Assembly (NCBI RefSeq): GCF_023343835.1
Contig: NC_064439.1
Location: forward strand, 28,311,933 to 28,375,932
Reading direction: 5' to 3'
Source of the DNA: Lagopus muta
Taxonomy: Eukaryota; Chordata; Aves; Galliformes; Phasianidae
DNA length: 64,000 bases
The notes beneath the pieces are model-generated. The model saw only the letters and a program-made list of their open reading frames with translations, searched no databases and had not been told where the DNA came from. Both the position numbers and the translations under genes were made by a program. Shown here one piece after another: positions 1 to 64,000 of this stretch. Position 1 is the stretch's first letter; each line of letters opens with the position of its first letter.

Positions 1-3000
1 TAAACGTTTTTGCCTGGAAATGGCAAGCACACTCCCTCAGGTGGTGACACTAAACAAGCAGTATCAGTCACAGGGAACTGATAGGAGAATGGGTGTTACC
101 ACACTCCTGCTGGCCCCATTCCAGCTGGTCTCATGAGGCTCTATCTTCATGTTCGAATGCTTTCATATCTTCAACTGAGAGTGGCTAAAATAGAAGTGAG
201 CTTAAGCAATGTGGTCTTCTCCATCCACCTCTTTCCTGTATCCAGCTGCACCATTGAGAGATTCCATAAGAGACAGAATCAAGTCACAGGTGGTCACACC
301 ACAAATGAAATTGAGTGGAAAAGATGGAGAAGGGAGAATGATCTGAAAGCAGAGCATTTAAAGACTCACGAGGAGCTATGTGTATGTAAAACAGTGCGTA
401 CTGTAGATGGCCTGATTTGGTCCACTTGTGCTTTTAACCAGTCTGAATAGAAAAGATGAAATATGATGCCGTTGTCGTTTTCTGGTGAAAAGCATGTAGC
501 TATGCTACTTGAATTAGAGTTGAATGCAAGAGCCCTTTCTGAGCAGCGGCAGGCTGGGACTTCAGTTCCTGCTCTCCTTCTGCACGCTGTGCAGCTGCTG
601 GAGCTTCAGAGCAAACAAGCAGGGGCTGGCTGGTACCGGCTTCCTGCTGCGCTCCACAGGTGGCACCAGTGGAAATAACCTGTGGCCTGCTTCCTGCCGT
701 GGTGGGGGTGTGGAAATCAGCAGCGTGGGGGATGTACCTGTCAGTGGTTGATTGGTCTTTGCTTAGTGTGGTGCTGGTTTGATGGATTGGCTAGCAGGGC
801 TGGGATACAAGATACTCATTTAATGCAGACTGTTGCTCCCTTTACTGATTGAGAGTGCCAAATATCTTGCTAAAAACAAAAACTTCAAACAAACTGAAGG
901 CATTGAATGGCTGACTCTAGGACATGATGTCAGTTGTCCCAGAGAGAAGCAGAGAGTAGAGGGTACACTCTTCAATAATGCACAACAACATGAGTACCAT
1001 GTGCTTCTGCCAACAGACCACAGGCACGGAGGCCTGTAATGGGCTACTCTTGTTTGCTCTCAGCCTGCTGGTGTGTCTGTGTTCATCAGTTCTCTCATCT
1101 GTAAGCCAAAATGGTGAATATTAGTTGTTTTCATTAGAAGCTTATAGGACAGATATAGCTTTCACTTTTCTTCTGTGATTATCAAATAACCTGCATACAG
1201 TTGGTGGGCTCCACCACCTGTTCTAGCTCCTTACATGTTCTGTTTTAAAATAGACACAAAGATGTCACCCAGGAGCCCAAAATAACTTACAGCTTTAGAT
1301 GAGCTTGGTGTGAACGCTTGGGTGTTGCAAATGCCATCCCTGTGTACATGAGAGGCTGTGCCTATGGCTAGGAGTCACAGCCTCTGGTGTGTTCTGTAAA
1401 ACCTTTCTCTTCTCTTCTTCATATAGAAGATGACAGTCTGTTAAGACTGTGTGTCCAGCTAATGCCTTCACTGTTGTTTTGTTAAACAACAGTTCATTCC
1501 ACTCAGGTTTCTTCTTTCTATCGACCAATAGGATTGTAGCACCTGTACTTCTCTGTGAACTTCCTGGTTGCTGTGTGCGATGTATCAGCATCTGTGCAGG
1601 GAGCAGTCCCACTTTCTGCTCTTACTGGCCGAGCACCGGAAGTAAATAACTAACTTTCTTATTACTAGTATTCAAGTAGAATCATCTGAAAAGCCTAAGA
1701 GCCTAGTGTGCAGCAGGAAGCAACGTCTTGAACTAGGACACCATCCTCCTGATGATTATCACTGTTCTGCCCATGAAACTTAGGTGCTAATGCACTGTAA
1801 CAGTAGCAATTTTCCAACTGTCTCTCTGAAGCGAGCCAGTTGATTTTGAAAGAAAACCAGCCCATTAAGAACATAAATCTCATAATGCAAACAGCTATAC
1901 CTTTTAACTATTTTCTTGCAGGCTGTAAGAATTTCTGAGAGTGTATGTGCATGTGCTAGTGCCCGTGCAGTGAAAATGTTTTGTGTTATGTATGCTGTGG
2001 GGTGCTCAGATAACTCATCAGGACCAATTCCCACATGTGCATACACTTAACAAAGTAAAGGCCTAGCTACTCACAGGCTCTTTAGTTCCTTTTATTCTGG
2101 TAAATAAGAAAAAATGATTTAATTTAATAAATCTTTTCCAAATAACTAGCACGTGCCTTGGAATATACTTAAATTCTAGCTTCTCTATGCAACTCTCTTC
2201 AATCTATCTTAATGTAATCTCTAAAAATCATGACGTTAAAACCAACCTTTATTATTGACCACTTATCAATTCCTTTTTATAAAGGAATCCTACTGTGATG
2301 GTCTGTTAGGGATCTCTGAGCCTAAAAATGTACAGGTAAACCAATGCCGAGTCAGTCTCAAACTGAACAACTCTTGCTTTTCCTGAGAGCATCCACAGGT
2401 CTAATAAAATAATTCACCTTCCTTTACAGCTGGTTTATATAGAAACTTTCCTTGGTGGAACGCTTTGACATTGCATCATGGCAGAAACTGAATTCTGTAA
2501 ATCCACCTAGTCAAGCACATGAAAATGCTACTCCAGTTTTCTTTGTTTCACTGACTTCTACCTGGTGAATCTAGCCTACAATGACCTGCAGGGCTTGTGA
2601 GCAGGAATCTGGCACAGCAGAGCTCTGGGTGTTGGCTCTCTGCTGTGTAGCACCATAGCAATTTGGGAGTGGCTTTGTTTAATTAATAATCAAAATACAC
2701 TTCCTGCTTTTAGTTTTATTAGGGAAGGCTAGAGAGAGCAGCTGTGGCTGGTAGTAGTAATGAGATTTAAGTATTATGAGAGATGAATGACAGATCCATT
2801 TCTGTTCATGAAGGATGATACTATTTTCTATTTGTGTGTATTTATGAAGGATGGTATTGCATTCTGAACATATTGGCCAACCATCCTCATGCAGTTCTCA
2901 GTAGCAAATCTTAGACGACTTCAAGTTAATGCTGGGTTTATTGTGCTAGTTAAACAGTAGCTCGCAGCTGAGTTATCCAAAGAATGTGGCTGGAGTTTTA

Positions 3001-6000
3001 CTAACAAGATTTGAATTGGGTATAACACTAAATGCAAATAAAAGCTCCACCTATTTTAGTTTTGCTGTATCTTTCTTCACATTTTAAGATTGCATTATTC
3101 TCTAGTTCATGCTAAGTCAATGTCAAAATCTCTTATGAAAGACCTAGCAATGCTTCTTTCCTCATTAGCTGTATGCACCAATGCTGATATTTTGAAAACT
3201 CTGTGTGTATTTGGGGGCTCTAATAATAGCACTATTTCTTTGTGTTAGTGAAGGTGCTCCCTCTCTGCCAACACAGCTGCCTGTTCACAGCTTCTGCGTC
3301 ATGCATATCTCCAAATAACAGTGGAATCAGATTTAGGGCACTGCCATTCATTCATTTTTCATTTCATTCAAACTTTTGCAAAGCTGTGGCTTACTCAACC
3401 CTTTGGAATGGACAAACTGACAATCCAGAGAATTGTTTGCTGTCAACAAATGTGTTTACAACTACTAGTATAAAAAAATCTTAATGAAGTTTCCCTACAG
3501 GTTACTTTGCAGTAGAGCTACTCTGAAACACAAGAACTTTACAGTAATATAAATACAATGCTTTGGAAAATGTTATTTGTGCCCAATATTTGAGGTATAG
3601 ATCAAAAGAGGATTTTTGCTTGTCAAGCTGTCATTTTGAAAAAAAAAAAATCTGTTTGGGAATGGAGTTTTTTCAAAATTTCTCACACAAAAGAAATCAA
3701 AATTATCTAGAAAATTATTTGGGTTTACCTTCCCCATATGAAACTGTGTTGCAGAGCATTGCCTGTGCTGTCTCTAACTCCCGGAGATCTGTTAAGATCT
3801 GGAAGCGTGAAGAATGCTTTGAGTGAAGGCAATGAATCATTCACAAAGTCAGTGCTTTACAAAGGATTTAACTAAGTGTAGTCTGGTGGGAGATCAGCTA
3901 GATGAAATAAGTCAGAAGAAGGTGGTGGGCGAAAACATGACACAACAGATGAAATGGTAGAAGTACTTCTTCATAGGAGCCTTCTGCTCTTGGTAGAAAA
4001 TAGGACAACAGAACTTTGCCTAGAGTAAAACTGAATTTTAGTGCTCCTCCAAGTGCAGCAAGGTTTTTGATGATATGAGAGCAAAAGATTTGTATTTTTT
4101 GAACCTTTGATTCGTTCCAACTGGAACTCCAGAACATCAGGGATCCTTGAGGAATTTTGGACTTGGTACTTGGGTCCACAAACCAGTTCTGCAGCTGGTT
4201 CTTACTGTTAGTGAGTGTACACAGGATTGTTTTACCTGTGCTGGGGTTGCCAGAGCAGAGTGATGTTGTATGTGCACACTGCAGTGAATGCTGGGGGTAT
4301 CAGCAGGTCACAACACAGACACGTAAATGTTTGGTAAAGCTTCACCCTTGGAGTTAGAAATCTTAGCTTACACGATATGATACCAGGAGATATTTTAATC
4401 TCTGAAGGGATAAAATCAGCCTGTTTAACATTGAGGGTAGGATGGGAGAGAGCAGAGTTCATACTGTCTTTTTGACAGGTGGAGTGCATCAGATTCTTAA
4501 TTACAGATGGTCTGTTAATTTCATAGCCAGGTGCTTTCATGCCTATCTGCATCATCCATCACTTCTGCTGAGTCATTGGAGAACATACTCTTTATTCTTG
4601 GGTGAGCTTTGTTATATTTCTGGGTACCCCTTCAGGCTACAAGAAGAGTTTCACTTCTGCTAGATGTGGTGTTCAGGTTAAGCCAGCAGAGGTGTGCCTG
4701 TGGGTCATGTGTAAATGCTCAGTTCTGCCCTGGTTCCTGGCCAATTTTTGTAACAGAGCTGAGGCACTAGCCAAGGGTGAGATTTTGTCCTACGCCCTGA
4801 ATGACGTGAGGGTATGACAATATATGTATGATTACAGGTCTTAGTTTTAAGATGATGTGGCAAGGCAAACTTCTTATTACTTACCTCACATATTTTAATT
4901 CCTTACTGTTTTTAATTTTTCCGGATAGTGAAGATAGCAACAACCTTTGAAAAGCTCTTCTTGTGGCATGGAATGTGGATGTGAATTTATGCAAGTGATG
5001 GAGCATCTATGTGTTTATGCATTCTGATACAGGATGTACTGCAGAAGTGTCCTGGAACCACCTTCCTCTTAATTCCTCATTTTAGCTCTCTTGAAAAGTT
5101 AATTGGATAGAGTTTCTCAGTTTAAGCTGTAGCTTGGCTTATGTTTCAGCTTGGTTTAATGACCAGTCTCCTTCCAGTCTATATATATCTAATCAGGAGG
5201 TGACCTAGGTCAAATAATATGTCTGCTGCAAATTTTGTTCTATTTGCAGTGTGTTTTGTTAAATTGATAGCAAATCTGTTTAGAACTCCTGCTGTGCAAG
5301 CCCCTTTCAAAACACTTCTACCAGAAGAGTGATTTTGTGTTAGAATGTGAATGATTGCCTCCCTATTTCTTATCATCTTAATGTTTTCAAATACAGTTTC
5401 AGGGCTAATGTATAGCCTTTCTATGTATCTATGAAGGTTTCTGTTTCTCAAGCCGCTACTAATTTAAGTTTCAGAGAACTTCCTTTTGCATTAAGCAGTT
5501 ATTTATAGGCTTAGATTTAAATAACTTGCTCTAAATTTCAGCACTGTGCGAAATCTCGTTAACTCCTTTTCCTGTTCCCTTTCCCGTTTCTAACCAATGC
5601 AAATCCACGTGTATCATTAACACCTACTCTAAGAGTTTCAAATTACTGCATCTGTCTGTTGGATCTGCTTTTTATTTATTTATTTTTTTGTTTTAACATC
5701 AATCTGAGTGTAATTAGCCATATGAAGACTGAACAGAAAGGTCAGGGGGTCTTGCTGAAGCATGATACAGTAGACCTCCTTCAGTTAATGTTCAGGAATG
5801 GGAAACAAACTTTCTTCATGGCCATTTCAAACATTTGATATCTGTTAACTTCACTGCTGGCTGTAGCAAAATTGAAAAGCATTGCCAACTGTGCTGATTT
5901 CTTTGTGCATAGTGATGTCATTCAACTGGGAGTATTTTCATTGCTATCAACAGCCAACCTTCAGTGCTAGCAACAAGCAGTGCCATCAGTGATGCTACCT

Positions 6001-9000
6001 TGAGGAAGAATGACAAAGCAGAGTGAATACCTGCTCACCTATGGTTAAATCTACTCCAAACAAACAAGCCATGCCGGAGAAGTGGGCTACTGAATAGAAT
6101 GAATCTGCCTGCTAACAAAGCATGTGTTATCTTCAGTGGATGGCGAGGCCTCCTATGGCCATTCATTGTGAAAGGTTCATGACATGGCCAGTGGTGCAAG
6201 GAGATGGCTGCTGTTCTGGCTGGGGGGTGTCTTACAATAGTAAGACCCTAGCTATTTTTCACTTTTCTGCTTCTTTGAGATTAATATGATGCTTTTCTCT
6301 TCCACCTCATAATATTATAGACTTGAAGGGAACACAAGAATCAGCACATCCTGTTAAATAAAATGGCAGGGAATGCTGCTGAATGCTTGGTTGCTCTTAC
6401 TGTATTGTTTGCAGGCTCTCTTGCATTGAAACGATTTAGGAGGGCTTTGGTCCCTCATCTGGTCAAGTCAAGTTCACTGATGAAGGTAAGGCCCTGCTGG
6501 GCACTCAGTGGAATTATTGTGTGTGGAAAATAATCCCTCCTGCACAGATTTACTTTGTGTAAGCTGGCCTGGGTGGAGAGTGCAATTGTCAGTGCATCCC
6601 CTGTGTCTCTGCTTCTGCAGAGGGAGGGGGCTGGGTTTGCCTATCTGCGTGGATTCCCTGAGACAAAGGGAGGATAAGCAGAACCCTGCTGTGCATAGGA
6701 TCATTGATGAAGTTGTGATGATTGCTGACAGCTCTTTCTGTCTCTTCCATACTGGAGCATGCTGGAGGAAGAAACATGTGGTCAGGATGGTGACCCATGA
6801 GCACACATGGTGTGAACTTCCTGCAGTGCAGGAAAGGATGCTGTTATCTCCTGCAAGTCTCACAGAAGCAGCTGCAGCCAGATTTGACATGAGTAACCTT
6901 GAGCAATTGCTCAGTGCAGTCTGCAGTGAATAACTGCATTGTGAAGGGGTTTGGCTTGCTTGTGTTCCCACTGGTGCTTCAAAAAGAAGGCTCTGAAGGT
7001 AAACAAAGATGAATAGAATTAGTAACATAATAGCCAGAGAGTGACAAACGAATGTTCAGCAACAATTGAAACTCTTTACAAGGATCAGAAGTTTACCCTC
7101 AATGATATATGCCCACGTCTTTGCTATTCCATTTGTGCTGCTCACCTTTTCACAGAGAAAAAGAATGTTTTGAGCTAAAAGTTCAGAATCTTACCAAAAA
7201 CCTTACCTAAGATTGAATATATTATTTTCTATGGCTTTTTTTTTTTTTATGATTGTGAAAATTCCTTTGGTTCATTATCAATAAAAAATATTTGTCTCGG
7301 TGATGAAGTAATGTTAAGCTTACTATTGAAAAGAGAACAGCTGGGGAAGTACTTCGTAATTTGCACCCCTGGACAGTATGAACTGCCCATTTAAGCTTCA
7401 TTTACTAGTTAAATTAATCCAAGAGGCCTTATTTGGCTGTGGCCATAGTTCCTTTTGTCTTGGTCCTGAGAAGGTCAGGCACACCCAGCCCGTGTGAGGA
7501 AGTGGCATGGTCTGGTGATGTGGAAGGGAACAAACCCTGAATGCTGTTAATGAAGAGGCCAAATTTCCGAGCTCCTCCCTAGCAAATCTGCATTGTAGCT
7601 TCTTCATTGTTCCTATGCAGTCTCTCAAATTCAAGCTTAAATTTGACATTATTACCTTCTTATTTTTCCTCAAAAATTAGGAAAGGATGCAAAGTTTGAG
7701 TAGTCAGAAAAGGCTACAGTGACCAAGAGGGTTGACATATGAATGCTCTTTATGAAATGAAAGAAGAAATGTATCACTTATTTTTGTTAATATCCAATAC
7801 TTTGCAGTAAATTAACTAAAATAATGGCTTAATAATATGGGCTATGAAATAATTTATCTTGCACACCTCTAGTCTCTCTTGCTGTCTTATCCAAAGAACG
7901 GGCTGAAATGGAAAGTTGAATTTGTGTGATAAATGTGGTTTTGTCAAGACAAAAGGGAAAAAAAAACACATCTGTAGGAAGATAAACTTTTTTTTTTTCA
8001 AATTTAGCTCATGCGTAGCTTGGCTGTTCCCTTTGATTTTATGTAGTACTGTAATTTGTGTTGTAGAGCAATGTGGCAGTGTGAAATACTGTAGGAGTTG
8101 ACGTGGCTGCCTCTACCTCCTCATGGTGTAACTCAGCTTATTGCTTATTAAGGGAAGCAATTATAGCCATCTTTTCTGCTGAGGCAATACAACATTAGCA
8201 GATATATTTGATGCATTTGATTGCTGTCTACTGTCTACTGGTTAGGTCTGCTTTCTTGTCATTGGCTGAAAAATATGCCTGCCTGCTTGATATATTTAAT
8301 CTACAGTGGGCTTTTATACTGGGTTCACTTAAGCTCTTTTAACATGTATGTGAAGAGATCTTAGTAGCCAGACCAATGTCCAGATTGTCTTAATGTCATC
8401 CCAAATGTCTCAGACTTACAGAACAGATTCTTTAAATCTTTAAATCTAGTGGAATCACTAAAACTAGGATGAGGATATTCAGCTTAGGTGGTGATATGCC
8501 CTTTGAACAGAAGGCTGAGATGACTTGTGCTTTCCAGTAAAAGCCTTCAGTAGATGGCAAAAATTCTTTAATTACCTCTTATCTTACACCATTTTGTATC
8601 TAAAAGGAATCTCTAATTCAGAATCTACTCTCACCTAGTTATGACTTCAACTTTGTAAGCTGACATTTTGTATTTAATGAGCTGATCTCTATCTTCTTTT
8701 TTTATTCTGGTTCCATAAAGCCGAACTTATACAGGAGATGAGTTTGAATTTTTTTTTAGTTGTCTTGCTAAGTACATGTAAAACTGTAGATAAATTTTGT
8801 TCCACTGAGAGGTGTATAAAGTGGTAATTAAAACTAACATTTATCAAGAGGATGTGGCCTTTCTATATCAAGATTTTTATCAGTTGAGATTATAACTACT
8901 CCCACAATTTAACTGCAGAAACATATGTAGAATGTGCTCAATGAATGTGCAAGCACAGTTTTATGCTTTATGTTTTATGGGCAGTAAAGTCAGTAATTCA

Positions 9001-9380
9001 GTATACTACCGTCCACTGCAGAAGAGAAAACATTACAAGTATGTGCCTAAATTGATTTGAAAAGTGCCTAAAAAATATTTGATGTGCAGGTATAAGTCCC
9101 TGAGGCACTTTGCTTGCCTGGTCTTTCTATGCTCGCGTACACCCACCTTCAGAAAAATATGTGCACCTCAGTGCATTTGTCCTAATTCAGGCGCTATATA
9201 CAAATAATGTTATGACTTTAGAGTAATAGTATTAATCTAGCAGAAGAAAACTTGTAAGAAATCCTCATGACTTGGATGGTAACTAGCTGCATGCTCAAGA
9301 CCAAAGCTCTTCTCTGAGTCAATCACTGTTCTCCAAACAGAATTTAGCTTCATGTCTGTGATAGGAGTTGATGTGTTCAC
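1..9380. other. Intergenic, no supported gene
   Basis: The stretch is AT-rich unique sequence with short ORFs only. A stop-poor patch at 6474-7028 is discussed as a finding. If AGR2 lies beyond the AGR3 3' side as in mammals, none of its recognisable exons ([16 protein letters not shown] blocks) are visible here. Confidence 0.6.
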
Positions 9381-9433
9381 AGTTGGACTAGATAATCTTA
9401 GAGGCCTTTTATAACCTTAATGATTCTATGATA
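9381..9433 (+). mobile_element. Old CR1 3' terminal fragment
   Basis: About 50 nt match the CR1 3' end: GGACTAGATAATCTTAGAGG followed by a TGATTCTATGAT-like terminus. It is diverged and very short. Confidence 0.7.
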
Positions 9434-10316
9434 TTGTACTGTCTCTTTAGTCCTGTAGCCAGCTGTGAGCTGTAGTGAATACTCTGGCTTTAAACTTAAG
9501 CCTTTCCTTGGAGGCCAACTAGCATTCAGCTATTTGGTAAATTTCTGATAGGTTTGTAATAATCAAGGAATTTTGATAATTGTTTAATCATGTATAAAAT
9601 AAAGCAAGTAATACTGTATAGCAACTACCATATTTTCCTTTCATCTAAGCAGAGCCAATACCATTTACCAGGACAGGCATATTTTACTTATACTGGTATA
9701 TATAGTGTGAGCTGTATAATTCTAAAAAAGGGGAAATGTGTTCATGTAAGTCTAAATGCTGCTGTTGTGGGCATATTCATTTTTTCTAGTGGACAAAAGA
9801 TAAGCACAGTTCCCATGGAGGGCAGCCTTTGTCCAGCATGAGTTTTTAATAAATAATATGACTGCCTACATCAGACAGAGAGAATAAGATTTCATGCAGT
9901 TTCCCATTTTCAGGGCTGTCTTTTCCCAGAATGATGCTTGGGGAACATTTTGATGTCAGAGCCACTTTCCAGTAGAGAAGTAAGAGCATCTCAAAACTGC
10001 ATCAGTTGCTGCACTTCTGATCCCTTGGCAGCATCCCCAAAGCTTGGATCTGGGTTTCTCTGTGTTTGCATCTGTCCTGTTCCCCATCCTTCAGACCAAG
10101 TTTTGCTCTTGTCTGCTAGGACTGTCAGCTCACTGTACTCCCACAGTGATTTGAGTGATCACAAAACACCGAATTTCTTGACCTACCCCTTCTAGTAAGC
10201 TTTCCTAATGGAAAATGCCATTTATTTAGAATGAAAGGATTACAGAGACCATGAATTTGGTATATAAAATAATCAGCTGCAATGGAGGTAACAGTCGCAT
10301 CTGAAAGTTGCCGAGT

Positions 10317-10372
10317 ATATGCGGCTGGAAGGGACCCTCTGGAGACCTAGGTTAACCTTCCCTGATAACCAC
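10317..10372 (-). mobile_element. Possible CR1 3'-end remnant
   Basis: The stretch GGCTGGAAGGGACCCTCTGG followed by AGACCTAGGTTAACC resembles the inverted CR1 3' end (ggttggaagggacctctggagatcat type). It is too short and diverged for a firm call. Confidence 0.4.
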
Positions 10373-11552
10373 TGAATTTGTGATTCAGGTCCTCCACCAC
10401 AAGGACCAGACTCATAATGGTGCCATATCAGCAGCCATTGTCTTCATGCATACCCTTGGGGTGGGCTCCTTCATCACTGTTTTGTTGGTTTGTAAGTCCC
10501 TCGTTTGTCCATCTCATCCAACAAGAACACATGTCCATGAAAATGGTATTAGTATTCAAAATTTATTGTGGTATCAGGAGAAATCTAAAGTGTTATTGTG
10601 TAATATGTTATAAAGAAACTAACTTTTATAAGAGTACACTTTAAGGTGAGCACAAGGGCTATTTTTGGAAGCTCATGATGTCCAAATAGTTTCTGCTGAT
10701 AATATTAAACAGGAGTCTTAAAGAGCAGCAATCATTCTTTTCCCCCATGTAACAGCATGAAAAGCAATCAGTACTTGTACATATGAAATACCCTTGGAGT
10801 ATATGTTTTTAATTTTATGTTTTATTGTTGTGATTAGCCAATGCATTCAGAATTTTTATATATGCAAAGATTAATTTTTCTTTTCTGCTTTAAATTATTC
10901 TTATGGAAGATTTTACCTGTTTTTCAACTTCACTGTTTTAAAATAAGGTCATCAACCTGACGTCTTTTTTGGAAATTTACCGCTATGTTTACAGTGTAGT
11001 TTGAACATTTCTGGGATTTAGCAGCATATAGTCACAGACAAGTTGAATCTACATTACTGTAGTGTCAAAAAATTTACTGGCACTGTCAGCTTTTAATATT
11101 GTTGACCTTGAAACCACAGTGTCTTCTTTAATTATAGCTTTACCTGGAGAAATGGCAGCTACTTTAAGATATCTAGCACTGTGGAATTATCTGTTTACTA
11201 CAAATATTTCTGGAATTTACTCTTTCTCAAGGACATTGTTACTTCTAGGTTTGTTTATGGCTCAGCAGAGCATGTCATGAAATTATATAGCATGGGGAGA
11301 ATTTTCTTTAGCTTTCTTGGTGAGTCATTCTTTCTCCAACAGAAGGACACGTATCCTTTGGTTTGCTTCAGTGTAAGAAGGAAGTGCTTTATGCTCTAAG
11401 GCATTTGTTATAAAATTGAGGTTCCTGTCTTGTTTACCTTAGCACAGTGTCTTTTTCCCCTTAATTACAAGAGTTCAGATGACCACAGTGAGAAAGAAGC
11501 TGTGTGAATTACTTTGAGCTTATTTTCATTCTTATCAACTGGATAAATTGTT

Positions 11553-12505
11553 CAATTGTTCAACATCTTCATCAATGACCTTGATGAGGGGATAATGGCC
11601 ACCCTCAGCAAGTTTGCCGACGATACGAAGTTGGGAGGATTGGCTGACACGCCTGAAGGCTGTGCTGCCATTCAGCAAGACCTGGATAGGCTGGAGAGCT
11701 GGGCAGAAAGAAACCGGATGAGGTTTAACAAAAGTAAGTGTAGAGTCTTGCATCTGGGGAGGAATAATTGCATGCACCAGTACAGGTTGGGGGATGACCT
11801 GCTGGAGGGGAGCTCTGCGGAAAGGGACCTGGGTGTCCTGGTGGACGACAGGTTGGCCATGAGCCAGCAGTGTGCCCTTGTGGCCAAAAAGGCCAATGGC
11901 TTACTGGGGTGCATTAAAAAGAGCGTGGCCAGCAGGTCAAAGGAGGTGATCCTCCCCCTCTACTCTGCCCTGGTAAGACCTCATCTGGAGTACTGCGTCC
12001 AGTTCTGGGCTCCCCAGTACAAAAAAGACAGGGATCTCTTGGAAAGAGTCCAGCGGAGGGCCACGAAGATGGTGAAGGGCCTGGAGCATCTCCCCTATGA
12101 AGAAAGACTGAGTGAACTGGGTCTGTTCAGCCTTGAGAAAAGAAGGCTGAGAGGGGACCTGATCCAGGTCTATAAATATCTAAGGGGTGGGGGGCAGAAT
12201 GGCGAGGCTGGACTCTTTTCAGTGGTGAGTGGAGACAGGACAAGGGGAAACGGCCAGAAACTGGAGCATAGGAAGTTCCGCACAAACATGCGCAAGAACT
12301 TCTTTACAGTGAGGGTGACGGAGCACTGGAACAGGCTGCCCAGGGAGGTGGTGGAGTCTCCTTCTCTGGAGACGTTCAAGACCTGCCTGGATACCTACCT
12401 GTGCTACCTGGTGTAGGGAACCTGCTTTGGCAGGGGGGTTGGAGTCGATGATCTCTGGAGGTCCCTTCCAACCCCTACAATTCTGTGATTCTGTGATTCT
12501 GTGAT
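11553..12505 (+). mobile_element. CR1 LINE, 5'-truncated, 3' end intact
   Basis: The sequence is recognisable CR1 from the reverse-transcriptase FADDTKLGG motif through the ORF2 end and 3' UTR. It terminates in three ATTCTGTG units (12480-12503), the hallmark CR1 3' repeat. The 5' end is truncated near 11553, typical of CR1. Preservation is far better than in the other CR1 pieces here, pointing to a young subfamily. Confidence 0.96.
11556..12416 (+). pseudogene. CR1 ORF2 C-terminal fragment (reverse transcriptase)
   Basis: This is an uninterrupted 286-codon frame encoding the C-terminal half of CR1 ORF2p. It begins in the [11 protein letters not shown] region just before the RT catalytic motif F-A-D-D (about residues 21-24). 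It continues through the [28 protein letters not shown] segment to the [24 protein letters not shown] tail and a TAG. The endonuclease and N-terminal RT are missing, and the frame opens on TTG rather than ATG, so it is a remnant without coding function despite having no frameshift or stop. Confidence 0.9.
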
Positions 12506-15500
12506 AAATGCACCTTCAGTTCTTTGCCCTGCTACATGCCCTTTGTGTGATCTTAACCTGCCTATGTTTTAGTTCCTTGTATACAAAAGCTTGGATAACT
12601 AAACATCCTTGGCTCTTGGAACTCTTTTCAGGGTAAATAACTAAAAGTTCCGTAGGTCTCTTGAATGCTACTCACTTACCACTGGGAACCTTAAGGCATA
12701 CCAGTCTGTGGATAACAGCCATGCCTAATGTTTAAGCTGTCTAGTCCTTTGTCCTTCAGGGATGCCCTGTAGCTGTACTTGGGGTGGTACAAGTTCAGCT
12801 TACCTCCTATGCAGTCAACACATTTGGTCAGGAAAGGCAGCCTTGAGGAATCCGTGAGAGCAATGCTAATGTTAATGTAGTGGATACCATGTAAGTACCT
12901 GGGGTGCTTATTTGCACTGTAGCATTCTGGAAATATATCATGAAAACTACTTATTCAAAATCTTCACTAGACATCAACAATGTTGTTTCTTGACTCTTCA
13001 AAATAAGAAACAACAAAACAGTCTCTAAAGCTTTCCTTCTGTTTAGAGGAATTCTTCCATATCCCATATCTTTAGATGAAGACAGCTAAACAGCCTGACA
13101 TATGTTTTCATTGGAATGAGGTTTTCTATGTATTAATTTGTTTAGTTAGTAAATAAGAAAGGGCATTCTTCCAATGAAGTAAAGATCAGGTTTCCAGATC
13201 TAGTGAAACTGCTGGGCTGATTCTGTGAAGTCATCGAAGTCTGTAAGAGGTTATTCATGTGATGTATGCATTTTTGTCACTTCTCATTAAGGACAAGACT
13301 ATATGAATTAATGAGAACTAAAGTCACTTAGGCCATAATGGAATGGTTATTCCAATTTGGTTAAAGTTACTCCTCAGGAGCATGTATGTGTGAGAATATT
13401 TGATAGTGATGAGGTATACTGTATGTGGAATTGTATTCCAAATGAAGTGGTGGATACCGGTTCCATGATTTGCTTGTAGAAATATTTTAGAACTGTGTGA
13501 AAATCACAGCTCTGGCAGACAGGGCATGCAAAGCAGTAATGAGTGACCCTCAGTATGCATGGAAAATTATCAGAAGATATGATTGATCTTTTAAAAGTAT
13601 TTTTAGTCTCTTTCCTGAAGCAAAAACCAAGTCTAAGCACAGAAAAACAAAATATGGAGGAAAGCTGTCTTGAGCATTATATTCTTGAAAAAATTGTTAC
13701 ATATGACATCTTCTCTCTTTCCTACTGGTCATTTATAGACAAGAGTTGATTTGATGAACAACTATTTAAGAATAATTGGAATTGGAATTACATGGAAATT
13801 TGGAAATGCAGTTCTTGATATGAGTGTTTGAACAGAAGAATCTGAGATGGGAAGTGATGAGCACCCTGAACAGCAAGGAAAAGGTACGAATATTTAAATT
13901 GTTAATTCTGAGATTTAGTCATGGAACAACAAATATTCCTCCGTGTCTCATTTGTGTTAGTGGACTTAGGAATTTCCGTGGAGATTTTGTCTCCTTTTCA
14001 CTCATGCTATGGCACTATAGAAAGCAAGGGAAAAAAGAAATGGAAGCACAGCAATGACTTGGCTGAATGTGTGGAAGACACCTCAGCATTTGGAAATTTC
14101 TCTGTGTCAGACTTTGGCAAGAACACGTATAATACATGAAACAGTCCAAAGTACACTGTCTTTATTTTGCAAGATCACATTTCTTTTGCTGTTTAAGTGC
14201 TGAGGTGTCCTACAGTCTGTCGTCTCCATGGTACATAAAGGTATGGTGGCTTTTCTTTTGTTCTGGTCCACTGCAAATATTTGCACACTGGGAAATGTTT
14301 TAGCTCTGCAGACCAATACATCAGCCATCTGCCTAGAAAAGCCCACGCCTTTCTGCTTTGAGACGGATACATAGAGGGAGGATCCTGTTCTGTAGGCTTC
14401 CAGATTCTTGTGCCTCACCTCTCTGACGTTAAGTCCACGTTTGTTTGACTACGCTTTGTCTGATTACAACAGATAACTCCCAACAGTGAAATAGGTATGA
14501 ATATGTGAGCAGGTGGCAATAGAGTTTGTTTTCCAGAATGTATTGTGGTCGTAGTAAAGGGAGAAGCCAGAAGAATTTTACATAAAACATTTGCTTCCAT
14601 AATGTATGTATGTTACTACTGGGATCCATAGGTGTAGAATACAAGATCTGAATTCTGTAGAGTACGTAATCTACACAGGTAGGCTTTCACAGCATTAGAT
14701 CCTCATATAATAACTGAATGATTCTTTGTAAAAATAACTGCTGCTCTCACACAGAAGTTTCCTGTCTTTTCCTCTCCTTCTTTAGCTCTAAGCTGAACAG
14801 CAGTAGTTAAATAAAGCTGGTTGTTGTAGATCCAGTTGACCAAGAAACAAAAGGAACATTTTTCCAATGAATATGAAGAGATGTAAGCAAAGCATGTGAA
14901 TAAAGATCTGCCCACTATTATTGTGACTGTTGTTGCATGCCAACAGAGAAGGGAATAGCATCTCATGCCACTCACTTGAGAAGAAAAAAGGAGGAAAGAA
15001 TAACGTTGGGTCTGCTGTTGCACAGGCTACAAATATATTATCTTGTTCCTGACCAGAAAGAATTTAATCTGAGGTCTGTGTTTATGTTCCATCAGGAGAA
15101 ATATTACCTAGCAAAGATGAGAGGGCAGAGATATAGTAGCAACTGTCAAATTGAGGATGAATGTTAAGCTAAGCTGTAAACAGAGAAAGTATTGTACAAC
15201 ATCCACAGTGTTTTCTACCTGAATATCTAGCTCCACCAAAAGGACTGGATCTGAATCTTTAAATATCACAAGGATTTAGTCCCATTTCTTGAGGCTACAA
15301 CTGAGAACAGATTTCAGCCTGATACCTATAGGGATCTGAGAAGTGAAAGGAGAGAAATCCCATTTTCATTTAAGCCTGTGATGAAGAATTCTCTAAAAGC
15401 AGCTCAGTTATGATTTCAACTAAATGGTCCCACTGAATCGTGACTGCTGAGTTACTGTGTTGTGTGCCTGTGTATGCTGTGTCTTCCCTCTCCTTAGTAT

Positions 15501-17390
15501 AGTAATGTAATTTGAGTCCAATCAGTGGCCAGCAATCAGCTCAAATTCAGGCCACAGATATGTGCATTTGTTTCTTCTTCAAATGGGAAATGAGTTAAAA
15601 TGCTCATCCACTGTACAATCCCAAAGGAGCCCTCAGCATATTCGTATTCTTTTGCTTTTTTATATGTGATGTTTCCCTTCCTACACTGGAAAGCTAATGG
15701 AGCACAAATGCAGCCTTCCCTTAAATATCCACCTAGAGCCTGGAACCTTCATATTCTGGACCTTAAATAGGTGAAGGAGGCATTGCCTTATAGAATAAAT
15801 AGCTCACATTTTATTTCCTACCCAAGTTAGAACAGGAGTTGTTTCAAGTCAGTGTTTTTCATGACCTCATCCAATAATTTTGAAAGCAAAGAGAGGAAAA
15901 ATCTGCAAAAGAATAAGAACTTTCCGCCTACTTTTTGTTTATATTCTGAATCTACCATACTTCAGTGTTTCAGAAGTTGTTCTGTCCTGTGCTTCTCTCC
16001 AGAGTAAATCTTCTCTTGACCCTATTTTGCGAATGCTGCCACAGCTATCCTGTGTCATCTCTGGCAGCTTGCTCCATCCTTTTCTCCTGAACATCTCTGA
16101 CATGCTTAAGATAGGGAGTGTCCACAAGTCTGGGAAATGTTGTCAAATCTGGAATAGATATGAACATAAATGAGATAAACGCAGAGGGGATGTAATTACT
16201 AGTTTAATTTTGTTTCCAGCATTTTCCCTTGATTATCAAGAAAATATACTGCTAAGACAAATATATATTTTTTCTTTTATTATTTGTTCCACAGGTCATT
16301 TATCACCCTCTGTTGGAGTATACATCCAAATTTCACATAGCTATGAAAACAGGTGCAATATATTTCTTTTATGACACATTAATACTCAGTATTGTAAGTT
16401 ACTATAGTTGTCCTGCAGAGGATTATCCTTCATATTTCATACATGCGTTTAGGTGACATAAGAGGAAATGGCAGGTAACAGAGATAAGTGACACTTGTGC
16501 CTCACACAGAACATCACATTGTTGCTCTTTCTCCAGATGGATGACTTACGACTTTGCTGTAGTGAAGGAGCATATCATAGGCATAGGAAAATATTTCTGC
16601 TGACTCAATCTTGTTACATAAAATAGATGTCTACTCTTCCATATGGTGATCTTGGGAGACTTTGTGTAAAAGAGTTTGTATATGCAGATTCCCTCACCAT
16701 GCTTCCACTATGATGTTTGTATTGGGAGCTACGGAGGGAAGGACCTTTTGAAAGTGCCATTTAAAAGAAAAGGGCTAGGAAAAGCCTACTAATTTTTCCC
16801 GTACCAGACTTTACAAGCATGACTAGCCTCAGGTGTGGAGTTCCAGAATTATCTCCTTCCATCTCTCTTGCGTCACTGCATTTTTATCATGGCAAAACCT
16901 GTAGTTGCTATTTGATGACTATCACCTCACAGAAACCCCATGTTCAGCAAGAAATATGTTCTGTTTTCAGCTATCAAATAATAGATAAATCAGATAATAA
17001 CTAAAGAGTGATACAGAAGAAAGCAAACCCTAGATCTGAGTTCTTTTTCCCTATTAGTTATTCCAAAATCTACAGCAAGAGCCTTCTGTCTGATTTGCCA
17101 GCAATATTCCTTTAATGAGAAATAAGCACATAAAATTGTGTCCTACTAAAGATTTACAAGCTACATGAAATAAAAAATTGGAGGTGAGATGTAGCTAATA
17201 ACTTACATCATTGTATTGTAAATAGACATCAAGTATTGGCTATAGCTCTTGATTGGAAGCTGTAGCTGACAATAAAGCTACTGTTCAATTGATAATGTAC
17301 AGCTCAAAGTTGCTTGCACCTTAAACCATCACTTTCAGTTATTCAGGTAGCTAACTCCACTTCAAAGTGTTTGATAGATTTCTTTGTTTC
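12506..17390. other. Intergenic between CR1 and the AGR3 3' end
   Basis: I see no gene, RNA or recognised repeat. The ORFs are short and unlike known proteins. Confidence 0.6.
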
Positions 17391-17412
17391 CCAAATTGTA
17401 ATAGTAGCCTCC

Positions 17413-17572
17413 TTTATTCCCTCTTCAAATCATACTTTCTCATGAAATCTGGTTTACCTGGTTGGTAAGAGTTCAAAGAGATAGCAGAGAAAGAAGCTAA
17501 ATAAATGCTTTAAAATGTTGGAATTCTTGGCGCAGCTTCACCTTCTAGAGGCTATGAACATTTCACTGTTGC
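17413..17572 (-). promoter_or_regulatory. AGR3: AGR3 3' UTR with candidate poly(A) signal
   Basis: On the minus strand an AATAAA hexamer lies at 17418-17413, about 155 nt after the stop codon, with no earlier hexamer in the UTR. Cleavage would be expected some 10-30 nt further on. An ATTAAA at 17116-17111 is an alternative distal signal. RNA evidence is absent. Confidence 0.5.
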
Positions 17573-17622
17573 TTACAATTCTGTCTGAATGAGGCGTAGT
17601 GCTTTCTTCATGTTCTCTATTA
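17573..17622 (-). CDS. AGR3: AGR3 last coding exon (C-terminus, QTEL, stop)
   Basis: The acceptor is TTTCTTTCAG. The exon completes Leu150 and encodes [15 protein letters not shown] followed by TAA at 17575-17573. Human AGR3 ends QSEL and AGR2 ends KTEL, so QTEL is a plausible variant of the non-canonical KDEL-type signal. The 3' UTR follows at lower coordinates. Confidence 0.95.
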
Positions 17623-20600
17623 CTGAAAGAAAAATAAGTAACTGTAAAATATACTCAATGCATTTTGATTAGTACATTCTTCACATTGAAATTAATGCAG
17701 GATTATGTATTTTAGTGGTTCCTATAGTAAATATTCCAGCATCGATACTGAAGCTGAAGGCAAAAAGTGTTGTGAAAATCAAAACGTTTAACTTAAGGAG
17801 TTGAGTATTGTCGAATCCCTTTTGCTTCAGCAATCGTGATAATCAGATGTGACATGCATATTTGATGTGAGATACTGCATGGGTTTCAGATAGATGGTAC
17901 AGAGTACCAGTTCAACCTGAAAAATCACATTCCTTTTTGAAATACGGGTAACAAGCTTTTTTTTTTTTCCCAGTCCCCTCCCACCTCTGCCTATTAACAT
18001 TGCGTAGTTGGATACCTTTGAGCACAGTGACTCTCACCATTCACCAGCAAACAGCTCAGGTTTTGGTCCTGAAATTTCTCATCCGTGATCTTTCAACTCA
18101 TATCACCTGAGTAGACCCAATAAATCCATTGGGACAATAGATGTGCTTAAGTGTTTGCTAGAACAGGTTAGACACTGTAAATTATTGTTAAGTGCTCGCA
18201 AACATTCTTTATTCATTACTTCGAGATCTTAACTGATTCTCAAACACAGACGATTGGCATGGTGTGCATCGGGCTGCTTACAGTACAAAATGCAGAGTAA
18301 CACAACAAAATAGGCACTTACAGAACGGTATGTCTTGTGGTTCATAAGTGTACAGCCGATTGGAGTATCTTCCTGTGATATCAGCTCTCACCGTGAGAGA
18401 CGGGTCTGAAAAAGAAACTGTGTTAATCGCTGCTTTCCACAACAGCGGAGGGCGATGCCCATAGCACAGCCCTGTTTTTGAGAAGTTCTGATTTTGCCAG
18501 CCACAAAGTGCGAGGCTGTTATGCTCTGTTCCAACCAAATGTTTTTTATGTGGAGAAATCTTAAACAAAAGCTAATGCTCAGTTTTATATTACACGGCTA
18601 TTTTTAAGAGATTGGTTACACGTATGTTTTGTCCATACTTGAAGAAAACCATCCTGTTTTACAAGTCCTGGGGTTACTCTGGGAGAGGCAGTCTGACTGG
18701 ATGCACAAATAACGAGGGTCATGCATAATTAATGTAACATTATCATGTTACCTAGAGACCAGGACTAAGGTCTTGTGATTCTTATTGTTTCCATTACAGG
18801 AGAAAATGGTTGTAAATACTGAACTAGTTCCCCTGCTGGGCTTTCTGTTAACTAATCACCTGTCTTCTTTTACTACCTTGCTCTGATGCCTGTACAGTCA
18901 GTGAAAGGGAACATGAACTGTGGGGCATGATTTACTTGATATATTTCAGAAGTCAACTTTACAATGCAGTAGATCATTGCTTAGATTCTGTTGACTGTTG
19001 ACTTGCTCTGTGGTAAGGTCTGCACTGTAGATGTGTACATTCAGTCTGATATTTGACAGCTCTGTCTAAGCTTTGTTCCTAACTGCACTTGCAAAAGCAC
19101 AGAGAGCTAACAGGGGCTGACAGATGCCCAGATGCTAACAGATATTTAAGCACCTTGCTCCCAAATGCAAATGAGGTACCCTCCAGAACATACCTATAAC
19201 CTGAGGAAGTTTACAGGGGCTGAAGCCTGTGAGAGAATGGGAACTGAACTGAGGTGTGCCAAATTCCATACTATTGCCATGGTAAAGACAAATTCTGAGC
19301 TATTTTCTTTTTGCAAAATAATTTGTCTTGATGTTTCTGGAGAATGACACTGGCATAGATTCAGAGATCACATCTTCAGAAGATTGATAAGTACTGTACA
19401 TACCTATGAACATGATTCGAGGCACATATTGTCCATCAGGTGACAGGTTTTTATCTGTGGTTTCATGCTGGCAGAGAAATTAAAGCTAATTATTAAAATA
19501 TTCCTATAAATTTAGCTGAAGTAGCATCACTTGTGAACAGTCTTATACCAGAGGGCAAAAATACAGACGGGATACATACACACATAAATGCATATATGAG
19601 GGCTGCTCTGAAAGTAATGCTTCCTATTTTATTGTGTTGGTCCATGACATCAAAGATGGATGCTGGTGATGTGGCAGTAGAAGCTAAACCTTCGCACCAG
19701 TGTTCCATTACATTTTGTTGCAACAGATGGCAGTAGAGACAGTCAGACAGAACGGCATCTGTTGAGAAGTGCATGAGAGGCAAAGGTGTGTTCCATGCAG
19801 AAAAAATTACACCTCTTGACATTCATTAACACTTGCTGAACTGTTATGGACAAAAACAGTGGATGTGAGCACAGTGAGGCATCAGGTGGTGTGTTTCAGC
19901 AGTGGCAACAAAAGTATGAAAGACAAGCAATGGTCTGGATAGCCATGCAGATTTTTATGGCTGTGGCATGCAGGCTCTTGTTTATTGCTGGTGAAAATGC
20001 ATAGCTAATGGTGGTGACTACGTTGAGAAATAGTTGTTTTTAGCTGAGAATTTGCTTTATCAAACAGTGTAATTGTACCTTTTGTATTGTTGTAACTTCC
20101 ATGGAAATAAATGGGAGGCATTACTTTAAGAGCCATCTACGTAAATATGTTTAACTGAAATGCCAGATATACTTAGCTAAAATATGAAAAAGTAAGACAA
20201 GAAAACAAAGACCAAAAAGAGCTACCAGACAAACCTCCCCAAACCCTTCTTACCATGAGATTCAGCATAATGAAACTATCTTGGGCCATTTCTTGTATCT
20301 CTTCATTTTCAGCAAAAGCTTTCTTCAGTGCTAGAAAAGACAGGAATATTTTTAAGTCCATTGTAGATGTTGCCTTTCCTTCAGTGTTTAGGCACCGAAG
20401 ACTGGTCCCATCATTCCTGCCTCTGCTCATTTACATTCCTAGGAGACACTTTTGGGATCTGTCATGGCGTTATGGTTTTTGATCTGTGTGTCAGTGCAAC
20501 CTTCTAGCTATGAAAATGGAAGCTCTTTTCTGTCATTTACGAAGCCTGTAGTTTCAGCAGATAATGTCTCAGTTTGACAAAAGTGCATTATTCTCAGAAA

Positions 20601-23556
20601 ATTCAGTTTCAGTTGTCTTGTCCTTATCTCCTTCTCAAGTTACCATTTCAGGAAAGCCAAGCATTGTTAAATATGTTCGATGAGTCAGTAGCAAATATGT
20701 GTCTTTAAACTGACAGGTGTTTAATCAGAGATAGCAGGACAGTAGCACTAAATGTTTTTCATGTTCATTTTTTGAGTAGATTCACAATGACTTTTTTGTA
20801 AATAACAAATCCTTAGCTTTTCAACTACAGTTTCATGCACTTAAGGAATTTTGAGTAAATCCAACAAATATATAAATAGTTGTGTTTTCTTAAAAAGATG
20901 TTTACAAAAATTTAACACTGAAAAAATCAAAATTACCTTGGCAGTATTGACAGTCTTCCAAATGATGAATGACCATCAGTGGCTTGTTACTTTATTAATA
21001 ATAATAAAACATGTAGTTAGTTTATTTGAAAAGAATGAAAATAAGTGATTTTGCTAGTAGGTTGGAAAAGACAAATTGCATTTCATTTCCTGTTAAATCT
21101 CATTGAAACCTAACAGGCATTCTGTGAGGGATGATAGGCATTTCTGTGCAAGAAAAAAGGGAAGCTAGAGAAAGAAATAGAGAAGTGGAGTTCCTGTGTC
21201 TAGATAGCTTTTCTAAAGTAAAAGTCTACAAGAATGGTAGAGTGGTTCTGCTGTGATGGTGTTTTGTTGTTTTTTTTTTTTTTTATTTCATTACAGTATA
21301 TTGAGGGGTGACAATATAATTAATAAAAGTGTCTTTCAAAACTATTTTTTAATCTCTTACCTTTTTTTTGCTTGATAAAGCCCTTCTTCGTAAGTTTGTA
21401 CCCATGTTATTTCATCTCCCCAGCCTACAAATATAATAAAATGATTAATACTTGGCTAGATAAGTAATTCATAAGAAACTACGTTTTTTACCTTGGTCAG
21501 TAGCTGTACACAAATAGATTTTTGTTCAAAGCTTACCAAGCATTGTAGATATATTAATCCTACATCTGCTAATAAATGTATCAGAATATTAAAAAATAAA
21601 CCAGCAAAACAAACAAGCAAAAACAATCAAAATACCTCAGCTGACTGACTACCCAGTGCAAGTCCTTTGATACACTCAATAGAACTCTTTCTGAATACTT
21701 AGTGCTCCCTAAATTGGTGACAAAATTCTTTATATCTTCATATTTTCTCTTCATGTTGTCTGCTCTGTATTTCATTTCGATGCTGGGGGCTTAAAGAGAA
21801 AGCTGGCTCAAAAAAGTGAGAGAGAAAATTTAATACAACAAATGAAATAAAATCAATTTTAACGTGATTGTTCTTAAAAGAGTTTTAAGCCTGACTCCTG
21901 AGTTAAGAACTTCAGTCTCTGGAGTTGCAAGTACTTCAGTTAATTAAATAATTTAGTTAAAGAAAGGCTGTTAGGCAAAAATCTCCATCAAAATAAAATC
22001 CTAATGAGTCTTCAACTTCACTGCTCATCCACTGAACTCAAAAAGCAGATTGTCTTGTTGGTTTCGTGCCTTCAAATCCCAAAGATGCCAGCCCCTGTGA
22101 AGTAGCTCCCCATCTTCTTGTCAGTGGGGCATTTGACTGGGATGCTATAGACCATCCCTTCTTTCAGAAGACTTATTTCATTTTCACATCTGTCTGATTT
22201 TTGATGGGGTTCTAGCTTGTTTGACCAGTGGGTTCCCTGGCTGAAATCAACTGTTGACATAGACAATGGCAGAGAGGAGTCAGTTGGGTTCATTATACAG
22301 CAGGATTAAGTGTTCCCTCTCAATCTGTTATAATTGGAGGTAATGTTCTGAGTGGGAAAAATTAATTCTGATCTAGTCAAGACAGGCAATAGATGCCAGA
22401 CTGGATATAAACTTTCTCCACGGGTACCGCTTGTGGAAAGTGATTTGACACTTCTCTTTGTTTTGTCTAGGGATGAGACAATTTTATATTGTATATACAA
22501 TGGGTTTCATATGGAAAAGCACTTATTTTTGTTTTTGCTATTTTATGAAGCCTTTTGACTTCCCTGTTATTTTTTAGATATATATATATATATAAAATAT
22601 GGAATAATTTCAGACTTCACTAAAACTATACTTCCTACAACTGATCTGTTTCAATGCTGTCTAAACACCCCTCAAGTAACTGGCCTCAGATGGGGCTTTT
22701 GTGAATGCAGGGCTTTGTCAAGGCTTCATGTGGGAGGAACTCAGAGGTGAGCCATGGATGCTTTGTAGGCTTTGCACAAGTTGCAGGGGAGCTCAGGGAA
22801 ACAGCTGGAGATATTCTGAGGTGATTAGGTGTGAAAAGAGAAGGAAGGCTGAGAATATGGGAAGAGCTACTTTTCTATACAATTTCCTTGTTCAGACATA
22901 AAAAAGTTAAAATACAGTCTTCCTCTAACATCCAGGTGGAAAATTATGCACCACTAAGGAAGTGTGAGTGTGACTATCTGATAAGAGGGAAAACAAAAGG
23001 AAATTAAGGACCAGTCAGTAAATAAATAAATATCCCTAATGGTTGAGACTGTTACTCTGTGGATAAAAATGGATCTGTAGAAAAAAATTTCATTTGAGAC
23101 TGAAGTTATGAAATTGTGTTTCAGTAGCTATAAGTTACCATCTCAAGCTGTCTACTGAGAGGTGTGTGAAAAAATATTTTTCACTGAGAGTTCTTCAAGA
23201 GCAGCCAGGTTCCAGAGACTCAATTTGAGTTATTTGATTCTAACAGGTCACTGTGACTGACATAAATTAGAAAGATTATCTGAATCCTTCAGCCATATTC
23301 TTAAGAACAAACTGATGGAATGAAATGAGAGGGAGGAAAAAGATGCACTACTTAGTGTGTGACTAAATGCTGAAGAATCATGCCTCAGTAAGCACATACA
23401 TGCTTTAAATAACATACATGGTAAGATCAGCAGGTAACTACGTAAAATACCTCTTGATAATGTCTGAGGTGCTCTTCTTTCCTTTTTGATTGCCATAGCA
23501 AGGTTGGATGAGACTGCAATTAGCAGGAGAGACAAAGCCAATGTTGAATGGAGCAT
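17573..23556 (-). CDS. AGR3: Anterior gradient protein 3 (AGR3), spliced gene, seven coding exons
   Basis: Coding exons, in transcript order, are 23556-23451, 21424-21361, 20989-20937, 20330-20254, 19467-19404, 18405-18322 and 17622-17573. They sum to 498 nt (165 residues plus stop). All intron ends are GT/AG and every phase joins cleanly. The product has a hydrophobic signal peptide (residues 1-22, ending in A-M-A), a short basic linker, a thioredoxin-like domain with C70-Q-Y-C73, and a C-terminal QTEL resembling an ER-retrieval signal. AGR proteins are ER-lumenal PDI relatives; AGR3 is known from ciliated and secretory epithelia. Orthology to AGR3 rather than AGR2 rests on the AGR3-type leader ([11 protein letters not shown]), lack of the longer AGR2 N-terminal linker, and the NEEIQEMAQ and RLYTYEP segments. 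Human AGR3 is 166 residues. The oddity is the second active-site cysteine, where human AGR3 has serine. Comparison is with human sequences from memory; no alignment was run. Confidence 0.95.
18322..18405 (-). CDS. AGR3: AGR3 coding exon 6 ([19 protein letters not shown])
   Basis: The acceptor is TTTTTCAG and the donor is a consensus GTAAGT (18321-18316). The exon encodes residues 122-149 plus one base of Leu150. It matches the most conserved AGR block, followed by [10 protein letters not shown], which is AGR3-like. Confidence 0.96.
19404..19467 (-). CDS. AGR3: AGR3 coding exon 5 ([18 protein letters not shown])
   Basis: The acceptor is CTCTGCCAG and the donor GTATGT. The exon encodes residues 101-121 plus one base of Asp122. 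The segment holds the cis-proline (YVP) of the thioredoxin-like fold. It ends M-F-I, where human AGR2 and AGR3 have M-F-V. Confidence 0.95.
19595..20143 (+). mobile_element. Deleted mariner element (Galluhop / GGMariner type) in an AGR3 intron
   Basis: The element is bounded by TA dinucleotides and has terminal inverted repeats. The left end reads GGGCTGCTCTGAAAGTAATGC, and the reverse complement of the right end shares GGCTCT-AAAGTAATGC. I recognise both as chicken mariner termini. Inside are decayed N-terminal transposase remnants, joined to the C-terminal [11 protein letters not shown] followed by a stop. A full-length copy is about 1.2-1.3 kb, so most of the catalytic core is deleted and the copy cannot supply transposase. 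It lies antisense to AGR3 between exons 20254-20330 and 19404-19467. Confidence 0.9.
20254..20330 (-). CDS. AGR3: AGR3 coding exon 4 (ALKKAF to NLM)
   Basis: The acceptor is TTTTCTAG and the donor GTAAGA. The exon encodes residues 75-100, including [17 protein letters not shown] and FIMLNLM, a close match to the AGR3 helix after the active site. It ends in phase 0. The intron that follows carries the mariner element at 19595-20143. Confidence 0.95.
20937..20989 (-). CDS. AGR3: AGR3 coding exon 3 (active-site exon, CQYC)
   Basis: The exon encodes SNKPLM, the HHLED stretch and the active-site C-Q-Y-C-Q (C codons at 20952-20950 and 20943-20941). The donor is GTAATT. The acceptor (AG at 20991-20990) follows an A/T-rich stretch without a clear pyrimidine tract. 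I chose it because it alone keeps the reading frame (AG+T gives Ser57) and restores the conserved SNKPLM seen in AGR2. Confidence 0.92.
21361..21424 (-). CDS. AGR3: AGR3 coding exon 2 ([15 protein letters not shown] segment)
   Basis: The acceptor is TTTGTAG (AG at 21426-21425) and the donor GTAAGA (21360-21355). The exon encodes residues 36-56 plus two bases of Ser57, matching the conserved AGR segment with WGD and TYEE. It ends in GCA followed by eight A and a G, a mononucleotide run inside coding sequence directly next to the donor. Confidence 0.95.
21425..23450 (-). other. AGR3: Longest AGR3 intron between coding exons (2,026 nt)
   Basis: This intron separates the signal-peptide exon from the WGDE exon. 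It holds an (AT)n run and no recognised element. Confidence 0.85.
22577..22594 (+). repeat. (AT)n microsatellite in an AGR3 intron
   Basis: About nine AT units within the 2-kb intron between the first two AGR3 coding exons. Confidence 0.85.
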
Positions 23557-23594
23557 TATTTCTCTAAAAGTTCCTTTTCAGTGCAACAAGGAAA
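23451..23594 (-). CDS. AGR3: AGR3 first coding exon (5' UTR end, signal peptide)
   Basis: A good acceptor (pyrimidine-rich, ending CCAG at 23595-23598) precedes 38 nt of 5' UTR and the ATG at 23556-23554. The ATG has A at -3. Human AGR3 starts Met-Met-Leu-His; here the first of those codons is ATA, so translation starts one residue later. The exon encodes residues 1-35 (signal peptide and the PQTLSR motif). It ends in phase 1 at a GTATTT donor (23450-23449), which is weaker than consensus. Confidence 0.93.
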
Positions 23595-23708
23595 CTGGAA
23601 AACAAAGCAGCATCTTTAGTTGTATGGATTCATTACCTAATGCGGTGTAAATCAACTTGTCATTCTAATGGTCTATGCTATGGACAGTTTGGGTAATTGC
23701 TACAAACA

Positions 23709-23733
23709 TTTTTTTTTTTTTTTTTTTTTTTTT
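23709..23733 (+). repeat. T25 homopolymer
   Basis: Twenty-five T residues just upstream of the first AGR3 coding exon. On the AGR3 strand this is an A-run within the upstream intron. Confidence 0.9.
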
Positions 23734-25941
23734 AGAGCAGTAAAAATAGATAATCTTATTATGCAGTGCTGCTTAGAGCAATCAAGCTTCAGAGGCAAGA
23801 GACAGTTTTCTCTACTCTGTGATCAGGGGAACAAAGTTTCTACTTTTGGTCATCCACCATTTCATCCTCGTGAAGCAGTACAATATTTTAATACAGGATC
23901 ATGAAAATTTCAGGACAGTGCTACTATTTTTTTTTTTTTTGGCCCTTTTATTTTTAATTACTGTAAACCATAACAGCATTTTCCATATAGTAGGTTTTTT
24001 GGTCTAAAAATGTGCTGTAATAAAACCCTTAAGAAAATTATTATTTTAAATTGCTAACAAAAATTGATAGCTTAATTTTGTGAACTAGAATGTTAAAATA
24101 GTGAGATAAATTTCAAACAAATGTTCTGATTTCCAGGTGTTTCTTACAGTACAACTCAAACAGTTTTTCTCTTCTTTATGGCGTTTAAAAATTGATTTCT
24201 AGCTCAAATCCTGCTTAAAAAAACCAACCCACCCATGTCCCAGTCTGCTTTTGTATTCTAAAGGTGTTTACTTTTCTTCCTGATAAAAGTCACTCCAAGA
24301 AGTTCAGTAACTTCTGTTCTTGATGAAAGTCAGAGAACAAAAGTTAACAAATGAGGAAAGATAACACAAAGCCAAATACATCTAATTTTTGCCCAGTGCA
24401 ATAATATTCAGGTAATTAAAACTCCAGTTTTCAGATTGCACTGAATTAGAAAATGCAATGCACACAGCCCAGGATATCACTGAGCCAGCTTGCTGATTCT
24501 CTGGAGATTCATTTTTCAGAGAATCACAGACCGGATTAAAATGCTCTCCGGATGAGAGACTGAGCTATAGGAGTTACCAGGATGACCTCTCAAGAAAGTC
24601 CTTTGACTTTAACACACAAATATTCAAATCTTCCTCTAAAGCACATTAGCCTGTATTTATGACAAATTTTTCACATTGAATTTAGAAGTGACATCCAGTG
24701 TGCAGTTACAGCCTTGAGTGCTGGTGAAAGTGAATTCATGCTTCCTACGGCAGAGGCATAGAAAGTGCAGTAGGTTTTTTCTTTGCTTTAGTGAAATTCT
24801 CAACGCTACAAACATCACTGTTAGCTGTTTAATTTCTGATGAACAAATTCAAAGGCTACTTTCAATAACTCAGCACAAGAAAAGTATTCTGTTCAAATAA
24901 CTGGAGAAAAAAATGCACTTTCAAAAGCAGAAAAAATGAAGTACGCCATATTGCTGCAATTCTGTATTTCTGAAGAATTGTCATTGGGTTATAATAAATT
25001 CATCAATTATAATCCTTTTCCTCCTCAATCTGGATCATCATCATTCTCTTTCTCCCCCATGTTATATCACAGCTCTAGAGCTATTCTTTGTTTCACATAA
25101 TTTTCTCCTTAGGCTTGATCATCTTATCTGTTGTTAACTGAGTTTAGAAAGTATCTCCTTGGGGCTTTGTAAATCTGCACATTAATATGATGTTTGGAGA
25201 TTATGGAATTCTAATAAAGAGATGTCAGTTCCCAGTGTTTCATAAGGAGAGACTCCTACTTTTAGGTAAGCTTGGAAACAGAAATTTGTGAGAGTAGGAA
25301 TTCCATTCAAATTTCCCCCACATTGGTACAAACCACTAACTTCAGTCAGCAAAATCAGATCATGATACCCCACTACTTTACTTCTGATAAATCAATTTTT
25401 ATAGCAGCTCTCTGTGAAGCTTAGTGACTATCCTCAGCTTTAGTTTACCTGTCCAATGTTAATAATAAAATACAGCATTTCTATCATATCAAAACTCCAT
25501 TTAAGCATTAATAGTTATGGCTTTGAAATCATACCAAATATGTCACTAAATCAGTATGGAATGAGTGAATCAGTTCTGTCTTCCGTGGTATATTAACAAA
25601 AAATCAAAGTGCAAATCTCTTCAAGTCACACAGTTATTTAACTGAAGCATAAACAATTGATTATCATCATAATGAAAATCCACAGGGTTTTGGAGGGATG
25701 CAACTGAACAGAATTCAGTATTCTAAATCTTTGATGTTATGTTCTGCAATGATAGTTGGTTGAGTAAAGAAAAAAAGACAGCCAGCACCATAAATGTTGC
25801 CTTTATCTATCCATCAGAACAAACGTTTTGCTAACTAATCTCTTAGCAGTTATCATTTGTCTGTTTTATATTACTTGCTACGTGTTTATCAAACAAAACT
25901 CATTTCTGTATTAAAGTTGATAATAAGAAATGTTTTCTCAC

Positions 25942-26040
25942 CAGCAGTGGTTAGTTCTCTTGATGGAAAGTCTTTTTCCTGAAATTAGGTAAAAGTCAGC
26001 GTGCTTTACACACAGAAGACCTGAACTATCCAGGTCTCTC
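25942..26040 (-). promoter_or_regulatory. AGR3: Candidate AGR3 noncoding first exon and promoter
   Basis: The first coding exon begins at a splice acceptor, so an upstream 5' UTR exon is expected, as in mammalian AGR genes. On the minus strand a good donor (CTG|GTGAGA, exon end 25942) occurs 2.3 kb upstream. Just before it is an imperfect RFX-type X-box-like sequence (26042-26055). I see no TATA box. The 5' limit is a guess; an internal pyrimidine-AG could instead make this an internal exon. Confidence 0.3.
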
Positions 26041-28404
26041 TGTAACAACAGCAACCTGGGAAAAATGAGAGAGATCTTTTAGCCGGAGACTAAGTTAATG
26101 CACTTCCACCCTCCCCCTTCCTTTTCTGCCATCCCTCCAACTTTCACTCTTGTGGTTCCCATACTTGTACACTGAATCCTTGGATTTCTCTTCATCTTGG
26201 CTTGTATCAGGTGTCTTGTGTGAGGATTGAAAAGAAATAGTAGCTTATGTGTGTCTGTTGCTTCCCCCCTTAGACAGTTTATGTCTGGCTTATGCCCAAT
26301 GAAAAAAGAAACCACCAATGAAAGCTGGAACTGTAGGGGCTTTTGTTTCCAGTGAATGGCTGGGTTACTGGTGCCTGAAGATAGGTATGAAGCTAATAGG
26401 AAGACACAAGGGTTACTTTGTGTAGAAGAATGTAATTAACAAATAAAAGTAACTTATTTTTGAGGGAGAAATAAAATACTTTATCTAAAGGGTATGGTTT
26501 AGTTGTTTTTGCAAGTCGTGCTTTAAAAGTGGTCTCATTCTTTGGTATGTGATGCTTGATATAATTTTGACTTATCTTGATAAATATGGGAAAAAACCTT
26601 TAATTCATTCTCTTTGCACAGAGAAGGAATTATCTGGATCACTTTTTCCCTCTTCATTGGATAACCTTTGCACAGTTTATGCTTGAAGTTTTTCTTCCTT
26701 TTCATGTAAAGCTCGCCTTCTTTTTTAACTTGGAAGCTTTAATCTATTGATGTTTGTTGTCACTTACATGTGTGATTATTTATGTGTACTTCTTGTGTTA
26801 TATTTTTCTATTCAAGAAACCTTTTCAGCAAGGCCTCTGAAATTTGAGCACAAAAGGTTACCTTTTCAGATGCTACCTGTGATTCTCTCCTTTCTTCCTC
26901 ATAAAGATTTGCTGCTACTAAAGATCAGCTTTTGTTTCCAAACAGGCCTTTGTGACCTTTTGTTTTTGGTGCTCAATTATAATTCCATTTTTTTATAGAA
27001 AATTCAAACTAATGCTTCCTGTTAACTGGAAGATAGGCAAAATGCAAGAACTCTGCTTGTCAGGGCACCAATTCAGACACTGCAGCACTCAATGTGATAA
27101 TCATGTCAGATCTGTTAACTGGGGGAAATTTGTCCAATCCTTTAGCTGAATAGAAATCTGAATTTGTTTAGTGCTTTGTATGAGAATTCATACTATGAGA
27201 ATAAAAGATAAAAGAGGCAATTAAGCACTCAGGGGAATTTCTATGAAAAAGAGATGTCCCAGTGGCAATCTTCCCTTTTTGTTTTGTCACTGGTTATAGC
27301 TTCTACTCACAGGAGTAGGTGTGGAATCTTGGGAATTACAGCAGACTCAGAAGAAATAACTCGGTTCATAAGTAAAAGAAAGTATATTCAATCCATATGA
27401 GAAATAACATTTTCTGTTTTGATGGTTTAAAATGTCCTCTCTGAGTGCCTGCAGAATTGAAACCTCCTGTCTGGTACTCCTGTATCTTTGGGTTCCATGG
27501 AGATGGATTTCTTCCTGGGTTCCAGGGCAGGTATGAAAAGATGATGAGGTGGAGCACACCACTGCTGCAGTAATGAAAGGGAGTATTCAGACTCTTTAAA
27601 AATCTGTTTTCTCCTTCGGCTTCTATGATTTGGACACTTTAATGGATCTACCAGTTAAGAAACCCTAAATTTGAAAACATAGCTTAAAAAGAAAATGCAG
27701 TTTGATCACATTAAGCCCTGACTGCCATTCTTGAGCATATGAAAACAAATGATTTGACCCTTTGTTTTGTAAACCAGTCAGTGTCAGCTTTCTCCATTAT
27801 GACAGAAAGACAAAAGGTTCCAGGGCTAAAAAGAGAAGCGAAAGTGCTCAAATGTCATAATTGGAAGAAAGAAAAGGGAACGAAGGAAAAAGGCTGTGAC
27901 AAATTGCTCAAAGATTCCCTTCCCTGTTCTTCCAATGAGTTGATTCTTTACGGTCCGAATATCAATTCTGATAGTGCTGTTGCTTTTTTTTGTTGAAACA
28001 AAACATCCTGAAAGTTTGGAGTGAAGTGCCCAGCCCTGATTGCATGAATCCTGGAACATTTAGTTATTATAGTGCTTTTTTAGGATTTGATTATTATATT
28101 TGTCCACATATTCCCTTTCAACCCACTTGACCCCTTCAAATGAAGTACAGACCTGAGCAAATGATGTTGCCAAGCTTGGCAGTGAAACACAGCTAAATCT
28201 GCAGGGCCAGGGACCAAATCATAATTGGAAAGCTGTCCAATACTTCTGCAGTTTGGAATAGCATGCCTGTAAATATAAATGTAGTTTTTAAATATAATAC
28301 GCATTCAGAAGAGCGTGAATAGGCAGCCTAAAATAATAATCATTGAAAAAAGTAGGATTAATAAGTGCGAGTCCTTGGGTACGTCTTACCTAAAGATGGT
28401 ACCT

Positions 28405-28422
28405 CCAGCCAGTGCTGGCTGG
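28405..28422. repeat. 8-bp inverted repeat
   Basis: CCAGCCAG-TG-CTGGCTGG, with perfect arms and a two-base spacer. Confidence 0.85.
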
Positions 28423-28481
28423 CAGTGAGGCTGAGCACTGTGGGTGGATATGGAATGTTAAACATGAGCAGTTGATCTGCT

Positions 28482-28511
28482 TCTGCAGAAAGGAAAGCTG
28501 CAGAAAGGAAA
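28482..28511 (+). repeat. 15-bp tandem duplication
   Basis: Two adjacent copies of CTGCAGAAAGGAAAG. Confidence 0.85.
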
Positions 28512-29889
28512 GATGAAGGTCTTACACTGTCCAATTTTAGCATAGCTCTTACACGTGTAAGGGATGAGAGCACAGCTTCTGTGACATCTGTAGTTCAGCA
28601 TTGTTTCTGCAACTTCCATCTATATCTCCATGAAAGGCTTACACATGCCTAAGGTGTCTTCATAGATCAATGTAAAATTAATTAGCACATTATAATAATG
28701 CAATTCCCAAGCAAATTTTACAGTAAACTGCAGGAGAAAGCTTCACAGAGCACGTATTCTTGTGGCTGAGAAGTACGTCTGGATCCCACTAACACAGGTC
28801 TGGATCTCAGGGTGCAATCAAAGAACAACTAGTGATAGAGATGACAACTGTGCTTCAGGCTCAGAGTGCCGAGCATTAATTTTCACTGCCGAAACAAGAA
28901 TAAATGGAAAAACCTTGCAAATGTCTGCTAGGCTTAGGTTTTAACTGACAGCTAAAAATTGTTCTTAAGGGAATTTCTGATTCATTTCAGCAAAGCCATT
29001 AAAAGAAATCTAGATATGATGTGCTGCTTTGTTTCTTTGTGTGTCTTTCAAAATTGTAGAAATGCCACTTCTGGTATTACGGGATGATTCACAACAGATG
29101 CTTTTTTTTTTTTCTATTCCCAGTTAAAAGCAGAGCTCTATGTAATAGATGAATGAGCAACTCCGTTTTCCCTGAGCCCCAGTGTTTCACTTCAATGAAC
29201 CACTGTGCTTTTCATCTTTGTATTCCTGTAAAGATGTTGTTATGGAACATAACCATAATAATATAACTGGAAAAACATTTATTAAATTAGTTTTTACAGT
29301 GGTTTATACTGGCTGCAAGCTGTATTCTCTGCTTCCCACGCCAGTGCTTATGCTTTCACTTCTAAGCCTTCATCTCATTCCAGTGCTGTCACCTCCAGAC
29401 TGCTCCAGTGTTTCCTCTCTTTCAGGATGCTCTGACTCCTCCAGCCTTCAACTGTCCAGTGGTACAGCCCCAGGCAAAGTTGGATAAGTGTCAGGGAAAA
29501 ATCTGATCTATTATTTTTCATTATTTTTGCTGAAATTTAGAGAATGAATGTGTTTGGGTAAATAGAAGGAAACCGTGGCTGTATTGGAGGGCTCCTCCCT
29601 CCAACCCCGAAGCACAAAATGTTCTGTACTGTGTGTTTATTTAGTGCTTTGTAAGCTCCAACAGGCAGAGCTTGCTCTTCCACCAATAGACCTTTCAGTG
29701 GAACTGCATTTCTGACTGTGTGGACAGTTCTCTAGACTGCTACCAGAAGAAGTTCAGGTGACTCTTTGTCTGAAGATCAGGGCAGAGATGTGGGGAACTT
29801 CTGGAAGGCACTTTGGTTGTGCAAACTCTTGGAATATGTGAGGTGCACACTGTCAGCTATCTGCCTCGGGAAGAGCACAGTGTGCGCAT

Positions 29890-29909
29890 GTGTGGTGCAT
29901 GCACCACAC
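29890..29909. repeat. 20-bp perfect palindrome
   Basis: GTGTGGTGCATGCACCACAC reads the same on both strands. Its half-site GGTGCAT recurs at about 29921. Confidence 0.9.
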
Positions 29910-30181
29910 CATCCAAGCATGGTGCATCTTCAGGCACCTTGGTTTTCTCTTGACCAGTAGCTTCCTCATGCACTGGTTATGTTTGGTTTGGTGACGTGGT
30001 AGTGGAGGAAACATGAGGAAGGGTGCAGCTGAGGTAGGTATCCCTAGGGCTTTGTTGAAGTGACAGGAGGAGGCACAAAGGTCTACAGAAGGTCTCTATA
30101 CCACTCTGCTCCAATCCCTCTTGCCACATGTCTGGCAGCTGCACACTGCTGTGCCCTGACACCATGGGCACAGGAAGCTAG

Positions 30182-30450
30182 CAATAGAATGGGAAAAAAT
30201 GGCTTTAAATTGTACCAGAGGAGGTTCAGGTTGGATATTAGAAAAGAACCCTTTTCTCAGAAAGAGTGGAGCAGTATTGGAATAGTCTGCCAAGGGGAGG
30301 GGTGGAGTCGTCGTCCCTGGAGGCGTTCAAGAACTGTGGAGATGTGGCACTGATGGAGACTGTTAGTGGGCACAGTGGGGATGGGTGGATGGTTGGACAA
30401 GACGATCTTGGTGGTCTTTTCCAGTGTTAATGATTCTAAGATTCTACGAT
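30182..30450 (+). mobile_element. CR1 LINE 3' fragment, older subfamily
   Basis: The homology runs from the GGAATGGCTTCAAG-like and AGGTTTAGGTTGGATATTAG-like blocks, through TGGAGTCGTCGTCCCTGGAG, to GGACAAGACGATCTTGG. It ends with TGATTCTAAGATTCTACGAT. The reading frame is broken; the fragment is 5'-truncated. Confidence 0.88.
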
Positions 30451-30774
30451 AGGCACTGAAGGGGCCACCAAGTAGGCATCTTCTCTGTGAGGCCACCACC
30501 AGGACCTGGAGGTGTCTTTCCATAGGTTGCTGAATGGCTTTAGTATTCTATTAGAATTTCTTTGAAGAAATTTGAGATCGGACTTGATTCTATTTCTGTT
30601 TCTGGACTGTGTAATTTTTAATAGAGTAATAGTATTTGTGGCATTTGTATTCAACAAACAATTTCCTGAAGCAACAAAATTTAAAGAAAATTAAATGCAA
30701 ACCCTGCTGCATTTGGAGAGCGTGGGTGGGATTTCTGCAGAGCAAACATGATCTTTCTGTATTTATAGTTATAC

Positions 30775-30811
30775 AGTGTATTGATGTAGTTTAAGTGTAT
30801 TGATGTAGTCC
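30775..30811 (+). repeat. Short tandem duplication
   Basis: AGTGTATTGATGTAGT occurs twice, 19 nt apart. Confidence 0.85.
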
Positions 30812-33800
30812 AGAAGACAAGAATTTGATCATTCCCAATGCCTCTAGTTGGCAGTGTTGCATTACTAATAGCTAAAGGACAGCTTTTTTGTTTTGTTCAG
30901 TGGTAAGTTCAGAATACGAATCATTTAGATATACAATTAATTACATATAAATTTCAAGAAGCTTGGAAAAACAGTTAAAATCAATTTTGAAAAATCAGAT
31001 TTTTTTTTTTTTTAATAACTTTAATTTTGTAATTTATGTGCGTATAAAATAATTTGAGAAGGGACGGGGTAAAAACCCAGACCAGATTTTAAGGAAGAGA
31101 GCCAGGAAATTCAGCATGTGTTTTGGAAGATATTGAGAGCTCAGAAATATTCAATGAAACTTTCTGACTGCCACAAGAAATGAAAAGCGGCTGCACTCCC
31201 CTCCAGTCAGAGTATCCCAATAAAGACTTCACAAACAAGAATGCTCTCCAGAAACACATTGCACTACTTTGGTGCAGCTGTGAGAGTGAGTCAACCAGGC
31301 ATCTGTTGAAAGAGAAGCTTGTTTGCTGCAATGTTTTTGTGATGTTTTCCTGCAGTGACATCACTGTATCTGCTTTAAAATGTAATACCATATAGCAATC
31401 TAAAGACACTGTATGCTGTAAAAAAGAGTGTTTACAGTATCTTCTAGTGTTTCAGTTTTCTGTACAGGTGTTCCTTTAACTTTTATTGTAATAGGAGGTT
31501 TATCCCAGTGCTTGCTTCCACTGTGGACTGACGCAAGAGGGCATGAAAGTAACTCAGTATCTCTCATCTTTTGTATCCCTTCTTACTCTCTGTTCTTCAG
31601 CCAAACCTTGATCCTGCAAGTTTCTGAGCCCTTGGCCCTATTCCAGCACAGCACTTGATGCATATTTAACTTCAGGCACATTAGCAACACTATTGATGTC
31701 TATAGGACAACTCATATGCTTAAAGTTAAGCATGTTCTCAAGTGTTTATACTGGATCAGAGAATATGGGATGGAGTTTGCTGGCATGTCTCCAGGAAGGC
31801 TTCTCCTGAAGAAGCCAGACAAGTTTCTCTTCTGTTGTGGACCTGTCTATGTGCAGTGGTGTTTATCCCCAACATCCAGTTACTAAGAAAGAGCTCTTGC
31901 TGATCATTCTTTATGGATTGCAAAGACCAATAGAAAGTTTTCATGTTTGCTGAGTGATTTGTGGATCTGCAGTCTGAGGCCCCTGCAATGCCCTCTTTGG
32001 TGGTGCTCATCCATTATGCCAAGTGGGAGCTCATTCACTGCAGTTGATCCATGGAGCTGTCATTCCATCATCATCAATCTATTGTTGATTATGAGCAACA
32101 TGGAGCATTTTTCATTCAGTCTAAAAAATCCAAGTGACATTCCATATTTGTAAAATACAAAGTGTCTTTCACATCTATTATCCTTCATAATGTGTCAATA
32201 TGCAGAATATTCAGAAAACTTGAACTGGAAACTTGAAAAAAACGAAACTTTTATGGAATACTATAGCCTCCTTTTATTTCATTTCACACCAAAGATGCAG
32301 GACAAAGACAGTATTATCTAATTAAAAGCAATTTCACTTAAAGTGACAGAAATAGAAGGAGGGACATATGCAAGACGGGAGTAACTTAAAATGTTGATAG
32401 ATACTCCAGGTATTCCTTTTCTTTTTCTCCACGACCACGAAGTAACAGTTCACTTCCAGTATTTTTGATCTGCCTCAATGTAATTCTTTACTATTTTGTT
32501 GTTATATTTGTAGCACACATAGAAGATACAGGAACATTTTTACCTTCAGATTAGCTTCTAGTTGTAGTATTTTGTTCCTGAGGATTTTTAAGGTCCAGGA
32601 TTAATAGGAGACAAACAGAAACATAGGAGTGAGTCATCAATTACTATCCACCATCCCTGTAGACAGCCACAGTGTAATATTCTGCTTACAGGTGTATTAA
32701 ACTATCACAAAGAATTTTGTCCCATTCTTCTAAAAACTGCTTTTTAAACTCTCTCCTTTGACAGAAACACTTGTTTAGCTAGCCTAGATTTACCTTTGAG
32801 AAATTCTTATCAAGTGCTCTTCTCCTGCAGTGATATCATGTCTCAGTTTAGCCTTCTTTCTTCTGGACTGAACAAAGAAGGGTTTTTTAGTTTCTCATTG
32901 TAAGAAAACTTCTGTATCCATCAAACCTGTTGTCCTTTTCTACATCTGTTCTAGCAGGACTTCAGCTTTCCTGAACAGTGCACATCAGTATTACAGTTAT
33001 GCTCCTACTAGTGACTATGATTTGAAATATGTTGTCATATACCTCTGAGTGTCACATATGCCTCTTTGAGGGTTCTTCTGTATGTGTTACTAATGGTCAG
33101 TCATAGTATGATCACTCCTGTCGCTGATCAAGTGTATACACCTGCATCTTTATCTTCCAGGATATTTTCCTATTGATAGTTGTCAAACTCTGAGACAAAA
33201 TATCTGCCAGCCACTGCTAGTAGAAATAATTTTTTATCAGAATGCTTTTTCCATCTTCAAAAATCTTCGTAAGACCAATGGGCTAGCCATACTGTAAGGT
33301 AAACTAACTACTTGTGTTTCTCCCTGTAGGAGTATTCATTCAGTATATGCCTAGGCTGAAGATGTCAGTCTACTCAAAGATGATCCTTTATGCAATGGGG
33401 ATAAAAATAGATGAATTCAAACATATAGGTTAAGTCTATTGCCAACTGGAGGAGCCAGATGGGACCCGGATGAGAGGTGTCAAATGAGGAGACCATAACA
33501 GTTTGGCTCCCACCAACTGATCCCATTAGGTACCCATACAGTCCCTTCTTTGGAAGGTCTCTTTATATCTGCATTCTTCTTTAGGATGTACAACAAAATA
33601 AATGATGTTAGATCTCTAATCTTAACAGACCTCAAGATCCAAGAATGGGATATGTTAAACACTAAAGTCTGTGCTGCTGATACTTATTAAATTTAATGAG
33701 TCTATTATGATCCACAGCTATCAGCACACACCTGTGTAACTGATATTCTGATGACAGTAGTTCACAAGGTTTTTATAGCAGCTTCCAGATGTGCACACTC

Positions 33801-34332
33801 CCATTAATATATATACATTTTGAAAATAAAGGATGATCCTTACATTGATGTTGTGAGGTGTTTTGGAAAGCCAGTATAACTTGGCAGTTCTGCATTATCA
33901 GTGTTGGTGGTGTTGCACGAAAGATGGTATAAGATATTGCAGTGACTATCTTTTCCCCTTTCGTTAATAAGAAATTTGTTATTCTTGCACATACATACAT
34001 ACTGCTGCAACTGGGATTTGGCTGAAGAATTATGGTATAGAGTTTAAAGATGTGTCGTGGTGAGTTGCAGCTTGCAGCAATCTTGGGGCTCTGCTCAGGT
34101 TCTGCACCTCTAAAGCACTTCTAAGGGAGATTCCTTAGACTCACTGTAAACACCTTATTTTGCAAGGACTGTAAATATGTTGCTAATCAGAAAAAGGCGT
34201 GTTTTGGGAAAACACATGATCCCAAAATATATGGAGAAACATAGATCATTGGAAAGCATGTAGTCTTGTAGTTACCTTTTATGCCAATGTTACCCAATAT
34301 TTTGGGACTGTTTTCCATACCTTTCTTTTTTT

Positions 34333-34359
34333 CAACAACAGCAGCAACAACAACAGCAA
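34333..34359 (+). repeat. (CAA/CAG)n triplet repeat
   Basis: Nine CAA/CAG triplets. On the minus strand they read as a leucine run in a chance ORF. Confidence 0.85.
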
Positions 34360-37300
34360 AAAAGAGCAAAATCTGTATCCCGTTGTTCTCATAAAGAACT
34401 TTCCTTTTTTCGTTAATGGAGCTGTGATGTCACCTGCAGCTCTCTTTTTCTTTGTAGATGAGTCTGAAACATAAGCCAATTTTTTGACCATCTCACCCAG
34501 GAAATTTCCTAATTGTTTTGATAACAATAAAAGCATATAATTGTTTTTAAAATTTGCTTTCTGTCAAGTTTTTCCTAAAGGATGACAAATTCTTATTTTA
34601 ACTGTAATAATTCAAAATATTATATAAAAACCATTCTTATGCTGACCAAAAAAACCAGCAGAACTGGCTGAAGGTTTTTGCTTTGGTTTGATTTTGAATT
34701 TTTTTTTTTTTTCACTTCTGGGGAAGACCATAAATGACAGAGAATAATTTTCATAAGAAGTTGGGTTTACAGGGCTGGCAGTTAGAGCAATGTGAGAAGA
34801 GTTTTTTACTTATGAACTGAGAAAACTGTTCAGAGTTTGCGTTTGAGAGGTGTAGTGCTCTCTCACATTCCTTGAGGGATGAGGATAGGGATAATTACAC
34901 ACTTTGCATCAGTGCGTGTAAGATTTCAGTGGTGAGACTCATAAGAGGAATCAAAAGTAGAAAGGAACCTAAAAGCTATCTCTTGGTTTAATTCAGCAGC
35001 TCACAATTAAATATTTAAAGCTAAAGCCTATAAGTTTATATCCACAAAAATAATATTTTCACAACCAAGTCCTAAAGGAAGTAAAAGTTCTTGGGCATGA
35101 GAAGAACCAACTGTTTTTCTCTTTTGACACAATCTGTAAATAACTCTTAAAAATACCTTTGATATACTTGTGTATCTTTGATACTCATAGAACCATCAGG
35201 AAAAATAGGATTTGGAAATATGTTTACCAAAATTTATTCCAGATCTGAATCTCCAAAGCATTTTTAACCTGCCAAAGGACAGGAAAACTTGGGAAAAATT
35301 GTTCCAGCAGTCATAATCAAAACTTGCAGACGAACTGTGCTGAGACAAATGGCATTGCAAGTGCGTAAACATAGGTATTAAAACAAAACAAAGAGCTAAC
35401 TATCTTAGACTTTTCTAAGCACTCAGTATACATATTTGTGTAACTGTAGTTATCTTTCTAAGCATCTTTGCTTCTGTTCCACTGCTTTTAGATTCCTACT
35501 TCTGCTTTTTATCAAGATACTGTACATGATGTCTTTGATGAGTGGTGTGCCTGGCGTGTATTAATTTGTGCAGTAGCAACAATGATGTAACTTGATCTCT
35601 AATTTCTTAATCATTACACCCAACAAGCAGTATTTTCCAAATCACTGAGGAATTTTATTAATGAAAAATCAACAAGGGAGCATTTGAACAGTTATAGTAT
35701 GATTAAAACAGCACAAGAAATAAGAGGTGAAAGAAGAAAAGGAGAGCAAAAGTGTCTGGTACCTCAAGCCAAGTATGACATTACATAGTGCTTCACTGCC
35801 AGAGTGCCAGACTCTCCTAAATAGCGCAGAAAATAAATTCATGATATATAATGTAGACTTCAAACAACAATTTTGCTTACGTTTCTTCACATCAGAGCTT
35901 TCTCTGACACAGATGTAAAGTCCACTTCAGCTTTCATAGAACATTTTAATGTAGTCCAGTTGCAGGATGGGCAAAGAGGTGACTACTGGAAACATGAAAA
36001 AAATCATCATCAGTCTTTTCATTATTCCTGCTCTTACTGCAGTTAACATAAACAAAATAGTAATAGAAGAAATAGAAGTTTTTCATGTAAAGTTTTTAAT
36101 TGCTTTGTTTCTCATCATGTGAAAGCTTCATTCTGAACTGTTGTAGGTTGTGCTAGAAACACTTCTTTAAATATGAACAGTATGAAGAGATGAGCTTCTA
36201 GAAAACAGTGGAGGTGATGAACAATAGAAGAAGACAAAAGTGCAATCTCTTGCATTGATGAGGTGGAGATTAATTAGCAAAAAAAAAAAAATTTTTTTGT
36301 AATTTTGATATGCAGCTTGTGCCTCTCCTCAGCCAGCAGTATACTTCCTACCACAAAAAAATAAGTTGCTTGAAAATTTTTATAATAGTTTTTGCTTCAT
36401 TCGTCTTCAGTTCATAGAACAGGATGTGCAAGAGAAGCAGGACAGACCACTACCTGTATCAACCAAACTACTTTTACCACAACGAGACCTAAATCTTTTT
36501 TCGCAGATTAATGAAGCGTAGATACGTCTAAAAAAGTCTAGACATGACTTCCTTTTCAGAACTTTTGCAGTATTGTGATACAAAGTTAAACTCTGATATA
36601 CTTTTTAAAAATTTCATATTTCAGAAAAGAAAGGAAAATTTTAATTTTTTAATTAAGGTGTTTAAAGTTTGAGTTGCTGTCTTAAAAGCAGTCAATTATT
36701 AGCAGTTCTCCAATATTGTTTCCACACTTGGCCCCCTTGTGTTGTAGCTGCTTAATGTCCCTGTTCTTAAGGGAGAGCTGCCTTAAGGTACCTGCCTAGG
36801 AAGAGGCCTGCTCCTGTGGGACATATTTCAGTGTAATTGAAAACACCTTGAATTATGGCAGGATGGGAGAAAGAATTTTGGAAATAGGCCATGAGGAAGT
36901 CTGCTTTTCAGGTTCTTCAAGTAATGTGAAGTCTATGGTGGGTCTATGGAGATTATACATTTGAGTGAACAAGACCGCCTTTGTTCTTGGTTATGCTATA
37001 GGTAGGGAAGAGAGTTTTATTTCCTTTATTACCACCTCACCAGCAAGCTTTGAAGAGGAACTCAGCTCAGTTTTATAGAAGGTATTTAAATTCATGATTT
37101 GACATGGGTTAAATAATATAAACCCAAGCCTACCTCACAGATTTGGTTTATATCATGTGCCACAGCATTATTCCAAGCTCCAAATAACTGTGACAGATAC
37201 AGGAGATGAAAATGATAGCTTACTTAACACAAAAAAAGCAAAAAACAAGCAAAAAACTACCACAAAAATCTTGTTTTGTACACAGCCATCTGCAAGGCTT

Positions 37301-37829
37301 CCTGCTTACATTTTCCTTGAATTCTTGGCTGAACAACAGAAAACAATAACCTCATCCAAATTCTTGTCCTTGAGAGCCTTTCTACAGGCTTTAGGTGTTG
37401 CCTTTGGCCATGGTGAAACAACATATATTATTACTTACCTTTGCTGGGAATGTTGGCAATACATAACAGTAGATCTTGTGCAGCTTTGGCCACAATGGTC
37501 AATGAAACAACCTAATAAAACAATCCAGTACAAACATATTCCTCATAAGACTTCCATCCTTTCAGTGATAGCCTGTGTGTCCGAAGTAATTCTTTCTATG
37601 AAATGCTCTTTTGTATATGCAGTCTGTTCTTCTTTTCCTTTTGAGACTTACACATATAGGAAGTTTCAATAATTGTGAAGCCTGGCTCTTGATTAATGTG
37701 ACTCAAGCAGCTGCCCTTTAAGTAAGAGGTTATGATTGAAAAGGCATCTTCTTAAAGCCAGTAATTGAAACTACCTGACCTCATACTAGAAAGTTATGCT
37801 AGCATATGGGATTTTTTTAGGTGTATGAG

Positions 37830-38050
37830 ACTGTTTGGTCATGGCCTGAACCACTGATTGATCACCTGAGGCAAGGACTGAGTCAGCCATGGGAGCACAG
37901 GTGAAGGCAATTCAGCAATGTGACTGGAAGGAGTGGAGCCTGGCTGCACCTCTCCTAGACCCGTTTAAGAGCTGACTGCAACTGGAGAGGATCTCTTTCT
38001 GGTGATCACTCCTTTTGGAGTTTTCTACTATGTGACTAGGATGTGGGTGA
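37830..38050 (+). repeat. Possible dispersed avian repeat or solo LTR fragment
   Basis: The region has a base composition unlike its flanks, with a GTGGAGCCTGGCTGCACCTC block, a TTTAAGAGCTG promoter-like stretch and GAGGATCTCTTTCTGGTGA. It resembles avian LTR-type repeats in my memory. I cannot name the family, see no matching second LTR, and see no coding remnants. A T26 run follows at once. Confidence 0.3.
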
Positions 38051-38055
38051 GCGTA

Positions 38056-38081
38056 TTTTTTTTTTTTTTTTTTTTTTTTTT
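38056..38081 (+). repeat. T26 homopolymer
   Basis: Twenty-six T residues after the possible LTR-like segment. Confidence 0.9.
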
Positions 38082-40313
38082 CCCCACCACAATAATCTTT
38101 CTAGCTATAAACCTGTAAAGTACCCTCCTAACCCATCGCTCTTTGAACTGTACATTTGTTAATTGTACAGTAGGAAATATGAGGGGATAGTAGAAAATAT
38201 TTTCAGTTGTGGTTATGGATCTCTGAAGGTATTTAGAGGAAAAACAGAGTTCACAGAGTTCCTTCATATTGAAAGCAAGCATATTTTTCCACGTATTTCT
38301 GTATAAATGGAAAGTATAATGGATTTTATGTCTTTTGCAAATGGCATTATTCAGGAAGCATAATGCTACAGTGTTGAATAACTGCAGAGAATTGTAGTTA
38401 ACACCAGTATTTACTTTCCAGTACTTACTTTAAGAGATGACAGAAGCCTTGTGTTAGCCAGTAGCTCTGCGTTAGTTTGGGTAGAGTATTATTTCGCCCA
38501 AATTAATCAAAGGATTGTTAGAGAAAGTGCTAAAGAGGGGAAGAATTGAAAGAATGACAGATACAAGAGATGAAAGATGTAATAGATAGCAGTTAGCTGG
38601 GTAACTGTCCTGATGATTTGTTAGCAAAAGAAAAGACTACTGTAGATATGTAACTTGTGTTTGGTGTATGACAGTACTGGATAAAAAGACAAATCAAAGG
38701 TTTGTTCTGTGTCTGATTGTTATTTGAACCTCTGTGTACGTTTTGTGTCTATGTATTGCTAGAAGCTAGTGTAGTTGAAATAGACTAATTTATTCAGGCC
38801 ATAGCAGTGGGTGATATGCCTGACATTAAGTACAGTCACTTTTGACCTTCCAACATGAATAACCAGGTAGATATTTCTTACTTGGCTTACTAACCTCAAA
38901 GTGTGAGGCTCTGACTCAAGCTCTCAGGTCTTACAGTGAGACTTACTCTGCTAAGTGAACTTAAAAACACTGCAAATTGAAAGAGTAACATCTTGAATGC
39001 GGTAAAGTAGTGTAGAATCTGCCTGTTCTGCTTAACCTGTTTGCCTTTGTTATAACACTGCAGACTGACAGTTTCCCAACACTCATCTCTGTTCAGGAGC
39101 TCTGTTATGGAGGCCTGACAGCAGAGAGCCAAGAAAATGTGTGCAGCAGTACTTAGAAAAACAAAAAAGATACTTGAATACAGAAAATTAAGGCTATGAA
39201 AAAAAGAGAAAGTGTTATGGACCTAAGTAACATCATCTTGTGTGCTGACGTGCAGTAAATCTCTTCTCAAGGCTCAAATATTTTGCTAATTAAAATACAT
39301 TTGAAGGAAAAAAAAAAAAAGGCAGACAGACGGTTGCTCCAGACTTCAGTAATGCTAAACATAAGGCTGAAGGCTGTTATTGACGGAATAGCAGAATAAT
39401 GGGAAATATGTGCAACTCCGTAAGAATCAAAAGAAGAAAGGAAAAAATGATGTTACTAATGCATTTAGTAGTCAACAGTAAGACATGTAGTCTTACTGTT
39501 AATTACTTTCTAACATCTGGCAGAGACTGAGAAGAGAGCTATATGATTGAAATATCTTTTGTGTATGTATTCATAGTTGACCTGAAGATTTGAGACATGA
39601 GTACAACCTAAATGATAGTAGCAACAGGACAGAATTGTGGTGGTTTGATTCTGACCAGCAGTCCAGTGCTTACCCAGATGCTCGTGGGTAGCAGTGAGTT
39701 AATTACAAGGAGATGGCTTCAAAATGTCATGGACAATACAGACTTGAAATGGGGAAAATGAATTTACTTCGGTTAAGATAGATTTAGTGAAAAAGAAAAA
39801 CTAAAATGCCTTTTGTTGGTTCCTTCCTTATTTTTGTGTGGAAGCTTATCAAGGTGATCTTCTAGCTGTTATGGTTGAACATGGAGATTTGCTGTATTTT
39901 AATATTCTTCAGAAAACTGAATGGACAGATGAGGGAAAAATCATGCAGACCATATGTGGTCCCAATATACCCTGAGCTGTCCAAGAAACAGATTGTTTTC
40001 TGTTTCTGTTCAGCGTTTATATGAAATTTATCAGTTCTGCCAGCATATTTTAAGACTCTCTGAAATTTTTTCTTAGATTCCACACTGTACCATTTTTGTG
40101 TTTCTTTAATCAGTGTGTGCAACATCAAAAAAAAACAAAGGAAAAAAGTTATTTGCTGGGACAACCAAGAAAGTGAAAGAACCAAAGAACCGTCCAAGCT
40201 GCTGGCCTCTGTGTTAATTCATCCCTATAGTGTTCCAGATGGGCCTGTTCCCTTGTGTGACCATTGCGATAGCTTCTCGAGCCTTTTGCCCTCTTATGCT
40301 GCCTCTCATTTCT

Positions 40314-40332
40314 TTGTTTGTTTGTTTGTTTC
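40314..40332 (+). repeat. (TTTG)n microsatellite
   Basis: About four TTTG units. Confidence 0.85.
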
Positions 40333-40590
40333 CATTGGAAAAGACAGAAAGGAAGTTTAAAAGTTTTGGGAATTAGTGAGATGAAAAATATGTTATTTAT
40401 GTTCAGTTTGCTTCACCAAGGAGAGAAAAGTTGGTAAATGAAAACAAATGGCCTCATGAGAATTTCACCATTGTTAAAAAGCTATTTTTCATTAAAAAAA
40501 GAAAAAAAGAATTATGTTTAATTGTGGTTTAGTTGATTTTTAAAGAATCTTCTTTAGCCAACTGGGAGTTTTTCCACTGATTTCACTGAT

Positions 40591-40621
40591 TTTTTTATTT
40601 ATTTATTTATTTTTTTTTTTT
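40591..40621 (+). repeat. (TTTA)n and poly-T tract
   Basis: Four TTTA-like units run into a T-run. Confidence 0.85.
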
Positions 40622-43600
40622 AATGGGTTCTGTCATGAGCTAAGGATGTGGCATTGATTTGGTGTTTGTAAGGGAAGCCAGGATGTTCTGAAACTTTTCC
40701 TCAGACTCATTATCCTCTGCTAAATTTTATCTGCATTTCTTAGATGAATGTATGTATGACATCAAAAGGGACAAGGGAGAAACAAGTATGAGTTTACATT
40801 TCCTTTTCCCAGAACTTGCATGGTAACTTCATTTGTTGTCTGTTGTTTTAATGTGTAGCAGGCCAGCATCCATGTTGCTTTCAAGATGGAAGTGGAAATT
40901 TTCTTTATTCTATAGAAAGTGTTTTCACGGCAGGGTCCTTTGAACATTTTCCTTTGCAGGCTAATGGAAAATACAAAAAAAAGCCATAGGATACCATTAG
41001 AAAACCTGATTTCATAACATCTTGAAAAGAAGGCTGTCTTCTTTTTAATCAGTTTTCTAGGGATCCTGCTGTGGACCCCTCCTGACAGTTTGTCAGCTTG
41101 TCAAAAGTAAATTTTCTTTTGCCTTTGCTTCGATGAAGATGGAGCCTGTTTTACAGATGGTTTGGTAAAAATGAGTAGGAACCCAGAAAGAGAGATTCAT
41201 GAATGACAGTTCTAGTTTCTGTGGATTTTCTTGAACAAAGGAGACACTTTAGCATTTGGTTCTAATGAGAGGAAAGGCTCTTTTTGTATCTGTGTCTTAT
41301 CTCCTGGGAGTACATACACTCCAACACTCCCACTTTACTTTCAACTCTTCAAGTAATTTTTAAAATTTTTTTTTAAATCCAAAATGCATTTTACTTTGTT
41401 TTGGTATTTAGCTCCAGTCAGTATCCAGAATCTGGTTACATGAAAACACTTGCACTTAGCTGTCTCATAAACCTTTCACAATAACCTGCAGAAGCACATT
41501 GTTTTAGTGATATCGTTTCTTTAGGTTAATCTGTGTTAGGTGTGAAGCATTAGGTCAGGCTGTATGTTTATTTTCAAGCCAGGAGGTGTGTGGGAGGAAG
41601 TGTTCCCATTTGGGGCTGAATGGAGTAGACACACAGTCCTGGCAAAATGGCCAGCATGAGTCACAGGTGAGAAATTGTTGTGGTACTGAGGAATTTGACT
41701 ATAACCATTGTGAGTGTTACCTCTGTTTCAGGAGACTTCTTCTACCCATGCTGTACTGTTCGTATCTGACTCAACCCAGCCCAGACCCGAGGAGGCTGTT
41801 GATCTAAAGGAAAGAACACTTTACATTTCTAGGGGTGTGCAGCTCCCAGGAAATAGTGGCTCTCTTTTCTAATTCAAGAGGCATGCAGCCAAATTAGAGC
41901 AGCAGGAAGTGGATCAATTAAGTAAGGCTGTAGCTTTTGGGCTTTTGCATTGTATATTGCATTGACTACAAAGGAGCTGTAATTGGAGCAGCCAGGGGGA
42001 TCCTTGCAGTCAGAGCATCTTCTCTGTCAGTGAGAATGGGCCTCCTCTTTTGCCTCATTGAAAATCCTAGCTTTCTTCTTTCAGCATACTATACACAAAT
42101 GGGTTGAGGATGTTCTAACACTGGATGATGAGTAAATGACTCCCCCTTTTCTCCTTCCTTTAAAGGAAATGCAGTCTTCAAAATTAAATGACTCAATGAC
42201 AGCTACACAAAGGGGAATTTCCTTACTTTCTTTTGTTTGAGGAACCCAGGAAGTCATGTGAAAAACCTTGCTTACTTAGCAGACCCAGCAGAGTCTTGAG
42301 AGTTTCCAGCAAGTAGGTTGAAAATTATAGGCAGTAGTGGTAAAGTCTACTGAAGAACCGTTGGGAAAATGGATACAGTTCTGTGTATCTAAAACACTTT
42401 GAAAGAAAACCACAGAGACATCATTGCTGCTAATTTTGAAGGGGAACTCAGGCAGAACAAAAGAGAAATGGCCACTTCTCCATTTAGAGACTGTGATTCA
42501 CTTAACATTTCTTTTCTGCCTTGTCCTTATATTATCCCAGTGTCTTACTTAAGGAAATTGTTTCTTCCTTAAACACAGTTCCACTCAACAATTTGCTGTG
42601 TCCACTAAACTGAATTTATTTTGGTCTAATTGCTGAGCTCAAGATGTCTAAAATGTTCTGTTCTTCTCATTTAAAATATTCTTTTGCTACATAAAGAATC
42701 TGTAGGCTTCAATTTGTGAAGTATATTCCTTGGTGACAAAAAGCATACATGGTGTTGTGCTAAATGGTGCTCTGCCATTTGTATTTGGTGAAAACAGATC
42801 GCAACAGTTTTTAAGGAAGAGGGTATAGCTGAGAAATTAAGGAATCATGAGCTACGTTATCTCTGTGAAAAAGAGGATTTTCATCACTTCCGAAGCCAGC
42901 TTCCTACAGCATGTGTGATCAGCACCTGCCAAGCACATGGAGCATGCATGAAGGGAGAGCATTTTTTTAGTATTTAGTGAATGAGCCACTTGTGAAAGGA
43001 GACACAACAGACAGTGTACTTAGTCAAGAAAGAGATGCTGCAAAGGCAATGACATGGCAAACGTCCCTATTCCTCCAGTGCACTTAACCCATAAAGAATG
43101 CTCTTCGCTGCTATGGCAGAGAGATGCATCTTATTTCACCTGTCTGTGCCAACCAGGTAACTGCCACATTCCCTGGCTTTAAGGAAATTGAGCTGCAAGG
43201 GGTTGGACTCTGCCCACAACTGCATTTCTCATAAAGTACTGTATTCCTAACAAATGCAATTCATTTCTGGCATGAGACAAATACATATCAGTAACCTAGA
43301 GTTGGATATCATAGCATTAGACATTAAAAAACATGTTCAAGACTGGTAAAGCACTCCATCCACTTTTTTGTTTGAATATTTTTTTAAACATTCCTAAAAC
43401 AACAGAAATATACTTTGTTCACAAGATAATTTGTCTGTCTTAAGTAGTACTGTGACTGTGCATTAAACTCATTAACATGGAAGCGGTGATTAGCAGAGCT
43501 GAACTCTAACTTTGCTGCTGGTAGTTCCCAAGAGCTCCTGCCTCCAGCAGCCTGACCAGGGTGCTCTGTAACTTTCCCAGTAAACATCTGAGATTGTGCA

Positions 43601-43943
43601 CTGTGAGTTACGCTTAGTAAAAGATGTAGCCAGCAGAGGGCAACGGAGGTCAGATTTTGGTGCGATTACATAGAACTGTCCCAGAGTGGTAGAAAATGTA
43701 GAGCAAAAAGGTCAAGCAAAAGCATGTTGTGAACTTGTTGCTATAGATCCACTTCTATTAATTATTTGAGACCTGAATGAACCCTTGTGGTCATGAGATC
43801 TATAAACCTCCTTTTTTACAGCTGTATTAAACAATGTAATTCCTTATTTATGACAATATAGTTAAATAACCTTTTCAGCAGGGGGATAAACCCTAATTAA
43901 AATGATGCTCTCCTAAAATAGGACAAAAAGCTTAAGCCGATGG

Positions 43944-43985
43944 CCAATAAAACTGTAACTCTTCCTATAAATCCTGTTTTATTGG
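43944..43985. repeat. Inverted repeat with CCAATAAAAC arms
   Basis: CCAATAAAAC (43944-43953) and GTTTTATTGG (43976-43985) form perfect 10-bp arms separated by 22 nt. Each arm contains a CCAAT core and an ATAAAA homeobox-like core. Confidence 0.85.
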
Positions 43986-45574
43986 TCTGTTCTGGAGAGT
44001 AGTTGTTTTGTTTAACTTGATAAACAGGTCATTTTTTCCCAAGATAATTAGGTGCCTGAAAGAAAGAGAGAGAGAACTGGAGAAGTCAGCTCGTGCTTAG
44101 TTCACAGAAGAAAAGCTGCTTTTTTTCAGTCAGATGCAAATCTTTTTTAACACAGATTGCATCCAATGTGCTGGAAGTAATATGAGCTTACAGTACAGAA
44201 CAAAATTTTTTAACTTGGGTGACATATGCTAGGGGACATAACTCATATCTATGCACTCAGGCAAGCAGTTGGTGCCAAGAAAGAGCAAGATGCACTCGTT
44301 ATTCACCTCTAACAATATGGATGACCTCTTTTTGAGCCTAATTGTTGCTCTGTGTGGCAAATATTTTAAAACTGATCTGTTGGCATTGCTGTGTTAACCA
44401 ATGAACAGCTTAATAGCAGGAAATGCCTGGAGTTTTAGTGGGAAATTGTATTTATTTATTCTGTGGAAGAGCCTGAAGGAGCCCTTCAGCACTGTTGCAG
44501 CTCTGTTGTACCGCACAGGAAGGCTCCTGTGCACAGTAGATCTGGATTTTACTGCTACATATGTCACCCCCACTCAATGATCTAGGGTATGTCAACTAAT
44601 TTTTTAATTTTTTTTTTTTTTGCTGAGCTTCCTATTTCAAAACTGCATTAGTAATTCTGCTCTTCCATAGCTATAATTTACTGTATAAAAGCTAGGTTAT
44701 TTTGATGTAGTATAGGAGAGGAAAAAAAAAACCCAAACATATCTATTTTATGAATTTCTTAAGTCCTAAAGAAAAATGCTGGAGTATTTCTCTGAAAATT
44801 GCTGGGTTACTTGACTAGCTCCCAGAATTTCAGCAGAAGGCTGACAGCTGTTTCTTAGTGCAGTTCCTGCCTGACCACTGAGAGACTGAACCTGGTATGG
44901 AAGCTGTGAAACCCCATATAAGAAAGAAAACACTCCTTTCAAAGAGTTAAAAATGAAAAGCAAAACTAATGATGGCACAGGCTTGGAGTGCTCAGGAGAA
45001 AGAGTAGCACAGTCCCAGAGAAAGTGAAGGGATGAGGGACCCACCTGTGTGCCTAGAGAAGCTTCCTGGAAGGGGATAGACAGCTGGTGGTAAGTGCTGA
45101 GTGTACCTGGCCATTAGTACCATCATTATGGCTGAAGTTCTCAGTACCTCTATGTGCTTAATTCAGAAAGAACTCAGGACATGTTACACAGCGTCAGACC
45201 CAGTAAGGAGATGTTAATAAGTACCTGTTTGCATATGAGGCAACTGCTGCTGCTGAGCTTTTATGATGTCTTGTCAGCTAACAGCGAGGAGCCCGGCTGG
45301 CGCCACTGGGACATGAGGTGGGACCTGCCTGCAGCAATGGCAAATATTTGACTTGGTGCTGATGGGTGAGATTTCAGCCATGGCACTCTGGTCCCTACCA
45401 AGTGAATCATGGTGGAGGCAGCAGGAGTACTTGAACCCTGGTGATCCCTGTTTAACAGTAGCTGACTTCTGACTTTCACCACTTTGTCTGACCGGGTCCC
45501 AGGCCCTAATGGTGGGTGTGAACGCAGTTGGGTGACCATCACTTGGAATTCTGTGCCATGATGGGTGGAGGAAG

Positions 45575-46255
45575 TGCAATCAGTGAGCGCAGGAGCTGTA
45601 GGCAAGTGCCAAATAAATCATATGCATAGACTTTAAATACTGTATTATTTCTTCTAGGCCAAGGGAGTCCAGTCAATACTTCCATCTTGTGTTCCACCTG
45701 TGTGACAAAGGGAACAGAAATGAAAACAGAAAAAACAACTGAAGGCATGTCAATATTTGCCTTTGTTTCAACAACCATTATAAAGCATTTGTGAGAGCAC
45801 AGCTGAAGTGCAATCACAGAGTGGCTCTGCTCTGAGCACTGTGACTGCTTCCTTGAGAGCAAAGAGAAGCTGTGCCTACAGGGATGGTGTCCCAGGAGGG
45901 AACCACAGGAAGGTGACAGTGTGTTTCCTGGCATGGGGGCTCACTATCTTTTTTTTCCCAAATACAGGCCCTCAGGTGTGCAGTGCAGGGCAGCTTGCTT
46001 CTACTTCCTTCTTCCAGGGCTGGTTTTCTCCTGAATCATCTGGGCCAGCTGAGGATTTGATAAACATAAGGTTGTCCCAGTTAGCTGCAGCGCAGTGTTT
46101 TAATGGAGTCAAGGCACTGTAATGCAGCAGCACTCTGCCTGGCTGATGTACTCCGCCAGTGCAGATTAATTGAAATCAGTGAGCACAAGAGTTGCAGGCA
46201 AACTGCAAATAAATTTTATTCAGAGGCTTTAAATATTTCATTTAGAGGCTAAAGG
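45575..46255 (+). repeat. Diverged direct repeat, two copies about 585 bp apart
   Basis: Copy 1 (about 45575-45668) and copy 2 (about 46162-46252) share ATCAGTGAGC, GGAGCTG/GAGTTGC-AGGCAA, GCAAATAAAT, GACTTTAAATA and TAGGCCAAGGGAGT-like stretches in the same order. Similarity is roughly 70% by eye. They may be two copies of an unrecognised repeat or an old local duplication. Confidence 0.55.
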
Positions 46256-47195
46256 AGTTTGGTGATTCAGTCTCCTATGTCCCAGTCACAGCAGAGACTT
46301 ACCTGGCTACTGCTACCCTTTTGAGGACCAGTTGTAGACCTTCAAGAAAATCCCTGATATTCACTGCTATTCACTCCGTTGTTCAAAATAAAAATCCCTC
46401 ACTCCTTGCCCTTTAAATTAATCATCAGGGGATTTTCTTTCACTTTCCTGTCTTGAACTGTACGAGGAAGAAGAAAATGCTGATCTTTTTTTTTTCTTTT
46501 CTTTTTCCCTTAGCTGTTTGTATATTATAGCAAAGATGAAAGCATTCCTGAAGGAAGGGCCAACTGTCCTTAGTGTACCTCCCTCAGACCTGTTTCTTTC
46601 ATGGTGGCTGTCATCTGCAGTTGAGTATACTTAGAAATCAGGGCTGGAGGGTCTCTCCAGTGCATGTTTCATAATTCTGTTGCAGTTAAGTGATGAACAA
46701 AAGCTTGAAATCCTGTGAATTTATGAGAAAAGTGTTGAAAGCATTGGGAAGCATATTCAGAAGAAAGTGAAAGTTTGATATTTTCAAGAAAAGTAAGATT
46801 TAAAATTTCAAAACTTGTGACAGAATCACAAATGCTTGAGGTTTATGACTTTCTCTACTGTTTTTGCTTTGGCCTCACTGAATGCTTGCCACTTTTATTT
46901 TTACATGTGGGGAGTAATTTCTAGTGCTCTTTTATACCCAGTGAGAAAACTCATACTATTAGTACTCTTATTCCCTCTGAAATATCTGATTCTGGGATTC
47001 TTGGCTCGTAAGATCAAAATTGTGTTTTAAATGGTGGAGCAGAAAGTAACAGAATCAGTAATAGAATATCACAAATGAAGTGTTGTTGGTTTTTTTTATT
47101 TATTCAAGGATCTGGAAGTGAAAGATTGTTTTGTGAGCTGTTTTTTGCTGCTGCAACTCCAGTAAATGACCTTTAATTGAATAAAGTAGAACTAT

Positions 47196-47218
47196 GGGGG
47201 AGGGGGGGGGGGGGGGGG
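47196..47218 (+). repeat. G-rich homopolymer (G5-A-G17)
   Basis: A G5 A G17 tract, able in principle to form a G-quadruplex. Confidence 0.9.
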
Positions 47219-48972
47219 AAGAGTTGGTTGTAGAGGTGAATGACATTTTTGTGTTTTATACAGTAAAGAAATAGGATGTCAACAGTGGTGAAGAAAGCTG
47301 TCTTGAGGGAGCAGATTTTTGGAACTTTGAATATGTTTTGCACTCTTAAAATGCTTGCTGCTGTAGGAGAATCAGCTACAGCATTGTTGCAGCTTTCAAC
47401 AAGGAAGTTGTGCAGTTTGTGGCTGGAGAAAGCAAGACTTGGAGGGGTAAAAATATTTTGTAACCATAGCACAGTACAGAAGTAGGAAATGAATTTGAGT
47501 TTTTTAAACCTAGAAATACTTAGATGCAAAAAATGCCAATTTGTTTGCAAGTATTAGGAATTTGTTTATAAAATTCCCTGTGATCTGATAGAGAAACCAA
47601 CAATGCATGCACTCAAATTGTGTGCTCTTAATAGTGTTAGGCTTATTTTGTCTTATGATGCATTTTTTACACTGAAGATTTTCATGTTTTTTACAGTGAA
47701 TTAGCTCCTGGCTGCAAGGACATATTTTATTTCCCCTCTTCTTACTAAAATTCAAAAATAGACTGGACATTTCAATTTTTATGAGAGCCTTAAACCAAAA
47801 ATTGGAGGGATGTGGTAATGAAAAATGTACATTGAAGTCATACCCTCTCACCAGTTCTGCTCTGCACTGATCCTCTTTCTTCTCTTTCCTCCCCTATCCC
47901 GTCTGTGACAAGCTGCTCTCTCCTTTCCTGTCTTTTCCTTCTTTCCCAATCTTCATTGCTCCAACCATAAAGATGGCCAGATATGAAATGCTGCCAGTCA
48001 GGATTCCCGAGCTTCAAAGGGATCTCTCATCAGCTGAGACAAAGCCTCTTTGTGCAGCTCTTGGAGAGTGGCACTGGCTGCTTCTGTACAGTCAGGGAAC
48101 TTTGGAGCGTCTCTTCCCTCCAGCCTCTCCCTGCACCATCTGGAGGGATGATTTCTGCATGTTTTCCCCAGGGCTGCAGGTGAAGTCTAATTGCAGTTAG
48201 TGCAATGTTCTGCAGAGACAGCATTCTGTGTGACTGGGTACAAACAAACCAGTCTTTGCATTTTTTTGGTGAGGAAGTCTCCCCATAAGGTATGCTTGGT
48301 CTTGTGTTTTGTCAGCTACAGGAAACAATTGCCAAGACTGTACTGGAAATTCCTTACCAACTGGAGTTCAGTGCCACCCTCTGCATTTAGAAATAGCCTT
48401 TTCAGAATGGGTACAGGAACAGAAAAACTGTGAAAAAGAAAATATTTTAGTATTACTTCTGTTATTTTAAATATGATTCGAATGGAATTCCAAAGGTCAG
48501 GAAATACTACTATGCTTTCTGAATGGCATATAGGATTTTATACAAGATTTTACAGGAACTGTCAGCTCAATTTCACAGGGCTTTGCTCTAACCTTAGTGT
48601 TCTGCTCTGCGAAAATGTGAGTGCAAAGTTCTGCTGTGCTGACAGGTCAGGTTAATACCCACTTACCTAGGTGCAAACAATGTGCCAAGTGTGAGTGCCA
48701 GGAGGAGGTGACTTTTCTTTGAGGAAGTGATATGAGATGGGTGAGGAGGCAGAGTAGGAGCAGCCATAGTGAGTCAAGTCTCTGCTCCCTTGAGCTCAGT
48801 ATTTTATCATCTAGAGCAGCTAGCTGTGAATATTTAGCAAGAATATAAAAAATAGCAGTGGGAATCTTTCTGTCAGACAATCCATGCAATGCAGTAAAAT
48901 TTTAAAGTAAAGGAAAACCCAGCAAGGTGTACTGTGAGTCACCTTTTAAAAATACCATCAGATGCTCTAAGG

Positions 48973-49011
48973 AAATGCTCCTGGAGCATTTGACCATTGG
49001 GGGGGGGGGGG
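48973..49011 (+). repeat. Perfect 9-bp inverted repeat followed by a G13 tract
   Basis: AAATGCTCC-T-GGAGCATTT (48973-48991) is a hairpin with a one-base spacer. A G13 run follows (48999-49011). Confidence 0.85.
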
Positions 49012-50682
49012 AGGAAAAATGTCCTACTAAGCCCAAGTACAACTTTTTTACACCTTGTAGTTGAAAAGGGGATCTCAAAGACACAAGTAAGGGCAGAGCT
49101 GAGGAATGAGGAGAAGGAGAGATTTTGCTGAGTAGAGTTGTGCAGTGGCTACAGGATGGTGCAGTTCTTTGTCCTTCACTGGGCAAAACTCTATAGCACA
49201 GAGCATCTTTTATTCAGCATTTAACAGGACCGTGGCTGCAGTTCTGGGTGCTGCCAGTCTGACACTATCTTGCAGCAGAAATGCTCTAAGGATAACACAA
49301 GCTTACCTTGTGATAATGGCAAATCCTTTTGCAGGCTGGAGAGTAAAACACTCAGAACCGAAGAGATGCTCTGATGGCCCCAAGGTGATGTCTCCTAGAG
49401 CAGACAGAGAGGTAAATGCACAATGGCAGCAATATTTTACAATAATTTACGTGAGAAGTAACAGAATGACAAAACATGAGGCTACAGAGAAAACAGATGA
49501 AAGCATTCTTTTTTTTCCTAGTGCTAATGATAGTGGAATGTTCTCTAAGAAATTGTTTGGAGTTGTGTTTGGGGATGAAAAAATATATCTGGTTTTGTAA
49601 GTTCTTTGTCTTTACTTTTTTTTCTTTAGCCATCATTAGCTTCTCCCTAAAGCAAAGCAAATTCTGATTCAGAAATAGAGGATACGGAAAACCTATTAAT
49701 TTTCCTTGCAATACATCTCACAGTCCAAAGTGACAGTAAGCTTTTCCTTCTTGCTTTCTCTGACAGCTGAGTGAAAGGCAAATTCTGCAGTATGCTACCT
49801 TCGTATTCTAGAAGGGCCAAGGACCATTGTGAAGGTCACAACATGTAATGTGTTGCTCAGCTACACTTTGAAGCCTAGGAGTCTCTCACACTGACTCAGC
49901 TAGTCCTGGGCATGTGCCTTGGCCAGCTTCCAGCTTTGCAGCAGGACCAGGGCATGCACCAGCCCCACAGGCTGTGCCTGCTTGCTGTAGGAAGCCGAGG
50001 CTGGGAGGGCGCCATAGCTGTTGTGTGCTGCCTGAGCAGCTGGAAGCAGGAACAGACAGTAGGTATGGGGGGAGATGTGCGCACAGAGCGTGAGTTAGAT
50101 GCAGCCTCACGTTTGTTTTTGTTATTGCAGCCAAACTAACTAAGCATCACTGTACAGAAAAGGCTGAGGCATACAAGTGGTTCCCAGCAAGTGGGATTAG
50201 AGCCTCCAAACAGTGTTATTTTCTTCACCATCCCTCAGAAAATATGAAGTTATTTCCAGGTAACATAACGTTGCCAGGTAGGGGAGTTTCAAATACCTAC
50301 AAGACTTCTGTTAACCAGAATGGTGTGGCCCAATACAGCTGTGTGGGATACCTCTGGGGGGCACCACAGGAAGGAGGTATTGCACAGCTGTAGGGCCCCA
50401 ACACTTATGACCTTCTTCTGTGTTTACAAATAGCCTGGGAGAAAGCAACAAAAGCCTTTGCTGCTTTTGCCTCCATATTAAGGGAATGGAGTGGGAGGCT
50501 GGAGGCATGTAATATCTGATTCATGTGGTGCTCAATGCAGAGGAGTCAGGAGTTATTACCATCCTCATGGCCTAGGGCAGCAGAGGGATCTTCTGGGAAC
50601 TGGCTGCAGTGTCTGCTGTGGTCAAGCTATTCAGATTTAGATATGGCAAGAATGTTCCTGTGGTGCGCAGTGTTTTAATCTG

Positions 50683-50717
50683 GATCTGTAGGTCTTTCCT
50701 ATGCTGACCTACAGATC
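50683..50717. repeat. Perfect 12-bp inverted repeat
   Basis: GATCTGTAGGTC (50683-50694) and GACCTACAGATC (50706-50717) are perfect arms with an 11-nt loop. Confidence 0.9.
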
Positions 50718-51944
50718 TCTATCACAACTAACGCAAGTCCCTTCAGCTCTCAGTGCAAAAGGTAACTCCATAACCTCCTGCCACAGTGTTGCTCTTTATT
50801 ACAGGAGTAATTGCCCTGACCTAGCAATTCTGATGCCTTTGTGTTTGCTCAGGTTTTGCACACTTGAATGATAATGCAAACTCAAGCAAAGAGATATAAA
50901 CCACTGAGCCTCCTGTATTACAAACATCATGTCATCTTGCTGTCTGATTTTTGCTCTAATTTGTGGGACTCCTTGTCCCACTAAGGCCTATGAATCTGAC
51001 CTTGCAGATATTTGCCTCAAGTCTCTTGTGTTTTTATTGTTATTATGTTCACAATGACAGAGCCCCTTTCAAGACTCAGTCCGAACTGGTGGCTCCTTTT
51101 GCTTGCAGTATTGCAACTGCTGTGTGAAGGCTGACTTCAGGGACCTGACATGATCTCGCTTTCTTCTGTGTGTCTGCAGTTCCTCAGTGTAATTAACATA
51201 GTCCCCCTTGTCTCAGCCACAAAACTGATTGTTCAGATTGAAGTCTGACACTGAAGTTTTTCTAGGTTTTGTGGCAAAAAGCTCATCTCCACAAATATGA
51301 AAGAGTATGATGGCAGGTCAGGGAGAGCCTCATGTCCCAGTCAGAAGAAAGGATGTGGCATCTGTCAGAGCTGTCCCAGCTGTGCCATTCGCCCTACATG
51401 TAGAGGGTGATATCCAGTACTGGTGCTTGCTGCTCCCCTTTGGTCTGAGAGAGTTACTGCCTGGGGTATGGGACAAATTAAGCATGAGAATTAGTATGGG
51501 ATGTGTGCAGAAGGAAGCAAAGGTAGGAAAAAGGAGGAATCGATGTATTCATCTCCTTTTCTAATTGTTTTTCTGGCTGAGGAGACTTCAGTCACCTTCT
51601 GTGTGTAGATTTGTGTATGGAGGTCTACTCTTGTGTGTGGAGATGTGCATACTAGTCCTCTGTGTACACACAGAGGCCAACAACTAGAGTCTGGCCTCAA
51701 ACCATTGTGGCCCATGTGCCTGTGCGCCAACAATCACAGCGAGTAAGAACACATGTACTGGTGTGTGATGTCTAGCAAATACTGAGCTGGACTAGCCAGC
51801 AAGTAGGGTAATTGTCTTAGGATCCAAATTTCAAAGCAGCTGGCATATAATTGTGTCTCTGTTTGTCAGATCTTGGCTACCGCAGAGATCATGAGGCCCA
51901 GGGCAACTGCTGGAATCACCATGGTGCCTGGGGTCAAATGAAAA

Positions 51945-51971
51945 TTGTGTGTGCATGTGATGTGTGTGTGA
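51945..51971 (+). repeat. Imperfect (TG)n microsatellite
   Basis: TGTGTGTGCATGTGATGTGT followed by GTGTG. Confidence 0.85.
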
Positions 51972-54296
51972 ATTTTCTGTACTGTAATTTTATAACTAAT
52001 CTTTGCTTGTTAACCACAATCTTATAAAAATGTGCTTTGACAGACAGCATTGTAAACAAAAAGCTTATTTCTCCTTGTGACTCCTCCCTGTTTTATAGTC
52101 ATCCACTGCTCACAGCAAAATCTTATATTAATATTCAATGTCCACATCATTTCAGTGTTTAATATAGCTTTCCAGTATTTTCATAGCCCGTTTGGTCCTG
52201 AGAAGAGGTGTTGATCAGCCAACAGTTAGACCTCAAATGTAAGAGGAAAGCTTGGTGCACGCATATCTATGAGCATTGCTAAAGTTCTGTATGAGGCAGA
52301 AAGTGTTTCTAACTGGCTTACATGAAAGCTTAAGAACACAGCTATTCAAAAGCTGCTGCTTATGCCTAGTAGGCTTTTTTTTTTTTTTTTGATGGAGCAG
52401 GTCCAGGATAAAACACATAATTAAAACCTGTCGTACATCAATCACTTCAGGGCAAATAATCCAGGTAGGTACTTTGGTTTTACTAGCAGGTGGGTAAGAT
52501 TGGCATTTTCTGTGTCATAATTCAAATTTATGGCAGCAGACTAATTTGTATGCCAGATCTTGTACAGAGAACAGTAAGTTTGGTGCCACAGCTTTACTTG
52601 AAGGATGATTCATATCAGACTTATAAATGTAACACATTATCACATCAGATGATGTCTAATATCTATCTGCCTTTCTTAGAAACGACAAAGAGCGGTGAGA
52701 TAAGGACTGTAACAGAACACCACTGATTTCAGGAAATCAGCTCTTTTTCACTGGAAACCAAAAACTAGGTTTTTTTTTTTTTTGTTTTGTTTTTTTAAAG
52801 TCACTTATAGTCACTGAAGATACTAAAGATTTATCAGGAAATTATTCTTGTACCACGTTTCACATTTAATGTGGTTTTTGGAAGCGAAATCCTGTGGTGT
52901 TGACCTGTCATACCTAAATGGAAACACTGAAAAGACATAACTACAGAACTCTTTTATCTAAGAAGGATAGATGATAGGTGGATGCCATAAAACCAGTCAG
53001 GTACAGAGTGGGAGTTAAAGCACAGACCTGAAAAACAGCTAGAACATTACTGAGAGATCAAATCAAACACAACCTTGATTCAACAGATTTGACTCATCTC
53101 CAGGCAGGTGCAAGTTAGGAAAACAATATAGACTGACATAATTTCTGAAACTGAACAGATTCTATCCAGCTTGTGATGAGAGAATATTGAAAGAGGGAAG
53201 CTGTTCTGATTTATTTTGACTTTTAGTTGAAGCACTGCCATTCATACAATTTTTTTATCCTAACCAGACTGTTTCCAACTTCATACATGCATAGAATGTC
53301 ATATGAAAGAGCACAGGCACAGTTTGACTTTGCTGTTCAGCACTGCCTTTGTCACCACATTTTTATGGGATATGAAATTATTAATTCTGTCATAGGATTT
53401 TCTATGTTACATTTCATGAAGTGGTTTCATAGAAAGGGGTCAAATTCAGGTAACTTTATCTGTACTCTCTGTGCTTCCAAATGCTTTACTTTGCTATTAT
53501 CATCTGTGGATATGACTGTGCCTCTGTAAAAGTTTCAGGAAGAAGAAAGAATGAGGCTGCCCTTGGAGGGATCTGGAGTAGAAGCCCTTGTTGGGTGATG
53601 CCCTCATGGGCAGGACTCAGACCAGGAAAGCAGGAGATAGAGTTGGAGACTGACATCCCACAGCATCACTGTGGCAGAGATTGAAGACCCTGGGCTGAGT
53701 TGAAATGAGGCTCCTAGCCCATGGCCAGGGATGGGAAGGATAATTAGATGAAGCTAGTAGGGCCAGTCAGGCACTCAGGGCTCTGACAGTAATTTTTTTC
53801 CTAAGATTTAATGGGCAATTAAATAACAGCCGAACTCTGCAGTTTAACCTTCCGTGGAATTGAGATGTTTAAATTTGTCCATGGACCTATGACAGAGGAA
53901 GTGATGGAAGGAGCAAGTTGTCATAGATGGGAGGAAGATGGGTAAATTGCAAGAAGCATTTCCCTGAAGCAGATCTGTAGTTAGCCCTGATCCCCAGAAT
54001 GTCCTAGGAAACCTGGATTTTTCTCCCTTTTTTACTCAAATTCAACCACTTCATCTGTATTCTTTTTAACTAGTGCACAGTCTAATTTTTATACTTGCAC
54101 ACTACGTCTTCCTTCCACTTGCCTATTCTTAGCTGGCCAATACAATGTCTTGTTGCCATCCCATTCGTATACAGTATGTCTGAATGTAACCTGTCCAACT
54201 TTTTATCTCAGTCTGTTTCAGACACCTTCCTCATCTCTTCTCTTGTCCCTTGCTCTAAGTTCCCATGCCTAGCTAGTTCTTTTTCTTCCATTCCTG

Positions 54297-54325
54297 TTTT
54301 TTTTTTTTTTTTTTTTTTTTTTTTT
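54297..54325 (+). repeat. T29 homopolymer
   Basis: Twenty-nine T residues, the longest mononucleotide run in the window. Confidence 0.9.
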
Positions 54326-54755
54326 GGACTGGACACTTCTGTCCTTGTTCTTCATTTTCACTGGGTATCAACAAGTGCCCTGTTGGCATCCGTGACAACT
54401 CTAGCTATGCTCAAAGTAACATTTATTACACAATATGCAACTGTATCCAACTCAACTACAGTATTAAAATATCAGAATAAGGAATTCATTACCATAATTG
54501 AGAGAAAACAGTCATCAAGGTAGACTGAACGCCAATTTATTGCGTGAATTATTTATTAGATGTGCCACATAAATTCTTTCCTAAAGATGGAGAGTCAAAA
54601 CAGATGGAAAACTTTATAGTGTTGATTTGTTGATTCATCTTTACAGAAAAGAGAGAAAACCTAGAGCAGATTTCCTAATGATCTACTGCAATTAGAACTT
54701 GTCTTTTTGGATTGACATTTTTATTATTTGCTGTTAAACTGTCCCTAGACATATT

Positions 54756-54800
54756 TCCTTCTTCTCCTTCATCTTCTCCTTCTTTTCTTCATTTTCTGCA
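54756..54800 (+). repeat. Polypyrimidine (CTT-rich) tract
   Basis: About 45 nt of nearly pure pyrimidine made of CTTCTTCTCC-like units. Confidence 0.8.
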
Positions 54801-54923
54801 ACCATGAGCCATGCGACTGAAGTTGCAAGCAAAGCAGAAGTTCAAATTACTATTCAGACTTTCCATGCTTTCTTATTACTCTCAAAATATATAGTCTAAA
54901 ATCATTCCCATCCCTGGAAATTC

Positions 54924-54945
54924 TTTTTTTTTTTTTTTTTTTTTT
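54924..54945 (+). repeat. T22 homopolymer
   Basis: Twenty-two T residues followed by CAG. This mimics a splice acceptor, but no open frame of note follows. Confidence 0.9.
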
Positions 54946-56544
54946 CAGATGTTTTAAATAAGATCATTGAATCTTCTATTCAGAAAGCTGAGGACAAACT
55001 CCAGTGCAGAATGCTAGCTCAGTCTTGTGTCCTCCTTCAGTGCTTTCACAAATTACACTGACTTGTGTTTAAGGGGATAAGTACGAGTTTTGTCTGAATA
55101 AAGGCTTCATCTAAGTAAAGACTTCAGTTGAAGGCTTTAGTCCTCCTATTAGAAGCATCTGTTTCAATGTAAAGCTAACATGATTATTGCAGAAACCTTT
55201 GATGAGCAAAAATTCTCAAGCCTAAAATAAAATTAGTCTTAAACAAATTTGGTTTGCTGCCCAGAGTATAGCTGAGCAATCAGATTTCAAATGATTGGTC
55301 TAACGCTTTATTCAGCTTGAATAATTGGGGGGATTTAAAGGCTAACAACTTTAAACTAAAACATTGTAAGTTTACACTATTCATCATTATGGGAGGATTG
55401 GGTAGTTACAAAAGATTTTTGGTGCCTGAAGTTCTGCTGAGTATTATCTCAGTCTTCTGAACCTCAGGAATATGGATATTTCAAATTCCTACGCTATATG
55501 GCTTATCACCGTAACAATTTAAAAAGGAGTTATTTTCAGGATGAAATGAGCAGGAACAATAAGGTTAGTCTGCTCAGTATTAACTGTTGAACAATATACA
55601 TTGTATTTCTGCAACAAAATTATCTTCAGGATGAGTTTTTTAATATTTTAGTAACATTTCCAGTATTTCAGAGAACAAGATAAATTTTTTTTTTCTATTG
55701 AGATGGTGTCAAAAATCCTTGATTTGATTGGTCTATGTTATACTGCCTGAGGGCTCATCAAGTAAGCAAGGAGGAAAAACAGTCCAAATACATTCAAAGA
55801 GATTTTAAACATGCAGATCTTGAATGACGTTTAATGCCTTGTCTCTGAAGTACCGTCTTGCTAGCTAGACAGCCTGGGTACATGCAGTGCTCAGTGTCAT
55901 GTGTTTTGTATGTTTGCAGCATTTAAGTATTTGTTCCCTCTCTCTTCACTCTGAAAACATTTCTGACAAAATCAGGACAGTCTTACTGTTCATCAAGGAT
56001 GAACGGTGATTCTAGGTTGACTATAATGTAAAGTTTATTTCTTATTATATCATATATCACTTTAAAAGTAAGGATAATATACTCAGACTTTTGTGAATTA
56101 TTATAATAATGAAGAATATTATCCCTTGACAAAAGTGTGAGAAATGATCAGGAGATTAGAAGAATTGTGTTGATGTAATTCAGTGCATATTATCAGTTCC
56201 AGCCAGCAAAGGATGTAAACCTGTTGCCTATCCATTACAGAGCCCTGAGAATTGTCCTTGATGAGGTTCAGTCCTGTTTCATGTTCCCTCTATGTATTTA
56301 TATTTCACCTCAAATCCACTAACTAGTCCTGGAGAGTCTTTAGGTACATCAGTAGAGTTTCTGTGCTTGGCTGTATTAGTGCAGATGTCTGAGCTGGTGG
56401 GGTTAACTGGTGCCAGCACTAGTTGTTGCTGTGTTTCTGCTATGACTGGAGCTTGACTGCATGAGTATCCTTCCTCAGTTGCCTTACAGGGCTGAGTGGT
56501 GGTTATGCTGTGGAAGACATGGACCTTAGTGTTTGGTCAAAGCT

Positions 56545-57460
56545 CTTCTAAACATGAGCCCAGGTAGCCAAGAAGGACATTGGCATCCTGGTTTATATCA
56601 GAAAGTGTTGCCATTAGGACTAGGGAGGTGATTGTCCCACTGTACTCAGCTCCAGCGTGTCCACACCTCAAGTACTGTGCATAGTTTTGGGCTCTTCACT
56701 ACAAGAAAGACATCAAGGCCCTGGAACATGTCCAGAGAAGGGCAACAAAGCTGGTGAAGGATCTGGAGCGCAAGTCTTATGGGGACCATCTGAACTAACT
56801 GGGATTGTTTAGTCTGTGGAGAGGGCTCAGAAGAGAACTTTTCAGCTACCTGAAAGGAGTTTGTGGTGAGGTAGTGGTTGGCCTCTTCTGCGTAACTAGT
56901 GATAGAACTGGAGGGAACGGTCTCAAGTTACTCCAGAGGAGATTCAGGTTGGATGTTAGGAAAAAGTCTGTTCTCCAAAAGAGTGGTCATATGCTGGAAC
57001 AGGCTGCACATGGAGGTGGTTGAGTCACTGTCCCCAGAGGTGCTCAAGAAATGTTTAGCTGTTCATAGAATTATAAAATCATAGAATGGCCAGATTGAAA
57101 AGAGCCTCAAAGATCATCTAGTTTCAAACTCTGTGCCATGGGCAGGGTTGCCAACTACTAGGCTGGGCTGACTAGAGACACATCTAGCCTGGCCTTGAAT
57201 GCCTCCAGGGATGGGGCATCCACAACCTCTCTGGGCAACCTGTTCCAGTGTGTCACAACCCTCAGGGTTAAAAACTTCCTGATATCTAACATAAATCTCC
57301 TCTGCCTCAGATTTAAACCATTCCCCCTTGTCCTATCACTATCAACCCATGTAAACAGTTACTGTAGTAAGAGACTTGGCTTAGTGGGGAAATACTGGTG
57401 ATAGGTGGATAGTTGGGCTGGATGATCTTGGAGAACTTTTCCAATCTTGGTGATTCTGTG
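56545..57460 (+). mobile_element. CR1 LINE 3' portion, interrupted by a nested CR1
   Basis: Plus-strand CR1 ORF2 sequence runs from a CAGGTAGCCAAGAAGG-type block through ACTACAAGAAAGACATCAAGG and TTCAGGTTGGATGTTAGG to TCAAGAAATGTTTAG (57055). It resumes at 57362 (TGTAGTAAGAGACTTGGCTT) and ends GGTGATTCTGTG. The frame carries stops and a deletion near 56830. The interval 57063-57360 is a second, inverted CR1. Confidence 0.9.
57063..57360 (-). mobile_element. Nested CR1 LINE, inverted, 3' end
   Basis: The sequence begins with ATAGAATTATAAAATCATAG (the inverted CR1 3' repeat). It continues with GATCATCTAGTTTCAAACTC, CTGGCCTTGAATGCCTCCAG, CAACCTCTCTGGGCAACCTG and the CCCCCTTGTCCTATCACTAT block, all familiar inverted CR1. 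It sits exactly inside the plus-strand CR1, so it inserted later. Confidence 0.92.
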
Positions 57461-57603
57461 CTGCAAGATGGAACCCGGGCTAAGCTACGTGTATACTCTG
57501 GTTTGCAGCAAAAGATGGTCACCAATAAGATGCTTTTCAGATTGTAATAAGTGAACTGGTTGAATGAGCTTCTATCCTTTCTGCATTTAGGAGGAAGCTT
57601 AGC

Positions 57604-57629
57604 CTTCACAATCCACAAGGATTGTGAAG
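57604..57629. repeat. Perfect 11-bp hairpin
   Basis: CTTCACAATCC and GGATTGTGAAG are separated by a four-base ACAA loop, about 140 nt after the CR1 end. Confidence 0.9.
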
Positions 57630-58916
57630 CAGGAGATGTAAAAATGTGGGTCAAGAAAGCTGGCAATCTGAATGGTCCAAAGATCAGGGCTCAACCTGAC
57701 TAGCCTAGGTACAAGCCTATCTCAACTGGTAAGCAGAATTATCTCCACTGTCACATTTATTTATATTTGGCAAATTCTGTCGAGCATTCTAAACCAACAT
57801 CTTATACTTGCCTCTGGGAAGACGTTGAAAGCTTTCAGCTCCCATTAAACTCATGCTTTGCATAGGTATGGTTAAACCTTTAGTGCACTTTTTACTTCCC
57901 CAGTCTTAGGACAACAGGGAATAAATATTCTGTGGTCTGCCGAAGTATGGTAATTTGTTATGCTTTGTCTGGGACTTGGGATCCGGGCATGCTCACCAGC
58001 TTGTAGGTTTTGATGAGTGCACATAGCCTTCCTGCTGTGCACCTTTGTTTCCATGAGGAAGGAGTCCAGATGCAGTGGGCATACCCAGGCTTTTCACCTG
58101 AAGCAACAGCGATTGGATGCAAAGCACATATCTGCCCTGTAGTTCAAGGGACCTTCACAGCAGGGTACAAATGACTGGCACATTAATTATACTTTACAGC
58201 CACACTTCTGTTCTTGCCTATGACCAAAACATTGTTCTGAAGCTACAGATAAGTTCCCTGATAAATGCTTTTAATGCAGCTTTCTACAACATGCAATAGA
58301 AACTGTATTCATTCTTTACTGCTTCATATCTGGTATACACTGTGACTTCCTTGATGATGCTTATAGGAAGAAACAAGACCAAGTTTGCAAAATTTGTGTA
58401 GTTATGTTTGGGTGTAGCCTAGCGGATTTTCTGTGCACAAGTTTGGATATGGAACTGTTAGATCTGTAAGAGAAAAAGCTCTAAGCAGGTTGTGTTTTCT
58501 ACGTTAATCATCATTGCCACCAACATCATTAAAAATACTCTGCAAAACTCTATGTAAGATAAAATGATACGTGGCTAAGATACCAATTCCTAAATTTATG
58601 GTTGTAAATAAAGAACTATATAAATATATGTACTATGTTGTTAGTCATGACTGTTTTAGAGCTGTTAAATTGTAGTGAAATGCCCAACAAAACAAAATGG
58701 CTTTTCTTTAAATACATTCTCTTTTTATTCTTTTAAAAAGATTAAGATTAGGAGAGAGAATGTCATAATAGGCAGCACACTCAAAAGGGACTTTTTGCAC
58801 AAGTGAGAAGCATGGCGTAATATAACACCAGGCTGGCTTATTTTGTTGATTAATGATAAGTTGACAGCTCAATCACAAATGGTATGTGATATTGAAATGA
58901 TCATTTGTCTTTTTCC

Positions 58917-59058
58917 TTTTTTTTTTTTTTTATTTTTTTTTATTATTATATTGCTTATATTATATTGCTTATACTGCTTAACTGGCATTTGGAACTAACC
59001 AGAAGGGGGGAAAAATCTACAAAGGAAAGGAGAAAAAAAAAAAAAAAAAAAAAAAAAA
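58917..59058 (+). repeat. Paired T-run and A-run
   Basis: An almost pure T stretch (58917-58941, one A) and an A26 run (59033-59058) lie about 90 nt apart in inverted orientation. Confidence 0.8.
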
Positions 59059-60840
59059 GTAGTTCCATTGAAAATTTCCATCTGCTTTCTAATTTTCTAA
59101 TCTAAATGAATTTATGTATGATCAGTATTAGAAACTGTGTCAGCCATGTCAACCAGACATGAAATTACACTGCTACATATGAAAATATCTACACAGAATC
59201 TCTCTCAACTTAAAACAGTTGTAATTCATTTAATTCCTTTGCCTAAACCAATAAAAGACGATATATGCTGTATCTTTCTGAAGAACAGCTCCCAGTGAAA
59301 ACATTTGTGCCAAGTGCTTGGGACACTGCCACAATTCCTTTTGGGGAGATGCACCTTTCCTATCTGCCCAATTGCTGGAAATGAAAAGCTGCTCCTTCAG
59401 TATGGAGTTAGTAATTACAAATCCCACATTCTGCTATCTAGATCTGAAGAAGTTGTTTCCTCACTAAAATTTAATGAAGGCCTAACTTCTACGGTGAATT
59501 TCTATTTCCTAGGCTGCTTGTTGATACTCCTGTTTCCTCAGTTTTCTTCTACAACAGACTGTAACGTGGGAGCCTAGGCAAAAGTGATAACTGTATTTGA
59601 TTAGAAATACTTTAACACTCAACTGTTGCAGAATCTCTGCCTTTTCTTCTCTTACAAAAGAAACACATGGTGTAATATAGATTTGTATTTTGTTATCTTT
59701 CATATTTTTGAATGAAAGCATAATAATTTTCTTTGTTATGTGAGACATGAGGAACATAATTCTCAGTTTGAAATCTATTTCAGAGATGAAGCCAGGAGAT
59801 TCTTTTTCTGATTGTTACACAGTTCCTCCTTGTGACACAGTACTCTGCTTGCCTGCTTGCCTAACTGATTTGAATGATGAAATATCTTACAGATTTCTGT
59901 GGAAGTCTCTATTAAATTAGGAAGTATTCTTCTGAGGCCTTATTTTATAGTTTCTTACTTATGCCTTTTAGTTTTTGACTCATTAAAATTTCCTGGAGTA
60001 CACTGCAGATAGATGCACTATCTCGTCCAACCGCACAGAGCTTTCATAAGTACTCTACAGCTGTTTATGCAACACCCTTGCACAGTATCATTCAGCTATC
60101 TTCTCCTTTGATGTGCATAGTACATTAGAAGATGCTAAGTAAATAATTTCAGCTCTTTGAAATGCTAGACTTATTTCCATTCTGCAGATGGAAATCACTG
60201 GAGCATAACAGATAAGCACTCAATTACAGCACAGCACTACTTAGCACTGAAATTTGTGTGAGAGAGAGCTGTATCCTGTGCATGTCCTTGGTGCAGTGAG
60301 GCCTTGGAGCACACTCATATAAGTAGCGTGACACGTAGAGAATATACCCATACCACACTTTTACTTCCATGTTTTGTTGTTGTGTCTTAACTGAAGAAGG
60401 CAAAGTTTAGTAACATGTTTCTAAGGTAAGGGAAGGTCTTGGTTTTATTGAAGCAACACTATTAATCTTGGAAGTGTTTTATATGTACTTTCTAGTTGTA
60501 AGTTGTTATAAAGTGAATTTTCCTTGCCTTTACAGTACTGTAAGACCATAGTTTGAGAGGTGTCTGCATGGTTGTTATGACTTAAGAGGAAGTTACCTGG
60601 AAATAACTATATGTGACAGTAGTCTAACTGGCTCCTTTTGTTGTCCATGATTTTCATTACCCTGAATGGCATCTGGATCATTCTCCAACTGCCATGGTCA
60701 TTTGCTTTGGGAACCTCACTTACAACCTCTTCAGTTACTTTTCAGATATGTAAACTGTTGAGGCTAAGAGTTTTCCAGCTGCTTGAAGCCGAAAAAAAAT
60801 TCCTGGAACCATATTGCTGCCAGAATCATTAATCACTGAT

Positions 60841-60866
60841 GGGGGGGGGGGGGGGGGGGGGGGGGG
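60841..60866 (+). repeat. G26 homopolymer
   Basis: Twenty-six consecutive G residues in AT-rich surroundings. The length is probably uncertain because of polymerase slippage. Confidence 0.9.
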
Positions 60867-61945
60867 ATAAAAGAAAAAAATGGACCAGAAATACAGTGCT
60901 AAATCCTTGTTTGGCTACATCAGATATCTGTGTAATGGGTGTACACTGGGCTTTATCAAAGCACAGAGCTCTGAGCTTTGCTTCAACATATAGACATAAA
61001 ATGATTCAAACACTAAAAAAAAATATAAATGAAAGCATGAGTCATTGTGTTACCAAATGCTTCTCTTTATTCCCATCTCCATGGAAGTTCTGAATTAAAC
61101 TACAAGCTGTTGCTACTAAATGGTGAACACATCTGCTCAGTCCAGAAAAGCCCTTCTGCATCTATGGTATCTCCTTTGTGATAACTGCCACAATATTACA
61201 GTCTGTTCTTGCAGCAGCAGGAAATGGTACTCAAATTTTGCCTTTCTGCTTGGCCCACATAGATATTTACTCAGAGATAATAAGAAAATACTTCACAATT
61301 ATGCTAGCTGACAGTCTATTATCCCTTCAAATCCATAGTCTCTGCAGAAAGGAAAGCTGGAAGAACTATTTCAGTCATTTAGGGTATATGTTTCTCTGGC
61401 ACACTCATAATCTGACCAAAGCCATTACTTGGAAGTCATTTGCACTCAATCATTTTCCCTGTTAATGAGGAGTTACTGAATCCCCCAAACATTAATCCCA
61501 TTTAGGAAAACACAAAGGCAATCTGTACCTTGTATCAAGCAATTATGATTGCATTGAGCTTGAGGAATTCAGTCATTTGTTGGAGGTTGTTTCTCCCACA
61601 ACAGACCCTCTAAATAGAATTACCAAGTCTTTCAAATGTTAATTTGTTAAGAAAAATATAATGGCTAATAAAGACAATTAGGTTTGTATTGTAAATACTG
61701 GACTGCTGGACTAAAGCTGCCTTGGCTTCAGGAGAGAGCGTGGCAGGAGTCTGCGCAATGACTGAGGCTGGAAATTGTCTTCGCTACCAGAATAAAGAAT
61801 TATTGCCATATATTAACAATGGTCTATTATGGTTGGTCCCCAAAATAGATGTTATTCAAGTTAAATATAATGCAGGGGCAAATAAAATGAACACTGGTTT
61901 GATTTCTTTTCCCTTTGCAAAAATGAAGGTTATCAAGTAATACTG

Positions 61946-61995
61946 AAGGTCTGAGGCTGCTAATGGAAGAAAGGTCTGAGGTTGCTAATGGAAGA
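61946..61995 (+). repeat. 25-bp tandem duplication
   Basis: Two adjacent 25-nt copies (AAGGTCTGAGGCTGCTAATG then GAAGA) differ at one position (C/T in GGCTGC/GGTTGC). Confidence 0.9.
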
Positions 61996-62261
61996 GTAAT
62001 ACAATGCTCTTTGCTCTTGGAAAAAAAAGAGAGATAGAGATAAGAGCATCATATATATAAAATTGGTTCTTACAACTCTACACAGTTCTGCCTGTGCCTC
62101 AGCAAGAGTACCTTGTTCGTTACTGGATCCTAGACTCGCAGGTATAGGTAGACATTCAAGGATGTAGCACAGAAAAGACCAGTACAAATATGTTTAGAAA
62201 ACATTAATTTTAAGGAAAAGTCTAAAAAGACTAAAGGGCGGTGTTAGGTAGTGTAGGACAT

Positions 62262-62482
62262 AGCATTTAGTTGGAAGGTAAGAAAAATTTCTTCTCTGAA
62301 AGAGTGGTCAGGCACTGGAATGTGCTGCCCAGGGTGGTGGTAGAGTCACCATCCCTGGAGGTGTTCAAGAAGCATTTAGATGTTGTACTGAGGGACATGG
62401 CTTAGTGAGAAATATTGGTGATAGATGAATGGTTGGACTAGACGATCTTGGAGGCCTTTTCCACCTTGGTGATTCTATGATT
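62262..62482 (+). mobile_element. CR1 LINE 3' fragment
   Basis: Blocks TCTGAAAGAGTGGTCAGGCA, CACCATCCCTGGAGGTGTTC and GGTTGGACTAGACGATCTTG are followed by a GATTCTATGATT terminus. It belongs to the same kind of subfamily as the outer CR1 at 56.5 kb and is better preserved. Confidence 0.9.
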
Positions 62483-63408
62483 TGGTAAATGAAAGGTGCT
62501 TTGAGAAAGGTCAAATTATTATTTTACACTATGGGAGAAAAACACTTATTAATTTTTAACTAAGAGGATATTAGTGCTAAGTTTGTTATGAAAATCCTTG
62601 TTAAAAGGTACTGAAGAGTGATAGAGGGGCCAAAGAATACTGGGAGACCTCTTTCACTTGGTGTTTTTACGAACTGCTTGGAGATATGTTTTTAAGGGTT
62701 ATCATAATGTTTTTCACTTGCCTATGTCCAGAAAGAAATTATGCAATCTTTTGAAGGTTCTTCTAGCAAATTTCTTTTTAATTAATTTTTCTCATGCCTG
62801 CTTGCTAGAAAAAAATCCAGGCTGAATTTTCCTGTTTTTTTTTTTTTAATGGTATTCTGTCATTGCTCTCTTCGTAACAACCATTTTTTCCCCAGGAGAA
62901 ACACTCATAAACAACCTAAACAAACCACCAGAGAAGTCCATGAAGCCATTTAGGAACAAATTTGGCTCTATTACTAGATCTCATTTTAAGAGCTCAGTGT
63001 CCCAGGTGATATGGAAAACCACAAGCAATTTTTTTTTCTATTAGAACCTGGATAGATATTTGTAATACCTAAATATGTCAGGGGAGTTACTCATTCTTCA
63101 GCAGCTTGATAAATTATTGCAAGGATTTTTTCTTAGAGTAGTTTATTCATGCAGGTCATTCAGCAACTTCAGTTACTGCAGCATGCTTTTCTTTGTTTTG
63201 GTCATGAATATCAAATAATGTTCTCTGTCCTTCTTCCTACCCTTTTTTATAAACTTTATTCTGTTATTATTTACCATGCAATTTGATGTACTGGTTTTAC
63301 TTTATTAACTACACATGCTCGTGTCCTCAGCTGGTTCAGAGGTTTTGCTTTTCCATACAGTTCTTGTGCAGCTGTGGTCCACCAGATTTAAACAGCCAGA
63401 CTTGAGCA

Positions 63409-63457
63409 AAAAGGAAAAAAAAAAAGAAAAAAAAAAAGAAAAAGAAAGAAGAAAAAG
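63409..63457 (+). repeat. Polypurine A/G tract
   Basis: About 49 nt of uninterrupted purine, A-rich with scattered G. Confidence 0.85.
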
Positions 63458-63984
63458 GCACAATTCATAGGTTTTTACCTGTGAGTTAAGGGATGTCCAT
63501 GTATGTTTTGGGAGGGAAATGAGAGACTGATACATTTTCTTCTTTAAAAAAAAAATAATAAAAAAATAATTAAAAAAAACCTGGTCATCGATTTTGATTT
63601 ATTCCCTTTTTATATTTTTCATTCAGAAGACAAATGTGGTTTATATAATCATGGAGAAGATGTTAAATGTAATACACAGTTTATAAATCATACAGCCCTT
63701 GATGTCTACAAGTGTATACTCATATTCATAACTTGTCTAGTTACATTTGTGTTGCCAGAGAAACTGTTTACTTTTCCTTAGATTGTGCAAAACTGGACAG
63801 AAAATTTCCAGTGCTCACTGCTTCCGTTTCAACCAGAAATACTGTGCAAAAAGTTCTCTACTGTTTCAATACTTCCTCTTTCAATTTCATTTGGAACTGA
63901 GGAGTAAAGGGAAGTGAGCAAATGAAATAATAGAGAAGAAAAAAATCACTGAATTTCTCTGATTTTTGGAAAAATCAGAAAAAG

Positions 63985-64000
63985 TTGTTTGTTTGTTTGT
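63985..64000 (+). repeat. (TTTG)n microsatellite, cut by window end
   Basis: Four TTTG units run off the right edge, so the full length is not visible. Confidence 0.85.

Follow-up and report, generated by a model that had tools for sequence, protein, structure and literature searches.

The AGR3 gene and its surroundings

The window, by which we mean the whole 64 kb stretch of DNA that was analysed, carries on its minus strand a spliced reading frame of seven coding exons, which runs from 23556 to 17573 with no internal stop and encodes a protein of 165 amino acids (Table 1). All six introns are bounded by GT and AG, the N terminus is hydrophobic by eye and is a putative signal peptide, and the C terminus ends in -QTEL. 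The proline of the YVPR in exon 5 is presumably the one expected opposite the active site. The active-site motif itself, C-Q-Y-C, lies in exon 3 exactly where the sequence-only reading had located it, with matching coordinates and protein context. Its codons sit in an AG/GT-flanked exon of 53 nt that is in frame with the six other coding exons, so that a chance reading of the motif is excluded. Cys70 and Cys73, both within the motif, are the only cysteines in the whole protein.

Table 1. Coding exons of the AGR3 gene and position of the active-site codons within the window
Feature	Position	Strand	Remarks
AGR3 coding exon 1 (ATG; hydrophobic N terminus)	23451..23556	-	106 nt, then GT
AGR3 coding exon 2	21361..21424	-	64 nt, AG/GT
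AGR3 coding exon 3 (contains CQYC)	20937..20989	-	53 nt, AG/GT
C-Q-Y-C codons TGT CAA TAC TGC, AGR3 residues 70-73	20941..20952	-	spliced frame; C TGT 20952-20950, Q CAA 20949-20947, Y TAC 20946-20944, C TGC 20943-20941
AGR3 coding exon 4	20254..20330	-	77 nt, AG/GT
AGR3 coding exon 5 (contains YVPR)	19404..19467	-	64 nt, AG/GT
AGR3 coding exon 6	18322..18405	-	84 nt, AG/GT
AGR3 last coding exon (-QTEL, TAA stop)	17573..17622	-	50 nt, AG before

A tblastn search of the 64 kb with the spliced AGR3 protein gave 12 rows, seven of which are the AGR3 exons themselves, and the other five, with E values of 0.35 or worse, were rejected as a second AGR gene. With this AGR3 query no AGR2 exon was found in positions 1-17572 or 23557-64000, a search that takes in only about 17.5 kb downstream of AGR3. 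A published passage on a snake gives the two genes adjoining gene numbers on a single scaffold; here AGR2 may lie outside the window.

The window has a G+C content of 0.387 and a CpG observed/expected ratio of 0.15; Rfam returned no family at gathering score and ARAGORN no tRNA. An open frame at 11547-12416 on the plus strand (289 aa) has a weak match to the reverse-transcriptase family PF00078 (E 6.1e-06, 26.5 bits, below the cut-off of 29.6). We take this frame to resemble a remnant of a CR1-type LINE, which would suit the CR1 elements of a bird or reptile. Two further frames, near 57352 (minus strand) and at 30048-30353 (plus strand), contain words that by eye resemble it, the latter having no Pfam match, and positions 61946-61995 hold a tandem repeat with a 25-base unit (2.0 copies, 96% matches).

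Relationship to AGR3, AGR2 and TXNDC12

A search of the PDB sequences with the 165-residue protein gave nine matches, the best of which is human AGR3 (3PH9; E 1.2e-84, 284.8 bits), while AGR2 chains score no higher than 232.4 bits and the two TXNDC12 chains near 89 bits, the TXNDC12 chain 2k8v at E 2.5e-24. PDB entry 1sen, named 'Thioredoxin-like protein p19', we take to be TXNDC12. By bit score among these PDB sequences AGR3 is thus the closest relative of the window protein, ahead of AGR2 and TXNDC12. Identity with 3PH9 is 125 of 144 aligned residues, and with human AGR2 (9i3u) 99 of 139 aligned columns. The 19 differences from 3PH9 include residue 73, cysteine in the window protein and serine in the human one, as well as residue 22, which in the human construct may stem from cloning. 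Pfam places a single thioredoxin-like domain, Thioredoxin_7, at residues 42-123 (score 94.5 bits, threshold 27), with weaker matches to two further thioredoxin-like families, and at the sequence level a CXXC is present within this domain. Because of these match scores, residue identities and the Pfam domain the gene is identified by its sequence as AGR3, and its earlier naming as such is borne out by the PDB comparison.

Grassme et al. 2016 (PMC4839744), who surveyed AG genes over vertebrates, print as signatures of the AGR3 group an active site Cys-Gln-Tyr-Cys/Ser and a C terminus Q(T/S/K)EL. The window protein agrees with both (CQYC, -QTEL), and on these published signatures it is like the CQYC orthologues of AGR3 (anterior gradient protein 3, PDIA18). 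Human AGR3 (3PH9) differs from it in its CQYS site, the aligned part of the protein having a single cysteine, and in its QSEL terminus; human AGR2 belongs to the same family but has CPHS and KTEL. The human motifs CQYS and CPHS, on which the sequence-only reading had relied, are confirmed by passages in four publications (PMC12384036, PMC3500226, PMC8394676, PMC12781119) and, for CQYS, by 3PH9. With TXNDC12 (ERp18/19, the human 'AGR1') the window protein has in common, as that protein is described in the literature, a thioredoxin fold and a CXXC site, but the XX residues differ and a published tree sets TXNDC12 in a clade apart from AGR2 and AGR3.

The two-cysteine site among AGR3 orthologues

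The second cysteine had been read as a departure from the AGR3 norm that restored a redox pair in this species. The text of Grassme et al. (PMC4839744) argues against both parts of this claim, since CQYC falls within the printed AGR3 signature and the paper sets most AGR3 orthologues outside the single-cysteine rule for AG proteins, a statement taken from this one paper's text. CQYC in AGR3 is, by this account, an already known state, and human CQYS, the reference point from which a restoration had been supposed, is the less usual AGR3 form, so that no 'restoration' in the present species is called for. The same reading had allowed that CXXC might prove to be the known ancestral state of AGR3, of no consequence; of this the paper's text (PMC4839744) supports 'known' and no other part. 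Scans of viral contigs and of genome contigs for stray vertebrate relatives gave 10 and 53 pattern matches respectively, none of them confirmed.

We weighed how else a cysteine might have come to stand at residue 73. It could have been regained in this lineage, shifting the redox chemistry away from the AGR3 norm, and the serine of human AGR3 at the matching position (3PH9) speaks for this; yet with CQYC printed as an AGR3 signature and most orthologues not single-cysteine (PMC4839744) we regard this as very improbable. We give least credence of all to the TGC being a base-calling or assembly error from a serine codon, against which stand the intactness of the rest of the AGR3 gene and the fact that a cysteine at 73 is a published normal AGR3 state (PMC4839744), which gives no cause to suspect the sequence. 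The locus is in our judgement very probably an ordinary, intact AGR3 gene of a tetrapod, most likely a bird or reptile, with the CQYC site that most AGR3 orthologues carry according to the published survey.

Redox chemistry and the history of the second cysteine

With Cys70 and Cys73 at the attacking and resolving places of a thioredoxin-like domain, a CQYC AGR3 would be expected to act as a dithiol oxidoreductase or isomerase in the ER, and PDI-type dithiol chemistry there is a reasonable inference from the sequence. The putative signal peptide would carry the protein into the ER, where QTEL would retain or retrieve it. Cys70 would attack client disulfides and Cys73 would resolve the resulting mixed disulfide with the client, in a reversible oxidoreductase/isomerase cycle. 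Orthologues with CQYS, the human one among them, would by contrast keep their clients longer in mixed disulfides. Client release by CXXS PDIs is described as relying on a further cysteine (PMC12384036, in the passage concerned); the window protein has no cysteine other than 70 and 73, so Cys73 is the sole internal candidate for the resolving role. What survives of the earlier claim of changed redox chemistry is limited to its premise, that two cysteines plausibly give dithiol chemistry; a change from the AGR3 norm finds no support in the text of the survey (PMC4839744).

A less probable reading is that the second cysteine is catalytically unused. AGR3 would then act chiefly as a chaperone, or by forming mixed disulfides via Cys70, and cysteine or serine at 73 would be nearly neutral within the group. 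That both residues are allowed in the signature of one orthologue group (PMC4839744) and that the surroundings of the motif otherwise match human AGR3 (3PH9) would fit such neutrality, but the retention of two cysteines in most orthologues, as that survey's text has it, suggests some constraint.

The direction of change within the family depends on its neighbours. The AGR1 and AGR2 groups are given as CXXS, except for salamander AG4 proteins with a divergent signature (PMC4839744), and one text describes fish Agr2 as the ancestor shared by Agr2 and Agr3 (PMC4309956). TXNDC12 is CXXC, although the passages we cite disagree on its motif and tail, giving CGAC/KTEL (PMC12384036), CGHC/EDEL (PMC8394676) and CGAC/EDEL (PMC12781119). 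This human 'AGR1' is, on the published descriptions, a different thing from the AGR1 group of Grassme et al., which comprises fish, turtle, bird and amphibian proteins with the signature Cys-Pro-His/Tyr-Ser (PMC4839744). The accounts of Ag1 (AGR1) are likewise at odds, one reporting its loss in reptiles, birds and mammals (PMC4309956) and the other its presence in turtles and some birds (PMC4839744). By a hand count, losing the cysteine independently in AGR1 and in AGR2 takes as many steps as regaining it in AGR3. That the AGR3 group as a whole regained its resolving cysteine from a CXXS ancestor, some lineages including the human one losing it again, is a scenario we entertain only tentatively; if true, AGR3 would have turned from a holdase into a dithiol enzyme and then into a holdase again.

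The CQYC of this AGR3 in itself carries little weight as a discovery. The occurrence of cysteine and serine at the resolving position within one orthologue group offers a natural comparison of holdase with dithiol chemistry. Human AGR3, with its CQYS, may be atypical, and conclusions on a 'single-cysteine AGR3' drawn from the human protein may not extend to other tetrapods.
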